The notes below the pieces were generated by a model. It was given only the letters and a program-made list of their open reading frames with translations. It had not been told where the DNA came from and made no database searches. The position numbers were made by a program, and so were the translations under genes. 64,000 nt of DNA from Clostridiales bacterium (lineage in GTDB: Bacteria; Bacillota; Clostridia; Tissierellales; GPF-1), in NCBI GenBank assembly GCA_013619125.1, contig JABXKS010000001.1, positions 62,001-126,000 of the forward strand, written 5' to 3'. Every line of letters begins with the position of its first letter. Within the stretch, counting starts at the first letter, position 1. Positions 1-64,000 of this stretch are shown here, piece after piece.

Positions 1-1508
1 GAACGTTAACGACACAAGCCAAAAACAAAAAATACAACCGAAAAATGGAATTGATGTTGAGAGAGCTGGAATTTACAGCAGCATTGGCAAAAAAATATCT
101 GAACAAGCCTTATCCGGAACAAGCACTTGAGGCAATCTGGAAGGAAGTCTTGTTGTATCAATTCCATGATATTCTGCCGGGTTCATCGATTAAGCGGGTA
201 TATGACGAAAGTCTTGAACGATATGAAAGCTTGCTTAATCAGACATTAGAATTATTGAAAGAAGCGCAACATGAAATTACTTGTGCGATGGAAGTTGGAG
301 GAGAGGCAGAGAAAGAAATTGCTTTTAATTCACTATCATGGGAACGAAATGAATGGGTCAAGAGGAGTGGCGAATGGGTGTTTGTCGAAGTCCCTGCTCT
401 GGGCGTTTCTGTTGTGAATCAGGGTAAAGCACCATGCATGGAGGGATTGTCGGCAACTGAAAATAGCATGGAAAATCAATTCCTTTCTATTCGATTTGAT
501 AAGGATGGATCGATTGAATCGATCTTTGATAAAATGGAAAAAAGAGAAGTTATGATGCCTGGCGCTTATGGAAATCGACTGATCATCTATCAAGATGGCG
601 ATGATGCGTGGGATTTCCCTATGGATTATCACGAAAGAAGTATTGGTGAGTTCGCATTGCAAGACCGTCAGATTGAATTGGACGGGCCGAGTGTTGTTTC
701 AAACTCGATCTACTGGTACGGGGAATCTGTATTGGAGCAGAAGATTGTGTTGAAGGAAAACAGCCGGCGAATCGATTTTCAGACAAAGGTGTCATGGCGG
801 GAGCGCAAGGTGATGTTGCGCACCGATTTTCCGTTGAATCTTTACGCGAAGGAAGCGGTTTGCGATATTCAGTTTGGTACAATTGATCGTGCATTGCATC
901 GAAACACTTCTTGGGAAATGGCGAAGTACGAAATTTGTGCCCATAAGTGGGTTGATCTTTCGCAACGCGATTATGGCGTAGCCTTGATCAATGACTGCAA
1001 GTATGGGTACTATGCGGAAGGGAATCAGGTTGGCTTGAATCTTCTTCGTGGAACTTCTGTTCCAGGAATAGAGGCTGATTTGGGGGATCATGAGTTCACG
1101 TATTCTTTGTATCCGCATGCAGGAGATCATGTCGCAGGAGAGGTTGCCCGTCAGGCGTATGAATTAAATATTCCATTAAGCTTGATTAAAAGGAAGAGGG
1201 CGGTTGCTTCAAAGACAATATTGCCGAGTCGTTACAGTATGATTGCTATTGATCAGAAGAATGTGATCGTTGAAACGATAAAAAAAGCGGAAGCAGATGA
1301 TGGAATCATTATTCGTATGTATGAGAACAGTGGCGCAAGCTGCAAGGTGAAGCTTCGTTTGAATTTTGAGTGTGGAGTCGTGAGAATGGTGGGTTTGATG
1401 GAAGATAATTTGGCTGAGTTGCATGTGAAAAATAATGAACTGCTATTGGCCTTTGAACCCTTTGAGATTGTTACGATAAAAGTTGATCCGATCCAGGATA
1501 AGAAATAG
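1..1508 (+). CDS. GH38 alpha-mannosidase, C-terminal part (5' end outside window)
   Basis: The reading frame is open to the left edge (first complete codon at position 3), so the gene starts before the window. The first residues, TLTTQAKNKKYNRKMELMLR, match the segment that follows the catalytic domain in GH38 enzymes (T-x-Q-x(2)-K-x(3)-NRK-x-E). The rest is the helical bundle and the C-terminal beta-sandwich domains. The catalytic nucleophile Asp would be upstream and cannot be checked. The enzyme should cleave terminal alpha-mannose from glycans, probably in the cytoplasm because the next genes encode intracellular glycosidases. It is followed 52 bases later by a GH31 gene in the same direction, so it belongs to a glycan operon. 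An N-terminal ATG at 45 exists but cuts into a conserved region and is not the start. Confidence 0.85.
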   Translation, partial: TLTTQAKNKKYNRKMELMLRELEFTAALAKKYLNKPYPEQALEAIWKEVLLYQFHDILPGSSIKRVYDESLERYESLLNQTLELLKEAQHEITCAMEVGGEAEKEIAFNSLSWERNEWVKRSGEWVFVEVPALGVSVVNQGKAPCMEGLSATENSMENQFLSIRFDKDGSIESIFDKMEKREVMMPGAYGNRLIIYQDGDDAWDFPMDYHERSIGEFALQDRQIELDGPSVVSNSIYWYGESVLEQKIVLKENSRRIDFQTKVSWRERKVMLRTDFPLNLYAKEAVCDIQFGTIDRALHRNTSWEMAKYEICAHKWVDLSQRDYGVALINDCKYGYYAEGNQVGLNLLRGTSVPGIEADLGDHEFTYSLYPHAGDHVAGEVARQAYELNIPLSLIKRKRAVASKTILPSRYSMIAIDQKNVIVETIKKAEADDGIIIRMYENSGASCKVKLRLNFECGVVRMVGLMEDNLAELHVKNNELLLAFEPFEIVTIKVDPIQDKK

Positions 1509-1560
1509 GACATAACAAGTGCTGGAAAAAGCATGAAGTTACAAAGATGGTGGAGGAGAA

Positions 1561-3930
1561 ATGAGCGGGTTAATCCAGAGGTTTTATAGGGAAGAGAATC
1601 GATTATTGATTAAATTCGAAACGGGTGTTGGAATAGTTGAGGTGATTGCTCCCTCAATTATTCGAATCGCTGTTCCGAAACAGCAAAGTGACGGCATATC
1701 TGCCGCAATTGAAAATCTTGAAAGGGTATCGTGCCCGTGGCGAGTTGAGCAGATTGATGGAAAGCTCCATATGGAAACAGAGGCGCTGAAGATTCAAATT
1801 TCTGATGATTTTAAAGTTGATATTTTCAATGCAAACAATGAATTGATCTGTGCAGATTATCGAGGGGAAAGAGAATCATTTTCCCGAAGAGGAGAGGGCG
1901 ATATAGCTGGAGCGGAAGGTCATCAGATCAACAAGATGATTGGATCGTTGCAGATTGAAGTGATCAAGCAGATGGACGGCGATGAGTTTTTCTATGGTTT
2001 TGGTGATAAAACGGGACATCTGAATAAAAAGGGTTATCACTATAAAACATGGAATACGGATGATCCGCGACCCCAGGTTGAAAGTTATGAAGCGTTGTAT
2101 AAAGCGGTGCCTTTCTTCATCACTTTAAAAAACAGGCATGCTTATGGAATTTTCTTCGATAACACTTTTGAGACTCATTTTGATATGGGAAAAGAAAATG
2201 AGAAGTACTATTATTTTGGCGCAGATCAGGGTGCGCTAAACTATTATTTCATCGATGGTCCAAGTGTACAGGCTGTAATGAGGCGATATACTTCGCTGAC
2301 GGGAACAACACCTTTGCCGCAAATGTGGACGCTGGGGTATCAGCAATGCCGATGGAGCTATACACCGGAAGAGCGGTTACTTGAAGTGGCTAAGACATTT
2401 CGGGAAAAAGAAATTCCTTGCGACGGGCTCTATCTGGATATTGATTATATGGATCAATACAAGGTTTTTACTTGGAATGAAGAGCGCTTTGCCGAGCCGA
2501 AAAGAACAACAGAGAAATTGGCTGCGGATGGATTCAAGCTAGTGACGATTATCGATCCTGGAGTGAAAAAGGAAAAAGGATATTCCATTTATGATCAGGG
2601 AATAAAAAATGGATATTTTGCCAAGGATAAAGACGGGATCCCCTATGTGAATACCGTATGGCCGGGTGAGTCTTTATTCCCGGATTTTGCGCAGACAAAG
2701 GTAAGATCTTGGTGGGCAGAAAACCAAAAAATCATGATGGATACTGGTGTTTCTGGGATCTGGAACGATATGAACGAACCATCGAGTTTTACCGGCCCGC
2801 TGCCCAATGATGTGCAATTTGATTTTGATGGAAAATCTGTTTCGCACCAGGAATTCCATAATCTGTATGGGCATTATATGTCAAAAGCTACCTACGAGGG
2901 AATCAAAAAACATATAGATAAACGACCGTTTGTGATCACGCGTGCATGCTACGCGGGTACGCAAAAATATTCGACCGTATGGACCGGAGACAATCAGAGT
3001 TTTTGGGAGAGTCTACGGGCCTCCTTACCAATGCAAATGAATCTGGGCTTAAGTGGCTTTTCTTTTTGTGGAACCGATGTGGGCGGATTTGGATTTGATT
3101 GCACGCCAGAGTTATTATCCAGATGGGTGCAGGTCGGGTGCTTTTCGCCATTATTCCGCAACCATTCTTCGATCCATACCCGCGACCAAGAGCCGTGGGC
3201 ATTTAATCGACAAACAGAAGACATCAATCGAAAGTATATTCAGCTGCGGTATCGCTTGATTCCATATTTCTATGATCAAATGTGGAAGGGTGAAAAGTCT
3301 GGTCTCCCTGTTATGGCACCACTTTTCCTCTATGCACAGAGTGACAAAAACACTTATGAATTGAATGATCATTTTATGTGCGGGGAGCAGATCTTGGTTT
3401 CGCCGGTTGTTCAACAGGGTCAACGGGCAAAAGCAGTCTATTTGCCGGAAGGAAAATGGTTTGACTATTGGACGAAGGAAGAAGTAGACGGTGGTAAATA
3501 TCTGGTTAAAGAAACACCGCTCGAGACATGCCCGATCTATGTGAAGGCAGGCAGCATGATCCCAAATTATCCGATTCAAAACTATATTGGCGAGAAGAAA
3601 ATTGATGTCTTGCGTTTGGATACCTATCCGGGCGATGGCATATACCTGCATTATCAGGATGATGGCGAAAGTTTCGATTATCAGAAAGGTTGCTACAATA
3701 CCTATGCGTTTAGCATGGAAAAAACAGATCAGTTAACGATTGAGGTTAAGCGAGTGGAGAGAGGCTATAAGGAATCATATCGCCAATTTGAATTTGTTAT
3801 CCATCAAACCAATGCTCAAGTAGTACGAGTGAATGAAGTTGAAATCCCATTTGAAAATCACGGAAATGAAGTGAGGATAAGCGTGAATGCAGAAGACGTG
3901 AAGATCCAGATCGTGGAGTTGGACCGATAA
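1561..3930 (+). CDS. GH31 family alpha-glucosidase (789 aa)
   Basis: Hydrolyses alpha-linked glucose or a related sugar from oligosaccharides. An N-terminal beta domain covers about residues 1-230. The TIM barrel contains LYLDIDYMDQY, the nucleophile motif WNDMNEPSSF with Asp at residue 403, and the acid/base motif VWTGDNQSFWESL with Asp at residue 477. C-terminal beta domains follow. Length is normal for bacterial GH31 enzymes, and no signal peptide is visible, which points to a cytoplasmic enzyme acting on imported oligosaccharides. The start ATG follows GGTGGAGGAGAA. The stop codon TAA overlaps the ATG of the next gene by one base (TAATG), indicating translational coupling with the GH65 phosphorylase. 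The exact linkage (alpha-1,2, 1,3, 1,4 or xylosidic) cannot be set from motifs alone. Confidence 0.92.
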   Translation: MSGLIQRFYREENRLLIKFETGVGIVEVIAPSIIRIAVPKQQSDGISAAIENLERVSCPWRVEQIDGKLHMETEALKIQISDDFKVDIFNANNELICADYRGERESFSRRGEGDIAGAEGHQINKMIGSLQIEVIKQMDGDEFFYGFGDKTGHLNKKGYHYKTWNTDDPRPQVESYEALYKAVPFFITLKNRHAYGIFFDNTFETHFDMGKENEKYYYFGADQGALNYYFIDGPSVQAVMRRYTSLTGTTPLPQMWTLGYQQCRWSYTPEERLLEVAKTFREKEIPCDGLYLDIDYMDQYKVFTWNEERFAEPKRTTEKLAADGFKLVTIIDPGVKKEKGYSIYDQGIKNGYFAKDKDGIPYVNTVWPGESLFPDFAQTKVRSWWAENQKIMMDTGVSGIWNDMNEPSSFTGPLPNDVQFDFDGKSVSHQEFHNLYGHYMSKATYEGIKKHIDKRPFVITRACYAGTQKYSTVWTGDNQSFWESLRASLPMQMNLGLSGFSFCGTDVGGFGFDCTPELLSRWVQVGCFSPLFRNHSSIHTRDQEPWAFNRQTEDINRKYIQLRYRLIPYFYDQMWKGEKSGLPVMAPLFLYAQSDKNTYELNDHFMCGEQILVSPVVQQGQRAKAVYLPEGKWFDYWTKEEVDGGKYLVKETPLETCPIYVKAGSMIPNYPIQNYIGEKKIDVLRLDTYPGDGIYLHYQDDGESFDYQKGCYNTYAFSMEKTDQLTIEVKRVERGYKESYRQFEFVIHQTNAQVVRVNEVEIPFENHGNEVRISVNAEDVKIQIVELDR

Positions 3931-6227
3931 TGGATCGACGAATAGAAAAATCACTATGGACCATACATCAAGAAGCCATTGGAAGCGAATCTGATGGCAA
4001 ATACGAAACCATTTTCACACTTGCCAACGGGTATCGAGGACTTCGAGGTATTCTTGAGTTTTCATCCTATCATCGGCGAGGAAATTTTCTTGCGGGCATT
4101 TTTAATCGAACCGATTCTGAAGTGCCGGAAATTGTAAATTGTCAGGATCCGTTGATCTTTCGACTGACTATTAATCAGCATAGGGTGGATTTAGAAACCT
4201 GTTCCTTTCGTAAATTTCAAAGATTTTTAGATATGGAGAAAGGGATTCTTTTCACCGAGTTTATCGTTAAAACTGGTGAGGGGAAAGAAACGAAAGTTGT
4301 AAGTGAACGGTTTGTCAGCCAGAATCAGGTGCATCGATGGGGTGTTAGATATCAGATTACACCTTTGAATCATACAAGTGAAGTGAGGATTGAAAGTGCT
4401 ATTGATGGTGGAGTAACGAACGAGGAATGGAGTGGCTCAGCTGTCAAACAGCATTTTCAAGTTGAGGGAAAGAAAGATCTTGAAATTGGGATTTTACTGA
4501 TGACAAAAACGAAAGAACATGGAATCGAGATTTTGGAAGGCACAGGAGTGCGAGTTCTAAAAGATGGTTCGAGAATGGATTTGAATCGTCAATGTGTTAT
4601 GCGAATTTCTTCAATTTCTGAAGAGTTCTCCTTTATTGCGTCCCAAAATGTGGAATACGTCATCGAAAAATATGGGGTGACATATTCCTCTCGGGATGTG
4701 AATGAAGAGGTGAAAGAAACCTTCAAAAAAGAATTTGAAACATACCTGAAGGAAGGTTTGAACTCGGAAATCCAACGACATGGAGAGCGGTGGAAAGAGA
4801 AATGGAAGTGTAATGATATACGAATAAATGGAGATGACGCCATGCAAATCGGAGTTCGATTTAATTTATTCCAATTGGCTTCATCGGCATATGCAGGAGA
4901 TCCGCGGGTGAGCATTGCAGCAAAAGCCCTCCACGGAGAAGGATACAAGGGCCACGTGTTTTGGGATACTGAAATTTTCATGTTGCCCTTCTTTATATAT
5001 ACCAATTCAGAAGTGGCAAGGTCGCTGTTGATGTATCGGTATCATACTTTGCCTGGCGCCAGAATCAACGCAAAAGAGAATGGCTATAGGGGTGCTCAAT
5101 TCGCATGGGAGTCAGCAGACAATGGGCGTGAGGCGACACCTCGTTGGTTAACCAACGATCAAGGAGAGCCATTTCGGTTGTGGATTGCTGATGAGGAAAT
5201 CCATATCAACGCAGATATTGTATATGGGATATTCGCATACTATCAGGTAACGCGGGATCAATCATTTTTAAAGAATTTTGGAGCAGAAATAATTTACGAA
5301 GTGGCACGATTTTGGGCAAGTCGGTTCGAATATGATGGAGAAAATGAGCGCTATGAATTGCATAAAGTAATTGGACCGGATGAGTTTCATGAGCATGTCA
5401 GCAACAATGCATATACCAATCATATGGCGAAATGGAGTTTGAAAAAGGCCGTTGATCTATACAAGGAAATTCATCAGGAGGATCCGGCGGCATTCAAGGT
5501 GCTCCAAGATAAAATCGGGATCTGTATGGATGAAATTGTGGAATGGGAAAGAATCGAACAGAAAGTGTATCTTTCATCGTTGAAAGCCGGAGGACTCATA
5601 GAGCAGTTCGACGGTTATTTTGATCTTTTGGAAGTTGAAATTCAATCATTTGATCAGCATGGCATGCCAATACTTCCTCAACTTGAGGTGCGAGAGCTTT
5701 CTGAAACGCAATTGATCAAGCAAGCTGATGTTGTGATGCTGACCTTGTTGTTGAGGTCTGACTTTAATGAGCAAATTCAGAGAGCAAATTACGATTATTA
5801 CAAGAAACGAGTTTTGCACAAGTCATCATTAAGCCCATCAATCTATGCGATTATGGGGAATTTGGTGGGTGATACGACGAATGCATATGAGTATTTTTCA
5901 AGATCGGTTATGACGGATCTCGATAACAATCAAGGCAATACCGTAGAGGGCTTGCATGCCGCTGCAACAGGCGGCGTTTGGCAAAGCATTGTGGTTGGAT
6001 TTGCAGGCATGCATGTGGATGAAGAGGATCGTTTTTGTTTTCGGCCGTGGATTCCAGAGAAGTGGGACGACTATTCTTTTGCTCTGACAGTTCAAGGAAT
6101 GGTGTTGAAGGTTATGATTTCACGGAATCGAATTGTTTTTAAGAGCGATGGTGAGTTGACCGTATTGGTAAATAGTGATCCGATTAGGCTTCAGAAAAAT
6201 CAAAGGGTGATTCGCAAATTGAAATGA
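3930..6227 (+). CDS. GH65 family glycoside phosphorylase or hydrolase (765 aa)
   Basis: GH65 phosphorylases split alpha-glucosides such as maltose, kojibiose, nigerose or trehalose with phosphate, inverting to beta-glucose 1-phosphate. Visible signatures are GYKGHVFWDTEIFMLPFF, RGAQFAWESADNGREA, the catalytic region GPDEFHEHVSNNAYTN (Glu at residue 485, close to the E487 known from maltose phosphorylase), KQADVVML, and GNTVEGLHAAATGGVWQ. Domain order is an N-terminal beta-sandwich, the (alpha/alpha)6 barrel, and a C-terminal beta sheet. The start ATG overlaps the GH31 stop by one base. No beta-phosphoglucomutase gene is adjacent within the window, although one could lie upstream. The substrate is unknown; pairing with GH38 and GH31 suggests a mixed glucose/mannose glycan. 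Confidence 0.88.
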   Translation: MDRRIEKSLWTIHQEAIGSESDGKYETIFTLANGYRGLRGILEFSSYHRRGNFLAGIFNRTDSEVPEIVNCQDPLIFRLTINQHRVDLETCSFRKFQRFLDMEKGILFTEFIVKTGEGKETKVVSERFVSQNQVHRWGVRYQITPLNHTSEVRIESAIDGGVTNEEWSGSAVKQHFQVEGKKDLEIGILLMTKTKEHGIEILEGTGVRVLKDGSRMDLNRQCVMRISSISEEFSFIASQNVEYVIEKYGVTYSSRDVNEEVKETFKKEFETYLKEGLNSEIQRHGERWKEKWKCNDIRINGDDAMQIGVRFNLFQLASSAYAGDPRVSIAAKALHGEGYKGHVFWDTEIFMLPFFIYTNSEVARSLLMYRYHTLPGARINAKENGYRGAQFAWESADNGREATPRWLTNDQGEPFRLWIADEEIHINADIVYGIFAYYQVTRDQSFLKNFGAEIIYEVARFWASRFEYDGENERYELHKVIGPDEFHEHVSNNAYTNHMAKWSLKKAVDLYKEIHQEDPAAFKVLQDKIGICMDEIVEWERIEQKVYLSSLKAGGLIEQFDGYFDLLEVEIQSFDQHGMPILPQLEVRELSETQLIKQADVVMLTLLLRSDFNEQIQRANYDYYKKRVLHKSSLSPSIYAIMGNLVGDTTNAYEYFSRSVMTDLDNNQGNTVEGLHAAATGGVWQSIVVGFAGMHVDEEDRFCFRPWIPEKWDDYSFALTVQGMVLKVMISRNRIVFKSDGELTVLVNSDPIRLQKNQRVIRKLK

Positions 6228-6396
6228 AACAATAAAAGTGATTCAAACCTTCTCGCAGATACCTGGCATGACTTGTGGTTCTATTTTAATCCTATTTATG
6301 TGTATAGTAACGAGCAATTTAGAAAGTATAGGGATGACCGAATCGTATGATGAAGAGCGTTATGAGTAAGGAAAAAGTGAGTAGGAGGAGTGTAGG

Positions 6397-7281
6397 ATGA
6401 TTCTTGGTGGAATAGAAGCGGGTGGGACAAAATTTGTCTGTGTGGTGGGAACGGGGAAAGGCGAGATTTTGAAACGAAAGGTAATTCCAACAACGAATCC
6501 GGAAGAAACGTTGAATGCGGTGATCACTTTCTATCGGGATCAATTCATAGAAGGATTGGGGATTGCAAGCTTTGGCCCGGTTGCGGTGAACCCTGATCAT
6601 CCGAGGTATGGATCGATCCTTGCGACGCCGAAGGCGGGATGGGCAAACACACCAATTCTGCAAATTCTGAAGGATGCGTTGGGCTGTCCTGTCGCTATTG
6701 ACACGGATGTGAATGTGGCGGCTTTGGCGGAAGCAGAAAAAGGTAAGGCTTGGGATGTGAAGACCTGTCTGTATTTGACAATTGGAACGGGAGTCGGAGG
6801 CGGATACTATGATGGGGAATTATTGCATGGCAGATTGCATCCCGAGATGGGACATATTTTGTTGCCGACTGGCAAAGATGATTTTAAAGGGATCTGTCCG
6901 TTCCATGGCAATTGTCTGGAAGGTTTGATTTCGGGTCCTGCTATTGAAGCACGGGCTGGGAAAAAGGCACAGCTTCTGGAAGAGGACAGTCCGATTTGGG
7001 ATGAAGTCGCCGAGACGATTGCACAAGGTTTGGTGAATTTTCAGATGGTGTTATCGCCGGAACGCATCATCTTGGGCGGTGGTGTGATGCATCAAAAACA
7101 TTTATTTCCGAGAATTCACAAAGCATTTTATCGATTGATCAATGGATACCTGCCCTTTACGGAAGAGGAAGTGGAGTGTCATATTGTATCTCCAGGATTG
7201 GGCGATGATACGGGTAGTGTTGGAGCATTGATGTTGGCTTTAAAAGGGTTGAAACAAGGGCAAAGTGCGTTTGAAGGGTGA
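6397..7281 (+). CDS. ROK family fructokinase or related sugar kinase (294 aa)
   Basis: ATP-dependent phosphorylation of a free hexose. The N-terminal phosphate-binding motif GGIEAGGTKF, the ATP motif IGTGVGGGYY and the ROK zinc-site segment HPEMGHI with downstream CPFHGNCLEG (His and three Cys) are all present. The pattern MILGGIEAGGTKFVC is typical of the fructokinase branch (ScrK, GmuE) of the ROK kinases, which also includes mannose-active members. It is preceded by AGGAGGAG. It lies 170 bases after the GH65 gene and probably phosphorylates the monosaccharide (mannose, fructose or glucose) freed by the upstream glycosidases. A strong terminator follows. Confidence 0.87.
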   Translation: MILGGIEAGGTKFVCVVGTGKGEILKRKVIPTTNPEETLNAVITFYRDQFIEGLGIASFGPVAVNPDHPRYGSILATPKAGWANTPILQILKDALGCPVAIDTDVNVAALAEAEKGKAWDVKTCLYLTIGTGVGGGYYDGELLHGRLHPEMGHILLPTGKDDFKGICPFHGNCLEGLISGPAIEARAGKKAQLLEEDSPIWDEVAETIAQGLVNFQMVLSPERIILGGGVMHQKHLFPRIHKAFYRLINGYLPFTEEEVECHIVSPGLGDDTGSVGALMLALKGLKQGQSAFEG

Positions 7282-7330
7282 ATGAAACGACTTCCCAAAA
7301 TTGAAAAGTTTTGCTTGTGCGTTTTTAATT

Positions 7331-7362
7331 CGGCATCTCAATTGCGAGGTGTCGTTTTTTTT
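7331..7362 (+). terminator. Rho-independent terminator after the ROK kinase
   Basis: Stem CGGCATCTC / GAGGTGTCG (7331-7339 with 7346-7354, including two G-T pairs) is followed by eight T. It ends the glycan operon. Confidence 0.85.
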
Positions 7363-7400
7363 ATGAAAATCGGGTAAAATAAAAGAAAGGAGGCGAAGCC

Positions 7401-8201
7401 ATGCACTGCACAATTGGAGTTTGCCAGATGACGGTGGTCGATTCGGCCGAAGAAAACCTGAAGAAAGCGGAAACGATGATCGGAGAAGCCGCACAAAAAG
7501 GAGCGGATCTGGTTGTCTTGCCGGAGATGTTTATTTGTCCCTATGAGCATACAGCGTTTCGCCGAGAGGCTCAGCCTGAAGGCGGCGAAGTGTATCAAAC
7601 CCTTTCGAGAATAGCAAAGGAATGGAATATCTATTTGGTCGCTGGTTCAGTGCCGGAATTGGATGGGGAAGCAATCTACAATACCTCCTATGTCTTTGAT
7701 CCCCATGGACACTTGATTGGTAAGCATCGAAAGATTCATCTTTTTGATATTGATGTGCCGGGGAAGATTCAATTTTTCGAGTCGGATACCTTAACAGCAG
7801 GGGACCAGATGACGGTTGTCGATACGGTATTTGGGAAAATTGGTGTCGCGATTTGTTTTGATATTCGATTTTCCGAGTTGTTTCGGGAAATGGCTGTTGC
7901 AGGGGCGCATGTGGTTGTGGTTCCGGCGGCATTCAATGAAACCACGGGACCAGTCCATTGGGAACTGACCTTTCGAATGCGAGCGGTGGATCAGCAATTC
8001 TTTATGGTTGGTTGTGCACCAGCATTAAACAGCGATGCGGATTATCATTCCTGGGGGCATTCACTCGTTGTAAATCCTTGGGGCGAAGTGCTGAGCGGTT
8101 TGAAGCGGGAAGAAGGAATTATTCTGCAAACCGTGGACTTGCGGGAAGTTGGCGAGATCCGCGGGCGGTTGCCGATTATGAAGGAATACCTTCACCACTA
8201 A
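7401..8201 (+). CDS. Carbon-nitrogen hydrolase (nitrilase superfamily, Nit2/omega-amidase-like), 266 aa
   Basis: Cleaves C-N bonds of amides. The Glu-Lys-Cys triad is complete: E42 in LPEMF, K111 in GKHRKIHLFD and C152 in GVAICFDIRF. Length and the LFDIDVPGKI segment resemble Nit2 omega-amidases, which deaminate 2-oxoglutaramate or 2-oxosuccinamate, but other small amides are possible. The start ATG follows AAAGGAGGCGAAGCC. The gene sits alone between two terminators. It has no membrane or signal segment, so it is cytoplasmic. Confidence 0.88.
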   Translation: MHCTIGVCQMTVVDSAEENLKKAETMIGEAAQKGADLVVLPEMFICPYEHTAFRREAQPEGGEVYQTLSRIAKEWNIYLVAGSVPELDGEAIYNTSYVFDPHGHLIGKHRKIHLFDIDVPGKIQFFESDTLTAGDQMTVVDTVFGKIGVAICFDIRFSELFREMAVAGAHVVVVPAAFNETTGPVHWELTFRMRAVDQQFFMVGCAPALNSDADYHSWGHSLVVNPWGEVLSGLKREEGIILQTVDLREVGEIRGRLPIMKEYLHH

Positions 8202-8226
8202 ATCTTGTGGTGTGGGTATTTTTTTT
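8185..8226 (+). terminator. Rho-independent terminator overlapping the nitrilase stop codon
   Basis: AATACC-TT-CACCAC pairs with GTGGTG-TG-GGTATT, and a run of T follows. The TAA stop of the nitrilase gene is in the loop, so the terminator overlaps the coding end. Confidence 0.8.
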
Positions 8227-8302
8227 GAGTAAATAGGGTATAAAAGGAGTATAATTAAAGCAAGAAGTATTCTGAAAATTCAGACAGAGAGGAAGGCATA
8301 TC

Positions 8303-9673
8303 ATGAAGAAAACCTTTGTTTTGGACACCAATGTTTTGTTGCAATCTCCGTACGCCATGTTTTCATTTGAGGACAATGAAGTTGTTTTGCCTGAAGTAGT
8401 TTTGGAAGAGTTAGACCGATTTAAAAAGGATAATTCGGAATTAGGCGCCAATGCCCGGCAAGTCGCTCGACTCTTGGATCGCATGAGAGAGCAGGGTGAT
8501 TTAACACAGGGGTTAGAATTGGAAAATGGTGGAACTCTTCGTGTGGAAATGAATCATCGGGATGTCGTGCTACCAGAAACCTGGGAAGATAAGAAAAATG
8601 ACAATCGAATTTTGCGGGTTTGCAAGGGATTGCAAGATGATGGAAAACAAGTTTTCCTGATCACGAAAGATATTTTTGAACGGATTAAAGCCGATGTGAT
8701 CGGGATTACGGCACAGGATTTCTTCAATGAACAGGTGCCAACCTATGATGAACAATATAAAGGGGTTTCTGATCTCTGGACGACCGGAGACGGGATGAAT
8801 CGCTTTTATCAGGAGAAAGGGCTGCCGGTTTCGGAGGTGTTTTATGCGGAAAATGTGCATCAAAAGCCAAACCTAGTACAAAATGAATTCTTGATTCTTC
8901 ATTCCAGCGATGACCCTCAGCAAACGGCCTTGGGCCGTTATAACGGAAAATCGATTGTTGCTTTGCGATTTGACGAGGAGAGACCCTTTGGCGTGAAGCC
9001 TCGCAATGTCCGGCAGAAATTTTTCCAGGAAGCCTTGATGATGGATGCATGGTCGGCGCCATTGGTGATTGTGAAGGGACCGGCTGGAACCGCGAAGACC
9101 TTTTATTCCCTGGCGGTTGGGCTACATAAGATGTTTCAGGTCGAGGATCAGGGCTATCGAAAGATTTTGGTCTGTCGGCCCAATGTCAAATTGGATGAAG
9201 ATATTGGTTTCTTGCCTGGCACAGAAGAAGAAAAAATCGCTCCATTCTTGCGGCCGGTGATTGATAACCTTGAGATCTTAGTGGACAGCAACGAGGCGGA
9301 ACGTTATCAAAGCGAGATGGATTTAAAGGATAAGATTGATGAGCTTTTTGATCGGAAGATTATCACGACAGAAGCGATCGCCTTTATTCGCGGACGATCC
9401 ATCGCGAAGCAATGGGTCATTATCGATGAGGCGCAGAACTTGACGCCACGCCAGGTGAAGGGGATTGTTACCCGTGCCGGGGCAGGCACCAAGATTATTC
9501 TGGTTGGAGACCCGGAACAGATTGATCATCCATTCTTAGATGAGCGAACCAATGGACTTTGCTATGCAGCCGAGCGCATGAAGGGAAGCCCGCTATGTTA
9601 TCAGTTAACCTTGTCGGAGGAGGATTGTGAGCGGTCTCCGTTGGCATCGGAGAGTTCGGTACGAATGAGATAA
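8303..9673 (+). CDS. PIN domain - PhoH family ATPase (PhoH2/YlaK type), 456 aa
   Basis: Fusion of an N-terminal PIN-like nuclease domain (about residues 1-140, with FVLDTNVLL and the acidic residues EEL and DNRI) to a C-terminal PhoH ATPase domain (about 240-456). The latter shows Walker A VKGPAGTAKTF and Walker B VIIDEAQNL. PhoH2 proteins are reported to be RNA helicases with RNase activity. It is expected to act on RNA in the cytoplasm. RBS AGAGAGGAAGG precedes the ATG. The gene is monocistronic, with terminators on both sides. Confidence 0.9.
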   Translation: MKKTFVLDTNVLLQSPYAMFSFEDNEVVLPEVVLEELDRFKKDNSELGANARQVARLLDRMREQGDLTQGLELENGGTLRVEMNHRDVVLPETWEDKKNDNRILRVCKGLQDDGKQVFLITKDIFERIKADVIGITAQDFFNEQVPTYDEQYKGVSDLWTTGDGMNRFYQEKGLPVSEVFYAENVHQKPNLVQNEFLILHSSDDPQQTALGRYNGKSIVALRFDEERPFGVKPRNVRQKFFQEALMMDAWSAPLVIVKGPAGTAKTFYSLAVGLHKMFQVEDQGYRKILVCRPNVKLDEDIGFLPGTEEEKIAPFLRPVIDNLEILVDSNEAERYQSEMDLKDKIDELFDRKIITTEAIAFIRGRSIAKQWVIIDEAQNLTPRQVKGIVTRAGAGTKIILVGDPEQIDHPFLDERTNGLCYAAERMKGSPLCYQLTLSEEDCERSPLASESSVRMR

Positions 9674-9690
9674 ATACGAGGTTGAATTGG

Positions 9691-9730
9691 AGCCGGAAAG
9701 TTTACTTTGTGTAAGCTTTCTGGCTGTTTT
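9691..9730 (+). terminator. Terminator after the PIN-PhoH gene
   Basis: An interrupted stem, AGCC-GAAAG-TTAC with GTAA-CTTTC-GGCT, is followed by GTTTT. It sits only 14 bases before the MarR operator and insulates the next unit. Confidence 0.7.
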
Positions 9731-9743
9731 ATGCAAAAAAGTC

Positions 9744-9798
9744 AATGCTTGACATATCAAGTATTAAGCCGTATCATATACTTGATATGTCAAGCATT
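9744..9798 (+). promoter_or_regulatory. Promoter within a 21-bp perfect inverted repeat (MarR operator)
   Basis: Two perfectly complementary 21-base arms lie at 9744-9764 and 9778-9798, separated by 13 bases. Each arm is itself a near-palindrome, CTTGAYATRTCAAG. The -35 TTGACA (9749-9754) lies in the left arm, and the -10 TATCAT (9772-9777, 17-base spacing) lies in the spacer directly before the right arm. A regulator bound to both arms would cover the whole promoter. MarR-family operators are usually palindromes of this size, so autorepression by the downstream MarR protein is the natural reading. Confidence 0.85.
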
Positions 9799-9813
9799 AT
9801 AAAGGGGGAAAAG

Positions 9814-10269
9814 ATGACGAATAATTTGGAAGAAAGAAGTATTGGTAAATGGGTGTCGATATTATACCGGCAATTCCAAATATATATTAATCGGGCTCTC
9901 AATGAGTATGATATAAACTCATCGGAGTACATATTTCTAATTAATATTTCAAAAAAACAAGGTGTGAATCAGAAGATGCTGTCTGAAGATCTGATCATTG
10001 ATCAAGCACTCACCACGCGTGTCATGAAGAGTTTAGAGGAAAAAGGCTATATTACCAGGGCGAAAAACAGTCATGATAGAAGAGAGTATCAAATCTTTTT
10101 AACAGAAAAAGGGGAAGAAATACAGCCGATTATTCTCGGGAAATTGAAAGCCTGGACAGATATACTGGCAAATGATCTAAATGTTGAAGCGGTTGATCAA
10201 GGAATTGCAATGTTAAAGGTGATGTCTACGAATGCCGTACAAGAGAATAGGGGCGGAAATGAAGAATAG
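9814..10269 (+). CDS. MarR family transcriptional regulator (151 aa)
   Basis: Winged-helix repressor, with a helix-turn-helix around residues 50-95 (VNQKMLSEDLIIDQALTTRVMKSLEEKGYI) and the wing NSHDRREYQIFLTEKG. The ATG at 9814 is chosen because AAAGGGGG stands 5 bases before it. An upstream in-frame ATG at 9745 lies inside the operator and before the -10, so it cannot be transcribed from the predicted promoter. The gene overlaps the MFS gene by 11 bases. It probably represses itself and the transporter and releases DNA on binding a small, perhaps toxic, compound. Confidence 0.9.
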   Translation: MTNNLEERSIGKWVSILYRQFQIYINRALNEYDINSSEYIFLINISKKQGVNQKMLSEDLIIDQALTTRVMKSLEEKGYITRAKNSHDRREYQIFLTEKGEEIQPIILGKLKAWTDILANDLNVEAVDQGIAMLKVMSTNAVQENRGGNEE

Positions 10270-11389
10270 AATAAAAATGGCAATTTTATCATTGTCGTTA
10301 ATCACGGTTATGGCTGGAGCGGCAACGGCTCCGGCGTTGGGAGCGATTGCCGCTCATTTTAATGATGTTCATCCTCTGTTGATAAAATTAATTATCACAT
10401 TACCATCGCTATTTATTATTTTCACAACATTGGCGTTTCATAAAGTAGCGAGGGTGTTGTCGATCAAGAAAATAGCTGTCCTTGGACTGGTGATCTATAT
10501 CATAGGCGGTTGTGGCGCTGGAGTGGTTAATGATATTTATTTACTGCTACTCTTTCGGGCAATATTAGGCGTGGGTGTAGGATTGATCATGCCATTGTCA
10601 ACAGGTCTTATTTCATACTTCTTTGATAAGGACGAGCGGACGAAACTAATGGGCTATTCGTCATCCATGAACAATTTAGGCGGAGTTATTGCAATGAGCT
10701 TATCGGGTGTGTTGGTCACATTTAATTGGAGATATAGTTTTGCGGTCTATTTGCTGGGATTATTGGTATTGATTCTGATCGTGTTATTTTTACCAGACAC
10801 TGATTTAAAGGGTTCAAATAATAGAGTCAGCTTTCAGTTGATCAAGCAGATATATCCATACTTAATTGGAATCTTCTCAACAATGTTAATATTTTATACC
10901 CTGCCTTCAAACTTTTCATTGGTGGTTATGGAGGAGGGGCTCTTTAGGCCCTCACTGATAGGGGCTGTTATGGCGATACAAACATTAGGAGCCTTTCAAA
11001 TTGGGATGAAGTTCAGCGCCGTAAAAAAACGACTCGGGGATAAAACGAAATATGTTTCCTGCGGTTTACTCTTTGTGGGATATTTGTTGCTTTCTGTAGG
11101 GAACGGCATGATCCTTATTATGGCTGGATTATTAAGTATCGGATTTGGATTGGGCTTGATTGTGCCCTTGTTGAATTCTCAGATTGCAGCAACAGTGGAT
11201 AAAAAAGAAGTAACTTCTGCTATGGCAATAACCAGCTCAATGCTATATTTAGGACAATTCATATCCCCTTTGCTCGTTCAAGGCGTTCAAAGTGCAATGA
11301 ATGTGATGGACATTCGGTTTCCCTATTATATGGCCATGGGTTTGTCGCTTCTTTTAGGCGTGTGGATGAAAAGGTGTAGAATCGACTAA
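10259..11389 (+). CDS. MFS transporter, drug efflux type (376 aa)
   Basis: Twelve hydrophobic segments are expected, and the N-terminal half shows the MFS pattern, including FRAILGVGVGLIMPLSTGLISYFF and DERTKLMGYSSS between TM segments. The sequence resembles bacterial multidrug or sugar efflux permeases. The start at 10259 gives MKNRIKMAILSLSL and overlaps the MarR stop by 11 bases. An earlier in-frame start at 10232 would lie deeper in the MarR gene. Control by the MarR repressor in the same operon suggests export of a compound sensed by that regulator. Confidence 0.87.
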   Translation: MKNRIKMAILSLSLITVMAGAATAPALGAIAAHFNDVHPLLIKLIITLPSLFIIFTTLAFHKVARVLSIKKIAVLGLVIYIIGGCGAGVVNDIYLLLLFRAILGVGVGLIMPLSTGLISYFFDKDERTKLMGYSSSMNNLGGVIAMSLSGVLVTFNWRYSFAVYLLGLLVLILIVLFLPDTDLKGSNNRVSFQLIKQIYPYLIGIFSTMLIFYTLPSNFSLVVMEEGLFRPSLIGAVMAIQTLGAFQIGMKFSAVKKRLGDKTKYVSCGLLFVGYLLLSVGNGMILIMAGLLSIGFGLGLIVPLLNSQIAATVDKKEVTSAMAITSSMLYLGQFISPLLVQGVQSAMNVMDIRFPYYMAMGLSLLLGVWMKRCRID

Positions 11390-11406
11390 TCATGATACTG
11401 AAAGGC

Positions 11407-11448
11407 AAAACAGCACCGGATTCCTTTGAGGAATCCGGTGCTGTTTTT
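11407..11448. terminator. Bidirectional terminator between MFS and nrdG
   Basis: A 15-bp perfect stem (11411-11425 with 11429-11443) is flanked by A on the left and T on the right, so it can work on both strands for the convergent MFS and nrdG genes. Confidence 0.9.
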
Positions 11449-11449
11449 A

Positions 11450-12133
11450 TTATTTTCTCAGAATGACTTCCCCAAAGTAGGGAATCAAACTTTTTTGAAT
11501 TTCTTGTAAGGTTTCGATGGGATACGGTGTCATTTTGACGGACGAATCTACGAGTTCATCTTGTGGATGGAAATTCTGGATGGCGTATCGCGGACTTCCC
11601 TTGAGCCATCTTGCGATAGAAAGAAAGTCGACCTGCTGAAAGCCTTCTTGGTAAACCGTGGTGCGAAACTCATGGGGAATCTCACTTAATCGAATCAGTG
11701 AGACGCTCTCCTCGATCGCTTCCAAGTCAACGGGCAGTTTGACCATGTGGCCATATTTGGGGATTGCCTGTTTGATGTCCATGGCGATGTAATCCAATAC
11801 GCCGGCTCGCATCCATTGGTTCAGCCGGTTTGGCTTGGTTCCATTGGTATCCAATTTGATGGAGAAGCCTTCACTTTTCAACGCCTTCAAAAAAGGCAGC
11901 AGTTCTTTATGCATGGTGGGCTCTCCGCCGGAGATGACAACTGCATCGACAAAGCGCTTGCGACTTTTCAGGGTTTCCAGTAAGTCATCGAGGTCTTTTG
12001 CCTCATTTTCACCGGTGACCAGTGGAGCGTTGTGACAATAGGGACATCGGAAGTTGCAGCCCGCTGTAAAGAGCACGGATGCGATCTTTCCGGGGTAATC
12101 GATCATGCTGGATTTTAAGAAATCAACGATCAT
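11450..12133 (-). CDS. nrdG: Anaerobic ribonucleoside-triphosphate reductase activating protein, radical SAM (227 aa)
   Basis: Generates the glycyl radical on NrdD using S-adenosylmethionine and a [4Fe-4S] cluster. Cluster ligands C26, C30 and C33 are in TAGCNFRCPYCHN. The SAM-binding GGEP motif is in VVISGGEPTMH. Its length and YPGKIASVLFTAGCNF start match the NrdG subfamily of about 230 residues common in Clostridia and archaea. It begins one base after the nrdD stop on the minus strand, so the two are one operon, as expected for partner proteins. Confidence 0.93.
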   Translation of the reverse strand: MIVDFLKSSMIDYPGKIASVLFTAGCNFRCPYCHNAPLVTGENEAKDLDDLLETLKSRKRFVDAVVISGGEPTMHKELLPFLKALKSEGFSIKLDTNGTKPNRLNQWMRAGVLDYIAMDIKQAIPKYGHMVKLPVDLEAIEESVSLIRLSEIPHEFRTTVYQEGFQQVDFLSIARWLKGSPRYAIQNFHPQDELVDSSVKMTPYPIETLQEIQKSLIPYFGEVILRK

Positions 12134-12134
12134 C

Positions 12135-14234
12135 CTATGCTTCTTTCAAGGTTTCTTTGGTGCCGAAGGTTTTACGATCAGAGAATTCTTCTTGCTTGCC
12201 TTTGTTCCAAGACTGCACCGGACGGTGGAATCCAACCACACGAGACCAGACCTCGGTTTGGCTTCCGCATGTCGGGCAACTCCATTGCTCGCCGGCCAGG
12301 TATCCGTGTTCTGAACAGATACTGTAGGTTGGCGTAATGGTCAAGTAAGGAATGCGTGTTTGCTTGAGACTCTTGTATAAAAGATCTTTCAAAACGTCAA
12401 GATCCTCGATCTGTTCTCCGATAAATCCATGGAGTACAGTTCCGCCCGTATAGCGGGTTTGCAATTCCTCTTGCAGGGTCAAGGCTTCAAATAAGTCTGC
12501 CGTGTGTCCAACGGGCAATTGCGTTGAGTTTGTATAGTAAGGCTCTTTATCGCCCGAGGTGATAATCTTTGGATAAATACGTTTATCGAGTCGCGCAAAT
12601 CGGTAAGTTGCGCCTTCTGCCGGAGAAGCCTCCAGATTGTATAGGCTGTCCGTTTCCATTTGGAAGCCTTGAATGACTTCATTCATAAAGTCCATGATCT
12701 CGATAGAGAAGGCTTGGCCTTCCTCTGTCGTGATGTCTTTTCCAAAGAGGTTGAGGCAGGCTTCGTTCATGCCGTTTAAGCCAATGGTAGAGAAGTGGTT
12801 CTTGTAATAACCGCCTTGGCCGTCTTTGACACCCTGCAAATAGTATTTCGAATATGGATACAAGCCGGCGCTCATATAGTCTTCCAATAAGATTCGCTTC
12901 TGCTCGCAAATATCACGCGCCGCTTCCATCAAGGGACGGATGCGTGTTTTAAACTCGTCTTTGGTCGCTGACTGATAACCGATTCTTGCCATATTCAAGG
13001 TGACCACGTTAATGGATCCCGTTAGTGGGTTTGCCCCAAAGAGACCGCCGCCGCGTTTTCGAAGCTCTCGGTTGTCGAGACGCAAACGGCAGCACATGCT
13101 GCGCACATCTTCCGGTTTCATATCGCTATTCAAGAAATTGGCAAAATAAGGCGTGCCGAATTTGCTTGTCATTTCCATTAATCTCGTTGCAACCTCGGAT
13201 TCCCATGGGAAATCTTCAGCGATGTTAATCGTTGGAATCGGGAAGCTGAAGCTTCGCCCCGCGCCGTCGCCTTCCATCATCACCTCGAAGAGGGCAAGGT
13301 TGAACCAGTCCATCTCCTTCTGAAAATCGCCATAGTTATCATCCATGGCTTTCCCTCCACAGATAACGGGGGATTTTTTCAATAAAGTATGAGGCGTGAT
13401 ATCCAGAGTGACATTGGTAAATGGCGTCTGAAAGCCAACCCGTGTCGGCACGTTCAGATTAAATACAAAGCTTTGTACGGCTTTTTTTACTTGATCATAG
13501 GTCAACCCATCATAGCGGATAAAGGGAGCCGCATAGGTGTCTAGTGAACTGACAGCCTGTGCACCAGCTGCTTCCCCTTGCAGGGTATAGAGCCAGTTGA
13601 CGATTTGGCCTAAAAAAGCAGAAAAGTGCTTCGATGGACTCGATTCCATTTTACCTGCAGCGCCCTGAAATCCTTTCAATAAAAGGGTTTCCAGATCCCA
13701 GCCACAGCAATAGGGTGCCAACAACCCTAAGTCATGGATGTGGATATCGCCATTGATATGGGCTTCTCGCTGCTCTTTCGTGTAGATCTTGTTGAGCCAA
13801 TATTTCTTTGTGATTTCTTCCACGATATGATTGTTGAGTCCCTGAAGGCTATAGCCCATATTGGCATTTTCATTGATTCGCCAATCTTCCAAAGATATAT
13901 ATTCTTCGATTAAACGTTCAGCGTCCATAAATAGATTCTTGTGGCCGACGCGAAGGTCTTCATGTTTTTTACGGTAGATGATGTAGGACTTTGCGGTTTC
14001 CGTATAGCCTTCTTCCATCAAAGCTTGTTCAACAAAGTCTTGTGTGTTCTCTACATTGGGCACACCGGCCCCATATGCTTCTGAAAGGATTTCTCCAATA
14101 TGTTCAGCCAATCGGATTGATTCGGCGGTGGAGCCTTCGTTGGTTGCACGGAAAGCTTTATCAATTGCGATGGCGATTTTATCCTGGTTGAATGAAACGA
14201 TGGAACCGTCTCGTTTTTGAATGCGGGTTATCAA
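12135..14234 (-). CDS. nrdD: Anaerobic (class III) ribonucleoside triphosphate reductase (699 aa)
   Basis: Reduces ribonucleoside triphosphates to deoxyribonucleotides without oxygen. An N-terminal ATP-cone covers about residues 1-95 (ITRIQKRDGSIVSFNQDKI). The catalytic barrel contains MCCRLRLDNRELRKRGGG and the LTGSINVVTLNM segment. A C-terminal metal site is in CSEHGYLAGEQWSCPTCG. The glycyl-radical loop is RVVGFHRPVQSWN near the end. The TTG start at 14234 is preferred because AAAGGAGGA precedes it at the proper distance and the protein then begins at the ATP-cone. A longer frame to 14324 adds a non-homologous hydrophobic tail. The operon partner is nrdG. Confidence 0.93.
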   Translation of the reverse strand: MITRIQKRDGSIVSFNQDKIAIAIDKAFRATNEGSTAESIRLAEHIGEILSEAYGAGVPNVENTQDFVEQALMEEGYTETAKSYIIYRKKHEDLRVGHKNLFMDAERLIEEYISLEDWRINENANMGYSLQGLNNHIVEEITKKYWLNKIYTKEQREAHINGDIHIHDLGLLAPYCCGWDLETLLLKGFQGAAGKMESSPSKHFSAFLGQIVNWLYTLQGEAAGAQAVSSLDTYAAPFIRYDGLTYDQVKKAVQSFVFNLNVPTRVGFQTPFTNVTLDITPHTLLKKSPVICGGKAMDDNYGDFQKEMDWFNLALFEVMMEGDGAGRSFSFPIPTINIAEDFPWESEVATRLMEMTSKFGTPYFANFLNSDMKPEDVRSMCCRLRLDNRELRKRGGGLFGANPLTGSINVVTLNMARIGYQSATKDEFKTRIRPLMEAARDICEQKRILLEDYMSAGLYPYSKYYLQGVKDGQGGYYKNHFSTIGLNGMNEACLNLFGKDITTEEGQAFSIEIMDFMNEVIQGFQMETDSLYNLEASPAEGATYRFARLDKRIYPKIITSGDKEPYYTNSTQLPVGHTADLFEALTLQEELQTRYTGGTVLHGFIGEQIEDLDVLKDLLYKSLKQTRIPYLTITPTYSICSEHGYLAGEQWSCPTCGSQTEVWSRVVGFHRPVQSWNKGKQEEFSDRKTFGTKETLKEA

Positions 14235-14303
14235 GGTTCTTTCCTCCTTTAGTCGAGTTACAAGAATTATTGTATGCTTTTTTTGATTGGAAAACAAGAT
14301 GGA

Positions 14304-14319
14304 ACAACAACATATTGTG
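14304..14319. promoter_or_regulatory. Possible NrdR-like box upstream of nrdD
   Basis: The segment ACATATTGTGG with its left flank matches about 11 of 16 positions of the NrdR consensus ACACWATATATWGTGT. NrdR boxes usually come in pairs, and no clear second box is visible here. The assignment is weak. Confidence 0.3.
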
Positions 14320-14415
14320 GACATATTATTATTATTCCCAAAAATAGACGAGATATAGAAAGAATCTCAAATTTTCTGAAAGATTAATTTTTAGATGGAT
14401 TTTGTTGGATTTCAT

Positions 14416-14457
14416 AAAAAATAGCGCAAAAATTCAGCCAGTGGCTGTTATCTGCGC
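14416..14457 (-). terminator. Terminator of gdhA
   Basis: On the minus strand, a stem of GCGC plus CAGCC/GGCTG with internal loops is followed by TATTTTTTAT. A second, longer hairpin at 14471-14512 (15 of 16 pairs plus one G-T) lies between it and the gdhA stop and may add to termination or protect the 3' end. Confidence 0.6.
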
Positions 14458-14537
14458 CAGTTTTAGACATACGCAAAGAGCTCGCGGGAGTAGTATCGCG
14501 AGCTCTTTGTGTGTAGAGGATGTTTTAAATAATTGTT

Positions 14538-15791
14538 TTAGAACCAGCCACGAAGTTTCATGGCATCGGCAACACGTTTGATGGAGATCATATAAGCTGC
14601 TGTACGCATTTCTACGTTTGCGTGATCCATCATTTCCCAGATTGCGTTGAAGGCTTCCACCATCAAGCGCTCTTGTTTTTCTTGAACTTCTGTGAAGCCC
14701 CAGTAGTAGTTTTGTAGGTTTTGTACCCATTCGAAATAGGATACTGTAACGCCGCCCGCATTGGCAAGGATGTCTGGAACGATCAAGATTCCTTTTTCAG
14801 TCAAGATGGCTTCCGCTTCCGGTGTGGTTGGTCCATTTGCGCCTTCACAAACAATTTTCGCTTTAATTTGATCGGCATTTTCACTTGTAATTGCATTTTC
14901 AAGGGCACAAGGAGCGAAGATTTCTACGTCGACCGCAAAGATGCCATCTCGACCCATTTCTTCATCGACTCCTGGGAAGCCTTTGATGGTGTCATGCGTT
15001 TTCTTGTATTCTATCAATGCTGGAATATTCAAGCCGTCTTTTTTGTATAGGCAACAAGACGCATCGGATACGGCAACTACTTTAACGCCAGCTTGCATGG
15101 AATAGAAAGCGGCGAAGCTGCCAACATTGCCAAAGCCTTGAACCGCTACGCTTGTTTTTTTCAAATCAATGTTCTTTTTCTTCGCGGATTCGCGAATCAT
15201 CAAAAATACGCCATAGCCAGTCGCTTCTGTACGAGCCAAAGAACCGCCGAATGCAACAGGTTTGCCAGTGATAACGCCTGGAACCAACTCGCCATGCATT
15301 TTCGAGAACTCGTCAACCATCCATGACATGATTTTCCCATTTGTATTAACATCAGGTGCTGGAATGTCTTTTCGATCACCAATAAAGTCGCCCAGTGCAC
15401 GAACATATCCGCGAGACAAGCGCTCTAATTCACCTTCGGAAAGTTCTTTCGGATTCACGATGATTCCGCCTTTACCTCCGCCGTATGGAAGACCCACAAC
15501 GCCGCATTTGAATGTCATCCAAGTGGAAAGGGCACGAACCTCATCCAAAGAAACATTTGGATGGAAGCGGATTCCGCCTTTTGTTGGGCCGACTGCATCA
15601 TTATGTTGTGATCGGAATGCTTCAAATACTCGAATGCTGCCATTGTCCATCTTCACTGGAACTGGGAATGAAAGGACGCGCATTGGCTGCTTGAGCAGTT
15701 CATACACCGCCGGATCTGCTTGTAGTTGGTCACAAGCGTTCTTTACTTGATGTTGTGCGATCTCAAAAGGATTTAACGTTTTTTCTGCCAC
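14538..15791 (-). CDS. gdhA: Glu/Leu/Phe/Val family glutamate dehydrogenase (417 aa)
   Basis: Interconverts glutamate with 2-oxoglutarate and ammonium using NAD(P). The substrate domain shows GGIRFHPNVSLDEVRALSTWMTFK and PYGGGKGGI with the catalytic Lys. The nucleotide fold has VAVQGFGNVGSFAA. The size (417 aa) is that of the RocG/GudB hexameric class, typical of amino-acid fermenting anaerobes, where it works in the oxidative direction. The start is GTG at 15791 after AAGGAGGTACTTCA. It is monocistronic. Confidence 0.93.
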   Translation of the reverse strand: MAEKTLNPFEIAQHQVKNACDQLQADPAVYELLKQPMRVLSFPVPVKMDNGSIRVFEAFRSQHNDAVGPTKGGIRFHPNVSLDEVRALSTWMTFKCGVVGLPYGGGKGGIIVNPKELSEGELERLSRGYVRALGDFIGDRKDIPAPDVNTNGKIMSWMVDEFSKMHGELVPGVITGKPVAFGGSLARTEATGYGVFLMIRESAKKKNIDLKKTSVAVQGFGNVGSFAAFYSMQAGVKVVAVSDASCCLYKKDGLNIPALIEYKKTHDTIKGFPGVDEEMGRDGIFAVDVEIFAPCALENAITSENADQIKAKIVCEGANGPTTPEAEAILTEKGILIVPDILANAGGVTVSYFEWVQNLQNYYWGFTEVQEKQERLMVEAFNAIWEMMDHANVEMRTAAYMISIKRVADAMKLRGWF

Positions 15792-15939
15792 TGAAGTACC
15801 TCCTTAAAATTTTCCGATTATGAAAAGGTTTCCCTATTTGTAGAGTAACATAGACAGCATAAAAAAACAGTGAAAAGAATGAACATTTAGAAATGAAGAT
15901 ATTGAGAAGATTTAACATCTGTCGTAAAAAGCTGGAAGT

Positions 15940-15955
15940 ACACTACATATTGTGA
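15940..15955. promoter_or_regulatory. NrdR-consensus-like 16-mer in the gdhA / dehydrogenase intergenic region
   Basis: ACACTACATATTGTGA agrees with the NrdR consensus ACACWATATATWGTGT at 14 of 16 positions. However, neither neighbour is a ribonucleotide reductase gene and no paired box is seen. It may be a different AT-rich operator. A 12-bp perfect palindrome, AAGTTGCAACTT, lies nearby at 15994-16005, upstream of the 16058 gene. Confidence 0.25.
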
Positions 15956-16057
15956 TGAAACCAAAAAAATGGCAGGATTCAACGGTGTTGGGGAAGTTGC
16001 AACTTGATGATTAGAAGAGGTTTTGCGGGGAAAGAGTAGAGAAACGGAGGTGATAAA

Positions 16058-17044
16058 ATGCGAATCGCATTTTTTGATACAAAAGAATATGATCGTCGCT
16101 CTTTTCAGGGAGTCGAGGATTTCGAGATTCAATACTTCGAAAGCAAGCTAAATAAAGAAACGGCTAGGCTAACAAAAGGATTTGATGCGGTGTGTGTGTT
16201 TGTGAATGATCAAGTCGACCGAGAGGTTTTGAACATTCTGAAGGAAGAGGGCGTTCGACTTATATCGACCCGAAGTGCTGGATTCAATCATATTGATCTG
16301 GAGGTGGCGCATGAGTTGGGGTTATCCGTTGTCAGGGTGCCGGCCTACTCGCCCTATGCTGTGGCGGAACATACGGTAGCCTTGATGATGACGTTGAATA
16401 GGATGACGCATAAATCTTATATTCGAACCCTACAAGGGAATTTTAGTTTGAAGGGACTTTTGGGATTTGATATGCACGGAAAGACTGTGGGGTTGATTGG
16501 AGGCGGTAAGATCGCAAAGATCGTCACGCGGATCCTTCGGGGCTTTGGAATGCGGGTGTTGATCTACACGCCGGATCCCGATGAAGAGGCGGCGAAAGAA
16601 TATGGTTTCGAAAATACCGACTTAAACACGCTCTATGCGGAGTCGGATATCTTGTCGCTCCATTGCCCGTTAACCCCGGAGACGAAATATCTGATCAACA
16701 AGGATTCCATTTCATTAATGAAGAAGGGAATTATGATCATCAACACTGGGAGGGGTGGATTGGTTCATACCCAGGATCTGATTGACGGACTGAAATCGGA
16801 GCAAGTGGGGTATGCAGGCTTGGATGTCTATGAAGAGGAAGGGGATGTCTTTTTCGAAGACAAATCCAATGATTTGTTGCATGATGATCGACTGGCAAGA
16901 TTGTTGACCTTCCACAATGTGCTCATCACCTCTCATCAGGGATTCTTCACCCAGGAAGCGTTGGACAATATTCGGGAAACAACCGTACAGAATTGGCGGG
17001 AGTTTGAAGCCGGGGATAAGTTGAGTAATCAAGTGGATCTGTAA
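16058..17044 (+). CDS. D-isomer specific 2-hydroxyacid dehydrogenase, D-lactate dehydrogenase-like (328 aa)
   Basis: NAD-dependent reduction of a 2-oxoacid such as pyruvate to the D-hydroxyacid. The nucleotide motif GLIGGGKIAK is present, although the third glycine of GxGxxG is Ala. The catalytic Arg region NTGRGGLVHT, Glu region AGLDVYEEE and His in ITSHQGFFTQEAL are all present. Length and the FFEDKSNDLLHDDRLARL segment match fermentative D-lactate dehydrogenases (LdhA type). RBS ACGGAGGTGATAAA precedes the ATG. It is expected in the cytoplasm for regenerating NAD+ during fermentation. Confidence 0.88.
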   Translation: MRIAFFDTKEYDRRSFQGVEDFEIQYFESKLNKETARLTKGFDAVCVFVNDQVDREVLNILKEEGVRLISTRSAGFNHIDLEVAHELGLSVVRVPAYSPYAVAEHTVALMMTLNRMTHKSYIRTLQGNFSLKGLLGFDMHGKTVGLIGGGKIAKIVTRILRGFGMRVLIYTPDPDEEAAKEYGFENTDLNTLYAESDILSLHCPLTPETKYLINKDSISLMKKGIMIINTGRGGLVHTQDLIDGLKSEQVGYAGLDVYEEEGDVFFEDKSNDLLHDDRLARLLTFHNVLITSHQGFFTQEALDNIRETTVQNWREFEAGDKLSNQVDL

Positions 17045-17107
17045 GATCACACATTCGATCAAAAAAATCCGTTTCTCATATGGTACAGTAGTTGTGGGAG
17101 GGATGAA

Positions 17108-17986
17108 ATGAGTGATTTGCGCGCGCTATCGAACACAATTTCATTTATAGAAAAGCATCTTTGCGAGGACTTTGATTTGGAGACGTTGACACTTGTTCAC
17201 GGCTACAGCCGATGTCATTTTTCTCGAATGTTTCATGCGGTTGCGGGTTCTCCGTTGAGCCGGTATATTTGGAAACGCCGGTTGCAGGAAGCGGCTGACG
17301 ACTTGATTCAAACCAATGAACGAATGATAGAGGTAGCCTTACGCTATCAATTCTCTTCGCAGGAGTCTTTTACTCGGGCTTTTTCGCGTTGGTTTGGCGT
17401 TTCTCCAGGGAAATACCGAAAAGATCGAACCGCAAAGGTGCTTCAACTTCCCGTTGATGTCAGTAAAATTGTCATTCAGGGAGGAAAGAAAATGAAACCA
17501 GAATTGAAGGAACTGAAAGCGTGGACCGTCATGGGTATCTTATATGAAGGAATCAACGAGAATGAAGAGTTGAAAGAGTGTTGGGCAGAAGTGGGTCGGC
17601 GGGCTGACGAAATCCCGTATGCTCGGAATACTAGTAATTGGTACGGATTGTGTGAGCCGTTGGAAGAAGATGTGAAGGATTTGGATTTGCTGAACAAAAC
17701 CTATACCTTTCGGTATTTGGCGGGCGTAGAAGTTACGCAAGTTGATGAAGTGCCAGAAGGCATGACGGTGTGGCGAATCCCAACGCAGGAATATGCGGTC
17801 TTTCCCCATTGCGGGGACGTGGAAAAGATGGGGGAAACCTATCAGGCAATTTATTCTTCCTGGTTACCGGAAAGTGGATATGAAGCCGTAGAGGCTCACG
17901 ATTTCGAATTATATAACGAGGAGTTTCATCCGGGTGACTCGGATTCAAAATGTTATATCTATGTACCGGTGAAAAAAGTGAAATGA
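17108..17986 (+). CDS. AraC family regulator with GyrI-like effector domain (292 aa)
   Basis: The N-terminal AraC double helix-turn-helix covers about residues 10-105 (SRCHFSRMFHAVAGSPLSRYIWKRRLQ and QFSSQESFTRAFSRWFGVSPGKYR). A C-terminal GyrI-like (SOUL-type) small-molecule domain covers about 125-292. This arrangement is that of Rob/BmrR-like multidrug sensors. It follows the dehydrogenase by 63 bases; no target operator could be identified. RBS GGGAGGGATGAA. A second GyrI-type regulator occurs at 43981. Confidence 0.87.
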   Translation: MSDLRALSNTISFIEKHLCEDFDLETLTLVHGYSRCHFSRMFHAVAGSPLSRYIWKRRLQEAADDLIQTNERMIEVALRYQFSSQESFTRAFSRWFGVSPGKYRKDRTAKVLQLPVDVSKIVIQGGKKMKPELKELKAWTVMGILYEGINENEELKECWAEVGRRADEIPYARNTSNWYGLCEPLEEDVKDLDLLNKTYTFRYLAGVEVTQVDEVPEGMTVWRIPTQEYAVFPHCGDVEKMGETYQAIYSSWLPESGYEAVEAHDFELYNEEFHPGDSDSKCYIYVPVKKVK

Positions 17987-17994
17987 TTAAACAA

Positions 17995-18026
17995 TAAAAA
18001 ACAGCCGAGAGGAAATCCTCTCGGCT
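17995..18026 (-). terminator. Terminator of ung (possibly shared with the AraC gene)
   Basis: An 11-bp palindromic stem, AGCCGAGAGGA / TCCTCTCGGCT, with a run of T on the minus strand. The plus side lacks a good T run. Confidence 0.8.
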
Positions 18027-18030
18027 ATAC

Positions 18031-18699
18031 TTATACGCTCCATTCAATGGGTGTTTGCCCGGTTTGAATGAGAAATTCATTGGTTTTTGAAAAAGGCTTG
18101 CTGCCGAAAAATCCACGGTAACTGGATAGAGGACTTGGATGCGGCGCCTCCAATACCAAATGGTTTGGGTTGGTGATCATCTTCGCTTTTTTTCGGGCGT
18201 ATCCGCCCCAAAGGATAAAGACCACGGGTTGTTTTCGTTCATTGAGTAATTCGATAATCTTGTCGGTAAAGGGTTCCCAGCCCATTTTGGCATGAGATCC
18301 GGCGTTCCCGGCACGTACCGTTAAAACGGCGTTGATCATCAAGATGCCTTGGCGTGCCCAATTTTCCAAATATCCATGTTCAGGAATGGGAAGTCCCAGG
18401 TCAGCATGTAATTCCTTGTAGATGTTGACCAAGGAAGGCGGGATTTTGATACCCGGCTGCACGGAGAAACACAAGCCGTGGGCTTGATTGGGTCCGTGGT
18501 ATGGGTCTTGTCCAATAATTACAGCTTTTACATCCTTGTAAGGGGTGTAATCGAGAGCGCGGAACACATTTTCCTTGGCGGGATAAATGATTTGTGTCGC
18601 ATACTCATGATCGAGAAAATCCACGAAGTTTTGAAAGGTTGGCTTTTTAAATTCTGGACTGAGCAGATCCTGCCAGTCGTTTTTTAATGTTAAATTCAT
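18031..18699 (-). CDS. ung: Uracil-DNA glycosylase, family 1 (222 aa)
   Basis: Removes uracil from DNA in base excision repair. Catalytic Asp 65 is in GQDPYHGPNQAHG and His 187 in APHPSPLSSYRGFFG, at the same positions as in the E. coli enzyme (64 and 187). The length is standard. Three bases separate it from the DnaI-like gene upstream, so it is the last gene of a dnaD-dnaI-ung operon on the minus strand that links repair with replication. Confidence 0.95.
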   Translation of the reverse strand: MNLTLKNDWQDLLSPEFKKPTFQNFVDFLDHEYATQIIYPAKENVFRALDYTPYKDVKAVIIGQDPYHGPNQAHGLCFSVQPGIKIPPSLVNIYKELHADLGLPIPEHGYLENWARQGILMINAVLTVRAGNAGSHAKMGWEPFTDKIIELLNERKQPVVFILWGGYARKKAKMITNPNHLVLEAPHPSPLSSYRGFFGSKPFSKTNEFLIQTGQTPIEWSV

Positions 18700-18702
18700 T
18701 TG

Positions 18703-19674
18703 CTACTCCCATCTAACATCGGGTCCGAAAAACACGAGAGGCGTAAAGTTATTCAGTATTCGAGATGCGATTCTATCTGAATAAGCGCCTTCTAATTGCA
18801 TCGGTGACAGATTGGTGGAAAGAATGGTTTTCTTACCCTTCATCAGCCGCGTATTGATGATGTTGAAAATCTCTGCATTGGAAAAAGCAGAGGCGACCTC
18901 AGTGCCCAAGTCATCAATGATCAAGAGGTCGGATTCAAAGAGCAATTGATAATTTTCCTGTGTGACGGCCTTGTCTCCGCGTGAAAATTTGATGTTGCGG
19001 ATCGTGTCCAGCATGGAGAAGGCGGTTTGATACAAGACGACTTTAGACTGATCCAGCAAAGCTTTTGCGATGCAATTGCAAAGAAAAGTTTTGCCTTGTC
19101 CGGTCCCGCCGTATAACAGAAGATTCTCATCACTAGTTTTATCGAAGTTCGCGACAAAGGATTCCGCTACGCTCAGGTTGTAGAACATATTTTGCCGAGG
19201 AGTTTCCTGAAACCCCTCGAAGGATTCGTTGTTGAACAGTTCGATGTTGAAGCTGGAAAAATTCTCCTTCTCCATGACATGAGAGAGATTTGACATGGCG
19301 TAGGAATGATTGATCAGCGACTGCTTCAAGCAGGTGCAGGTTTTTCCTCCAACATAGCCGGTATCCTTGCATTTTTTGCACTCGTAATGCAATTCCAAAT
19401 AATCCATGGGATAATTGTTTTCGGTCAGCAGAATGGCTTTTCGCTGTTGCAGGCGTTCCAATTCCAAGCGGATCGTTTGAATGCGCTTAAGGTTGATGTT
19501 CCCCAATGCGAGACGAGCCAGTTGCAGATTCAATTCATTGGTACGGTCTTCGACTGCCTGATAATCGGGAAGCTCTTTTCGAATGATTGCTTTTCGCTTT
19601 TCCCGTTCATGGTGGGCGCGATCGCGTTTTGCTTCATATGAACGGAGGATAGTTTTTATATTTTGTTCTTTCAT
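18703..19674 (-). CDS. DnaI/DnaC-like ATP-binding helicase loader (323 aa)
   Basis: AAA+ ATPase that would load the replicative helicase. A coiled-coil-rich N-terminus covers about residues 1-95. A zinc-type cysteine cluster is in YECKKCKDTGYVGGKTCTC, Walker A is GGTGQGKTFL and Walker B is LLIIDDLGTE. The Cys cluster resembles the zinc-binding N-terminal region of Bacillus DnaI. The start ATG overlaps the DnaD stop by four bases (ATGA), so the two are coupled. It acts with the upstream DnaD protein at replication initiation or restart. Confidence 0.9.
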   Translation of the reverse strand: MKEQNIKTILRSYEAKRDRAHHEREKRKAIIRKELPDYQAVEDRTNELNLQLARLALGNINLKRIQTIRLELERLQQRKAILLTENNYPMDYLELHYECKKCKDTGYVGGKTCTCLKQSLINHSYAMSNLSHVMEKENFSSFNIELFNNESFEGFQETPRQNMFYNLSVAESFVANFDKTSDENLLLYGGTGQGKTFLCNCIAKALLDQSKVVLYQTAFSMLDTIRNIKFSRGDKAVTQENYQLLFESDLLIIDDLGTEVASAFSNAEIFNIINTRLMKGKKTILSTNLSPMQLEGAYSDRIASRILNNFTPLVFFGPDVRWE

Positions 19675-20738
19675 GATTTTTTATCCTCCTTTAATTGAAA
19701 TGATTTACCACGGTGTTTTTCCAAATATTTTCTTTCCAATTCTTCCGGCGAGTATTTTTGCATACGGCTGTCGAAGTTATGGAAACTATTTTTCTTTTGC
19801 GTAGCGGAAGATTTTGATGGAGCTGGTTTTCGATTTTCCGCTGCTTTTTCAACGGCTTCCACGGTAGTCAGTCCCTCAGATTTCCAACGCTCCAAAATCT
19901 TATGGGTATAATTGAAGTTCGGGTTGGTGATTTTAATATTTTCATCGCAGGCGCGTTGGATCAACTCCAATTCGAGCTCCCACTCTTTTGTCCAGATCTT
20001 AACCATGCCCAACTCCTTTTGAGTCAAAGGCCGAGCAAGTCCCAAGGCTTTTCGAATGGCGTTTTGCGCGTAAAAATCGACCTCTTTTTTCTCGAGATAG
20101 CTTTCCAGTTCGTTGGTATGGGTAATGCCCATATCATACCAATTTCGAATGATTCCCTCGACGTATCGAATATTCGGCCGACCTTTCTTTTCGTAGGCAA
20201 GTCGAAAGGCTTCAACCACAACATCGGGTGCCATATTGTAATCGCGGATCCAGTTGAGAACGCTGGACATTTCCACGGCAACCAAAGGGCGCCTTGTTAG
20301 ACTGGAAATTTGGTTGAACATGCGATTCGTGGTTTCGTCTTTTCTGGTTGCAATCATGGCAGCGACATCGTTGGAGTATGCCATTTTCCGTTTGTTCTGC
20401 GAATTCGGCTTTAAGTTTTCGAAATATAATTGTTTCAAATTAATAAATTCAATATCGTATTCATCCGGTTCAGATCCCCATGCATGTTTTCTCACAATTT
20501 CTTTACTTTCCCAGAAATTCCATGCGAGAAGGACTTCATCCAAGGGTAGATTTAAATTTTTTGCGATCGTGGAATGATCCCAACTTGCTTGATATTTGGG
20601 TTCTTTCGCGCAAAAATAAGCCATCAAATAAACTTTGACGGCGGATCCGTTTCCCTGTGGCATATATTCTTGGATAAAAATATTTTCGATCGAGGTGTTT
20701 CCTAGATCGATCATCGGTTCTTCTATACGGTAACTCAT
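19671..20738 (-). CDS. DnaD domain protein (355 aa)
   Basis: Primosome-type protein. The N-terminal winged-helix region lies at about residues 20-110 (VKVYLMAYFCAKEPKYQASWDHSTIAKNL). A DnaD/DnaB2 domain at about 200-270 carries YEKKGRPNIRYVEGIIRNWYDMGI, the YxxxIxxxW-type motif. The start at 20738 (MSYRIEEPM) is chosen because GGAGG precedes it by the right spacing; a further in-frame ATG at 20780 has no RBS and lies upstream of the promoter-like TATAAT. It is coupled to the DnaI-like gene by a 4-base overlap. Confidence 0.85.
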   Translation of the reverse strand: MSYRIEEPMIDLGNTSIENIFIQEYMPQGNGSAVKVYLMAYFCAKEPKYQASWDHSTIAKNLNLPLDEVLLAWNFWESKEIVRKHAWGSEPDEYDIEFINLKQLYFENLKPNSQNKRKMAYSNDVAAMIATRKDETTNRMFNQISSLTRRPLVAVEMSSVLNWIRDYNMAPDVVVEAFRLAYEKKGRPNIRYVEGIIRNWYDMGITHTNELESYLEKKEVDFYAQNAIRKALGLARPLTQKELGMVKIWTKEWELELELIQRACDENIKITNPNFNYTHKILERWKSEGLTTVEAVEKAAENRKPAPSKSSATQKKNSFHNFDSRMQKYSPEELERKYLEKHRGKSFQLKEDKKS

Positions 20739-20768
20739 AATTTCCTCCACGGTTTCTTGGGTCTTTCT

Positions 20769-20777
20769 ATTATAACA
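20769..20777 (-). promoter_or_regulatory. Extended -10 promoter for the dnaD operon
   Basis: The minus strand reads TGTTATAAT (TGn-TATAAT), about 30 bases before the dnaD start. No good -35 is visible, as is common for extended -10 promoters. Confidence 0.5.
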
Positions 20778-20792
20778 CAAAATGCTTTTTGG

Positions 20793-20821
20793 TTGCCCTG
20801 AGAGGCCAGAATTGATATAAT
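20793..20821 (+). promoter_or_regulatory. Promoter of the M23 peptidase gene
   Basis: TTGCCC (20793-20798), a 17-base spacer and TATAAT (20816-20821). It stands back to back with the dnaD promoter. Confidence 0.6.
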
Positions 20822-20873
20822 AACCCTAGTGTATGAAAAAGTTTTCATAATAATTACCAGTATTGGGGGAAGC

Positions 20874-22337
20874 ATGGAAGCGAAAGGGCCGAATTACTCG
20901 AAAATCAGAGCAATACTCAACCGAATACCCAAAAAAACCCAAGCAATTGTACTCGTGTCTGGCGTGTTGATTTTTAGTGCCGTTGGATTTGGAATGAAGG
21001 TGCAAGCCGATCAAGAAGCGGTTGTAGCACAGCATTTAATTGAAACGCAGGGGTTTGAGGTGTATTATAATGGCGAATTGTTCGCCAAGGTTAGAAACAC
21101 CTTGGATATTCAGACAACGATTGATGAAAAAGCAATGTTCCTAGAAAAAGCGGAAGGAATCGCAATGATTCCGGATGGGGAATTTACATATGAACCAACG
21201 AGCTTTGAAGATGAAGATGAAACGAGTCCGGTAGCGATTCAGCAAGCGGTTGACAGCAACGTCGAATTTCTTGCGCAAGCCACTCAAATCGTTGTGGATG
21301 GAATTGCCTTGGCTACAGTGAAATCGGAGACGGAAGCGCAGCAGATCATTGATGGAATTCAAGCGCCATATATCGCGAAGATGAGCGAAGATGGTTCGGA
21401 AATCTTTGAGGTGGGTTTGGTCGAGACCGTTTCTTTTGAAACATCCGCTACGGATCCAACAACCATTCAAACAGTAGAGAAGGTTGAAGAGTTTCTTGTA
21501 AAAGGAACAAATAGAAATGAGACTTACGTGGTACAAAGAGGAGATTGGTTCGAGAAGATCGCCTATGACCATGATATGACAGTTGTTGAATTGAAAGCGG
21601 CGAATCCTGAAATGAATTACAACTTGATTTATGCGGGCGATGATGTGAATTTGATTGTTCCTGATCCCTTTCTTTCAGTTGCCACCTATGAAAAAGCGAC
21701 CTATGAAGAGGGTATCGAGTATGGAACGGAATATACAACCTCTTCCAGCTATTACAAAGACGAAAATCGTGTAGTAAGAAGCGGGAAAGAAGGAACCAAA
21801 GAGGTTGTTGCCAATATAAAGAAAGTAAACGGAAAAGCAGTGGAAGTAGAAGTGTTGGAAGAGACTGTACTCAAGGAGCCACGCGCGAAACTGATCGCTC
21901 AAGGCACCAAAGAGATCCCGCAACTGAAGGGGACGGGGGTATTCCAATATCCAGTTCAAGTGAGCAGCTTATCTTCTCGTTTCGGGAACCGGGTGCATCC
22001 GATTACAGGGCGACCTGATTTTCATACAGGAGTTGATTGGCCAAAATCGAAAGGAACCCCGGTAAAAGCGGCGGATGGTGGAACGGTAACCTTTGCCGGA
22101 TGGAAATCTGGGTATGGATATGTTGTGTATATGGATCATGGGGGTGGATTTGAAACCCGTTATGCGCATATGAGCGCGATCTATGTGCAAAAAGGTGAAA
22201 AAGTATATAAGGATAAGTCAATTGGTGCCGTGGGAAACACCGGAAATTCAACGGGTTCGCATTTGCATTTTGAAGTACGAAAGTATGGGGTAGCGTACAA
22301 CCCGTATAACTTCTTGGACGGATCAGCGTATCGCTAA
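20874..22337 (+). CDS. Membrane-anchored M23 metallopeptidase with LysM and G5 domains (487 aa)
   Basis: Cell-wall endopeptidase. One membrane segment lies near residues 20-40 (AIVLVSGVLIFSAVGFG). An N-terminal region is followed by LysM (YVVQRGDWFEKIAYDHDMTV, about 222-270), a G5 domain (about 285-355) and a C-terminal peptidase M23 domain. Zinc ligands are H384 and D388 in FHTGVDW and H465 in HLHFEV, with H463 also present. The G5 and LysM modules bind peptidoglycan sugars. The ATG at 20874 is preferred over 20829 because GGGGGA precedes it. It lies immediately before walR, in keeping with WalRK control of wall hydrolases, although a terminator separates them. Confidence 0.9.
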   Translation: MEAKGPNYSKIRAILNRIPKKTQAIVLVSGVLIFSAVGFGMKVQADQEAVVAQHLIETQGFEVYYNGELFAKVRNTLDIQTTIDEKAMFLEKAEGIAMIPDGEFTYEPTSFEDEDETSPVAIQQAVDSNVEFLAQATQIVVDGIALATVKSETEAQQIIDGIQAPYIAKMSEDGSEIFEVGLVETVSFETSATDPTTIQTVEKVEEFLVKGTNRNETYVVQRGDWFEKIAYDHDMTVVELKAANPEMNYNLIYAGDDVNLIVPDPFLSVATYEKATYEEGIEYGTEYTTSSSYYKDENRVVRSGKEGTKEVVANIKKVNGKAVEVEVLEETVLKEPRAKLIAQGTKEIPQLKGTGVFQYPVQVSSLSSRFGNRVHPITGRPDFHTGVDWPKSKGTPVKAADGGTVTFAGWKSGYGYVVYMDHGGGFETRYAHMSAIYVQKGEKVYKDKSIGAVGNTGNSTGSHLHFEVRKYGVAYNPYNFLDGSAYR

Positions 22338-22340
22338 CAA

Positions 22341-22368
22341 GGAACTCCCATTGGGGAGTTTCTTTCTT
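22341..22368 (+). terminator. Terminator between the M23 peptidase gene and walR
   Basis: Stem GGAACTCCC / GGGAGTTTC (one G-T pair) with a 4-base loop, followed by TTTCTTC. The weak T run suggests partial read-through into walR, for which no separate promoter was found. Confidence 0.6.
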
Positions 22369-22402
22369 CAAAAGGCTTTGAAGAAAGAACAGGGGTGGAA
22401 AA

Positions 22403-23101
22403 ATGGCATATAAAATTTTAGTTGTAGAAGATGAACTGCCAATAGCTGATATTTTGAAATTCAATCTGGAACGCGAAGGATATTTGGTCGTGAATGCCTA
22501 TGATGGGGAAGAAGCGTTGCAAATGACCTTTTCAGAGAAACCAGACCTCGTTTTATTGGATGTGATGATTCCAAAAAAAGATGGATTTCAGGTGTTGAAG
22601 GAAATCCGAGATCGATCACAGTTGCCGGTTTTGATGGTAACAGCGAAGGAAGAGGAAGTGGACAAGGTGTTGGGGCTCGAGTTGGGCGCGGATGACTATA
22701 TCACGAAACCTTTTAGCATTCGAGAGCTTTTAGCACGGGTAAAAGCCAATCTACGACGCATGGGCGTGGAAGAAGTTGCAGAGAATCCAGAGGATAAACA
22801 GGTGTATCGTTTCAATGACCTGGAAATTAATTTAACCAAATACGAAGTGAAAAAACGCGGTCAAGTCATTGAGTTGACACTGCGGGAATTTGAACTGCTA
22901 CAATTCTTGGCTGCAAAGCCTGATCAGGTATTCTCCCGTGAGCAATTGTTGGAAGAAGTTTGGGGCTATGAATACTATGGCGACATTCGAACCGTAGATG
23001 TGACCGTTCGGCGACTTCGCGTCAAAGTGGAAGATGATTCATCGAAACCGAAATTCATTTTCACAAAGCGCGGTGTTGGATATTACTTTAAGAGGAGTTA
23101 A
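22403..23101 (+). CDS. walR: Response regulator WalR (YycF), OmpR family (232 aa)
   Basis: Receiver domain (1-120) with phospho-acceptor D53 in LVLLDVMIPKKDGF and acidic pocket ED at 9-10. The C-terminal winged helix (135-232) contains REFELLQFLAAKPDQVFSREQLLEEVWGYEYYGDIRTVDVTVRRLR. The WalR identity rests on sequence style and on context: WalK, YycH, YycI and YycJ homologues follow. It regulates cell-wall hydrolases and is often essential in Firmicutes. PhoP is a close relative, but the neighbourhood favours WalR. It ends two bases before walK. Confidence 0.93.
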   Translation: MAYKILVVEDELPIADILKFNLEREGYLVVNAYDGEEALQMTFSEKPDLVLLDVMIPKKDGFQVLKEIRDRSQLPVLMVTAKEEEVDKVLGLELGADDYITKPFSIRELLARVKANLRRMGVEEVAENPEDKQVYRFNDLEINLTKYEVKKRGQVIELTLREFELLQFLAAKPDQVFSREQLLEEVWGYEYYGDIRTVDVTVRRLRVKVEDDSSKPKFIFTKRGVGYYFKRS

Positions 23102-23103
23102 CG

Positions 23104-24921
23104 ATGTTTAAAAGCATACGATGGCGACTTGTGATCATCTACTTTTTACTAGTTTTTATGGCGGTTACCGTGGTTGGGGTTTTTATTCTCGATCGGTTGC
23201 GGTCGCAGCAGGAAGAGTGGACTCTCAATAATATGCGTCAATACGCGGAACAAGTGCAAGTATTGCCTTCGCTCCGAGCAGATGACTGGGTGGAGAATGA
23301 ATCGCAATTGGTCGAGTCTTTTTCCAATTGGCCGATTGCTCAGACGGATCAGGCGTATTTGCTGCGTATGGATGGAACAGTGCCGAGGGTGTTGTCCAGT
23401 TCCATGGGAGCGCAAAATCTGATTGGGAAACTGGCATACGAAACAGAAGTGATCGATAACGAGTTGGTTTTTAATGCCCTGAATGGGGAAAAAGAAGATA
23501 AAATCAAGAAGGGAACCTATCAGCCCGAAGATACAGTGGCGCACTTGGTGGTTCCTTTGTTTTCTGTCAGCGGCGAGATCAAGGGTTTGATTTATGTGAC
23601 CAGTGATCTGGAAGTGACCAACCAGGTTCTTTCTGCATCGCGAACCATTTTGTTTCAAGGGATGGCGTTGGCGTTAGTGCTTACGGTAATCATGGGATCG
23701 ATTTTATCTCGATCAATTACGGTTCCGATTCAAGCGGTAACAATTAAGGCAGCAAAAATGGCTGAGGGAGACTTCGACCAAAAGGTGGATGTGAAGTCCG
23801 ATGATGAACTGGGCCAATTGGCCATGATGTTCAACAGTTTGACGGACGAATTGAAAAAGACGATATCGCAGCTGTCGGAAGAGGGCAGCAAGTTGGAAGC
23901 CCTGTTTACCAATATGGCGGACGGCTTGATTGCGATCGATACAAAGGGAAAATTGCTCCATGCCAACCCAATTGCACGAAAGTTGTTTGTGATTGACGAA
24001 ATGGAGAAAGAGCAAGATGTATTGTCGCTGCTGCAGGAACTGCGTCCGGATGTTCAATTGGATCATTTGATGACCTCCGAAGATGCGCGGGGTGAACTGA
24101 TGCTGGAATTTAGCCCTGAGGAAATCTATCGCGCGCATTACGCGCCTTTCCTCAATGACAAAGGAGAACGCAGTGGCTTGATCCTGGTTTTTCAAGATAT
24201 TACGGAGCAATATAAGCTTGAAACCATGCGGCGAGAATTTGTCGCCAATGTTTCTCACGAACTTAAAACCCCCATTACAACCATTAAAAGCTACACAGAA
24301 ACCATTATGGACGGAGTTTTGGACGACAAAGAGATGTCGACGAAATTTTTGGGTGTTATCAATAATGAATGTGATCGCATGACGCGCATTGTTCGCGATC
24401 TTTTACAATTGTCTTCGATGGACTATCAGGAAACGAATTGGGAGTTGAGCGAAGTCTGCCTGCAGGAACTATTGGAATTGGTCGATTTGAAGATGAAGAT
24501 TTCCGCGCAGGCCAAGAACCAGCAATTGCGGATTCGAATCGAACCGACGCTTCCTTGTTTGACCGGAAATCGGGATGCCTTGGAGCAAGTAATGCTTAAT
24601 GTCGTATCCAATGCTATCAAGTATACCCAAGAGGGCGGAACGATTGATATGCATGCCTATATGGAAGAATCTCATTTGATGGTTCGCGTGCGAGACAACG
24701 GCAGCGGAATTCCACAAGAGGATTTGGATCGAATTTTCGAAAGATTTTATCGTGTTAACAAGGCGAGAAGCCGAGCCATGGGCGGAACAGGACTGGGGCT
24801 TTCCATTGCAAAGCAGATTGTTGAGTTGCATGGAGGCAGTATTCAAATTCAAAGCAATCTGGGTGAAGGTACCGTTGTGGAAATTCGTTTCCGAGACGGT
24901 AATGCCCAAGAACGGGTTTAA
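23104..24921 (+). CDS. walK: Sensor histidine kinase WalK (YycG) (605 aa)
   Basis: TM1 near residues 9-29, an extracytoplasmic sensor of about 145 residues, TM2 near 178-200, HAMP (200-255), PAS (about 262-370), HisKA with phospho-accepting H385 in FVANVSHELKTPITTI, and HATPase with NVVSNAIKYTQEGG and MGGTGLGLSIAKQIVELHGG. This is the canonical WalK layout. It senses wall or membrane signals and phosphorylates WalR. It is co-transcribed with walR (2-base gap). Confidence 0.95.
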   Translation: MFKSIRWRLVIIYFLLVFMAVTVVGVFILDRLRSQQEEWTLNNMRQYAEQVQVLPSLRADDWVENESQLVESFSNWPIAQTDQAYLLRMDGTVPRVLSSSMGAQNLIGKLAYETEVIDNELVFNALNGEKEDKIKKGTYQPEDTVAHLVVPLFSVSGEIKGLIYVTSDLEVTNQVLSASRTILFQGMALALVLTVIMGSILSRSITVPIQAVTIKAAKMAEGDFDQKVDVKSDDELGQLAMMFNSLTDELKKTISQLSEEGSKLEALFTNMADGLIAIDTKGKLLHANPIARKLFVIDEMEKEQDVLSLLQELRPDVQLDHLMTSEDARGELMLEFSPEEIYRAHYAPFLNDKGERSGLILVFQDITEQYKLETMRREFVANVSHELKTPITTIKSYTETIMDGVLDDKEMSTKFLGVINNECDRMTRIVRDLLQLSSMDYQETNWELSEVCLQELLELVDLKMKISAQAKNQQLRIRIEPTLPCLTGNRDALEQVMLNVVSNAIKYTQEGGTIDMHAYMEESHLMVRVRDNGSGIPQEDLDRIFERFYRVNKARSRAMGGTGLGLSIAKQIVELHGGSIQIQSNLGEGTVVEIRFRDGNAQERV

Positions 24922-24938
24922 ATCAATCGTAATTGATC

Positions 24939-24971
24939 TGTAACCATCCTGTAATGATGAGTCGATATAAT
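24939..24971 (+). promoter_or_regulatory. WalR-type box overlapping the -35 of an internal promoter
   Basis: TGTAAC-CATCC-TGTAAT (24939-24955) fits the known WalR consensus TGTWAH-N5-TGTWAH at every position. A -10 TATAAT lies at 24966-24971, ten bases after the box, and there is no -35 hexamer. This is the geometry of an activator-dependent promoter of the OmpR/PhoB class. It drives the 25003 gene and probably yycH and yycI. Confidence 0.75.
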
Positions 24972-25002
24972 GGGGAAGTAACATGTATTCTGGAGGGAAA
25001 CA

Positions 25003-25677
25003 ATGAAGAAGACACCCATACTCATCCTAGTCGGGATGGCGCTCATCTTTTGGATCTGCTGCGCAAGCGCGGGTTTTGCCGATGAGGGATCAATCAATCA
25101 AGTGAATAGTGAGCCACTCGATATGGAGATTCTCTCGCCAGAGGGAAACTATGTGTCTTCGACTGGAAAAATCCCCATCTCATTGCAGTCTACGGGAGGA
25201 AGTATTGTCACGGTGAAAATTTATCCGATGGATTCGGAGTATTTAGCCATGGGAAGCTTTCGATTGGATGTCAGAGACATGGTTGTTGAATATCATGCAG
25301 CTGTCTTGCCTGCGGTGCAAAGAATGACGGATGAAGGTCTTGGAGACATTGAATTGGATGAAACGGGCGAAGAAATCGAAGCGGAGAAAACAACCGAGAC
25401 GATTGAACTTCCCAGCCTACCGAGCAAGATGTTTTCGGAAACCATTGGCCAGACGGGTCGTTGGTTGTACGAATTGACTTTGAAGCCGGGGCGATATCTC
25501 CTTTTGATTCAAGCGGAAGGCAATATGCGGCGATCAGAGGAATATGCAATATCCATTACCGTAACGAGTATGGAGCGGGCAACTGAATTTTTAGAGAAGC
25601 TGGAAGAAGAAGCGGAGTATTCGTATATGAGTCCAGCTGTGCTAGCCCCCATACAACGGCCACTTTCCATGTATTAA
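25003..25677 (+). CDS. Exported protein of unknown function in the WalRK operon (224 aa)
   Basis: Not recognised. A signal peptide is visible in residues 1-26 (MKKTPILILVGMALIFWICC, likely cleavage after AGFA). The mature part begins with a segment, EILSPEGNYVSSTGKIPISLQ, that looks like an Ig-like beta-sandwich, has an acidic central linker (about residues 110-135, rich in Glu and Thr), and then another beta-rich part with GRWLYELTLKPGRYLLLIQAEG. It carries no Cys in the mature part. It lies between walK and yycH, behind a WalR-type box, with its own RBS (GGAGGG). The context suggests a wall-side accessory or a sensor partner of WalK. YycH/YycI in Bacillus modulate WalK, but this protein is not one of them. 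Confidence 0.75.
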   Translation: MKKTPILILVGMALIFWICCASAGFADEGSINQVNSEPLDMEILSPEGNYVSSTGKIPISLQSTGGSIVTVKIYPMDSEYLAMGSFRLDVRDMVVEYHAAVLPAVQRMTDEGLGDIELDETGEEIEAEKTTETIELPSLPSKMFSETIGQTGRWLYELTLKPGRYLLLIQAEGNMRRSEEYAISITVTSMERATEFLEKLEEEAEYSYMSPAVLAPIQRPLSMY

Positions 25678-25695
25678 GACATTGGAGAGGGTTTT

Positions 25696-27117
25696 ATGGA
25701 ACGAATAAAAACCATGATTATTATCGGACTTTTCGCGATGTCAGTGTTTCTGTCATCGCAAGTTTTATATACAACAAAGCCATTGATTGGAGAGGAAGAA
25801 GCGATACCTGTGGTGTCGTCTTTTGTGCTCTCCAATTTTGTTTTGCCCGAAAGTATGGTTTTGCACTTTTCGAAGGATTCCCATACCATTTTGTCTCCAA
25901 CCAAGGAACCGGCGCTATGGGAGGCTGGAAAGCTTCAAATGAAAATGGTGTTGGAATCGGCGAACACGGTTCAAGAAGAGATAGATTGGGAAGTTTTGCG
26001 GGAGAAAAAGTCGGAAAAATCCATCGACTATTTATTTTCCTTTCCCGCCCCAACCGAATTGATATTGCGCACCTACGGGATCGTACCTGACGAGGGTTTA
26101 AATTTACCGGATTCCATTACAGGGATCTGGATCAGTGGAGACAACGGCGAGGTTGTATTGATGCAGGAGAAATCCGCGGTTCGCTTCTCATCGAACAGTG
26201 CAACCGGCAACCTATTGGCATTGATTCGCGAGGCACGGGAGGAAGAGTATATCCATTACTATCCCGGAGTTTTGTTAAACGATAAGGCGGAGTTTTATCT
26301 GCCGATTACCCTGGGGGATGTTTTGCCGAATGTGCGGGTGCAGTCTGCGGTCGACGTGAATGATTCAGTCTCTTTGGAAAAAATGGCCAAAGGATTCTTT
26401 GAAGAGAATTATCCCTATGCCAGACGAATTGTAGAGAGTGACTATACCACGATTTTTGTCCAGGGGAATGATACCTTGGTGATTTCAGAAGGTGGATTGT
26501 TGGAGTATTCCAATACCGCTGTAATGCTCAGTCAATCGAGCAGTTTATTTGAAGGGCTGCAGGTAGCCGGACAATTTATTGAGGATCGGGATCAGATCGG
26601 CGCTCCGGTGTATTTGACCGGGGTTGAAATCGGAGAGGATCATTATGGGGTGGCAACCTATGAGTTTGCGTTTTCGTATTTTATCAATGACACGCCGGTG
26701 CGGTTAAAAAAAGAGATGGAGGAGAGTTGGAATCTTCGCGCTCCCATCATGGTGCTGGTGAAGAACAATGAGGTGAAAACCTATCGAAGGGTGCTTCGGA
26801 TCGTGCAGCCTGAATTTCAGCCTTTGCCGCAAGACACCTTGAGCCCGCAGGACGTGATCGATCGAAACTTTGACACCATTGTCGCCCGCTACCAAGGTTC
26901 CTTGAGAGCCAGGGGTGAAGCGGAACCGGAGAATTATGGCGAAGCTATTTATCAAGCGATCGAGGATGTAAAGCTTTCCTATTTTGATTGCCCTGAGCAA
27001 CGGATGAATGGGGAAATGGAATTGATCGGAATATGGGAAGTACTGATCGATGATTATGCGTATTATTTTGACGTGCATACGGGGAACCTTGTGGACGTGG
27101 TTGAGAAAGAGGGATAA
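25696..27117 (+). CDS. yycH: YycH family regulator of WalK (473 aa)
   Basis: One N-terminal membrane segment (residues 5-22, MIIIGLFAMSVFLSSQVLY) and a long extracytoplasmic domain are the YycH architecture. In Bacillus and Staphylococcus YycH forms a complex with YycI and WalK at the membrane and tunes kinase activity. The length fits the family (about 450). Start ATG after GGAGAGGGTTTT. Two bases separate it from yycI, so both come from one transcript. Its sequence is divergent, and identification relies strongly on position and topology. Confidence 0.8.
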   Translation: MERIKTMIIIGLFAMSVFLSSQVLYTTKPLIGEEEAIPVVSSFVLSNFVLPESMVLHFSKDSHTILSPTKEPALWEAGKLQMKMVLESANTVQEEIDWEVLREKKSEKSIDYLFSFPAPTELILRTYGIVPDEGLNLPDSITGIWISGDNGEVVLMQEKSAVRFSSNSATGNLLALIREAREEEYIHYYPGVLLNDKAEFYLPITLGDVLPNVRVQSAVDVNDSVSLEKMAKGFFEENYPYARRIVESDYTTIFVQGNDTLVISEGGLLEYSNTAVMLSQSSSLFEGLQVAGQFIEDRDQIGAPVYLTGVEIGEDHYGVATYEFAFSYFINDTPVRLKKEMEESWNLRAPIMVLVKNNEVKTYRRVLRIVQPEFQPLPQDTLSPQDVIDRNFDTIVARYQGSLRARGEAEPENYGEAIYQAIEDVKLSYFDCPEQRMNGEMELIGIWEVLIDDYAYYFDVHTGNLVDVVEKEG

Positions 27118-27119
27118 GG

Positions 27120-27992
27120 ATGGATTGGTCGAAGGCGAAAAACATCTTAATTATTGGCTTTACCATTACCAATCTCTTGCTGTTTGCTCTATGGCTGCGA
27201 GAAGGGGAGCGAAAAGTTGATCCGAATGTCAGCGCGGAATATGTCGTGGCGGTTCAGGAACAATTAAAGGAGAATCATATTCGCTTTTCAGGAGAGATGG
27301 ATACGGATCGGAAACTGATAGCGCCGGTGATGGTGCAATTTGTAGAATTGAATGGACCAACCACTGCATATACTTTGTTTGGCAAAGAGTATGCAGTGAC
27401 CACAGATCCCTACTTCGAAAAATACGAAACTGAAACAGAGACGTTGACCTTTAATTTCGGGAAGGAGTTCTTTTATACCAGCCGAGCAGTGGAGGAAAAA
27501 TATCTAAATTTGGATAAAACCCAAGCAGAGGAAATTGCCATGGCATTTCTAGCCAAGATGGGAATTGAATCCGATGTGGTGCGTTTGGCGTATGTGAATG
27601 AAGTGGAATATCGGGAACCGCATACCGGGTATCGTTTGAAACCATCCAGTTATCAAGTGAGATTCTTGAGCACCGATGGCAAGAATCTGATTGGAGGCAG
27701 TTTTTTCGATCTAAGCGTAACAAGAGCCGGGGTGATTTTTGCCCATGGGTTGGCCCTAGAAGTAGTCCGGATATCGGGCGAGACGTTGTCGATGCCGCGT
27801 ATGCCGGATGCCTTGCTGATCTTGATTGGGATGCAGGAAAATCAGTATAAACAGATCGTATCTGCCGAGATTGCGTACAATTTCGATCCCTATAAAAACG
27901 ACTATTTTTTTGGAGATGTTATCGAGGGGGAAGCACTGCCAGCCTGGCGATTTCAGTATAGTGACGGGAGTGTACAGTATTTAGATCTTTAA
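27120..27992 (+). CDS. yycI: YycI family regulator of WalK (290 aa)
   Basis: Begins MDWSKAKNILIIGFTITNLL, a hallmark start of YycI proteins, with one membrane helix (residues 8-26) and an external domain with the YycI fold. It acts with YycH on WalK. GGGATAAGG lies just before the ATG, overlapping the yycH stop region. It is followed by a new promoter for murA. Confidence 0.88.
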   Translation: MDWSKAKNILIIGFTITNLLLFALWLREGERKVDPNVSAEYVVAVQEQLKENHIRFSGEMDTDRKLIAPVMVQFVELNGPTTAYTLFGKEYAVTTDPYFEKYETETETLTFNFGKEFFYTSRAVEEKYLNLDKTQAEEIAMAFLAKMGIESDVVRLAYVNEVEYREPHTGYRLKPSSYQVRFLSTDGKNLIGGSFFDLSVTRAGVIFAHGLALEVVRISGETLSMPRMPDALLILIGMQENQYKQIVSAEIAYNFDPYKNDYFFGDVIEGEALPAWRFQYSDGSVQYLDL

Positions 27993-28017
27993 CAAAGTGT
28001 GAATGTACAGGGTTTGC

Positions 28018-28045
28018 TTGAATTCTGGCTCTAATTTTATATAAT
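28018..28045 (+). promoter_or_regulatory. Promoter of murA
   Basis: TTGAAT (28018-28023), 16 bases, TATAAT (28040-28045). Transcription would start near 28052. Confidence 0.65.
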
Positions 28046-28079
28046 AGAGCTAGTGAGTATTTTTAAGGATGGATATAAA

Positions 28080-28110
28080 GGGGGAAAGCCGATTTTCGGC
28101 ATCAAATATG
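28080..28110 (+). promoter_or_regulatory. murA ribosome binding site separated from its ATG by a small hairpin
   Basis: GGGGGA (28080-28085) is 22 bases before the ATG at 28108. The intervening GCCGA-TTT-TCGGC (28088-28100) can fold into a 5-bp hairpin, which would shorten the effective spacing to about 9 bases. An alternative ATG at 28069 has only AAGG 0-4 bases upstream and adds 13 residues absent from typical MurA. Confidence 0.55.
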
Positions 28111-29367
28111 AGTGAAATGTTTGTAATTCGAGGGGGAAACCCTCTTCGTGGAGAAGTTCAAATCAGTGGATTTAAAAATGCGGCATTGCCGATCATCGCG
28201 TCCACATTATTATCGAAGGAAACCTGTATTATAGAGAATGTACCTTTAATCAACGATGTATTCACGCTTGTGGATATTATGAAGGAAATTGGTGCGGAAG
28301 CAAACTTGTCGGACGAAGGGGTATTGACCATCAATGCGGGAGCGGTGGAGGAGTGTAATGCAATCTTCGATTTGACGAAGAGACTACGTGCAAGCTATTA
28401 TCTGCTGGGTGCGGGTCTTGGCCGTTTTCGAAAAGCGGTTATCAATTATCCTGGCGGATGCAATATTGGCACGCGGCCCATTGATCAGCATATCAAGGGG
28501 TTTGAAAGTCTGGGCGCCAAGGTTAAAATTTCCCATGGTACCATTGCCTGTGAAGCAGAGGCATTGGTTGGCGACCATATTTATATGGACGTTGTCAGTA
28601 TTGGAGCAACCATTAATGTTATGTTGGCTTCTGTTTTAGCGGAAGGGAAAACGGTTATAGAGAATCCAGCCAAGGAGCCTCATATTGTTGACACCGCTAA
28701 CTTCTTAAACTCTATGGGTGCCAATATCAAGGGTGCCGGAACCGATGTGATTCGGATTGAAGGCGTTGAAAGTTTGAAGGGTTGCATCTATACGGTGATT
28801 CCCGATCAGATTGAAGCGGGTACGTATATGATCGCAGCCGCGGCGACGGGTGGCGATGTCTTGGTGAAGAATATTATTCCAAAACATATGGAACCGATCA
28901 TTGCAAAGTTGCGGGAAGCAGGAGTTCAGGTCGAAGAATTTGACGAGGCGGTCCGAGTGATTTCCACCGGGAAGCTGAAAGCCATTGACGTGAAGACTTT
29001 GCCATATCCGGGATTTCCAACGGATCTGCAGCAGCCGATTACGGTGATGCTGACCCAGGCGGAAGGCACAAGCATGATTACAGAAAATATCTACGAGGGT
29101 CGTTTCAAATATATCGACGAATTGATCAAGATGGGGGCTGAAATCAAGGTGGATCACCGGGTTGCAGTTGTTATCGGTAATGGTCCCTTGAGCGGTGCGA
29201 AGATTGAAGCCATGGACTTGCGTGCGGGAGCAGCCTGCGTAATTGCCGGCTTGATTGCTTCGGATGAAACGATTATTGAAAACATCTATCATGTGGACCG
29301 CGGGTATGAAAAAGTCATCGAGAAGCTGCGTGCACTTGGCGCGGATATTGACAGAATCTCTGAGTAA
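28108..29367 (+). CDS. murA: UDP-N-acetylglucosamine 1-carboxyvinyltransferase (419 aa)
   Basis: First committed step of peptidoglycan synthesis: transfers enolpyruvate from PEP to UDP-GlcNAc. It starts MSEMFVIRGGNPLRGEVQISGFKNAALP, carries KNAALP with the conserved Lys, the catalytic Cys in PGGCNIGTRPIDQH, and ends with the usual domain; 419 aa is standard. The start at 28108 is chosen from family alignment and the hairpin-bridged RBS. It is inserted between yycI and yycJ, an arrangement that couples wall synthesis to the WalRK block. Many Firmicutes have two MurA copies; whether this is MurA1 or MurA2 cannot be told. Confidence 0.94.
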   Translation: MSEMFVIRGGNPLRGEVQISGFKNAALPIIASTLLSKETCIIENVPLINDVFTLVDIMKEIGAEANLSDEGVLTINAGAVEECNAIFDLTKRLRASYYLLGAGLGRFRKAVINYPGGCNIGTRPIDQHIKGFESLGAKVKISHGTIACEAEALVGDHIYMDVVSIGATINVMLASVLAEGKTVIENPAKEPHIVDTANFLNSMGANIKGAGTDVIRIEGVESLKGCIYTVIPDQIEAGTYMIAAAATGGDVLVKNIIPKHMEPIIAKLREAGVQVEEFDEAVRVISTGKLKAIDVKTLPYPGFPTDLQQPITVMLTQAEGTSMITENIYEGRFKYIDELIKMGAEIKVDHRVAVVIGNGPLSGAKIEAMDLRAGAACVIAGLIASDETIIENIYHVDRGYEKVIEKLRALGADIDRISE

Positions 29368-29390
29368 ACTACTTGGGGATAGGAGGATTT

Positions 29391-30215
29391 ATGGCATTTC
29401 GATTTTGTAATTTGTTTAGCGGAAGCAGTGGTAACTGCAGTTACTTGGAAGCGGGAACTGGCCGCTATCTGATAGATGCGGGGCTTTCTGGCAAGCGGGT
29501 ACAGGCGGGGCTTGAGTCTATTGGAGTTGATCCAAAAAGTCTGACGGGAATCTTTGTTACCCATGAGCATCGGGATCATATTCATGGAGTCGGCGTTTTA
29601 TCTCGGCGATTCAAGCTGCCGATCTATGCAAATGCTAAGACGTGGCGTGGTATGGAGCCGATCATTGGAAAGATAGCTCCGGAGAATCAACAGATTTTCA
29701 CATCAGAAAAGGTCTTCACTCTCGAGGACCTGGAGGTGGAAGCGTTTATGGTGCATCATGATGCACTGGAACCCAATGGATATAATTTTTGCTACAAGGG
29801 CAAGAAGGTTACAGTGGTAACCGATACGGGCTATAGTTGTCAAAATATCGAGGATCGAATCAAGGGTGCGAATTTGTACCTGGTGGAGTCCAATCATGAT
29901 CCTGAGATGCTTCGGATGGGACCCTACCCTTGGCCGCTGAAACAACGGATTAAGGGAAAGTTCGGTCATTTATCCAATGAAGATTGCGCTATGATGATGT
30001 CGCGCGTCTTGGATTATCGAGAAGAGATTGTATTGTTGGGTCACTTGAGTGGAGAGAATAACTTTCCAGAGTTGGCCTTTCGGACCGTGGCGGATGTTCT
30101 TAGAGCCCAGGGCTTTTCTCCTGAGGAAGATGTGAATTTGACCATGACTTATCGGGATCGAAGAACAGAAGTCTTTACACTTTTGGAGGATGAAGATGGA
30201 ACGATGGAGTTGTGA
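29391..30215 (+). CDS. walJ: YycJ/WalJ metallo-beta-lactamase fold hydrolase (274 aa)
   Basis: Starts MAFRFCNLFSGSSGNCSYLE, the family signature. The metal motif THEHRDHIHG (HxHxDH) is present, with later ligands HHDALEPNG, TDTGYSC and GHLSGENN. WalJ proteins are exonuclease-like MBL enzymes linked to DNA replication/repair and wall-division coordination. The ATG at 29391 follows AGGAGG; a longer in-frame start at 29373 has no proper RBS spacing. It overlaps the next small gene by 20 bases. Confidence 0.92.
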   Translation: MAFRFCNLFSGSSGNCSYLEAGTGRYLIDAGLSGKRVQAGLESIGVDPKSLTGIFVTHEHRDHIHGVGVLSRRFKLPIYANAKTWRGMEPIIGKIAPENQQIFTSEKVFTLEDLEVEAFMVHHDALEPNGYNFCYKGKKVTVVTDTGYSCQNIEDRIKGANLYLVESNHDPEMLRMGPYPWPLKQRIKGKFGHLSNEDCAMMMSRVLDYREEIVLLGHLSGENNFPELAFRTVADVLRAQGFSPEEDVNLTMTYRDRRTEVFTLLEDEDGTMEL

Positions 30216-30375
30216 GAAGGATCTAGATGAAATCATCGATTTGACTGTTGTTGACTGGGAAGTCGCGCCGGATATCGAGTTGGCAGAAACAGAGGAAGTC
30301 TGTTATCTCTGCAAAGCAAAAGCAAAATATCGACTCTTCTATGAGTCTGTTGTTGAAAATCAGGAGGAATCCTGA
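30196..30375 (+). CDS. Small CxxC protein, CxxH/CxxC (YyzF-like) family variant (59 aa)
   Basis: MERWSCEKDLDEIIDLTVVD is followed by APDIELAETEEVCYLCKAKAKYRLFY. The pattern C-x2-[H]-x-D-x2-ID-x(8-9)-APDI and a second CxxC resembles the CxxH/CxxC small proteins found beside yycJ in Bacillus. In this copy the His of CxxH is Asp (C-E-K-D). The start at 30196 is chosen because GGAGG lies 6 bases upstream; ATG 30190 is too close. The overlap with walJ indicates translational coupling. It may bind zinc; function unknown. Confidence 0.7.
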   Translation: MERWSCEKDLDEIIDLTVVDWEVAPDIELAETEEVCYLCKAKAKYRLFYESVVENQEES

Positions 30376-30511
30376 TTTTTTTATTGAACGTATTCTTTAT
30401 AGACTTTCGATGCCATTGAAAAGAATCGAGCCCGGTCATTCGGTGCAATAGGGCGTTGTGAAACTGAAAACCGCTTGTGATTCCGACCTATTTATAGGGG
30501 GTATCAGTATT

Positions 30512-30660
30512 TTGTCGAAGAATAGAGATGGATTGAAACGTGAAATAGCAGCGCTCTTTTAAGCGAAATATGCTGAAGTGAAAACTGAATTGGAAGAATA
30601 TTCATTGCATTTACATCGAAATTTTGATATAAATAAGGAAATGAACAAATGGGGGAAAAC
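30512..30660 (+). other. Possible interrupted small ORF in the walJ-rhodanese gap
   Basis: After a GGGGG run (30497-30501), a TTG-started frame reads LSKNRDGLKREIAALF, hits TAA at 30560-30562, and then continues in the same frame as AKYAEVKTELEEYSLHLHRN to beyond 30650. The two halves together look like one short helical peptide broken by a nonsense codon. It could also be chance, as no homologue is recognised. The rest of the 30376-30663 gap holds no other clear feature. Confidence 0.25.
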
Positions 30661-30663
30661 TAG

Positions 30664-31062
30664 ATGTCACAATGGATTTGGATAGGTGTAGGCGGATTTT
30701 TTTTATACCGCTTGATCATGGGAATACTTTATACAAAGAAGATTCATCGCCTGCCTCCGGAAGAAGCGAAAGCGCGGTTGGATAAAGAGAAAGTTTTTCT
30801 GCTGGATGTGAGAACCCCTGGGGAGTATAACAAAAAACATCTACCCAAGGCACATCTGATTTCACTGCAGGAGCTTCGCAGAAGACGCAATGAGTTGCCA
30901 GAAAATGAGGCACCGATTTTTGTATACTGCCAAAGTGGATCCCGCGCCATGCGTGCCTGTGTGCAATTGGTGAAACTGGGTCATAAGGATGTCTATCATC
31001 TTGGAGGCATCGAAAAATGGCCGTACAAGACCATCAAATCAAAATCTAAGAAGCATGCATAA
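30664..31062 (+). CDS. Membrane-anchored rhodanese-like protein (132 aa)
   Basis: N-terminal membrane segment (residues 4-22, IWIGVGGFFLYRLIMGILY) and a rhodanese domain (35-125) with the active-site loop FVYCQSGSRAMRA containing the catalytic Cys, and LDVRTPGEYNKKHLPKA. It may carry persulfide sulfur at the membrane. RBS GGGGGAAAACTAG is near the ATG. A terminator follows. Confidence 0.9.
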   Translation: MSQWIWIGVGGFFLYRLIMGILYTKKIHRLPPEEAKARLDKEKVFLLDVRTPGEYNKKHLPKAHLISLQELRRRRNELPENEAPIFVYCQSGSRAMRACVQLVKLGHKDVYHLGGIEKWPYKTIKSKSKKHA

Positions 31063-31064
31063 GT

Positions 31065-31093
31065 AAAAACCCAACCGGAAGGTTGGGTTTTTT
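31065..31093 (+). terminator. Terminator after the rhodanese gene
   Basis: AAAACCCAACC / GGTTGGGTTTT with loop GGAA and extra T. Confidence 0.9.
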
Positions 31094-31207
31094 GTTTGTA
31101 TAAACTGGCATCGCTGAGTCTGGGAGTAAAGAATGATGAATTGAATTTACAAAATGATTGGTGCGGGCGAATGGTTAAGCGCTCACATGTAATAGATACT
31201 AATTCAA

Positions 31208-31270
31208 TAATGATTATAGTTCATTATGCTTGTATGAGAAATTGACAAATAATCTATACTTAATTATAAT
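31208..31270 (+). promoter_or_regulatory. Consensus promoter and upstream inverted repeat for the MFS gene
   Basis: TTGACA (31242-31247), 17 bases, TATAAT (31265-31270): a perfect sigma-A-type consensus. Upstream, ATAATGA / TCATTAT (31208-31214 with 31222-31228) forms a 7-bp inverted repeat that could be an operator for the nearby RpiR regulator. A promoter this strong suggests control by repression or catabolite signals. Confidence 0.7.
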
Positions 31271-31302
31271 GAATCAAGATATGAAAGATGAAGGAGAAAA
31301 GA

Positions 31303-32571
31303 ATGGATGCAGGGCGAGGGAATCATAATAGGAAACGGTTTACTATTTTTTTGCTATGTTGGCTGGTTTATGCGCTGGCATATTTTGCAAGAGTCAATAT
31401 TTCTATTGTCCTGCCTGAGCTGCAGAATGTCTTTGGTTGGTCAAAGGCGCAAATTGGGTTGATTGGAAGCGGATTCTTTTGGGTTTATGGAATTGGTCAC
31501 TTGATTAATGGATATTTGGGCGATAAGGTATCGGGAAAATGGTTCATTTTTATTGGCACAATTTTAATCGCATTATCAAATGTTCTCTTTGGTTTCACAA
31601 CAAGTTTGCCACTAATGGTGTTGATCTGGTCGATCCATGGCTTTTTCCAATCGATGCTTTGGGGGCCGATGATTCGGATTTTAACCAATTGGTTTGAGGA
31701 AGGATCTAGAGGGAAAGTCGCTACCGCGATTTCAACTTCCATGGTGGGTGGATATTTTTTAGCATGGGGATTGACGGGAATCATTATGTCGGCCTGGGGG
31801 TGGCGCTACGGAGTTTGGGTGCCCGGGGCTGTTTTACTGGTCTACTCATTTATCTGGTTTTTTGGCATTCAAGATTTTCCAGAACAAGATCATGTCTTTG
31901 CAGAGAATTTGGGACGGGGTGAAAGCAAGCATCATAAGATGCCACTGGGTTCTTTGATCAAGGAGACTAATTTGGAATACATAATCGTCGCCTGCATATC
32001 GAAAGGGATTGTAAAGGAAGGCATTACACTTTGGGGACCCTTATTTATTATGGAGAGGCAAGGCATTGATATTCGATCGACCATGTGGTTGATTCTGTTG
32101 ATCCCAGTGTTTAATTTATTGGGTATCTTGGCTACAGGATGGATGACAGAGAAAACGAACAATAATGATGCTGCGATACTCTCTCTTTTATTTGTATGTG
32201 CGGGCCTTGCCTGCTATGGGTTGCTGATAGTGGAGCATTCCAGTGCATGGGTAAGCGTTACGTTATTGGGTGTAGCGTCGGCTATGTTGCATGGCGCTAA
32301 CACAATTTTGATGGGATCAATTCCGATGAAGTATAAAAAATATAATCGCACGTCTGCGATTGCAGGTATTCTGGATTCAATCTCTTATATTGCGGCAGGA
32401 ATTTCTGTAACAATATCAGGATTCATTGTCGATAGCTATGGGTGGGGCGGGGTATTGATTTTTTGGATGATCTCTCTTGTTGCGGGCGTAGGGGCCATGA
32501 TCAAGTATGGAGAAGTGGTAAAGGCTGGAGTCGCTCTACGAATCGAAAAGAAAAAGGACCTCACCGTATAG
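31303..32571 (+). CDS. MFS transporter, organic anion / hexuronate or glycerol-3-phosphate type (422 aa)
   Basis: Twelve predicted membrane segments. The N-terminal YALAYFARVNISIVLPELQ with WSKAQIGLIGSGFFWVYGIG is the signature of the anion:cation / phosphate ester symporters (GlpT, ExuT, UhpC type). The start at 31303 is selected because AAGGAG lies 6 bases upstream; the ATG at 31288 overlaps that RBS. It converges on an RpiR regulator gene, a common partner for sugar or sugar-phosphate uptake. Substrate not determined. Confidence 0.85.
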   Translation: MDAGRGNHNRKRFTIFLLCWLVYALAYFARVNISIVLPELQNVFGWSKAQIGLIGSGFFWVYGIGHLINGYLGDKVSGKWFIFIGTILIALSNVLFGFTTSLPLMVLIWSIHGFFQSMLWGPMIRILTNWFEEGSRGKVATAISTSMVGGYFLAWGLTGIIMSAWGWRYGVWVPGAVLLVYSFIWFFGIQDFPEQDHVFAENLGRGESKHHKMPLGSLIKETNLEYIIVACISKGIVKEGITLWGPLFIMERQGIDIRSTMWLILLIPVFNLLGILATGWMTEKTNNNDAAILSLLFVCAGLACYGLLIVEHSSAWVSVTLLGVASAMLHGANTILMGSIPMKYKKYNRTSAIAGILDSISYIAAGISVTISGFIVDSYGWGGVLIFWMISLVAGVGAMIKYGEVVKAGVALRIEKKKDLTV

Positions 32572-32581
32572 GTGATGGTCC
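32547..32581 (-). terminator. Terminator for the RpiR gene, overlapping the end of the MFS gene
   Basis: GGACC-T-CACC / GGTG-AT-GGTCC, with runs of T on the minus strand. The MFS stop codon is in the loop. Confidence 0.75.
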
Positions 32582-32590
32582 ATAATCGTT

Positions 32591-33445
32591 TTATTTGATA
32601 CGGTGTTGGTCGAGCAACTTGTGCATATTTTTGATATGGGGCAAGGTTGTGTCTTTGCGCTTCAGAGCAATTCCCGAGTAAATGCAATCAAGGATTGTGA
32701 TATGTGCAATTCTCGATGAAATGGCTTCATTAAGAATTTCTGTTTCCGTTGAGGAAGCGCATAGAACAATATCGGCGTATTCTGTCATGGGGCTGTTGAG
32801 AAAGCTGGTGATGCAGATTGTGGTCGCTTTTTTTTCCTTGGCAATTCTCAAGGTTTCAACAGTTTCAACGGATCGGCCCTTATGTGAAATCGCGATGGCA
32901 ACGGAGTTTTCATCCAATAAGCTTGATGAGAGGATTCCGATGTGTGGATCTGTGGCAACATGAGCAGGCAGACCAATTCGCATAAACCGATAATAAAAGT
33001 CGTTTGCAATGGGTGCGGAAGATCCGATTCCAAAAAAAATAATCTTATTGGACCTGTCGATTGCTTCAATGGCCTGATCGACTAGTTTAGCATTCAGCAT
33101 GTTCAATGTATTTTGCAGGGTTGCAATATTAACAGTGAAAACTTTATTGATGATAGATGTTGTGCTGTCATCTGGATTGATATTTTCGAAAATCTTGGTG
33201 TCCCAATGGGAAGAATGGCTGGCCAAATTGAGTTTGAATTCACTAAAACCAGAGTATCCCAGCGTTTTACTGAATCGCACAATGCTGGATTCGGCAATAT
33301 CACATTGTTTGGCAATCTGAGCGATCGTCATGGAGATGACATCATTTTTGTTGCTTAATATGAAGTCTGCGATCTTCTTCTCAACACGATGCATGTTGGG
33401 ATATAGACTTTTTAAGAGCAAATATGGATTTTGTTGTTGCAACAT
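32591..33445 (-). CDS. MurR/RpiR family transcriptional regulator (284 aa)
   Basis: N-terminal RpiR helix-turn-helix (1-78: MTIAQIAKQCDIAESSIVRFSKTLGYSGFSEFKLNL) and a C-terminal SIS sugar-phosphate-binding domain (about 125-265: IIFFGIGSSAPIANDFYYRF and AIAISHKGRSVETVE). It probably senses a sugar phosphate and controls the convergent MFS gene. RBS AAGGAGGTTC precedes the ATG on the minus strand. The neighbouring 33446-33566 stretch holds its promoter region, with an ATAATGAT motif like that upstream of the MFS promoter. Confidence 0.9.
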   Translation of the reverse strand: MLQQQNPYLLLKSLYPNMHRVEKKIADFILSNKNDVISMTIAQIAKQCDIAESSIVRFSKTLGYSGFSEFKLNLASHSSHWDTKIFENINPDDSTTSIINKVFTVNIATLQNTLNMLNAKLVDQAIEAIDRSNKIIFFGIGSSAPIANDFYYRFMRIGLPAHVATDPHIGILSSSLLDENSVAIAISHKGRSVETVETLRIAKEKKATTICITSFLNSPMTEYADIVLCASSTETEILNEAISSRIAHITILDCIYSGIALKRKDTTLPHIKNMHKLLDQHRIK

Positions 33446-33566
33446 GGCAGAACCTCCTTAGACATTGCTATATAGCCATAATGATAGCATTCAATTGACT
33501 TTAATTCAATATCGAAGGAGAATCTATCGAATTATTGTGATAGATAGAGAGAGGGAAAAGTGCTTC

Positions 33567-33597
33567 TAAAAAAAAGAGCCCAACCGTAAGGTTGGGT
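33567..33597 (-). terminator. Terminator of the small ferredoxin gene
   Basis: CCCAACC / GGTTGGG with a 4-base loop, followed on the minus strand by a run of nine T. Confidence 0.85.
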
Positions 33598-33602
33598 TTG
33601 TT

Positions 33603-33785
33603 TTATGCTTGTTGGAATACGCCATATGGGCAAGAGCGCAGACAACGTCCACAGCTTATGCATAAGTCTTCATCAATAGTTGGTGCGGCATAACCGGCTT
33701 GTTTAATGGCTCCGACGGGACAGATTCGAGTCGAAGGACATGGATGGTTTTGCGGACATCGATTTGCGAGTACATTAATTTCCAT
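33603..33785 (-). CDS. Small 4Fe-4S ferredoxin-type protein (60 aa)
   Basis: One canonical cluster motif, CISCGRCLRSCPYG (CxxCxxCxxxCP). An N-terminal set of cysteines, CPQNHPCPSTRICPVGAI, has unusual spacing (C-x5-C-x5-CPxGA), so the second cluster site is atypical or incomplete. An electron carrier or iron-sulfur sensor is likely. RBS AAAGGAGATTCTC. Monocistronic. Confidence 0.85.
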   Translation of the reverse strand: MEINVLANRCPQNHPCPSTRICPVGAIKQAGYAAPTIDEDLCISCGRCLRSCPYGVFQQA

Positions 33786-33923
33786 GAGAATCTCCTTTCA
33801 ATAACATTTCCTGCTTATCTTACCACGGAACACCCTATACCCGCAAGGGGTATAATGAAATTAATTTATTAGCGATTAAAAATTAGAAAGAAGGGCATGT
33901 TTCATAGTAAGGAGGAATTTAAA

Positions 33924-34436
33924 ATGAGTGAAAAAGGTATTGCAATTGCAAAGGTTAATGTGGAAGAATTAATCGATATGCTGAATGAGGCATTAGCGGA
34001 AGAATGGTTGGCATATTACCAGTACTGGATTGGGGTCAAAGTTATGACTGGACCGATGCGCTCAGAGATTGAACCAGAGCTGTTGATTCATGCCAATGAA
34101 GAGCTGGCGCATGCAGAATTGGTTGCGAATCGAATTATCCAGTTGGGGGGAACGCCGGTTTTATCTCCAGTGGAATGGATGGACAAGGCCAGATGCGCAT
34201 ACGAAGCACCGACGGATCCTTACATAGAGACGATATTAGCGCAAAATCTTGCAGGAGAGCGATGCGCGATCCAACGCTACGAAGAAGTCGCGAGCTTTAC
34301 CATGGGAAAAGATCATGCGACACATCAAATGGCGGTTCAAATTTTGAAGGATGAGTTGGAGCATGAACAAGAAATCGCAGATTGGATAGAAGATTTTCGT
34401 CGACTGCGACAAGATTTTATGACTTTGAAACTATAG
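33924..34436 (+). CDS. Ferritin-like protein of the Dps-like (thioferritin) type (170 aa)
   Basis: Four-helix ferritin fold with metal ligands E26/E27, E60-x2-H63, E112, E144-x2-H147 (two ExxH motifs). A Cys pair at C91 and C114 (23 apart), the latter next to ligand E112 (AGERCAIQRYEE), recalls the disulfide beside the di-iron site in archaeal DpsL/thioferritins. It would store iron and use peroxide as oxidant. The start at 33924 (AAGGAGGAATTTAAA-ATG) is preferred; 33897 lacks an RBS. Useful for oxidative protection in an anaerobe. Confidence 0.8.
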   Translation: MSEKGIAIAKVNVEELIDMLNEALAEEWLAYYQYWIGVKVMTGPMRSEIEPELLIHANEELAHAELVANRIIQLGGTPVLSPVEWMDKARCAYEAPTDPYIETILAQNLAGERCAIQRYEEVASFTMGKDHATHQMAVQILKDELEHEQEIADWIEDFRRLRQDFMTLKL

Positions 34437-34488
34437 ATAGAATCAAGAAGACTGCAATAGATTGATGACAGCTGAAGGGAGCAAAAAA

Positions 34489-34983
34489 ATGGAACGTGTA
34501 AAGGAATTGGTAGATCGACTGGAATTGAAGCCTCATCCGGAGGGTGGGTTTTACAAACAAACCTATAGGGATGACGGATTGGTTGAAAGCTACAGGGGGA
34601 TTGATTTGGATAAACCCCATGCTTCTTCAACCGCAATCTATTTTTTAATGACGGAAGGAAATTTCTCCGCCCTCCACAGGCTAAAGCAAGACGAGGTCTG
34701 GCATTTCTATGAGGGGAGCGCGCTATCGGTTCATATCATTAAAACCGACGGCACCCATCAAGAAATTCGGATTGGAAGGGATTTGAAAGCCGGAGAGGTG
34801 TATCAGGCGGTCGTAAAACGGGGCGATATCTTTGGAAGCTGTGTGGATTCTGGGTATGCTTTGGTGGGTTGTACCGTAGCACCCGGGTTTGAGTTTGAGG
34901 ATTTTGAATTGTTGCAGAAAGCGGATTTGATTCAAGCATATCCGATGCATCGGGAGTTAATTGAAAAATTGACGAGAGAGTAG
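34489..34983 (+). CDS. Cupin, DUF985 family (164 aa)
   Basis: Single-domain cupin with the DUF985 signature LKPHPEGGFYKQTYR near the N-terminus and the barrel motifs SALHRLKQDEVWHFYEG and GYALVGCTVAPGFEFEDFEL. DUF985 proteins are sugar-nucleotide-epimerase-like cupins of unsettled function. ATG 34489 is chosen because AAGGGAG stands 7 bases upstream. A hairpin terminator follows. Confidence 0.88.
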   Translation: MERVKELVDRLELKPHPEGGFYKQTYRDDGLVESYRGIDLDKPHASSTAIYFLMTEGNFSALHRLKQDEVWHFYEGSALSVHIIKTDGTHQEIRIGRDLKAGEVYQAVVKRGDIFGSCVDSGYALVGCTVAPGFEFEDFELLQKADLIQAYPMHRELIEKLTRE

Positions 34984-35008
34984 GGAGGCTTTGCCTCCCT
35001 ATTGTTTT
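34982..35008 (+). terminator. Terminator after the DUF985 gene
   Basis: AGGGAGGC-TTT-GCCTCCCT followed by ATTGTTTT. It overlaps the patatin stop codon on the other strand. Confidence 0.75.
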
Positions 35009-35865
35009 ATCTGAAGGAGCTTTGCTATTGCAAGCCCTTTATCAAATCCATGGAAATAGAGTCTGATCAACTTGGATCGATTTTTACTCATTCCCCGAAC
35101 GCCGTAGGTATCATCAGGAGCAACGATGATGATAGACCCATTTTCCTGCTCGGTACGTAAGGTTTCGATGGTTTGATTATAGATCTCTGCGTAATGATCG
35201 CAAAGGGCGATCACGCTGGGATAGGTATTGCGGTATACCCAGTGAGGTGGCAGGCTCCGGATACGAGAGGCTTGTTTCGGTTCGAGGGGTTGCGTTAGAA
35301 TAACAACCTGATTTTGATACCCCTGCTCCCGTGCACGCCCAGTTGGAATCGGATCGCTGATTCCGCCATCAAGGTAGGGAACTCCGTTTATGAAGACTGG
35401 CTTACAAACACATGGCATGCTGCAAGAAGCATATAGCGACTTTAAGAAGGTTTGAAACTCATGGCTGAGTTTTGCTTCCTGAAACGAGAAATAATCTACT
35501 TCGCCGGTTTGACAATTGGTAGCTCCGATTTCCAGTTCCTCTTTCGCTTGAAAAAGGGCAGCATAGTTAAAGGGATCGATTCGATGAGGAACCTCATCGT
35601 AAATAAAATCGAAATTGAAATAGCTACCGACCCTTCTATAATTTCGTATACTCATAAATCGGGGATCTTGCAGATAAGTCAAATTCACACGACAGGTCCG
35701 TCCTTTCTCGCGAGCGAGAAAAGGGATTCCATTGGCAGCGCCAGCTGAGACGCCGACGATATAGGGGAAAACAAGACCCTCGCTCAGAAATGCATCTAAA
35801 ACACCAGTGGTGAACATGCTTTTCATGGCGCCACCCTGGAGAACAAGCGCTGAACTTAGCTTCAT
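34999..35865 (-). CDS. Patatin-like phospholipase (288 aa)
   Basis: Ser-Asp lipid acyl hydrolase. Oxyanion loop QGGAMKSMF near residue 10, nucleophile Ser in VGVSAGAANG, catalytic Asp in YLDGGISDPIP. Resembles the YjjU branch of bacterial patatins. The start at 35865 follows AAAGGAGGGATAAA on the minus strand; the longer frame to 35985 is not supported. It is divergent from the DUF523 gene at 35984. Confidence 0.9.
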   Translation of the reverse strand: MKLSSALVLQGGAMKSMFTTGVLDAFLSEGLVFPYIVGVSAGAANGIPFLAREKGRTCRVNLTYLQDPRFMSIRNYRRVGSYFNFDFIYDEVPHRIDPFNYAALFQAKEELEIGATNCQTGEVDYFSFQEAKLSHEFQTFLKSLYASCSMPCVCKPVFINGVPYLDGGISDPIPTGRAREQGYQNQVVILTQPLEPKQASRIRSLPPHWVYRNTYPSVIALCDHYAEIYNQTIETLRTEQENGSIIIVAPDDTYGVRGMSKNRSKLIRLYFHGFDKGLAIAKLLQIKQ

Positions 35866-35983
35866 TTTATCCCTCCTTTCGAGGAGCTTTTTACTTCCTA
35901 TAGGTATATCATTCCCCAAGATCATTATTTTTCCCAAAAGAGTAAGAAAAAAGGGTATCTTTTCAATAGATGGAGGTGAAACC

Positions 35984-36913
35984 ATGATTGTTCAAGAAAA
36001 AGTATCGATTGGAATTAGTGCATGCATGTATGGCTCAAAAGTATGGCACAATCGCGAAGGCTGGGATTTGCTAGAAAAACTGGGATGTGAGGCGGATCTA
36101 TATGAGTGGCATCCGATTTGTGCAGAGATCGAAGCGGGGCTTGGTGCGCCGCGAATACCGGTGCAAGTTTTGGACGGGAATGGCATCGATGTGTGGGATG
36201 ATCGCGCACGCGTCATGCAAGGAAACAGTGACATTACGGATCGATTGAAAGCGGCCTGCTTGCAAGCCTTGAAAAGACTGCAAATCGGGGATGTCCATGC
36301 CTTTGTTTTCAAAGAGACTAGCCCAAGTTGTGGGGTGTATCGGGTGTTGGAAACAAGTCGGCAGATCAATCGTCCGCCTGGGGTTTTTGGTGCTCTTTTA
36401 TATCGAGAGGGCTTTTTCTTGATCCCGGCCGAAGATTTGAAGGATCCGGTGAAATGGTGGGATTGGCGCCGTCGGCTTTTTGCCTATCTGTGGCTTCAGG
36501 ATCAAACGATTTTGAGTTTGGTGGAATTTTACGAGGCGTGGCATGAGGTGAAACTATTGTGCCAGGATCTCGACAACGAAAGAGCGCGAGATATGGGTAA
36601 AACATTTGCACAATTCGATAAGAAAACACCAATTGCCAATTTGGAATATCAAAGAGAGCAGATTCTGGATCTTATTCGAAAGCCTTCTGATTTTCCACGA
36701 ATTGCACAAAGTCTTTTAAAAAGTTATTTGTTTTTCTGCAAGCAGTTGAAAATCGAAATCGATGAATCTGCAGAACCAGTGGAAAGTCTAGAGTTGAAGC
36801 ACTTGGTGGAGGAAGTCAGAGCGTTGGAAATTGTGGGCGCAAAACAGGAAATTTTCTTCGGAGGAAGTCCGATTCTTTATCGTTCACAAATTATGGTTGA
36901 ATTTTCTGAATGA
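35984..36913 (+). CDS. DUF523 - DUF1722 fusion protein (309 aa)
   Basis: N-terminal DUF523 domain (1-150: IGISACMYGSKVW... and KETSPSCGVYRV) and C-terminal DUF1722 (about 180-300). This fusion is widespread (for example E. coli YbgA carries the DUF1722 part). Biochemical role unknown; a link to DNA repair or iron-sulfur chemistry has been proposed because of conserved Cys. The ATG at 35984 follows TGGAGGTGAAACC. The longer frame from 35807 crosses the divergent patatin start and is rejected. The promoter of the next unit is inside its last codons. Confidence 0.85.
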   Translation: MIVQEKVSIGISACMYGSKVWHNREGWDLLEKLGCEADLYEWHPICAEIEAGLGAPRIPVQVLDGNGIDVWDDRARVMQGNSDITDRLKAACLQALKRLQIGDVHAFVFKETSPSCGVYRVLETSRQINRPPGVFGALLYREGFFLIPAEDLKDPVKWWDWRRRLFAYLWLQDQTILSLVEFYEAWHEVKLLCQDLDNERARDMGKTFAQFDKKTPIANLEYQREQILDLIRKPSDFPRIAQSLLKSYLFFCKQLKIEIDESAEPVESLELKHLVEEVRALEIVGAKQEIFFGGSPILYRSQIMVEFSE

Positions 36914-36925
36914 TCATGATATATT
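36897..36925 (+). promoter_or_regulatory. Promoter of the rsgA leader
   Basis: TTGAAT (36897-36902), 17 bases, TATATT (36920-36925). Transcription would start near 36932, giving a short leader before the peptide ORF. Confidence 0.65.
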
Positions 36926-36960
36926 AGATTCAAATTCTTCGAGGAAAAGGAGTGATGAAA

Positions 36961-37032
36961 ATGATGAAAATTAATCTTCTCATTGTATCAAGTGAATCCA
37001 ATAAACAACTCACTCCGGAGCGTAAGATTTAA
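36961..37032 (+). CDS. Putative leader peptide of the rsgA attenuator (23 aa)
   Basis: AAGGAG (36947-36952) is 8 bases before ATG 36961; an in-frame ATG at 36955 is too close. The peptide is MMKINLLIVSSESNKQLTPE plus RKI, ending at TAA 37030-37032. Its last codons (37010-37018) form one arm of a possible antiterminator, so ribosome position on this ORF could decide the RNA fold. No homologous peptide is recognised, and coding is inferred only from RBS, start, stop and position. Confidence 0.55.
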   Translation: MMKINLLIVSSESNKQLTPERKI

Positions 37033-37095
37033 ACCTTGAAGAACTGGATCCCTTTGTGAATCCAAAAGCCCGGAGTGACAGGTCCGGGCTTTTTT
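37010..37095 (+). promoter_or_regulatory. Transcription attenuator upstream of rsgA (terminator and competing antiterminator)
   Basis: Terminator: AAAAGCCCGGA (37064-37074) with TCCGGGCTTTT (37083-37093), loop GTGACAGG, T run to 37095. Competing pairing: TCACTCCGG (37010-37018) is fully complementary to CCGGAGTGA (37070-37078), which uses the left arm and loop of the terminator. A small hairpin, TGGAT/ATCCA (37045-37064), lies between. Translation of the leader peptide to its stop would hide 37010-37018 and favour termination; early stalling would free it and allow read-through. Confidence 0.65.
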
Positions 37096-37123
37096 ATGCC
37101 CAAAATTAAGTGGAGGGCACTGA

Positions 37124-38152
37124 ATGAATCATAGAAATCAAAACGAATTCGACAATCAAGCGAATGGGTTGGAACGAAATGATGAAAGTAAAACGGCGCG
37201 TGTGATACGCGTGGATCGAGGCATCTATCACCTGGAAGGAATCAAAGGCATTTTTCTTGCGGAGTTGCGAGGGCGCTTTCAAGAGGAAGCAATCGCGGCT
37301 TCGGATTATCCCGCGGTCGGTGATTATGTGGCGGTTGATCGATTGAATGACAAAGACGGGCATGGGATGATTGCAGCGATCTTGCCTCGAAAGAGTCATT
37401 TTTCTCGCAAGGTGGCGGGAAATCGTCTGGATGAACAGGTGGTGGCGGCCAACATAGATACCGTTTATGTGTGTATGGCTTTGAACCATGATTTCAATTT
37501 GCGCCGGTTAGAGCGTTATCTGACGCAGGCCTGGAGCAGCGGTGCAAGTCCGAAAATTCTCCTCACCAAAGAAGATTTGTGTGACGAGCGAGAGGAACGA
37601 TTGCGGGACGTGCAGGAGATTGCTTATGGCGTTGACGTGTTTATGGTAAGCGCACTAACAGGCGCGGGGATGGATGCTTGGAAAGACTCCCTCCATCCGG
37701 AAGAAACTGGGGTTTTGCTTGGGTCTTCCGGTGTCGGAAAATCGACGTTGATGAATACCCTGTTGGGCATTGAGCATCTGGAAACCCAGGGGCTTAGAAA
37801 TGATGACAAGGGAAGACATACGACGACCTATCGCGAACTGGTTACCCTGCCAAACGGCGCCTATCTGATTGATACGCCGGGGATGCGGGAACTGCAATTG
37901 ATGGATGATGAAGAGGCAAGTAGATCGGTCTTTTCTGAGATTGAAGTATTGGCAAAGCGATGTCGGTTTCGAGATTGCGGACATGAGTCGGAGCCAGGGT
38001 GTGCGATTCAAGCAGCCTTGCACAATGGAGAATTGTCGGAAGAACGCTGGGAGAGCTATCAAAAGATACTTCGGGAACAGCGATTTATGGAGAAAAAGCT
38101 CAAGGAACGGGAAAGGCGCGAGGAGAAAAAGAACGGGAAAAGAAGGAATTAA
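37124..38152 (+). CDS. rsgA: Ribosome small-subunit-dependent GTPase RsgA (342 aa)
   Basis: Circularly permuted GTPase that assists 30S maturation. OB-fold N-terminus (25-100), G4 motif LLTKEDL before the P-loop GSSGVGKS (200-207), switch region RHTTTYRELV, G3 DTPGMRE, and a C-terminal zinc knuckle CRFRDCGHESEPGC. At 342 aa it is longer than the roughly 290-residue YloQ-type protein expected from a prkC locus, and it could be an accessory paralogue. RBS GGAGGGCACTGA. It is preceded by an apparent attenuator, so its expression may respond to ribosome stalling. Confidence 0.92.
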   Translation: MNHRNQNEFDNQANGLERNDESKTARVIRVDRGIYHLEGIKGIFLAELRGRFQEEAIAASDYPAVGDYVAVDRLNDKDGHGMIAAILPRKSHFSRKVAGNRLDEQVVAANIDTVYVCMALNHDFNLRRLERYLTQAWSSGASPKILLTKEDLCDEREERLRDVQEIAYGVDVFMVSALTGAGMDAWKDSLHPEETGVLLGSSGVGKSTLMNTLLGIEHLETQGLRNDDKGRHTTTYRELVTLPNGAYLIDTPGMRELQLMDDEEASRSVFSEIEVLAKRCRFRDCGHESEPGCAIQAALHNGELSEERWESYQKILREQRFMEKKLKERERREEKKNGKRRN

Positions 38153-38233
38153 GGAACTTGTAAAGGGGGAATTCCTAGGGGATTCGGATTGTGTATGGTA
38201 AGATAGGACTATTACTAAAATGAAGAGGCAGAA

Positions 38234-38848
38234 ATGAAAAACGAAACTTATCGTGCATATATTTTACTCACATATACGGGTTCGATGCTGAGCAGTATCA
38301 TTCGGAAGGCATCGGATCTGCCCTATTCCCATATTTCCATTGGGTTTGATGATTCTCATCAAACCTTTTATTCTTTTGGCAGAAAATATCACTCCAATCC
38401 ATTTTTTGCGGGATTTGTGGAAGAGGATGTCAAGGATGGTGTTTATCAGCGATTTCAGCAAGCACAGTTTGCTCTCTACGAGATTGAAGTGACGAAGAAA
38501 CAGTACTATGCCATGAAACGTCAAATTCGCCATTTCGAGCGTAATAAAAAACTTTATCGCTATAATCTCTTGGGGATGGCTTTTGCGAAGGTAGGGGTGT
38601 CATTAACGAGAAATAACGCGTATTTCTGCTCGCAATTCGTATCGACGGTCTTTCGGCGCTCGGGAATTCATAGTTTTGATCGATCAGATGGATTGATTCA
38701 CCCCATGGATTTTCTGGAAATTGACGGGATGAAGCTCGTTGGACAAGGCAGGTTAAGTGATTTTCGATTGGAGCAATGGGGTGTGAATCGGCAGCAGCGA
38801 AGATTTCGAGAAATTCCGGTGTCGCTCTTCCATCGTGTATTCAACTAA
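38234..38848 (+). CDS. Permuted papain-like (NlpC/P60 superfamily) protein (204 aa)
   Basis: Carries a His in LPYSHISIGFDDS and a Cys in AYFCSQFVSTVFRRSG, in His-before-Cys order, as in the YiiX/YebB-type permuted papain-fold amidases. No signal peptide, so it likely acts inside the cell, perhaps on lipids or amides. Function unproven. RBS GAAGAGGCAGAA is weak. A structured terminator region follows. Confidence 0.65.
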   Translation: MKNETYRAYILLTYTGSMLSSIIRKASDLPYSHISIGFDDSHQTFYSFGRKYHSNPFFAGFVEEDVKDGVYQRFQQAQFALYEIEVTKKQYYAMKRQIRHFERNKKLYRYNLLGMAFAKVGVSLTRNNAYFCSQFVSTVFRRSGIHSFDRSDGLIHPMDFLEIDGMKLVGQGRLSDFRLEQWGVNRQQRRFREIPVSLFHRVFN

Positions 38849-38925
38849 AAAAGCCCCCGAAGGTACCGACCCCCAAAGATTAGATTTCACTCTAACTTTT
38901 GGGGTTAAGCACCGAATGAGGGCTA
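38849..38925. terminator. Large nested stem-loop, convergent terminator
   Basis: Three nested helices: AGCCC/GGGCT (38852-38856 with 38920-38924), GGT/ACC, and a 14-bp arm (38871-38884 with 38891-38904, one mismatch and one G-T). On the minus strand it ends in CTTTTTTAG, so it probably terminates the 38923 gene. Its size and symmetry are unusual for a simple terminator and recall small palindromic or IS-end-derived sequences. Confidence 0.6.
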
Positions 38926-39264
38926 TAGTGACAAGAGTTTTACGTCATTTTTTTGTAAATAATCGGTTAATGGTGCACCCATATAGCAGACATCAACGCC
39001 CAAAGATTCCAGCAGAGCGGTTGCAGCTAAGTGATTGGCACAGGAACGGCAGGCACGCACCGTTATATTGTGATTGACCAATCCTTGAATGGATTCTTGG
39101 ATCGCTGGGGTGTCGCGAACCAATTGTGTGGAACCGCCCCAGATGATGAGCGTGGCTTCAGGCCACCAGCCTTTAAGTTTACTGTTCATTAAGTAGGGTA
39201 AAATCATTTCTGTGAATGTGACTTCACTATTTTGTGTCCATAGAATAACCAATTGTTTTGCCAT
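38923..39264 (-). CDS. DsrE-like small protein (113 aa)
   Basis: Rossmann-like DsrE/DsrF fold is suggested by QLVILWTQNSEVTFTEMILPYL and ATLIIWGGSTQLV. A CRSCANHL motif in the C-terminal half could handle sulfur. It is not clearly assigned to a named family. Start ATG follows AAGGAGGGATG on the minus strand. Its product probably is cytoplasmic. The neighbour upstream (divergent) is a flavin-binding PPOX gene. Confidence 0.65.
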   Translation of the reverse strand: MAKQLVILWTQNSEVTFTEMILPYLMNSKLKGWWPEATLIIWGGSTQLVRDTPAIQESIQGLVNHNITVRACRSCANHLAATALLESLGVDVCYMGAPLTDYLQKNDVKLLSL

Positions 39265-39319
39265 ATCATCCCTCCTTGTTCTTAGTATACAGGATCATGG
39301 AGGAGCTGAGGAGGAAAAG

Positions 39320-39802
39320 ATGCGGTATCATATGCAAAGAAAAGAGCGAGAGATCACGTCTATGGAAAGTATTCATTCGATTCTACGGGATGGAAAGTTC
39401 ATGGTTTTGGCATTGTCTTATCAAGGTGCGCCGTATACGGTTGCGATGAGTTATGGGTATGATGAGGATGAAAATGCCTGTTATTTTCATGGGGCGAAGA
39501 AGGGTCGAAAGATGGACTATATTCGTGCCAATCCGAAGGTGTGCGGGATTGTTATTCAAGATCGCGGATATATTGACGGGGCATGCAGCCATGCCTATCG
39601 ATCCGTTGTGGTGGAGGGCACCATGGAGCTTGTTCGAAATGTGAATGAGAAAAGCCAAGCCTTAACCAAGATGTTTCTTCATCTGGAAGAACATCCGGAA
39701 AATCTGATTAAGCGTTTTGAGGGAAATACCGATGCGATTAGTGGACTTACGGTATTCAAATTAAAGATCGAATCCCTCACGGGGAAGCAAAGCAAGGAAT
39801 AA
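39320..39802 (+). CDS. Pyridoxamine 5'-phosphate oxidase-family flavin-binding protein, NimA-like (160 aa)
   Basis: Split-barrel FMN-binding fold: MRYHMQRKEREITSMESIHSIL is followed by ALSYQGAPYTVAMSYGYD, CYFHGAKKGRKMDYI and NPKVCGIV. This pattern is that of the NimA/5-nitroimidazole antibiotic resistance relatives, though most members are uncharacterised. The ATG at 39320 follows GAGGAGGAAAAG; the frame from 39212 is not supported. A terminator follows. Confidence 0.88.
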   Translation: MRYHMQRKEREITSMESIHSILRDGKFMVLALSYQGAPYTVAMSYGYDEDENACYFHGAKKGRKMDYIRANPKVCGIVIQDRGYIDGACSHAYRSVVVEGTMELVRNVNEKSQALTKMFLHLEEHPENLIKRFEGNTDAISGLTVFKLKIESLTGKQSKE

Positions 39803-39828
39803 GGATCGGGTACGATCCTTTTTTTTTG
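39801..39828 (+). terminator. Terminator after the PPOX gene
   Basis: AAGGATCG-GGTA-CGATCCTT followed by eight or more T. Confidence 0.9.
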
Positions 39829-39833
39829 CCCAC

Positions 39834-39865
39834 TACTTGACAATACCAAGTACCGAGTTTATACT
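39834..39865 (+). promoter_or_regulatory. padR promoter with overlapping inverted repeat
   Basis: TTGACA (39837-39842), 17 bases, TATACT (39860-39865). The palindrome TACTTG-N7-CAAGTA (39834-39852) covers the -35, a likely PadR autorepression site. Confidence 0.7.
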
Positions 39866-39908
39866 GTAGGTGACTACTAGGTAATGCCATATAGAGAGGA
39901 GGGAGAAG

Positions 39909-40250
39909 ATGGCGAAACAGACACAAATGTTAAAGGGCGTTCTGGAAGGATGTATTCTGGAAATTGTTTCTCAGGAAGAGACCTATGGATACGCGGTTTG
40001 TGAGCAATTGATTCAGGCGGGATTCTCCCATATCAACGAAGGGATTGTCTATCCTATTTTGATACGGTTGGAAAAAAAAGGATGGTTGCAGGCGGAGAAG
40101 AGACCCTCTCCCTACGGACCCAAGCGCAAGTACTATCAACTGACAGAAATGGGGAAACGGGAACGAATGGAGTTTATCCTGCGTTGGACGGAAACGAGCA
40201 GGCGTGTCAATCAAATCCTTGAAAGGAGGATCAGCGATGAAAACACGTAG
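39909..40250 (+). CDS. PadR family transcriptional regulator (113 aa)
   Basis: Winged helix: LKGVLEGCILEIVSQEETYGYAVCEQL, then GIVYPILIRLEKKGWLQ and GPKRKYYQLTEMGKRE, typical of short PadR repressors. RBS AGAGGAGGGAGAAG. It overlaps the following membrane-protein gene by 14 bases. Such PadR-HAAS pairs control one another or a transport function. Confidence 0.93.
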   Translation: MAKQTQMLKGVLEGCILEIVSQEETYGYAVCEQLIQAGFSHINEGIVYPILIRLEKKGWLQAEKRPSPYGPKRKYYQLTEMGKRERMEFILRWTETSRRVNQILERRISDENT

Positions 40251-41097
40251 AGAAAAAATGAAGAAGAGTTTTTCCCTGGTGATTGCGGGTATCGTTGTGC
40301 TACTCACAGGATTGTTCCTTTGGGCGTCACAGATTCGTGACCAAGGAGAGTTAGGATCCGGTCAAGGTGTTATTGCAATCGCTGTTTTGACACTGGCGGG
40401 GATTTCTGTTTTTGTGGTGTACTGGCAAGCCAGAAGCCGCAACCAAAAGTTGAAAAACTTACGGGAAGACTATCGAGAGCATTTGGATCAAGTCATGGAA
40501 TGGGTTGGGCAAAGCGCGTTGCAAAATTCGGAAAAGAGAGAGATTGAACAGGAATTGATGGCAATTTTTTTAGAAGCGCAGGGAGCAGGCAGACAACCGC
40601 AATCTGTGATTGGTGAGGACGTAGAAAGTTTTGCGAAAGACCTTTTGGATGCTTACGGGATTCATCCAGGAATTCTTTCTTACCTATTGACAAGTACTCA
40701 GTGGGTTTTGATGTACCTCGTTATTGTGCAAGGCTATCGCAGTTTGAGACATGGAATTGGGTCGTATTACGCCGCGTCCATGGATGTAGAGGTCCTGTTC
40801 TTATTCGCTTGGATTTCCTTTGTGACCCTGCCGATGATTCAGTATGGTGGAAAGGCTTGGGTTGTCGGCAAACGAAAACAAGGATTATTTGCGATCTTTG
40901 GCTTTCTGACTTTTTTGATTGGCGTTGGGATTATTGAAGGAATTCATGCCGTGGCGGATCGAATGCCATGGGCTTCCGAGTTTTTGGGGAAACAGGTACT
41001 TGTATTTAAGCACCCTTGGCAATTGGCTATTGCGATCGCACTTGCGTTTGGGATCTTTTGGCTCAAACAATGGTTACGAAAAAAGCCCCTTCGTTGA
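40237..41097 (+). CDS. HAAS-domain membrane protein paired with PadR (286 aa)
   Basis: Two N-terminal membrane helices (about 15-60), then a soluble helical HAAS-type segment (about 68-130: YREHLDQVMEWV through EQELMAIFLEAQ), then four or five more helices. HAAS (DUF1700/DUF1129-like) domains occur next to PadR regulators and are thought to take part in signalling. ATG 40237 follows AAAGGAGGATCAGCG. Stop codon lies in the loop of the terminator. Confidence 0.75.
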   Translation: MKTRREKMKKSFSLVIAGIVVLLTGLFLWASQIRDQGELGSGQGVIAIAVLTLAGISVFVVYWQARSRNQKLKNLREDYREHLDQVMEWVGQSALQNSEKREIEQELMAIFLEAQGAGRQPQSVIGEDVESFAKDLLDAYGIHPGILSYLLTSTQWVLMYLVIVQGYRSLRHGIGSYYAASMDVEVLFLFAWISFVTLPMIQYGGKAWVVGKRKQGLFAIFGFLTFLIGVGIIEGIHAVADRMPWASEFLGKQVLVFKHPWQLAIAIALAFGIFWLKQWLRKKPLR

Positions 41098-41110
41098 AGG
41101 GGCTTTTTTC
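41081..41110. terminator. Bidirectional terminator (HAAS gene / small membrane protein)
   Basis: AAAAGCCCCTTC-GTT-GAAGGGGCTTTT, with A and T runs on either side. Confidence 0.9.
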
Positions 41111-41113
41111 TTT

Positions 41114-41305
41114 TTAAGAGGTTTTTTTTTGGATCTTATTTTTTCTTTGAAGAACACTTGCAGTAATCATTCCGGCTAAGATGACTGCAAAAAGGACAAT
41201 CGCCAAGGATTTTGGCAGGGGTGCAACGGCACTGTTAACATAAACGAGACACATTGTGGCGATGATGCAAATGATTCTAATGCCTTGGATTAGTCGATTT
41301 TTCAT
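41114..41305 (-). CDS. Small membrane protein of unknown function (63 aa)
   Basis: Two hydrophobic stretches (IRIICIIATMCLVYVNSAVA and LAIVLFAVILAGMITASVL) and a basic tail KNKIQKK. Start at 41305 (MKNRL) after GGAGGAACCT. Function not recognised. Confidence 0.6.
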   Translation of the reverse strand: MKNRLIQGIRIICIIATMCLVYVNSAVAPLPKSLAIVLFAVILAGMITASVLQRKNKIQKKTS

Positions 41306-41461
41306 AGGTTCCTCCATTTTAATGATCAGATCGGCTTGCTAGTCAATCATTTTACATTCATTATAGCAGATTCGTTGCTTAAAATCGGGAAATTGTCTGT
41401 CAGGATCACCATTTTGTTATAAACTGAGAATAGAAGAAATTGGTAAGCGAGGAGAGGTAAT

Positions 41462-42142
41462 GTGCAGATAATCATTGATGCGGGTTGGAAGGAATGGGCA
41501 CCAAATTTACAGATCGGCAGTATTGTTGCCGAGGTTACTGTGGGCGACAGCGGGGATGAATTGAATGCGAAACTAGATCAGCTGGTGGCTAAAATTGAAG
41601 CGGGTTTGCCGGTTGCTTCCATTGCAAAGGAAGCGGCGATTGCCGCCATGAGAAAGACATATCGGACGGTTGGGAAAGATCCCACGAAGTATAGGGTCTC
41701 GTCTGAAGCACTGCTTCGAAGAATTGGAAGAGGTTTGGGTTTATATCGGGTAAATAATGTAGTAGAGATCAATAATTATGTCTCTATGAAAAGTCGGTGC
41801 CCGGTTTGCGCTTATGATAGTAGCAAGATTCGGGGGGATGTGAGGTTCACAGTAGCTCCGGAAGGTACGGTGTACGAAGGAATTGGACGCGGGGAGCTGA
41901 ATATTGAATTTCTGCCGGTTTTTATGGATGAGGCAGGCGCTTTTGGCAGCCTGACCAGTGATTCCGCACGAACCTGTATCTCACAGGAGACAAGAACGGT
42001 ACTCTTTAATCTGGTTTCCGTGCATCCTCATGATGAGTTGGAGAGTTGGATTCGAGAAGCGGCTGAATTATTGGAATTGCATGCGCAGGGAAAAATGAAA
42101 GAGATGAGAATTTGGAATGGCGTTTGGAGCAGCATCAAGTAG
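41462..42142 (+). CDS. B3/4 domain protein (phenylalanyl-tRNA synthetase beta B3/4-like), 226 aa
   Basis: Stand-alone B3/4 fold. The segment AAMRKTYRTVGKDPTKYRVSSEALLRRI is diagnostic, with the later SDSARTCISQETRTVLF. In PheRS this domain helps proofread misacylated tRNA; the free form is of uncertain role, possibly RNA or aminoacyl-tRNA editing. The start is GTG at 41462, with GGAGAGG upstream. First of a group of four genes read in the same direction. Confidence 0.87.
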   Translation: MQIIIDAGWKEWAPNLQIGSIVAEVTVGDSGDELNAKLDQLVAKIEAGLPVASIAKEAAIAAMRKTYRTVGKDPTKYRVSSEALLRRIGRGLGLYRVNNVVEINNYVSMKSRCPVCAYDSSKIRGDVRFTVAPEGTVYEGIGRGELNIEFLPVFMDEAGAFGSLTSDSARTCISQETRTVLFNLVSVHPHDELESWIREAAELLELHAQGKMKEMRIWNGVWSSIK

Positions 42143-42199
42143 AAGCGATTAAATTATAGAATGATTGGTCAATACAAGCGGAAGAGGAAGGGGAGAAAA

Positions 42200-43132
42200 A
42201 TGAGGATTTTAAGGAAAGGCGCGATGGATTGCATGGCAAGAACGATTCAAACTGTTGGGCGACCTTTGGAAGCGGAAAAGTATCGCTACTTATTTGCGGG
42301 TGGAGAAGCGGAAGATGTGATTCGGGAGTTGATCCCATTTCAAAACCCGGATGGTGGGTTTGGTCATGGATTGGAATCCGACTTTCGATTGCCGGATTCT
42401 TCCCCTTTGGCAACCTCGGTAGGGCTTCGCATGCTATTGGATTTGCCGGAGGGCAATGAACGTAATCGTATGATGGATGAGGCATTTTCATATCTTGAGG
42501 AGGCCTACTCAAGCGAGCGAGGTGGTTGGTATGCTGTTCCGAAGAGGGTGATGGACTACCCGCATGCGCCATGGTGGTCGATCAATCAGGAAACGGGACA
42601 CACGGCAATCGATGAAAGCTGGGGCAATCCGACGGCAGAAATCTTGTCTCAATTTTCACGAGCCGGGCGACAACCCGAGGCATTTGATCTTCATCAGCGG
42701 GTCTTGTTCGCGGTGCGGCAACTAGAAGAAAAGCAGACGTATGTGTCTGAACATGAATTGTATTGCTATTTGCCTCTATACGATGTGTTGGAGGGAGAGC
42801 TGCAAAAACGATTGGAAGAAACTTTGACCCAAGGGATCCACGAGTTGATCAGACTGGATGTCGAGGGTTGGGAAGAATATGTACCAACGCCTTTGCATTT
42901 TCTTGATCCAAAGCGGACGAGCAACTTCGGAATTTCTGTGGAAGATCTTAATCGGCAATTGGATTGGCTGGTTTGCAAAATGGAGAAAAAAGGGGGATGG
43001 ATGCCGCCATGGGGAGATTCCTTTTATAGTGGTGAGTTGAAGGTCGCCTATCATGAGTGGATCGGCGTTTTGACATTGAAAGCTTTGAATTGGTTGCATG
43101 TCTATGATCGAATAGAGAAGGGGGGCAAATGA
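42200..43132 (+). CDS. Terpenoid-cyclase-fold-like protein of unknown function (310 aa)
   Basis: Contains LIPFQNPDGGFGHGLESDFR, a QW-like (QxxDGGFG) repeat of the alpha/alpha-barrel seen in prenyltransferase and squalene cyclase-like proteins, and KKGGWMPPWGDS, a second degenerate one. No catalytic DxDD motif is visible, so a cyclase reaction is not claimed. ATG 42200 after GAAGGGGAGAAAA. Its stop overlaps the next start (ATGA), so the products are coupled. Confidence 0.65.
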   Translation: MRILRKGAMDCMARTIQTVGRPLEAEKYRYLFAGGEAEDVIRELIPFQNPDGGFGHGLESDFRLPDSSPLATSVGLRMLLDLPEGNERNRMMDEAFSYLEEAYSSERGGWYAVPKRVMDYPHAPWWSINQETGHTAIDESWGNPTAEILSQFSRAGRQPEAFDLHQRVLFAVRQLEEKQTYVSEHELYCYLPLYDVLEGELQKRLEETLTQGIHELIRLDVEGWEEYVPTPLHFLDPKRTSNFGISVEDLNRQLDWLVCKMEKKGGWMPPWGDSFYSGELKVAYHEWIGVLTLKALNWLHVYDRIEKGGK

Positions 43133-43971
43133 TGAAAACAGTGGAGAAATGGAAAGAAGAATTGCAAGCGATACGTGCAAATGATTGGCAATTGCCTAAA
43201 GAAGTGAAAGCCGATGCTTATGCATTAGAGCTCTACGACCTGCTTGGTGAATTGGATTCGGAATTGCGAGACGATCTCGCACTTTCTTTGATTACAAGAT
43301 TGACTGAAGGGGAAAAGCTTTCAAAAGATACCTGTCGGGAACTTCTTGCTCGTAGTCAACGGGATGGGATCTTTGTTCACATTGAAGAAGCTAAAGGAAA
43401 TGGAATTTTCAAGCGAAGCTTTGCCTTGCTGGTGATTGCTGTTTTGGTAGAAGATCATGTTAAGTCGCATCGCGCTTGGATGAGAAAGGATCGCTTTATT
43501 GAATTGGTAGAAAACTTGCTTCAATATGCAGAGAACGAAAAGGATTTGAGAGGATATGTCAAGGAGTATGGCTGGGCGCATTCAGCGGCGCATCTGGCAG
43601 ATGTATTTGCAGAATTGGCGGCCTGCAAGGAATTGAATGAAAGTCAATCTAAACAGATATTTCGCGCAATCTTGAGAAAAATGGCGATTAAGGAGTATGT
43701 GTATATTCATGGAGAAGATGAGCGAATGGCGAAAGCCGCTTGCGCTTTGATCAAACATCAAAAGATAGGTTTTTTGGATTGGGAAGAGATTTTGGTTGAA
43801 GAAATGACCGGGATTGATCAATCCCTACCCGGATATTTACGACTTCAAAAACAGGAAAATGCAAAAATCTTCTTGCGCAGTTTGGTTGCGCGGATTCAGC
43901 GAGTAGGGCTTGATCAGAAGTGGACATTCCCTGTCATATCCGTATTGAGAAATTATGATGTGAAGTACTAG
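43129..43971 (+). CDS. DUF2785 family protein (280 aa)
   Basis: Helical-repeat protein with the DUF2785 core YVKEYGWAHSAAHLADVFAELA and YIHGEDERMAKAACAL. Members are scattered in Firmicutes and have no known activity. ATG at 43129 overlaps the stop of the preceding gene by 4 bases. It is followed 9 bases later by a MerR regulator. Odd feature: the block 41462-44775 is tightly packed and may be one operon. Confidence 0.82.
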   Translation: MMKTVEKWKEELQAIRANDWQLPKEVKADAYALELYDLLGELDSELRDDLALSLITRLTEGEKLSKDTCRELLARSQRDGIFVHIEEAKGNGIFKRSFALLVIAVLVEDHVKSHRAWMRKDRFIELVENLLQYAENEKDLRGYVKEYGWAHSAAHLADVFAELAACKELNESQSKQIFRAILRKMAIKEYVYIHGEDERMAKAACALIKHQKIGFLDWEEILVEEMTGIDQSLPGYLRLQKQENAKIFLRSLVARIQRVGLDQKWTFPVISVLRNYDVKY

Positions 43972-43980
43972 GAGCTGTTG

Positions 43981-44775
43981 ATGAGATTGATAATTGGAGA
44001 ATTTGCAAAACTGCACGGGGTTGGGATTCAAACCTTGCATTATTATGATTCCAAGGAAATACTAAAGCCTGCCTGGATTGATCCCGAGACGGGGTATCGG
44101 TTTTATAATGAAGAATCGTCGGATCGATTGTGGAAGATTAAAGCATTGAAGTCCGCGGGGCTCTCTTTGAAGGAGATTCGGGATTTATTGGATGCAGATG
44201 TATCCTATACGGAAGCGATTTTTGAAAAGACGGCAAAGGAATTGAAGAACCGAATCGAACAAGAGCAACAGATGCTCAAGTATTTGAATCGCAGTCTTCA
44301 GGCAATTCGAAAGTGGAATCAAGGGGACTGGGTAAAAGAACCAAGGCTTGTTGAAATCTCTGACCGAACGGGTTATGTGATTGAAGTGAAAGAGTCGGAT
44401 GATCGGGAAATGCGTTTTCGTGCTTTGGAAACCTTTCAAAAGCACCTGCCCTTGCATGTTGATATTTTGTTTCAGCCCTCCAGGGTGATGAAAATTGATG
44501 AAACCGACGAACCGATTCTTGCCTGTTACGGGGCTTTAACCGAAGTCCCTTTGGAGGATGCAGAGCTCGAGATGCCAAAAGGACAATTCGTCGTCATGGA
44601 TCATATAGGCATTCATCAGTCCGTGGGTAGGACTTACGATCAGATTTTTCAGTACTGCAGGAAAAATGCGCTGCAATGGACGGGGAATGCTTTGGAACTT
44701 TTTGTGATTGATCCGCATTTATCATCGAATGCAGAAAATTGGGTACGACAAATTCAAGTGGAAATACAAAAATAA
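43981..44775 (+). CDS. MerR family regulator with GyrI-like effector domain (264 aa)
   Basis: The N-terminal MerR helix-turn-helix (IGEFAKLHGVGIQTLHYYDSKEILKPAWIDPETGYRFY) is followed by a coiled-coil (80-110) and a C-terminal GyrI-type ligand domain (about 120-260), like BmrR or Mta drug sensors. AGGAG precedes ATG 43981. It probably regulates the operon it ends or an efflux system. Confidence 0.87.
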   Translation: MRLIIGEFAKLHGVGIQTLHYYDSKEILKPAWIDPETGYRFYNEESSDRLWKIKALKSAGLSLKEIRDLLDADVSYTEAIFEKTAKELKNRIEQEQQMLKYLNRSLQAIRKWNQGDWVKEPRLVEISDRTGYVIEVKESDDREMRFRALETFQKHLPLHVDILFQPSRVMKIDETDEPILACYGALTEVPLEDAELEMPKGQFVVMDHIGIHQSVGRTYDQIFQYCRKNALQWTGNALELFVIDPHLSSNAENWVRQIQVEIQK

Positions 44776-44802
44776 GGGGACGCGATTGCGCCCCCTTTGT
44801 TC
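44774..44802 (+). terminator. Terminator after the MerR gene
   Basis: AAGGGG-A-CGC-GATT-GCG-C-CCCCTT, followed by TGTTC; a weak T run. The nitroreductase stop on the minus strand is directly beyond. Confidence 0.65.
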
Positions 44803-45674
44803 TACTTTGGAAAACTTTCTCCTGTGATCCACGGAAAGCCATAGGCTTTCAATGCATGGATCAAATCCAGATTATCCTTGGCCGACCAATTGGCTTTGTA
44901 ATGGAGCCCAAAATAGCGCTGCGCCATGTTGATGGATCCTGCGGCCATGATCGAATCTTCTAGTTTCTTTTCATATGCCTTTCCGCCCAGATCGAAGGCG
45001 ACCTCTTTGAGGCTGGCAAGATTTTTTATACTGACAGGGAAGGTCTTGTGGTTGTATTTTTCTTCCTGTGCCTGCACCAATTCCTCGATGGGATGATCTT
45101 CATACACTTCTTTGTGTACCATGATTGCGGTACCAAGTTTCGGTGCGATTTTGATGGGTTGTGCTGGATAGCCCATGCTTAGAAGAACGATTGGAAAGAC
45201 ACCTTCAGGCAAGTGGAAGATTTCTTTTAGTTCCAGAAAGCAGCTTTCAACCGTGCCGATGTAAACAGAGCCAAGTCCAACGGAGTCGGCAGCCGTGCAT
45301 ATGTTTTGAGCGGCGATGATGGTATCCTGAAAGGCGATCCAAAAATGTCGAAAGCTTTTTGTAGCAATGAAAGGTGCATTTGATGCCTCTGCCCACCGGC
45401 CGATTCTTCGCCAGTCAATACAAAACAAAAGGTTTGTTGGGGCTTTTCCGACAAGCGGCTGCATTTCCCCGGTATCCATGAGTTGCTTCTTTTTTTCTTC
45501 CGACTCGATCTGAATAATTGCATAGGGTTGAAGGTTCCCTCCGGTTGCTCCATGGAGTCCTGCACCTAGTACTTCTTCCATGACATCCGGCGGAATTGGC
45601 CGATCTTCAAAGACCCGAATGCTGCTTCGTTCATAAAGTAGTTTCATTGTTTCATTGGTATACGTATTCATCAA
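44802..45674 (-). CDS. Nitroreductase family flavoprotein (290 aa)
   Basis: FMN-dependent oxidoreductase fold. RSSIRVFEDRPIPPDVMEEVLGAG at the N-terminus, TGGNLQPYAIIQI, and the C-terminal GAAGTAC-like region replaced by a 60-residue extension. It reduces nitro compounds, quinones or similar electron acceptors. RBS GAAGGGGGTTATTTG. A 7-bp inverted repeat sits in the promoter. Confidence 0.85.
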   Translation of the reverse strand: MMNTYTNETMKLLYERSSIRVFEDRPIPPDVMEEVLGAGLHGATGGNLQPYAIIQIESEEKKKQLMDTGEMQPLVGKAPTNLLFCIDWRRIGRWAEASNAPFIATKSFRHFWIAFQDTIIAAQNICTAADSVGLGSVYIGTVESCFLELKEIFHLPEGVFPIVLLSMGYPAQPIKIAPKLGTAIMVHKEVYEDHPIEELVQAQEEKYNHKTFPVSIKNLASLKEVAFDLGGKAYEKKLEDSIMAAGSINMAQRYFGLHYKANWSAKDNLDLIHALKAYGFPWITGESFPK

Positions 45675-45686
45675 ATAACCCCCTTC

Positions 45687-45723
45687 GTTACTAGGATAAA
45701 CCTTATAGTAACTAGAGGGTCAA
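45687..45723 (-). promoter_or_regulatory. Nitroreductase promoter with inverted repeat
   Basis: On the minus strand TTGACC (45718-45723) and TTTATC with 17-base spacing form a weak promoter. GTTACTA-N12-TAGTAAC (45687-45693 with 45706-45712) overlaps it and resembles operators of HxlR or MarR-type redox-sensing regulators, but no such regulator is adjacent. Confidence 0.5.
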
Positions 45724-45725
45724 GC

Positions 45726-46103
45726 TTAGTTTCCAATATCCAATTCGATTTGATATTGACCGTTTGGCTGTAGGCGCCAAATCGTTGTGTATCGTCCTAT
45801 TTCACTTACTTCGTTGTTTTCTTCATTCAGGGTAGTTCGGAGGTAGGATCCAAAGGTGTAGCCAAGGGTGAAATCTTCGGAAACTTGTGCAAACTCCGGT
45901 TGCCAGGTCAATCGGTTTGTTGATTTGGAGAAAAAACTTTGCATAAGATGATAAATTGCTTCTCTTCCAATGAGATTGTTGCCGGTTTTCATAATCATCG
46001 CTCCGATAGGAGAAAAGTAAGAAGCCCAGGATTTGGCGCCGCCTACCTGAACGGCGCGGCAAAATGTGCGATCCAATTCAAGCAGATCATTTGGTGTCAT
46101 CAT
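45726..46103 (-). CDS. SnoaL/DUF4440-like NTF2-fold protein (125 aa)
   Basis: Small alpha+beta barrel: the start MMTPNDLLELDRTFCRAVQ and IGREAIYHLMQSFF fit the DUF4440/SnoaL family (often catalytic or ligand-binding, function unknown). Start at 46103, GGAG 6 bases upstream. It overlaps the preceding small gene by 17 bases, so the two are coupled. The longer frame to 46412 is read over that gene and is rejected. Confidence 0.7.
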   Translation of the reverse strand: MMTPNDLLELDRTFCRAVQVGGAKSWASYFSPIGAMIMKTGNNLIGREAIYHLMQSFFSKSTNRLTWQPEFAQVSEDFTLGYTFGSYLRTTLNEENNEVSEIGRYTTIWRLQPNGQYQIELDIGN

Positions 46104-46290
46104 GATGGTCTCCTTCGTTTTCGTCGTGATTTCCAAAGAATAGCATGCCAAATACACCGCCGAAAGCAGCACCGAAGGCAATCCCCAAACCAAGGTTAAA
46201 ATTAAAAATAAGAGCTGCGATGATCCCGAAGGAGACTCCAAAAGGCAGACCTTGCGCATATGCAGAACTCGTGTCTTTTTTCTTTGCCAT
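46087..46290 (-). CDS. Small glycine-rich membrane protein (67 aa)
   Basis: Two short hydrophobic stretches, FGVSFGIIAALIFNFNLGLG and IAFGAAFGGVFGMLFFG, with a glycine-zipper-like pattern and an acidic/His tail DENEGDHHDD. RBS GGAGGGTATT. No family recognised. Confidence 0.65.
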   Translation of the reverse strand: MAKKKDTSSAYAQGLPFGVSFGIIAALIFNFNLGLGIAFGAAFGGVFGMLFFGNHDENEGDHHDDTK

Positions 46291-46436
46291 AATACCCTCC
46301 GTTTATGAAATATTCTTGATTTTAGTATAGCATAATTGGCTATAAGATAAAGATGACGCAACCAAACAGTCGACCGAAACGGTGGATGGATATACCCGAG
46401 AAGCGATATCACTTAGATCGGTAAGAGCTATGAGAA

Positions 46437-46474
46437 ATAGAAAAGACCCCGAGTTATGGGGTCTGCTTTTTTTT
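46437..46474. terminator. Terminator overlapping the pgsA stop
   Basis: AGACCCC-GAGTTAT-GGGGTCT with eight T on the plus strand and CTTTTC on the minus strand. Confidence 0.7.
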
Positions 46475-46996
46475 GCGTATTATGTGAAGCATTGTTTTCG
46501 AATAGCTGAAGAAAGCAAGGAGCTTTAAGCCAACGGCTAGTCCTAAGACGATATAGCTGATGCTTGAACCGGGAATTGCAAATAACAGAATAATGGCAAG
46601 GGTAAAAACGATGGTTGCGGCTTTCCCGAACCAGTTGGCTGGGATAACGACCTGATCGTCGTGGAAATACATGATGGTTCCGGTGATCATAAGGATGGAT
46701 TCCTTGATGACCATGATGATGAAGATAAAACCAGGTAGATCTTGGTCGTAGAAAAGAACTCCCAATGCAGCCAAGAGCATCAGTTTGTCAGCAAGGGGAT
46801 CCAAGACGGTTCCCACTGTTGTTACCGCCTCATATTTTCGTGCGATATACCCATCTAAAAAATCTGTAAAACCGGCAAGAAGAAAGATGAATAATGCCCA
46901 TAGATGATGGTTCGGTATTGAAGATAAATAGATCCAGATAAAGACGGGGATCAATAGCATGCGTATCACAGTTAAGATGTTCGGTACGTATCTCAT
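46454..46996 (-). CDS. pgsA: CDP-diacylglycerol--glycerol-3-phosphate 3-phosphatidyltransferase (180 aa)
   Basis: Makes phosphatidylglycerolphosphate, the precursor of phosphatidylglycerol. The CDP-alcohol motif D-G-x2-A-R-x8-G-x3-D-x3-D is present as LDGYIARKYEAVTTVGTVLD with PLADK following. Five to six membrane helices. ATG 46996 follows GGAGGTCACTC. 180 aa is usual. Integral membrane. Confidence 0.92.
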   Translation of the reverse strand: MRYVPNILTVIRMLLIPVFIWIYLSSIPNHHLWALFIFLLAGFTDFLDGYIARKYEAVTTVGTVLDPLADKLMLLAALGVLFYDQDLPGFIFIIMVIKESILMITGTIMYFHDDQVVIPANWFGKAATIVFTLAIILLFAIPGSSISYIVLGLAVGLKLLAFFSYSKTMLHIIRKKKQTP

Positions 46997-47107
46997 GAGT
47001 GACCTCCAGTTTAGATTCACTATAAGAATACCCATTTTTAGGAAAAACATGTTGATTAATTGTTTGGGAATGATGTGATAAAATATAAGAAATGAGAGGA
47101 GATCAAA

Positions 47108-47587
47108 ATGAGAATAACCGTGATAAGCGTAGGGAAGATTAAAGAGAAGTATTTTACAGGCGCCATACAGGAATATGCCAAGCGCCTGACTCGATATTGC
47201 AAGATTAACATGATTGAAGTTCCTGATGAAAAGTGCCCCGAAACTTTATCACCAAAAGAGGAAGAATTGGTGAAGGGCAAAGAAGGAGAACGGATTCTTT
47301 CGAAAATCAAGGAGCAACAAACGGTGATTGCTTTAGCCATTGAAGGCAAACAGATAACTTCCGAGCAGCTGGCTAGTCAGATTCAAACTTGGGGTGTGCA
47401 GGGCAGCTCCGACCTGGTCTTTGTGATTGGAGGTTCCTTGGGGCTCTCGAAGGAAGTGATGAAGAGATCCAATTTTCAGTTGAGCTTTTCAAAGATGACC
47501 TTTCCTCACCAGTTGATGAAGGTCGTCCTTTTGGAACAAGTCTATCGGGCATTTCGGATCAATTCCGGTGAACCGTACCATAAGTAA
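47108..47587 (+). CDS. rlmH: 23S rRNA (pseudouridine(1915)-N(3))-methyltransferase RlmH (159 aa)
   Basis: SPOUT methyltransferase that modifies 23S rRNA helix 69. Begins [27 protein letters not shown], has the trefoil knot [18 protein letters not shown] and ends with [22 protein letters not shown]. 159 aa is exact for the family. In Bacillus it often lies near the walRK locus; here it is separated from it by 17 kb. Confidence 0.97.
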
Positions 47588-47611
47588 CTGTAAAACAGTT
47601 ACTTGTTTTTT
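47582..47611 (+). terminator. Terminator of rlmH
   Basis: AAGTAACTG-TAAAA-CAGTTACTT followed by GTTTTTT, overlapping the stop codon. Confidence 0.85.
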
Positions 47612-47630
47612 AGAAAGGTATATTAGTATA

Positions 47631-47670
47631 AGCAAAACAGAGATCATCTTCAGATGATCTCTGTTTTGTT
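47631..47670. terminator. Convergent bidirectional terminator (rlmH / IclR)
   Basis: A 16-bp perfect stem (47634-47649 with 47652-47667) with a two-base center, flanked by A and T. Serves the minus-strand IclR gene. Confidence 0.8.
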
Positions 47671-47735
47671 ATATCCGTATTATTTCAAAAAGTTCCTTGA
47701 GGTGAATAATTACTTTTCATTATGATGACTATTAA

Positions 47736-48527
47736 TTATCTTGAGAGTTCTGAATGACTAACATAGCCAAGTAGCCCTGACAGCCGTTGTGAATAAGAAA
47801 GAAGAAGAGAACTAAGTCGTTCTTCTTCATCTTTGGTCATGCTTGTACCACTGATACTAATAGCACCTAGTGGTGTGCGAGTATGCTTCATTACAACGGT
47901 GCCCATACAGAAAACACCATATTCATTTTCTTCCATGTCAAGTGCATAGTTGTTTTGACGGATTTCTCCAATGTCCTGCAAGAGACTTTGTACATTTATG
48001 TGGGTGTGCTCTGTAAAGGGTTTTACATTAAATTGCTCCCATTTTTCGATAACATCACTATTCGAATATGTTGCTAATAGGGCTTTGCCTGCACTTGTGC
48101 AATAGAGGGGAGAGCGCTTACCGACATTTGTGTAGACAGAGAAAGCAGAGTTTTTTTGGCCGATGCTCTGTAAACAAATCAATTCGTTTTTGTCTTCAAC
48201 TGAGAATTGAGCAATAAGACCAGTTTCCTTATGTAAATCTACAAGGATCGAATTAACTAAGTTTATCTGATCTAGATTTTGAATTGCACTGATACCAACC
48301 TCATAAGACTTTAATGTAAGTGAAAAGTTCCCGTTAAGAGGATTTTTTTCAATATAGCCATTTGTTACAAGTGTATGGGTCAATCGTGAAAGCGAAGCTT
48401 TGTTTAGTTTAAGTTCCTTGTGCAGATCATTTAAGCTAAGAGATCCCAGACGGGATAAAGTTTCAAGCACAAGAAAAGCGCGATCAACAGATTGTATTGT
48501 ATCGGATTTTGTGTTCTCTTTATTCAT
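47736..48527 (-). CDS. IclR family transcriptional regulator (263 aa)
   Basis: N-terminal winged helix (LSLNDLHKELKLNKASLSRLTHTLVTNGYIEK) and C-terminal IclR effector domain (about 90-255, with SPLYCTSAGKALLATYSN and ALDMEENEYGVFCMGTVVMKH). IclR proteins sense carboxylic or oxo acids. It diverges from the 2-oxoacid:ferredoxin oxidoreductase operon, which it is likely to regulate. RBS GGAGGTATATA. Confidence 0.92.
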   Translation of the reverse strand: MNKENTKSDTIQSVDRAFLVLETLSRLGSLSLNDLHKELKLNKASLSRLTHTLVTNGYIEKNPLNGNFSLTLKSYEVGISAIQNLDQINLVNSILVDLHKETGLIAQFSVEDKNELICLQSIGQKNSAFSVYTNVGKRSPLYCTSAGKALLATYSNSDVIEKWEQFNVKPFTEHTHINVQSLLQDIGEIRQNNYALDMEENEYGVFCMGTVVMKHTRTPLGAISISGTSMTKDEEERLSSLLLSYSQRLSGLLGYVSHSELSR

Positions 48528-48542
48528 TATATACCTCCGGAA

Positions 48543-48762
48543 GAAATGTGTTTCTAAGATTTTTCATATCAATATTCATAGTTAATTATATAATTTTGAA
48601 ACGAATTCTGCAATAACAAAAATAAATAAGTTGATTTTGAAATATTTTAATAAAAAATGAAACATTAAGCTTGACTTATGTAACGCATAAACGTAAACTG
48701 TAACAGTATTACACAATACGAACTTTAACTTCGGATTTTGAAACGCTAATATAATTTATAAT
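48543..48762. promoter_or_regulatory. Divergent regulatory region between IclR and the oxidoreductase operon
   Basis: AT-rich. It holds: AGAAA-TGTG-TTTCT near 48543-48554; the direct repeat TTTTGAAACG at 48594-48603 and 48736-48745, with a partial copy at 48635; a promoter TTGACT (48671-48676) - 17 - TAAACT (48694-48699); the perfect palindrome TGTAA-CAGTA-TTACA (48699-48713) at the expected transcription start; and two TATAAT hexamers (48750-48755, 48757-48762). These fit repressor sites for the IclR and perhaps a second regulator. Confidence 0.5.
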
Positions 48763-48782
48763 TTTTTGAAAGGGTGGAAAAA

Positions 48783-48980
48783 ATGGCTATAGCAAAAGCG
48801 GATATTAATTTGTGCAAAGGTTGCCGTTTGTGCGTTGGGGCATGTCCTGTCGACGCCATTGAACCTTTACACGAAGTGAACAAAAAAGGATATGAAATTA
48901 TTCGAATTGATGAAAACAAGTGCATCGGTTGTGGCATGTGTTATGTAATGTGTCCAGACTATGTATTTACGGTTGAATAA
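48783..48980 (+). CDS. 2-oxoacid:ferredoxin oxidoreductase, 2x[4Fe-4S] ferredoxin (delta) subunit (65 aa)
   Basis: Two CxxCxxCxxxCP motifs: CKGCRLCVGACPVDA and CIGCGMCYVMCPDY. It transfers electrons from the catalytic alpha/beta subunits to external ferredoxin. ATG 48783 after AAAGGGTGG (an upstream GTG at 48774 is within the RBS). First gene of the operon; alpha subunit starts 18 bases after its stop. Confidence 0.93.
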   Translation: MAIAKADINLCKGCRLCVGACPVDAIEPLHEVNKKGYEIIRIDENKCIGCGMCYVMCPDYVFTVE

Positions 48981-48998
48981 AACGGAAGGGAGGAAAAT

Positions 48999-50084
48999 AT
49001 GAATAATGATTATTCGCTAATGAAAGGCAACGAGGCAATCGCCGAGGGAGCACTACGTGCAGGTTGCCGTTTTTACGCAGGTTATCCGATTACTCCACAG
49101 AGTGAGATTTTGGAATATATGTCGACACACATGGAGGAACGCGGCGGAGTCTTTATCCAAGGCGAATCTGAGATTGCAAGTATGAGTATGATTTGGGGCG
49201 CAGCTGCGTGTGGCGAGCGAGTTATGTCAAGCTCATCGGGTCCTGGTTATGACTTGAAGCAAGAAGGTATTTCCTATTTGGCGTCATACAATCTACCTGC
49301 AGTGTTGGCAGACGTTATGCGTTACGGTCTTGGAGATGGTGAAATCACAGAAGGCCAAGACAGTTATTGGGAAGCGACGAAAGGCGGAGGACATGGTGAT
49401 AGCAGACAGATCGTTTTGACTCCTAGTTCCGTTCAAGAATGTGCGGATCTTACTTATCTAGCATTTGAATTAGCCGACAAATATAATACAGTAGCCATTA
49501 TTTTATCTGATGGTGCGATTAGCCAGATGATTGAAAAATGCTATTTGCCTGATGCGATTGAGCATGACAAGGATAAATATGACTGGGCTATCACTGGATA
49601 TAAAGAGAAAGATGCTACCAAGGTTAAGGTGACGAACATGGATCGTACAATCGGTCATGAAGCTTGGAATGAACTCATGCGCAATAAGTTCAAGACTATT
49701 TATGACAATGAGCAACGTTGGGAAGAATTTATGGTTGAGGATGCAGAACTCGTCTTGGTTGCTTATGGAATTTCTGCTCGTGTATGCAAATCTGCGGTTC
49801 GTTCTGCGAGAGCTCAGGGCGTTAAGTTAGGTCTGATTCGCCCGATTACAGTTTGGCCTTATCCTGATCAAGCCTTTCAAAATATGCCTGAAAGCGTAAA
49901 GGCACTTGTAACGGTTGAGATGAGTATTTCTTCTCAAATGGCACCCGATATTCAAATGGCTTCGAAATTTTCGAAACCGCTTTATGGTTATCTTTCTACA
50001 TTATACGTTCCCAAGACTGAGGAGCTCGTTGCATACTGCAAGAGCGTACTTGCTGGAAACGAAAATGCTCTGGAGGTGTATTAA
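48999..50084 (+). CDS. vorB: 2-oxoacid:ferredoxin oxidoreductase alpha subunit, VorB-like (361 aa)
   Basis: Pyrimidine-binding and domain II of an OFOR, with FYAGYPITPQSEILEYM, FIQGESEIASMSMIWGAAACGERVMSSSSGPGYDLKQEG and KGGGHGDSRQIVLTPSSVQE, the pattern of the branched-chain (VorB) and 2-oxoglutarate (KorA) enzymes. It oxidatively decarboxylates a 2-oxoacid to an acyl-CoA and reduces ferredoxin. The exact 2-oxoacid cannot be read from the sequence. It ends immediately before the beta subunit. Confidence 0.92.
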   Translation: MNNDYSLMKGNEAIAEGALRAGCRFYAGYPITPQSEILEYMSTHMEERGGVFIQGESEIASMSMIWGAAACGERVMSSSSGPGYDLKQEGISYLASYNLPAVLADVMRYGLGDGEITEGQDSYWEATKGGGHGDSRQIVLTPSSVQECADLTYLAFELADKYNTVAIILSDGAISQMIEKCYLPDAIEHDKDKYDWAITGYKEKDATKVKVTNMDRTIGHEAWNELMRNKFKTIYDNEQRWEEFMVEDAELVLVAYGISARVCKSAVRSARAQGVKLGLIRPITVWPYPDQAFQNMPESVKALVTVEMSISSQMAPDIQMASKFSKPLYGYLSTLYVPKTEELVAYCKSVLAGNENALEVY

Positions 50085-50825
50085 ATGGCTATTCGTAAGA
50101 AACCTGAAATGATAAACCAGCAAGTTGGCTGGTGTGGTGGTTGCGGTCACGGGATTGTCCAAAGACTGATTGCAGAATGTTGCGAGGAGCTTGGCCTTGT
50201 TGAAAAGACCGTACAGGTTGTCGATATTGCATGTGCATATTGGTCAATCGACACGTTAAACTGTGATGGCATTGCGGGACCTCACGGTCGTTGTGCTGCT
50301 GTTGCAACTGGAATTAAGAAGGTTCGACCTGAAGCCAATGTATATGTGCATGCAGGAGATGGCTGTTCATATGTGATCGGTCTAGCTGAAACCTGCTACA
50401 CGGCAATGCGGGATATTCCCATTACAATGATTGTCGTTAACAATGGTACTTTTGGTATGACAGGTGGCCAGATGAACCCTGCAACAACTCTTTTAGGGGA
50501 CAAAACGGTCAGTTCGGTAAAGGGACGTGACGAAAAGGCTGCTGGTAAACCTTTCGATATGTTGAAAATTCTTGAAACTTTTGATATTGAATATGCGGCG
50601 CGTGGTGCATTATACGACACAAAGCATATTAATCAGACTAAGAAGATGTTGAAGAAGGGCTTTGAAAATCAGCGCGATGGGAAAGGTTTTTCCATTATCG
50701 AAATTCTTTCTCCTTGCCCGACAAACTGGAAGATGTCTCCAGTTGACTCAATGATCAAGCTTGAGAAAGAAAATGAGTTGATTTTCCCTGTACGTGTTTA
50801 TAAGGATCGCGGAGGTGAAAAATAA
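50085..50825 (+). CDS. 2-oxoacid:ferredoxin oxidoreductase beta (TPP-binding) subunit (246 aa)
   Basis: Thiamine diphosphate motif GDGCSYVIGL...NNGTFGMTGGQMNPAT and the N-terminal WCGGCGHG for the proximal Fe-S or cofactor site. It binds TPP together with the alpha subunit. It starts one base after the alpha stop and overlaps the next gene by one base (TAATG), so the stoichiometry is translationally set. RBS GGAGGTGTATTAA is shared with the alpha end. Confidence 0.93.
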   Translation: MAIRKKPEMINQQVGWCGGCGHGIVQRLIAECCEELGLVEKTVQVVDIACAYWSIDTLNCDGIAGPHGRCAAVATGIKKVRPEANVYVHAGDGCSYVIGLAETCYTAMRDIPITMIVVNNGTFGMTGGQMNPATTLLGDKTVSSVKGRDEKAAGKPFDMLKILETFDIEYAARGALYDTKHINQTKKMLKKGFENQRDGKGFSIIEILSPCPTNWKMSPVDSMIKLEKENELIFPVRVYKDRGGEK

Positions 50826-51361
50826 TGGCTGATATTATTATGGCGGGTACCGGAGGTCAAGGTGTTTTGACAGCTGGGAAAATTTTAATTGATATTGCAG
50901 CAGCTGATGATAAAAATGTTTCATGGACTTCGTTTTACAGTGCTGAAATGCGCGGTGGGACAGCAGCTTGTTGTGTTGTAGTTTCGGAAGATGAAATTGG
51001 AACGCCGTATCCTGATAAATTTGATATCCTGTTTGCAATGACTGAAGATGCTTACAACAAATACATTGGGGATATGCGAGATGGTGGCAAGGTTATTGTT
51101 AATCAATCTTTGTTCTCGACATGTGAGTTTCCGAAAAATGTTGAAGTTTACGGTGTCGAGGCGAGTGGTATTGCAAACGAAATGGGAAATTCTCGTGGTG
51201 CAAACCTGGCTTTACTCGGTGCCATGATCAAGGGAACAGGAATGATGGATAAGAAGAAATTCGGTGAAACTTTAGATCGGTATTTTTCAAAAAAAGGCAA
51301 AGCGAGTGCGAAAAATCTAGATTGCTACAATAAGGGATATGAACAAGCTTTGAAGATTTAG
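50825..51361 (+). CDS. 2-oxoacid:ferredoxin oxidoreductase gamma subunit (178 aa)
   Basis: Domain III / CoA-related gamma subunit: starts MADIIMAGTGGQGVLTAGKI, then WTSFYSAEMRGGTAACCVVVS and the short C-terminal tail. This is the usual POR/KOR gamma pattern. It is followed 15 bases later by the acyl-CoA synthetase gene, completing the five-gene oxidoreductase-ligase unit. Confidence 0.92.
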   Translation: MADIIMAGTGGQGVLTAGKILIDIAAADDKNVSWTSFYSAEMRGGTAACCVVVSEDEIGTPYPDKFDILFAMTEDAYNKYIGDMRDGGKVIVNQSLFSTCEFPKNVEVYGVEASGIANEMGNSRGANLALLGAMIKGTGMMDKKKFGETLDRYFSKKGKASAKNLDCYNKGYEQALKI

Positions 51362-51376
51362 CGGGAGGATGATTTT

Positions 51377-53458
51377 TTGAATATTACGAAACTGATTAAG
51401 CCACGCACGATTGCGATTGTAGGAGCAAGTGAGAATGCCGGTTTTGGTGGTGACACCACAAGAAACTATTTGAAGTTTTCTGATAATTTAGACAAGCTTT
51501 ATCTAGTGAATCCCAAACGCGATGAAATTTATGGCCGAAAGGCATACCGATCGCTCTTAGATATTAATGATGATATTGATTTGGTTATTTTGTGTACGCC
51601 TCAGAAAACAATTGTACCGTTGTTACGGGATGCGGCACAGAAAAACTGTGGCGGGGCGGTTGTTTTCGCCAGTGGATATAGTGAAGTTGGAGCAGAGGGT
51701 CAGGTACGTCAGCAGGAACTTATAGAAGAAGCAAATAAGCTTGGTATTGCAATTATGGGACCTAACTGTGCTGGATTTGCAAACTATATCAGCGGCGTTT
51801 TTGCATTTGCATTTCCTTTTGAAGACCGTGATCGCAAGGGTAATATCGGATTTATTTCGCAGAGTGGACAGATTGTCCTCAGTGGACTGGATAGTCCAAA
51901 TATGGGTTTCAGCTATGCAATTTCTTCTGGGAATAGTTGTAATGTAAAGATTGAGGATTATCTCGATTTCCTTGTTGATGATGAGGATACTACAGTTATT
52001 GCAGCTTATATGGAAGGTGTAACGAAACCTGCACAGTTGATCGAAACCTTCCGCAAGGCAGCAAAGAAGAAAAAGCCCATTGTTATTTTGAAAACGGGAA
52101 AATCCAATAAATCGCAACAGATTGCGGCATCTCATACGGGCAGTCTTTCTGGTTCAGATAAAGTAATCAGAGCGATGTTCAAGCGCTATGGGGTTATTGA
52201 AGTTGGGGACTTAGAAGAATTAATGGGCACGGCTGCTGCGCTTTCATGGCTAGATGAGTTGCCACAAGGCAAACGAACTGTGTTTATGAATGTATCTGGT
52301 GGTGAGGCTGGTGTTACAGCTGATTTGGCTGAAGAATACGGCCTGGAACTCGCAGAGTACAAAGTGGAAACAAAGGAATATTTGAAATCCCTTCTTCCTG
52401 AATATGGTTCGGTTAATAACCCATTTGACATGACCGCCGGCATTGGCTATAACACATCGGTTCTCTGTGAAGCAATTCGTGCGATTTCTAAGGATGAAAA
52501 TGTTGATGCCATCTGCATGAACTATACGATCACTCCGGAAATTTGGGATGATACAATTACACATATGGTTGAGGCTGTTCAAATTGTTCGCGCCGAAGAG
52601 AACATGAAACCGATTTTTTGGATGCCATTTGTTGAACATACTCGTCATCTCGAGTCGGCGAATATTTTGTGTCGTGCAGGAGTTCCATTATTGCCAACAG
52701 GTCACTATGCGTGCAAGATTATGAAGCATGTTTTTGATTTTTCAACCCTCGACTTTGAGGATATGGTAGCAGCAATTCCTGTGAAAAAATATCCTGTTAG
52801 CAGTGCTATGAGTGAGTATGACAGTCTTTGTTATTTAAAGGAAAACGGTGTTGAAGTGCCACCAATGGCAGTAGCAGCAACCGAGGAAGAAGCGGTGGAA
52901 AAGGCAAAGGAACTTGGCTATCCATTGTCAGTGAAAATCAACTCTGTAGATATCCTTCATAAGTCGGATGTCGGTGGCGTAAAATTGAATATTAAGGACG
53001 ATGATGGTTTAAGAACGGCATTTACTGAGATTATTGCAAGCTGTTCTAAGAATGTGCCTGGTGCTAAACTTGAGGGCGTATTGTTAAAACCAATGCTTGA
53101 CGCTGGTGCAGAAATGATTATTGGTGTCAACAATGACGAAGATTTCGGACCGATGATTATGGTTGGCATGGGTGGTGTTTTTGTTGAACTCTTCGAGGAT
53201 ATTCAGCTTGCACCAGCACCTCTATCTCATGACCAAGCAATGACTATGATTAAAGAGTTGAAAGCGTATCCGCTACTAAACGGTTATCGTGGCAAACCAG
53301 TATGTAAGGTCGATGATCTTGGAAAGCTACTGGTCGATATAAGTGAGATGGCTGCAAATGGCAAAGAGTATCTAAAAGAACTTGATATTAATCCCGTATT
53401 CGTTACTGAAAATGGTGTTTCCATTGCAGACGGCTTGTTAATCGCATACGAAGGATAG
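51377..53458 (+). CDS. ADP-forming acyl-CoA (acetate--CoA) ligase, fused alpha-beta (693 aa)
   Basis: Converts acyl-CoA + ADP + Pi to acid + ATP + CoA. The alpha part (1-455) has the CoA-binding fold, IVGASENAGFGG, and phospho-His H253 in IAASHTGSLSGSDK. The beta part (about 470-693) is an ATP-grasp domain with LSVKINSVDILHKSDVGGVKLN. It starts with TTG at 51377 after GGGAGGA (7-base spacing). It directly follows the oxidoreductase, and the two reactions together conserve energy from a 2-oxoacid as ATP, known from peptide-fermenting archaea. Confidence 0.9.
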   Translation: MNITKLIKPRTIAIVGASENAGFGGDTTRNYLKFSDNLDKLYLVNPKRDEIYGRKAYRSLLDINDDIDLVILCTPQKTIVPLLRDAAQKNCGGAVVFASGYSEVGAEGQVRQQELIEEANKLGIAIMGPNCAGFANYISGVFAFAFPFEDRDRKGNIGFISQSGQIVLSGLDSPNMGFSYAISSGNSCNVKIEDYLDFLVDDEDTTVIAAYMEGVTKPAQLIETFRKAAKKKKPIVILKTGKSNKSQQIAASHTGSLSGSDKVIRAMFKRYGVIEVGDLEELMGTAAALSWLDELPQGKRTVFMNVSGGEAGVTADLAEEYGLELAEYKVETKEYLKSLLPEYGSVNNPFDMTAGIGYNTSVLCEAIRAISKDENVDAICMNYTITPEIWDDTITHMVEAVQIVRAEENMKPIFWMPFVEHTRHLESANILCRAGVPLLPTGHYACKIMKHVFDFSTLDFEDMVAAIPVKKYPVSSAMSEYDSLCYLKENGVEVPPMAVAATEEEAVEKAKELGYPLSVKINSVDILHKSDVGGVKLNIKDDDGLRTAFTEIIASCSKNVPGAKLEGVLLKPMLDAGAEMIIGVNNDEDFGPMIMVGMGGVFVELFEDIQLAPAPLSHDQAMTMIKELKAYPLLNGYRGKPVCKVDDLGKLLVDISEMAANGKEYLKELDINPVFVTENGVSIADGLLIAYEG

Positions 53459-53522
53459 AAAAATAAAGTTTGAGCTCGTATCGACTTGTGGGCTTAGGAA
53501 ATTTAAAACAGGATGGTTCAAA

Positions 53523-54341
53523 ATGCAGTTTAATAAAAATACAGGCATTGAATTAATAAAATTAACAATTGGTTGTGTACTGTATGCTCTTTCGGTGGTA
53601 CTCTTTATAGATCCAGTACACATTATCCCCGGTAGCGTTACGGGAATAGGAGTTGTAGTAAAAGCGTTAACTGGTTTTCCAATTGGCATGCTCAGCATTA
53701 TTATCAATGTTCCGCTTGTTATTATTGGAACAATTGTTATTGGTAAAAAGTTGCTTCTGTATACAGGCTATTCCGTTTTTCTTTCATCGATATTAATTGA
53801 TGCTTGGTCCTTTATGGAGCCATTTACTGAAAATGTGATGCTTGCATCAATCTTTGGAGCAGTTGTTATGGGCCTTGGTTTAGGCTTGTTGCTTGATGCA
53901 GGTGGGACAACCGGTGGTACAACCGTTGTGGGACGCTTGATTCTAAAGAAATATCCACATATTCCAATGGGAAATATCTTACTGATTGGAGATTTTATTA
54001 TTATCCTAGTGGGATCTGTGCTCTTGCGCAATTGGGAGCTGTTGCTATATTCTTTGATCAATCTCTATATCTGTGTGATTGTTATTAATAAAGTGATGTA
54101 TGGATTCAAGGTGGACAGTCTCTCGATCATTGTTACAGAAAAAAAAGCGGAGCTTGAAAATGCTGCTCAGGAAATGCTTCCATGCCGAATTTGGCAGGAA
54201 GAGAGTGCGGATTCAAGAACTTTGATGTTTATAACACGCAAGACTGACGTCAGTAAGTTGCAACGGCTTGCAGAGAAATACGATCAGCAGGCAAGTTGTG
54301 CGACCTTTGATTTGGATTACTCTTTCGGCGAGATTAAATAG
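53523..54341 (+). CDS. YitT family membrane protein (272 aa)
   Basis: Five or six membrane segments in the first 190 residues (YitT/DUF161: GCVLYALSVVLFIDPVHIIPGSVTGIG, LDAGGTTGGTTVVGRLI) and a C-terminal DUF2179 cytoplasmic domain (about 195-272). YitT proteins are of unknown role, possibly transport. It lies in line with the oxidoreductase operon, 64 bases after the ligase, and may serve substrate or product movement. Confidence 0.85.
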   Translation: MQFNKNTGIELIKLTIGCVLYALSVVLFIDPVHIIPGSVTGIGVVVKALTGFPIGMLSIIINVPLVIIGTIVIGKKLLLYTGYSVFLSSILIDAWSFMEPFTENVMLASIFGAVVMGLGLGLLLDAGGTTGGTTVVGRLILKKYPHIPMGNILLIGDFIIILVGSVLLRNWELLLYSLINLYICVIVINKVMYGFKVDSLSIIVTEKKAELENAAQEMLPCRIWQEESADSRTLMFITRKTDVSKLQRLAEKYDQQASCATFDLDYSFGEIK

Positions 54342-54643
54342 GCTGGGAGTAGGAATATAACAGATTAAGTTTAAAATGGATGAAGACCCCTTTATTCATA
54401 GATTAATGAAACTGCAAGAAATTCTTTGCGGCTTGTAGATTTTATCAAGCCGCAAAGAACTCATCAAATGGTAAACGTTTTCAGCGATAACTTTCACAAA
54501 TAAAGTTTTTAGCCGTTTCGATTGATTGTTATCGTGAATGTGTTTCCGTTATGACTGTATTTAATGGGAAGGGGGGCTAAAACGTATAAATTATTTTGGC
54601 TATTATTGGGATATTAAAATAGAAGCAATGAGGAGGCAGAACA
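54342..54643. other. Gap between YitT and RidA with a 14-bp hairpin
   Basis: No gene seen. TTCTTTGCGGCTTG (54422-54435) pairs perfectly with CAAGCCGCAAAGAA (54446-54459), loop of 10 bases, but no T run follows, so it is not a standard terminator. It could be an RNA stability element, processing site or operator. The rest is AT-rich, with no other clear signal. Confidence 0.5.
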
Positions 54644-55021
54644 ATGAAATTAGAACAGATTACAAGTAAGACGGCATCGCCCGCTTTGGGACCCTATTGT
54701 CATGGCAAGAAATTCGGCAATATGATTATCACTTCAGGGCAAATTCCGCTGACCAAAGATGGTGTATTTGTCTATGAAATCAAGGCGGCTACAAAGCTTG
54801 TATTGGATAATTTACTTTCAATTGTTGAGGCAGGGGGAGGAAAGAAGGAGAATATCGCAAAGGTTGATATTTTTGTGAATGATCTTTTGGATTTTGCAGC
54901 AATAAACGAGGTGTATTCTGAATTCTTTGGAGACATTAAGCCAACAAGAGTACTTGTTCAAGTCGAGGCTTTACCAAAAGAGGTACCACTCGAAGCGGCT
55001 ATGACTGCTTTTGTCGAGTAG
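54644..55021 (+). CDS. RidA family enamine/imine deaminase (125 aa)
   Basis: YjgF/RidA trimer fold. Starts MKLEQITSKTASPALGPYCHGKKFGNMIITSGQIPL, with conserved R102 in PTRVLVQVEALPKEV, which binds the carboxylate in active RidA. It hydrolyses reactive 2-imino acids to 2-oxoacids. RBS GAGGAGGCAGAACA. It precedes the BCCT gene by 44 bases and is likely co-transcribed, so it may act on an imine produced in this pathway. Confidence 0.93.
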   Translation: MKLEQITSKTASPALGPYCHGKKFGNMIITSGQIPLTKDGVFVYEIKAATKLVLDNLLSIVEAGGGKKENIAKVDIFVNDLLDFAAINEVYSEFFGDIKPTRVLVQVEALPKEVPLEAAMTAFVE

Positions 55022-55065
55022 TGCTTTCTAGTTAGGAATAATAAAAAAGAGTTGGAGGGAATTTT

Positions 55066-56655
55066 ATGGAGAGTAACAAAAAAGGAACGTTGAACAAAGC
55101 GGCATTTTGGCCGGCATTTATCGCGCTAGTATTATTTATTGGAAGTGGCGTATTTTTTCAGGAACAAGTTGGGTCTTTTTTACATAAAACACTTTATGCA
55201 ATGGCAGGCAATGTAGGCTGGTACTTTAATATTTTGGCGGTACTGTCAGTCGTGCTTGTGCTCGTGTTGCTAGTTATGAAGTATGGTGATGTCACGATCG
55301 GTGGAAAGGGAGCAAAACCTGAATTTAGCATGTTTCATTGGATTGCGATGTCGATATGCGGAGGCATTGGCACCGGGTTGTTATTTTGGGCAATGGGGGA
55401 ACCAATATACCACTTTACATCACCACCAGTGGCTGCTGGTGTAGAAGCAATGTCGAGAGAAGCAGGCATATTTGCGGTCTCTCAAGCCATGTGGAATTGG
55501 TCATTCGTGCAGTATTCACTGTACACCATCTGTGCGATTGCATTTGCGCTTGCGGTTTATAATAAGAAGAAGGAATTATCATTTGGAACGATTATTGAGA
55601 GCGCATTTGGACGAAAAATTCCTTGGCTTGAAACGGTGATCCATGGGTTTACAATTTTTTGTTTGACTGGTGCTGTTGCGAACTCGATGGGTGTTGGACT
55701 TATGCAGATTGGAGCCGGTGTTGAGTCGGTTTTTGGCATTAAACAATCTCCAATTGTTTGGTTTGTCGTTGCAGGTATTATAGCGGTCATTTTCATTTTA
55801 TCTTGTGTGTCGGGTCTCTCAAAAGGATTGAAAAGAGTCTCTACATTTACGATCACTGTCTTTATGTTCATGTTAGTCTATGTCTTTATTTTTGGCGATA
55901 CGGCATTTATTACAAAAATCGGTACAGAAGCAATTGGTGACATTATTGATAATTGGGGTTCTAAGACACTCATGATGAATGCAATGGCTCCTCAAGATAC
56001 ATGGTATGCCGACTGGATTGTACAATATTGGGCATCATTCATCGTCTATGCACCAGTGATCGGCATGTTTTTAAGTCGATTGGCCAAAGGAAGAACCGTC
56101 AAACAATTCGTAGCGATTAATGTGATTGTTCCTTCGCTCTTTTGTTGGGTTTGGATTATGGTATTTGGCGGCATGGCAATCAGCTTGCAATATTCAGGAG
56201 CGGTAGATGTTATTGGTGCCGTAAATGAATTTGGTATGCAAGCAGCTGTTTTCCAAATTCTTGGTGCGCTACCTTTTGGGAAAGCATTGATTGTTGTATT
56301 CCTTGTTGCAATTTTCGGATCCTTTAGTACGCTTGCTGATCCGATGGCTGCTGTTCTTGCCACAGTTAGCACAAGAGGTTTGACTGTTGAAGATGAAGCA
56401 CCGAAAAACATCAAAATTGTGATGGGTCTTATTATGGCGGTGACGGCATATTTGCTGGTTGCTTCTGGAGGAATTAATTCGGTTAAGGGCTTATATGTAA
56501 TTGTCGGACTTCCGATTTCCTTTGTTTTGATCATGTGTTTTGTTGCTGCATTTAAGGGACAAAAGGAATGCTATCTTGAGGAAATCGAAACAGAGACTGA
56601 TTTACGCCAAGAACTGGAAGAATTAAAGAAATTACAGATTACTAAGGCTAGTTAA
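55066..56655 (+). CDS. BCCT family transporter with an altered Trp box (529 aa)
   Basis: Twelve membrane helices. FHWIAMSICGGIGTGLLFWAMGEPIYHF is the BCCT core (G-[IV]-G-x-G-[LM]-x-F-W). The canonical helix 8 pattern of betaine carriers, YWAWWxxWxPFVG, reads YWASFIVYAPVIG here, so three Trp of the substrate cage are Ser, Phe and Tyr. In helix 4 the HWGxxAW pattern is NWSFVQY. Known betaine, carnitine and choline carriers keep these Trp; this protein probably transports a different zwitterion. RBS TTGGAGGGAATTTT. Confidence 0.88.
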   Translation: MESNKKGTLNKAAFWPAFIALVLFIGSGVFFQEQVGSFLHKTLYAMAGNVGWYFNILAVLSVVLVLVLLVMKYGDVTIGGKGAKPEFSMFHWIAMSICGGIGTGLLFWAMGEPIYHFTSPPVAAGVEAMSREAGIFAVSQAMWNWSFVQYSLYTICAIAFALAVYNKKKELSFGTIIESAFGRKIPWLETVIHGFTIFCLTGAVANSMGVGLMQIGAGVESVFGIKQSPIVWFVVAGIIAVIFILSCVSGLSKGLKRVSTFTITVFMFMLVYVFIFGDTAFITKIGTEAIGDIIDNWGSKTLMMNAMAPQDTWYADWIVQYWASFIVYAPVIGMFLSRLAKGRTVKQFVAINVIVPSLFCWVWIMVFGGMAISLQYSGAVDVIGAVNEFGMQAAVFQILGALPFGKALIVVFLVAIFGSFSTLADPMAAVLATVSTRGLTVEDEAPKNIKIVMGLIMAVTAYLLVASGGINSVKGLYVIVGLPISFVLIMCFVAAFKGQKECYLEEIETETDLRQELEELKKLQITKAS

Positions 56656-57001
56656 AACTAGAAGTTTTTAAGCATAGTTTGACATTATGCTTTAGGAAAT
56701 GATCAGTTATAAAGTATATTCATAACCGGGAAAGCATATCTTGGAGTTTTATCGGATGTTGTGATTGGTGGTTTACCGTAACTTCTTGGAGTCATGATAT
56801 TGAGTAAAATAATATGGGAAAAAGAAAACATTGATCAAAGAGGCAAGTTTATATTAAGGGATGAGAGGAACTTGTTAGTTCTGTGCGGGTAACCATTGTA
56901 AAAATCGAAAAGCAACATTTGCTATAAGAGTTATTTGTTAAAGAATTGAACTTGGAGTCGTGTGATTTTGCATGGCAAGAAACTGAATGATGGAGGGAAA
57001 T
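56656..57001. other. Gap between BCCT and aconitase X genes
   Basis: No gene. A weak hairpin, AAGCATA/TATGCTT (56670-56676 with 56686-56692), without a T run lies just after the transporter stop. Only TTGACA at 56679-56684, without a matching -10, was noticed. No riboswitch or tRNA pattern recognised. A promoter for the aconitase X pair could be here but was not identified. Confidence 0.5.
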
Positions 57002-58267
57002 ATGAAACTAACAACGTACGAACAGGAAATGCTTGAAGGCAAGCATGGCGAAATGAAGAAAAAAGCCTTGGAAGTTCTTATGGGCTTGGCGGAACATCAA
57101 GGTGTTGAAGAATTTGTTGAAGTAACCTTGTGTCATAGCGACAACGCTGTTTACATGGGTGAGGCTCAAGCTGCTTTTGTAGAGATGCTGGGTGATTCGG
57201 GAGCCAAAATGGCTGTGCCTACGACAACCAATGCATGTTCTATTGATATGGAGAAATGGCATGAACAAGGCTTTGAACCAAAAATCATGAATGCAATCAA
57301 GCGCATGGAGTCGGCGCATACGTGTCTTGGCGCTATTCCAACTTGGACATGTGCACCATATCAATCATGCTATATGCCTTCTTTTGGACAGCAAATTGTC
57401 TCGGCTGAATCCAATGTCATCTGTTACTACAACTCAATCATTGGCGCACGTACGAATCGTTATGCTGGTCCATTGGAATTGCTTGGTGGTATTGCAGGCC
57501 GTGTTCCATACTCGGGATTGCATATCAAAGAAAATCGATATGCCCAGGGTCTTGTTAAACTTGGTGATGATATTAAAATGGAATGGTTTGAGGATGATAG
57601 CATGTTTGCTCTTGTTGCCTATGCGTATGGTTCTATTGTAGGCGATAAAGTGTGGGCCTTGGAAGGTATGCCAAAAAAATACAGAAATGAAAATCTTCGA
57701 GATTTCTGTGCGACAGCAGCATCTTCTGGCGGAATTGCATTGGTTCATTTGATTGGTATTACACCAGAGGCGCAGACAATGGAAATGGCATTTGGTGGTA
57801 AAGAACCTAAAGTGGTAAAAGAAATTACACTTAAGGATCTTGTGAACGCCGAAAAACAACTTACCAATAGCGAAGTAACGCATGATATTGATATTGTGAC
57901 ACTTGGTTGTCCACACTTCTCATATGACGATTGCAGACTTGTGCTAGAGTTGTTCGACGGTCGACGTGTTCACGATAACATGGAATTTTGGATTACGGTC
58001 GGAAGAGATACAGCGGATCGCCTGCAGGATACAGGGATGTATGAGGAACTAGGACGGGCTGGAATCAAGATGTATAAGGAAGGCTGTGCTCTTGAATTTA
58101 GAGCGAAAAAACGAGGCGTTGAGACGATGATGTCGAACTCTGGTAAATTTGGAACGTATAGCTTTGGGCTTACCGGTATACAGCCTGTATTCGGAAGTTT
58201 GAAGGAATGTATTGAAACAGGGATCGCGGGACATCTTGTTAAGGAGGCAAAACCATGGAGACAATAA
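57002..58267 (+). CDS. Aconitase X catalytic (large) subunit, DUF521 (421 aa)
   Basis: Belongs to the AcnX dehydratase family. The start MKLTTYEQEMLEGKHGEMKKKALEVL is diagnostic; further segments are GDSGAKMAVPTTTNACSIDMEKW, CLGAIPTWTCAPYQ and DIVTLGCPHFSYDD. Cys residues in these segments could coordinate the metal-sulfur cofactor. Known members dehydrate cis-3-hydroxy-L-proline in bacteria or mevalonate 5-phosphate in archaea. The ATG at 57002 follows GGAGGGAAAT; the ATG at 56987 lies in the RBS. It overlaps the small subunit by 13 bases. Confidence 0.9.
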   Translation: MKLTTYEQEMLEGKHGEMKKKALEVLMGLAEHQGVEEFVEVTLCHSDNAVYMGEAQAAFVEMLGDSGAKMAVPTTTNACSIDMEKWHEQGFEPKIMNAIKRMESAHTCLGAIPTWTCAPYQSCYMPSFGQQIVSAESNVICYYNSIIGARTNRYAGPLELLGGIAGRVPYSGLHIKENRYAQGLVKLGDDIKMEWFEDDSMFALVAYAYGSIVGDKVWALEGMPKKYRNENLRDFCATAASSGGIALVHLIGITPEAQTMEMAFGGKEPKVVKEITLKDLVNAEKQLTNSEVTHDIDIVTLGCPHFSYDDCRLVLELFDGRRVHDNMEFWITVGRDTADRLQDTGMYEELGRAGIKMYKEGCALEFRAKKRGVETMMSNSGKFGTYSFGLTGIQPVFGSLKECIETGIAGHLVKEAKPWRQ

Positions 58268-58680
58268 GAATTAATTGTAGTTATGCACTTAAAGGTAGTG
58301 CGAAGGCAGAGGTTCTTTATGCAACCGATTCATTCAGTTTTTGGGGTGGTGTCGATGTGAACGACGGTGTGATTACGGATCGACGACACAGCGGTTTTGG
58401 AAAGACCATGGCTGGAAAAGTTTTTATGTTCCCATTCGGTCGAGGTAGTAGTGGTGCAGGTACAATGATTATGGAAATGGCTCGGTTGGGAACGGCACCA
58501 GCGGCAATGATCAATATTATTACTGATCCGGTGATCCTGACGGGTCCGCTAATAGCGAATAGTTTTTATGATGTTAATATTCCGGTTGCAAATGTCAGCG
58601 AAGAAGATTTCAAAAAACTTGAGAATGCAAAAAAAATCGAGTTTTTTGAAGGTGCGGATTACATTGAAGTAACAATTTAG
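58255..58680 (+). CDS. Aconitase X swivel (small) subunit, DUF126 (141 aa)
   Basis: Swivel-domain partner of AcnX: SFWGGVDVNDGVITDRRHSGFGKTMAGKVFMFPFGRGSSGAGTMI is the family signature, with the SSG loop. It starts 13 bases inside the large subunit gene. Separate large and small subunits mark the two-component type. A hairpin terminator follows, so the pair forms the end of a transcript. Confidence 0.92.
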   Translation: METIRINCSYALKGSAKAEVLYATDSFSFWGGVDVNDGVITDRRHSGFGKTMAGKVFMFPFGRGSSGAGTMIMEMARLGTAPAAMINIITDPVILTGPLIANSFYDVNIPVANVSEEDFKKLENAKKIEFFEGADYIEVTI

Positions 58681-58699
58681 TAGAGAATAGGGAAACGGT

Positions 58700-58736
58700 G
58701 TGCCTTCCGTATATGCGGTCGGGGCACTGTTTTTTA
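58700..58736 (+). terminator. Terminator after the aconitase X pair
   Basis: GTGCC-TT-CCG / CGG-TCGG-GGCAC stems, followed by TGTTTTTT. Confidence 0.75.
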
Positions 58737-58827
58737 TTACAGAGGATTCACCTCTAACAAAATAGGTTGTTTATGAAAGTGCATCAATGATGGATCAGAT
58801 GAAGATTATGGGAATAAGGAGAACAAT

Positions 58828-59478
58828 ATGACTGAGGAGAGTTGGAGAATATATTCGATCATATTAAAACGGATTATTCAGATTGAATACGCGCCTGGAG
58901 AATTGTTGAGTGAAAACTCGCTGGCTGAAGAGTTTGGCATAAGTAGAACACCAATCCGTGAGATTTTGATAAAATTATCGGAGAAGGGGTTTGTGAAGTT
59001 GACTCCAAGAGTAGGGACATATGTGTCGGATATAGATGCTCGAGAGATGATAAGTATATTTGAAGTAAGAAAATCACTGGAAATATTAGCGTGTGAGTTG
59101 GCTATTATGCGAGCAACCGAGGAACAGAGTCAAAAACTTTTGTCGATTGTAGAACAGATTAAATCCTATAATGATCAAGCAAGATACAAAGAGTGCGTGA
59201 ATGAAGAATACAAATTTTTGAATATGATTGCTGTTGCATCTAAAAACGCATATGTGCAAGATTATCTTCAGGAATTAAATTCTAAGATATTGAGATTCGT
59301 CAATTATGTTCAATATGAAAAGCATTTGTCTGAACGAATGACTAATTCTCTATTTTCAATAGCAAAGGCAATATCATTACGAGATTCAGAAAATGCGAGT
59401 AAGGAAATGACTAGATATATGTTAGCGCACGTTAATGAACTTACGCAGTGTCTTTTGACAAAGCTTTTTTTTGATTGA
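58828..59478 (+). CDS. GntR family regulator, FCD (FadR) subfamily (216 aa)
   Basis: N-terminal winged helix (SENSLAEEFGISRTPIREILIKLSEKGFVKLTPRVGTYV) and C-terminal FCD helical ligand domain (about 80-210). FCD regulators typically sense small carboxylic acids. It lies just past the aconitase X genes and may control them. RBS AAGGAGAACAAT. A strong terminator follows. Confidence 0.92.
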   Translation: MTEESWRIYSIILKRIIQIEYAPGELLSENSLAEEFGISRTPIREILIKLSEKGFVKLTPRVGTYVSDIDAREMISIFEVRKSLEILACELAIMRATEEQSQKLLSIVEQIKSYNDQARYKECVNEEYKFLNMIAVASKNAYVQDYLQELNSKILRFVNYVQYEKHLSERMTNSLFSIAKAISLRDSENASKEMTRYMLAHVNELTQCLLTKLFFD

Positions 59479-59526
59479 AATTCCCCGCAAATAATGTACT
59501 CTTCCATTTGTTGTAAGACATAAGAG

Positions 59527-59555
59527 AAGCCAGAGCAAACGCTCTGGCTTTTTTG
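59527..59555 (+). terminator. Terminator of the GntR gene
   Basis: AAGCCAGAGC-AAAC-GCTCTGGCTT followed by TTTTG. Confidence 0.92.
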
Positions 59556-59578
59556 TTAGAATTTTATACCATTTACGT

Positions 59579-60898
59579 TTATTTACCATCGAAAACATTT
59601 AAATTCAGCGTTACTTTAAAAAACGTGCCTTTCTTGACTTTTTGGAGTGTGATTTCTCCCTTGTGAATATCAACGATCTTTTTGCAAATTGAAAGCCCTA
59701 AGCCGTGTTCACCTGTAAAGCCTTTTGAAAAGGGTTTGAAAAGTGATTCTCTATTCTCATAATCTACCATTTCTCCATCATTGTAGAAAAGAAAGCAAAC
59801 GGAATTATCTTTTACATAAGCTCGTATTGCAATCACTTCGTCGGAATATTTAATTTGATTGTTGATCAAATTTTCAATGAGAATTTGCAGTTCGTCTTTA
59901 TATCCGATCACTACTAAGTCTTCTGGAATATTGATTGTCATTTTTTTTGAAGAGTTCAAGTAGTTGATATTCCGTATAACATGGAGTGCGAGATTGCTGA
60001 TATTAATTTCTTGAGCAATGAAATGTTGGTCTTCAACATTGATTTTTGCGATGAGCAGTAATTCCTCAACTTTATTTTGGATTCTGTTTGTTTGCGCTAA
60101 AATGGTATCTAAAGTCGCATTCATATCTCCTTTAGGGAAGATTTCATCTTTTGCAGATGTCGTATAGCTGGAAATAATCATGATTGGCGTTTTTAACTCG
60201 TGTGAAATGTATTGCAACATTGACTGCTGCACATCATCTTTCTCCTTAAGCCGGTCTTTCATATAAATAAAGGATTTGGCAAGATCCATGATGGCTTGGT
60301 CATCTGAATCAACATTCATTTTTGCATCAAGATTGTAATAAGCGATTTCGTTTGCATATATTTTCAACTTATCAATATTTTCATAGATCTTCTTGGTAAT
60401 GATGCGGATCATTTTAATGGAGACTATGAAAATAAAAATGCTACTGATTGCAACGAATATAGAAATATTAGGAAAAACTTCTTTGTAAATATCTTTGATA
60501 ACGGAGTATTTATATATTTTTTCCCCATTCTTTATATCCATTTCAATCATATAGAGGATGTATTTATCATCAACTTTTTCGCGGTAGGCTTTTACTTTAT
60601 CGATCTGCTTCAGTGCTTCTTCATAAATATGCTCTGCAGTCGCTGTTCCATGGATGGCTTCTACGACATCGATATGGTGCGCCGTTACGCCAAGAATCCA
60701 CTCGTTGTCTAATCCTATATCAAGATTTCTCTCCTCGGTAAATTGATCAATTACTTTGTCTTCAAAAATATGCCCAAAGTAATAATAAGACCAGAAGTAA
60801 ACGATACCAATGACGACTATGCAAATAGCCGTGATAAAGACCGCCATCAAAAGAGTGATTTTTGTAAAAAGCAATGGCTGTTTCTTCTTTATTTTCAT
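59579..60898 (-). CDS. Sensor histidine kinase (439 aa)
   Basis: TM1 near residues 12-36 (LLMAVFITAICIVVIGIVYF), external domain about 40-145, TM2 about 148-168, HAMP-like linker, HisKA with ISHELKTPIMIISSY, and HATPase with LGLSICKKIVDIHKGEI. The ATG at 60898 shares ATGA with the end of the response regulator gene. It senses an unknown external signal. Coupled to its regulator, and divergent from the YfcC/opine dehydrogenase genes. Confidence 0.92.
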   Translation of the reverse strand: MKIKKKQPLLFTKITLLMAVFITAICIVVIGIVYFWSYYYFGHIFEDKVIDQFTEERNLDIGLDNEWILGVTAHHIDVVEAIHGTATAEHIYEEALKQIDKVKAYREKVDDKYILYMIEMDIKNGEKIYKYSVIKDIYKEVFPNISIFVAISSIFIFIVSIKMIRIITKKIYENIDKLKIYANEIAYYNLDAKMNVDSDDQAIMDLAKSFIYMKDRLKEKDDVQQSMLQYISHELKTPIMIISSYTTSAKDEIFPKGDMNATLDTILAQTNRIQNKVEELLLIAKINVEDQHFIAQEINISNLALHVIRNINYLNSSKKMTINIPEDLVVIGYKDELQILIENLINNQIKYSDEVIAIRAYVKDNSVCFLFYNDGEMVDYENRESLFKPFSKGFTGEHGLGLSICKKIVDIHKGEITLQKVKKGTFFKVTLNLNVFDGK

Positions 60899-61554
60899 AT
60901 GTTGCACCGATATCCATAACCATAGATTGTTTCGATGTCGATTCTGGGGAGTTTCTTCCTTATATTCTTAATATAGTTGTCTACAACCCTGTTGCTACCG
61001 TAGAAATCGTCTTCCCATACATCGCGGAGCACCTGTTCTCTCGAAAGAGCAAGGCGCTTGTTCTTTATAAAATATAAGAGCAAATCATATTCACGACTAG
61101 TTAATGGAATGAGGGTATCTTCTTCCATTACAACCCTATGGCTTTTATTGATTGTATAGGGACCGCACATTACTAATATTTTAGCGTTCCCGTTCGTTAC
61201 TTTTTCGAATAGTTTTGAAACGCGATAAACCAGTTCTTTGGGCAAAAAAGGTTTTGCAATATAATCATCACAGCCAAATTCAAAGCCTAGAACACGGTCA
61301 ATTTGATCGCCTCTTGCTGAAATTAGAATGACGGGTTTTGTAGGATCTGCTTTTTTGATCTCGCTTAAAATATCAAATCCATTACCATCAGGTAGCATGA
61401 TATCCAAAATCCATAAATCAATAGAAGTAGTTAGCTGGGTATGCGCTTCAGATGAATTTTTGCACGAAATGACTTTCCAATTATTTTTCTCTAGGTATAA
61501 AGTCAGGATATTGTTCAGATCAGCTTCATCTTCAATCAAACATATCGTCCTCAT
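60895..61554 (-). CDS. OmpR family response regulator (219 aa)
   Basis: Receiver with phospho-Asp in LWILDIMLPDGNGF and acidic pair EDE near the start; winged helix with SREYDLLLYFIKNKRLALSREQVLRDVWEDDFYGSNRVVDNYIKNIRKK. The start at 61554 (MRTICLIEDE) follows GGAGGGCGATT; a longer frame to 61629 runs into the promoter region. It likely controls the divergent transporter. Confidence 0.92.
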   Translation of the reverse strand: MRTICLIEDEADLNNILTLYLEKNNWKVISCKNSSEAHTQLTTSIDLWILDIMLPDGNGFDILSEIKKADPTKPVILISARGDQIDRVLGFEFGCDDYIAKPFLPKELVYRVSKLFEKVTNGNAKILVMCGPYTINKSHRVVMEEDTLIPLTSREYDLLLYFIKNKRLALSREQVLRDVWEDDFYGSNRVVDNYIKNIRKKLPRIDIETIYGYGYRCNI

Positions 61555-61593
61555 AATCGCCCTCCACAGTATTCTACATAATTTCTTATGATA

Positions 61594-61630
61594 ATTATAA
61601 ATCAAATTCACATTCAATTTCATATTCATT
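61594..61630. promoter_or_regulatory. Tandem TTCANN repeats overlapping the response-regulator promoter
   Basis: TTCA occurs at 61607, 61613, 61619 and 61625, exactly 6 bases apart, with a related TTTCACATT at 61657. On the minus strand the -10 TATAAT (61594-61599) lies 7 bases from the repeats, so they take the place of the -35. Repeated half-sites are typical of OmpR-type regulators, although the usual period is 10-12 bases. Confidence 0.5.
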
Positions 61631-61728
61631 ACATTCTAACACAATTGAACATTATTTTTCACATTATTCGGATAATATTCTTAATATTCTTTCATACAAT
61701 AAAAGTACCAAATTTAGGAGGGAAAAGC

Positions 61729-63201
61729 ATGAAATCAAAGTACAAATTGCCAACTGCATTTACTACACTCATTATCATTTCGATTGTAATCGCACTACTA
61801 ACATTTGTAATTCCAGCAGGGCAGTACTCGTTTGATGAAAATAACAGACCTATTGCAGGGTCCTATGCAGCTATGGAAGCCAATCCACAAGGACTTTGGG
61901 ACATAGGCGCAGCGCCGATCAAAGGTTTTAATATGGCGTTGGATGTTGCTCTTTTCGTTCTAATACTCGGAGGATGCCTTGGAGTTCTTTTTGAAACAAG
62001 AGCCATTGATGCAGGTTTCGCAAAAGTAGCGAAAAAGCTGAAAGGTAGAGAGCGCCTCATGATTCCTATCTTATTAGGAATTTGTATGATTGGTGGATCC
62101 ACGTACGGTCTTGCCGAGGAAACAATCGCATTCTATCCGATCATCGTTCCCATATTACTTGCAGCTGGCTACGATGTTGTCACTGCAGTCATGGTTATCT
62201 TTCTTGGTGCCGGGTTGGGAGTTGGCGCTGCAATTATTAATCCATTCAACGTAGGCATTGCATCAAGTCTTGCCAATATTTCCGTAGGAGAAGGCATTGG
62301 CGCTAGAGTTCTTCTGTTCCTTGCATATTTGGCTTTCGGAATATTCTTCGTCACGAGATACGCTGAAAAGGTGAAGAAAAACCCTGAAAAATCCATTGTT
62401 TATGACATCAGAGAAACGGTGGAAGCGCCGTTTAGAAAGCACTCTGATGAGGAAATCCCTGAAATGAACAAGAAACGCAGAAATATTCTTGTTGTATTTG
62501 GAATGTTGTTCGCGATTATGATTGTTTCACTGATTCCATGGGACTTCAAATTTGGAATTACTTTCTTTACAGATATCAATAACAGCATGAAAGCCATTCC
62601 GGTACTTGGCAAAGTCATCGGACATACAGTTGCTTTCGGAGACTGGTATTTCCAAGAATTAACGGTATTGTTCCTTGCTGGAGCTGTCATTATCGGTAAG
62701 ATGTATGGAATGAAAGAAAATCAGATTGTAAAGCATTTTATTATCGGGGCAAAGGACTTATTAAGTGTCGCGTTAATCCTTGGTGTTGCACGAGGCATTT
62801 CTGTCATCATGATTGATGGACACATCATAGGTACGGTACTTCATGCAGGGGAGCAAATCTTATCTGAACTCAATTCAGTTGTGTTCGCTGCCATTGCATA
62901 TGTGGTGTATATCCCTTTATCGTTCCTTATTCCATCATCGTCTGGCCTTGCAACTGCATCAATTCCAATTATGGCGCCACTCAGCGATTTCGCAGGAGTG
63001 GGGAGAGAATATATGGTTATGGCATTTGCAGCCGGCGCTGAGACAATGAATTTCTTCTCACCGACGCAAGCGGTTCTTATAGGTGCGTTAACACTTTGCG
63101 GCATCCCGTTTGGTCGCTGGCTAAAAGTCATCATGCCATTTGTTTTGGGTATTATGGGGATCACCATCGCTGTTTTGGCTATTGGGATTATGTTTATATA
63201 A
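61729..63201 (+). CDS. YfcC family membrane transporter (490 aa)
   Basis: About twelve to thirteen membrane helices. LPTAFTTLIIISIVIALLTFVIPAGQY at the start and GGSTYGLAEETIAFYPIIVPILLAAGYD are the YfcC/C4-dicarboxylate anaerobic carrier pattern; relatives are annotated as basic amino-acid antiporters. ATG 61729 follows AGGAGGGAAAAGC; the frame from 61588 includes the intergenic region. The gene is 32 bases before the opine dehydrogenase and probably imports its substrate. Confidence 0.88.
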   Translation: MKSKYKLPTAFTTLIIISIVIALLTFVIPAGQYSFDENNRPIAGSYAAMEANPQGLWDIGAAPIKGFNMALDVALFVLILGGCLGVLFETRAIDAGFAKVAKKLKGRERLMIPILLGICMIGGSTYGLAEETIAFYPIIVPILLAAGYDVVTAVMVIFLGAGLGVGAAIINPFNVGIASSLANISVGEGIGARVLLFLAYLAFGIFFVTRYAEKVKKNPEKSIVYDIRETVEAPFRKHSDEEIPEMNKKRRNILVVFGMLFAIMIVSLIPWDFKFGITFFTDINNSMKAIPVLGKVIGHTVAFGDWYFQELTVLFLAGAVIIGKMYGMKENQIVKHFIIGAKDLLSVALILGVARGISVIMIDGHIIGTVLHAGEQILSELNSVVFAAIAYVVYIPLSFLIPSSSGLATASIPIMAPLSDFAGVGREYMVMAFAAGAETMNFFSPTQAVLIGALTLCGIPFGRWLKVIMPFVLGIMGITIAVLAIGIMFI

Positions 63202-63233
63202 GTAATTGGATTTTTATATAGGAGGGTTATCAT

Positions 63234-64000
63234 ATGTGTAAAATTACGGTTCTTGGTGCTGGCAACGGTGGCGTGACTGCTTCTTATCATTTTGCAAAAA
63301 ACGGGAATCAAGTTTGTCTATTTGACTTCCCAGAATTCAGCACTCAAATTAAAGCAATCAATGAACGTTCAGGCATTCAAGCATTAGAAGAAGATCATGG
63401 ATGTTCAATGATTCTTCCTGGTTTCGAAAAACTAGTAAAAGCAACAACGGACATTAAAGAAGCGATGGATTTTTCAGATGTATACGTAATGATTTGTCCA
63501 TCATTTGCACAAGAAGTGTTCTTCAAGCAAATGATCCCATATCTGAAAGATGGTCAAACCATTATCGTAATGCCGGGGAATTATGGCGGATTGGTTCTTA
63601 GCCAAATGAAAAATCTTTCTGATAAAGCGGATACGGATGTTACATTTGTTGATGCGATCAGCATTCCATGGGCATGCAGAATCGTAGAACCGGGTATCAT
63701 AACAATCATGGGTATCAAAGAATTTTTACCTGTGAGCATCTATCCGGTTAAAAATGCAACGGAAGAAACCATCGAAACGATTAAGTCAGTTTTGCCGATC
63801 GAAATCGAGATTTTGCCAAACCCTGTTGTTGCGGGACTTGAAAACATTAACTTTGGCGGTCATCCGCTTCTAACGACTTTAAATATGGGTATTCTAGAGA
63901 ATTTTAAGGGCGATTTCAATTATTACAAGGATTGTTGTTCTCCTGCTACAGCAAACGCTGCAGCTAGAATGGACAAAGAGCGTTTATCAGTTGGAAAAGC
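63234..64000 (+). CDS. NAD/NADP octopine/nopaline dehydrogenase family protein (partial, runs off the window)
   Basis: N-terminal Rossmann fold with ITVLGAGNGGVTASYHFAKNG (GxGxxG variant) and the opine dehydrogenase C-terminal domain with GGHPLLTTLNMGILENFKGDFNYY, which carries the family His. At least 255 residues are visible; full size would be about 360. Family members form or split N-(carboxyalkyl) amino acids such as octopine. RBS AGGAGGGTTATC. Together with YfcC it may form an amino-acid or opine uptake and breakdown unit under two-component control. Confidence 0.87.
   Translation, partial: MCKITVLGAGNGGVTASYHFAKNGNQVCLFDFPEFSTQIKAINERSGIQALEEDHGCSMILPGFEKLVKATTDIKEAMDFSDVYVMICPSFAQEVFFKQMIPYLKDGQTIIVMPGNYGGLVLSQMKNLSDKADTDVTFVDAISIPWACRIVEPGIITIMGIKEFLPVSIYPVKNATEETIETIKSVLPIEIEILPNPVVAGLENINFGGHPLLTTLNMGILENFKGDFNYYKDCCSPATANAAARMDKERLSVGK

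Follow-up and report, generated by a model that had tools for sequence, protein, structure and literature searches.

The response regulator WalR and the histidine kinase WalK are essential in several Gram-positive bacteria. The wal operon of Bacillus subtilis and the walRKHI operon of Staphylococcus aureus share the order walR, walK, yycH, yycI, and, according to the accessible part of the source, in B. subtilis YycH and YycI repress WalKR activity, and in S. aureus they raise it (PMC10746227). The S. aureus walRKHI promoters are given as mapped solely upstream of walR in the available portion of another report (PMC4801191). For Clostridioides difficile, the sections available give the WalR consensus as TGTWAH-N5-TGTWAH, report that S-layer genes are raised by WalR and describe a walRK operon that has no yycHI and does not regulate itself; wal operons are described there as not autoregulated (PMC9210968). 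The promoter described here resembles the WalR regulon promoters of Bacillus, Staphylococcus and Clostridioides in its consensus and in the wall hydrolase and S-layer targets, but it lies inside the wal locus behind walK, has four half-sites and keeps a fixed 10-nt gap to the -10 element. Unlike the S. aureus and B. subtilis operons, the locus has an exported gene with its own predicted promoter inserted between walK and yycH.

The window, i.e. the whole 64-kb stretch of DNA that was analysed, carries in order an M23 protein gene, walR, walK, the exported protein gene, yycH-like and yycI-like genes, murA and a metallo-beta-lactamase gene (walJ-like). The features of the locus are as follows.

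20874-22337, LysM-G5-M23 protein, 5' of walR
22403..23101, plus strand, walR (yycF), response regulator; best NCBIfam family YycF, 339.6 bits (cut-off 340; next family 250)
23104..24921, plus strand, walK (yycG), histidine kinase; best NCBIfam family WalK, 508 bits (below the cut-off of 725); orthologues in relatives
24917..24922, plus strand, fourth half-site (-49), TTTAAA, weak in the window and overlapping the walK stop codon; register taken from 48 promoters aligned on the -10 element
24928..24933, plus strand, third half-site (-38), CGTAAT
24939..24955, plus strand, proximal WalR-type box with half-sites -27 and -16, TGTAAC-N5-TGTAAT
24966..24971, plus strand, -10 element TATAAT without a -35 element; predicted transcription start near 24978
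24992..24996, plus strand, ribosome-binding site GGAGG, assigned from the sequence
25003..25677, plus strand, exported protein of 224 aa from the walK-linked family, assigned with an HMM that left out its genus and with a profile run over 100 genomes
25696..27117, plus strand, yycH-like gene of 473 aa, placed second in the presumed WalR unit, assigned via orthologues
27120..27992, plus strand, yycI-like gene of 290 aa, placed third in the presumed WalR unit, assigned via orthologues

Neither the yycH-like nor the yycI-like protein of the window has a Pfam match of its own. Among 20 aligned orthologues of each, three match PF07435 for the former (best E 3.6e-17) and 11 match PF09648 for the latter (best E 1.2e-11). 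A promoter-like site precedes murA (28018-28045), and the presumed WalR unit may therefore end with yycI. At 22341-22370, in the stretch that separates the M23 gene from walR, inspection by eye showed a hairpin that ends in a T-rich tail and is absent from the scan list; walR may be transcriptionally separate from the M23 gene.

The original observation was of a WalR-type box with activator-type spacing inside the wal operon, and both were confirmed; the interpretation put on them was supported in part. The TGTAACCATCCTGTAAT box, whose first base lies 17 nt 3' of walK, matches the WalR consensus perfectly at 24939-24955, and exactly 10 nt separate it from TATAAT. The hexamers at 16, 17 and 18 nt (CCATCC, ACCATC and AACCAT) offer no -35 element, and an extended -10 is likewise absent from the window promoter, so a housekeeping promoter was rejected. 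The stricter pattern TGTAAY-N5-TGTAAY occurs once in the 64-kb window against 0.01 expected from shuffles, and the combination of box and -10 at the fixed distance also occurs once, perfectly, against 0.09 expected with up to two mismatches. The loose consensus with one mismatch allowed was not significant in the window (14 matches, 9 expected). The box had been proposed as a pair of half-sites; both are present, but the array continues upstream of the proximal pair, where CGTAAT (24928) and a weak TTTAAA (24917) keep to the 11-bp register and bring the total to four half-sites.

The DNA 3' of walK was compared in 80 of the 81 loci of the order with a full-type WalK orthologue (the window and L060-L138; G004, which is truncated at a contig end, was left out). 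The exported family follows walK in 49 of these loci and is absent from 31. A box with few mismatches and the exact 10-nt gap to the -10 element was found in 48 of the 49 family loci. The sole family locus of the order that departs from the promoter geometry, L136 (G046), has degenerate half-sites and a TATAAT further downstream. When the 48 promoters were aligned on the -10 element, four half-sites at -49, -38, -27 and -16 were all conserved in the relatives; as both proximal half-sites and the -10 element had been required with few mismatches, only the -49 and -38 half-sites and the flanks are independent evidence in that alignment.

Perfect matches to the promoter pattern occurred in 42 of the 49 gaps between walK and the exported gene, whereas dinucleotide shuffles of the same gaps gave an expectation of 0.0. 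Across the 100 genomes of the order there were 62 perfect matches, in 53 genomes, compared with one for the reversed pattern. Of these 53 genomes, 42 have a perfect match 3' of walK, and 38 of the 42 have no other perfect match. The box was found upstream of walR in none of 78 regions. The loci without the exported gene are a weak control, since walK mostly abuts yycH there and the box may be missing in part for lack of room.

The exported protein is a member of an undescribed exported family, unnamed in the libraries searched. The 224-aa ORF at 25003-25677 has an N-terminus resembling a signal peptide and gave no match in Pfam or NCBIfam. In that sense it is unrecognised, as had been stated, but it also belongs, as a diverged member, to a walK-linked family that is widespread. 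A single-sequence search matched only 3 of 41 genomes and was misleading as to the extent of the family; the idea of a genus-specific protein was rejected when a profile revealed the wider family. An HMM built without the window's genus recovered the window protein among 2202 ORFs (E 2.9e-12, 43.4 bits). With the 49-member profile, 49 of the 100 whole genomes of the order matched, and every main match is the gene directly 3' of walK. There were two weak extra matches, G046:C7:74123 (3.1e-5) and G040:C189:8636 (5.9e-5). Family members are about 150-310 aa long and start with a signal-peptide-like segment.

The nearest named domain is Glucodextranase domain B (PF09136), with weak matches in 21 of the 49 members (best E 1.8e-6); of 10 other members scanned, five matched at 18.6-22.6 bits, below the cut-off of 27 bits, and the window protein itself had no match to this domain. 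NCBIfam profile searches of the family gave nothing useful and PDB profile searches no credible match. An AlphaFold2 model from a two-row alignment reached a mean pLDDT of 34.3 and was not used.

Absence of the box in close relatives had been named beforehand as one outcome that would refute the proposal, and this outcome did not occur. The two sister species carry an identical box, and it is kept throughout the order, in the wider class and in a second class. In the class, the family was present in 77 of 391 genomes, three of them from this order; of the other 74 genomes, 31 loci, mainly the best-scoring ones, were compared. The box with the 10-nt gap was found in 30 of the 31 (a count that takes in L191, and four loci where the TATAAT at 10 nt overlaps a second match at 12), the gap being 11 in L208. 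The first half-site of L212 has two mismatches, and the -10 element deviates from TATAAT in L203, L205 and L213. The exported gene lies directly 3' of walK in 26 of the 31 class loci. An ORF intervenes between the two genes in L213, L211 begins near a contig end, and in L203 (the same locus as L224), L208 and L230 no walK was present in the DNA examined and the box was kept on the exported gene. Two of these, L224 and L230, are from one family of the class, where the exported gene stands apart from walK in the 5.8 kb examined and has both the box and the 10-nt gap. Among 20 longer class regions walK was present in 18, and all 18 of these have the box, an exported ORF and ORFs whose lengths fit YycH and YycI.

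Across the phylum the family was present in 24 of 398 genomes, the window's genome included. All 11 loci compared from the 23 others, mainly the best-scoring ones and belonging to another class, lie behind walK and have the box with a gap of 10, the -10 element being weak in L250 and L254 (the latter judged by eye). Taken over the order, the other orders and the second class, the exact 10-nt gap was found in 89 of 91 loci, which are related by descent and hence not independent.

We consider it probable that phosphorylated WalR switches on the promoter behind walK, which would drive the exported protein, yycH and yycI as a feedback arm. WalR~P, the product of the adjacent upstream genes, would bind the four tandem TGTAAY-type half-sites as two dimers, of which the proximal one would stand in for the -35 element at 10 nt from TATAAT. 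RNA polymerase, presumably a poor starter on its own at this promoter, would be recruited by WalR, and transcription would begin near 24978. The weak distal half-sites of the window count against this mechanism, as does the lack of autoregulation reported for walRK of C. difficile, although that operon is without yycHI. The layout is that of the PhoB-dependent promoters of Escherichia coli, where direct 11-bp repeats replace the -35 element about 10 nt from the -10 element; the regulator and the half-site differ here, and the promoter is not a member of that family.

Activation is the more likely mode because there is no -35 element. The opposite sign, in which WalR~P occupies the spacer as a repressor of the exported protein and of yycHI, so that they are made when WalR activity falls, appears improbable. 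It has a precedent in S. aureus, where WalR sites between or downstream of the -35 and -10 elements are associated with negative regulation in the available part of the source (PMC10746227), and the proximal box fills just that stretch. However, polymerase has no usable -35 element here: 42 of the 48 order promoters have at most two of six matches in the -35 hexamer, compared with about half of random positions, i.e. they are poorer than random; the extended -10 was found in none of the 48. The four half-sites also extend far upstream, like an activator array.

As to which regulator binds, the response regulators themselves point to WalR: five from distant loci have YycF as their best family (338-347 bits, next families 252-271), as does that of the window. 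A site for another OmpR-family regulator, most likely PhoP/PhoB, is a smaller chance still than repression by WalR. The half-sites of PhoP and WalR are similar, and the window's genome encodes 15 OmpR-type DNA-binding domains. The comparison with pstS covered 13 of 14 loci in eight genomes (L246, with no ORF, was left out; L237 and L243 are one place). None of the 13 has the box in coding sense before pstS, and six (L235, L239, L241, L242, L244 and L245) have PhoP-like TTAACA-N5 arrays before the pstS-like gene, where the TTAACA motif reads in coding sense and is thereby opposite to the walK-linked box. After this comparison a PhoP site was held unlikely; the site is, moreover, tied to walRK.

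The perfect sites elsewhere in the genomes also argue against PhoP/PhoB. In the order's 100 genomes, 20 such sites lie away from walK. Four of them stand before SLH S-layer-like proteins (G000, G001, G002 and G075; Pfam was applied to the first and last of these), three before NlpC/P60 proteins where the genome lacks the exported gene, and one before a response-regulator-like gene (G016). Sites before S-layer and NlpC/P60 genes fit the expectation for WalR.

Some of these sites deserve separate mention. The only other perfect box-N10-TATAAT in the window's genome (G000:C125:15887-15919; L014, L018, L183) precedes an SLH S-layer-like protein and is kept in both sister species (also L020 and L022); a reverse-sense second box, TTTACAATCAGATTACAAA, lies in the leader of the SLH S-layer-like gene. 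The three NlpC/P60 sites (L166, L167 and L168, from G006, G036 and G047) come from a genus without the exported gene, with one perfect site per genome. Twelve further sites (L170-L175 and L177-L182) come from two families that lack the exported gene; they consist of a look-alike TGTAAT, an A-rich spacer (e.g. TAAAA), TGTAATT and then TATAAT, and precede pilin-, PilX-, SpaA-, PilB-like and other genes. They are possibly the regulon of a different factor.

It is very improbable that AT-rich DNA holds these repeats by accident and that read-through from walRK is the only source of transcripts for the exported gene and yycHI. In favour of this reading, the loose consensus falls short of significance in the window and the scan gave no terminator-like site between walK and the exported gene; but 42 of 49 perfect matches against 0.0 in shuffles, 62 against one for the reversed pattern and an exact gap in 89 of 91 loci are at odds with it. 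A chance repeat was accordingly rejected on window shuffles, the reversed-pattern count and gap shuffles. Read-through may supply yycHI anyway, there being no terminator-like site.

To return to activation by WalR, the promoter lies between walK and the exported gene, a position which would let WalR drive yycH and yycI, in agreement with what had been proposed. The unit transcribed would comprise the exported protein, YycH and YycI, and WalR output would set the amount of WalK's extracytoplasmic partners through an arm distinct from the walRK genes, which themselves lack a box. From the arrangement of sites and genes we infer WalR binding, activation, co-transcription of yycHI and feedback. 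As the effects of YycH and YycI are opposite in B. subtilis and S. aureus, the loop may be negative or positive.

The exclusive linkage of the family to walK suggests that the exported protein works with WalK at the wall, as its partner or modulator. The more specific reading, that it is a third extracytoplasmic partner of WalK beside YycH and YycI, of an age that makes it common to two classes of the phylum, and controlled by WalR via a dedicated promoter in the wal locus, is tentative, and we rate it at somewhat under an even chance. No report of the walK-linked promoter or the exported protein was found in the literature searched, mostly without subscription papers, which included the accessible parts of PMC9210968, PMC10746227, PMC4801191, PMC11502775 and PMC8457756; the last, a Clostridium thermocellum DAP-seq paper, holds no WalR data in the part available.

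The sole perfect WalR-type promoter site in 38 of the order's 100 genomes is the one 3' of walK, where it marks an exported family unnamed in the libraries searched and provides a testable candidate for an extracytoplasmic WalK partner. The walK-linked promoter could serve as a natural reporter of WalR activity for anaerobes that lack a known regulon. Its recurrence in many related anaerobes makes it probable that the arrangement is a feedback arm built into wall control. If WalR does act here as proposed, the statement that wal operons are not autoregulated would hold just for walRK themselves; and if the exported protein is indeed a partner of WalK, the wall-sensing system would, contrary to what is in print, carry a transcriptional feedback loop on the cofactors of its own sensor.
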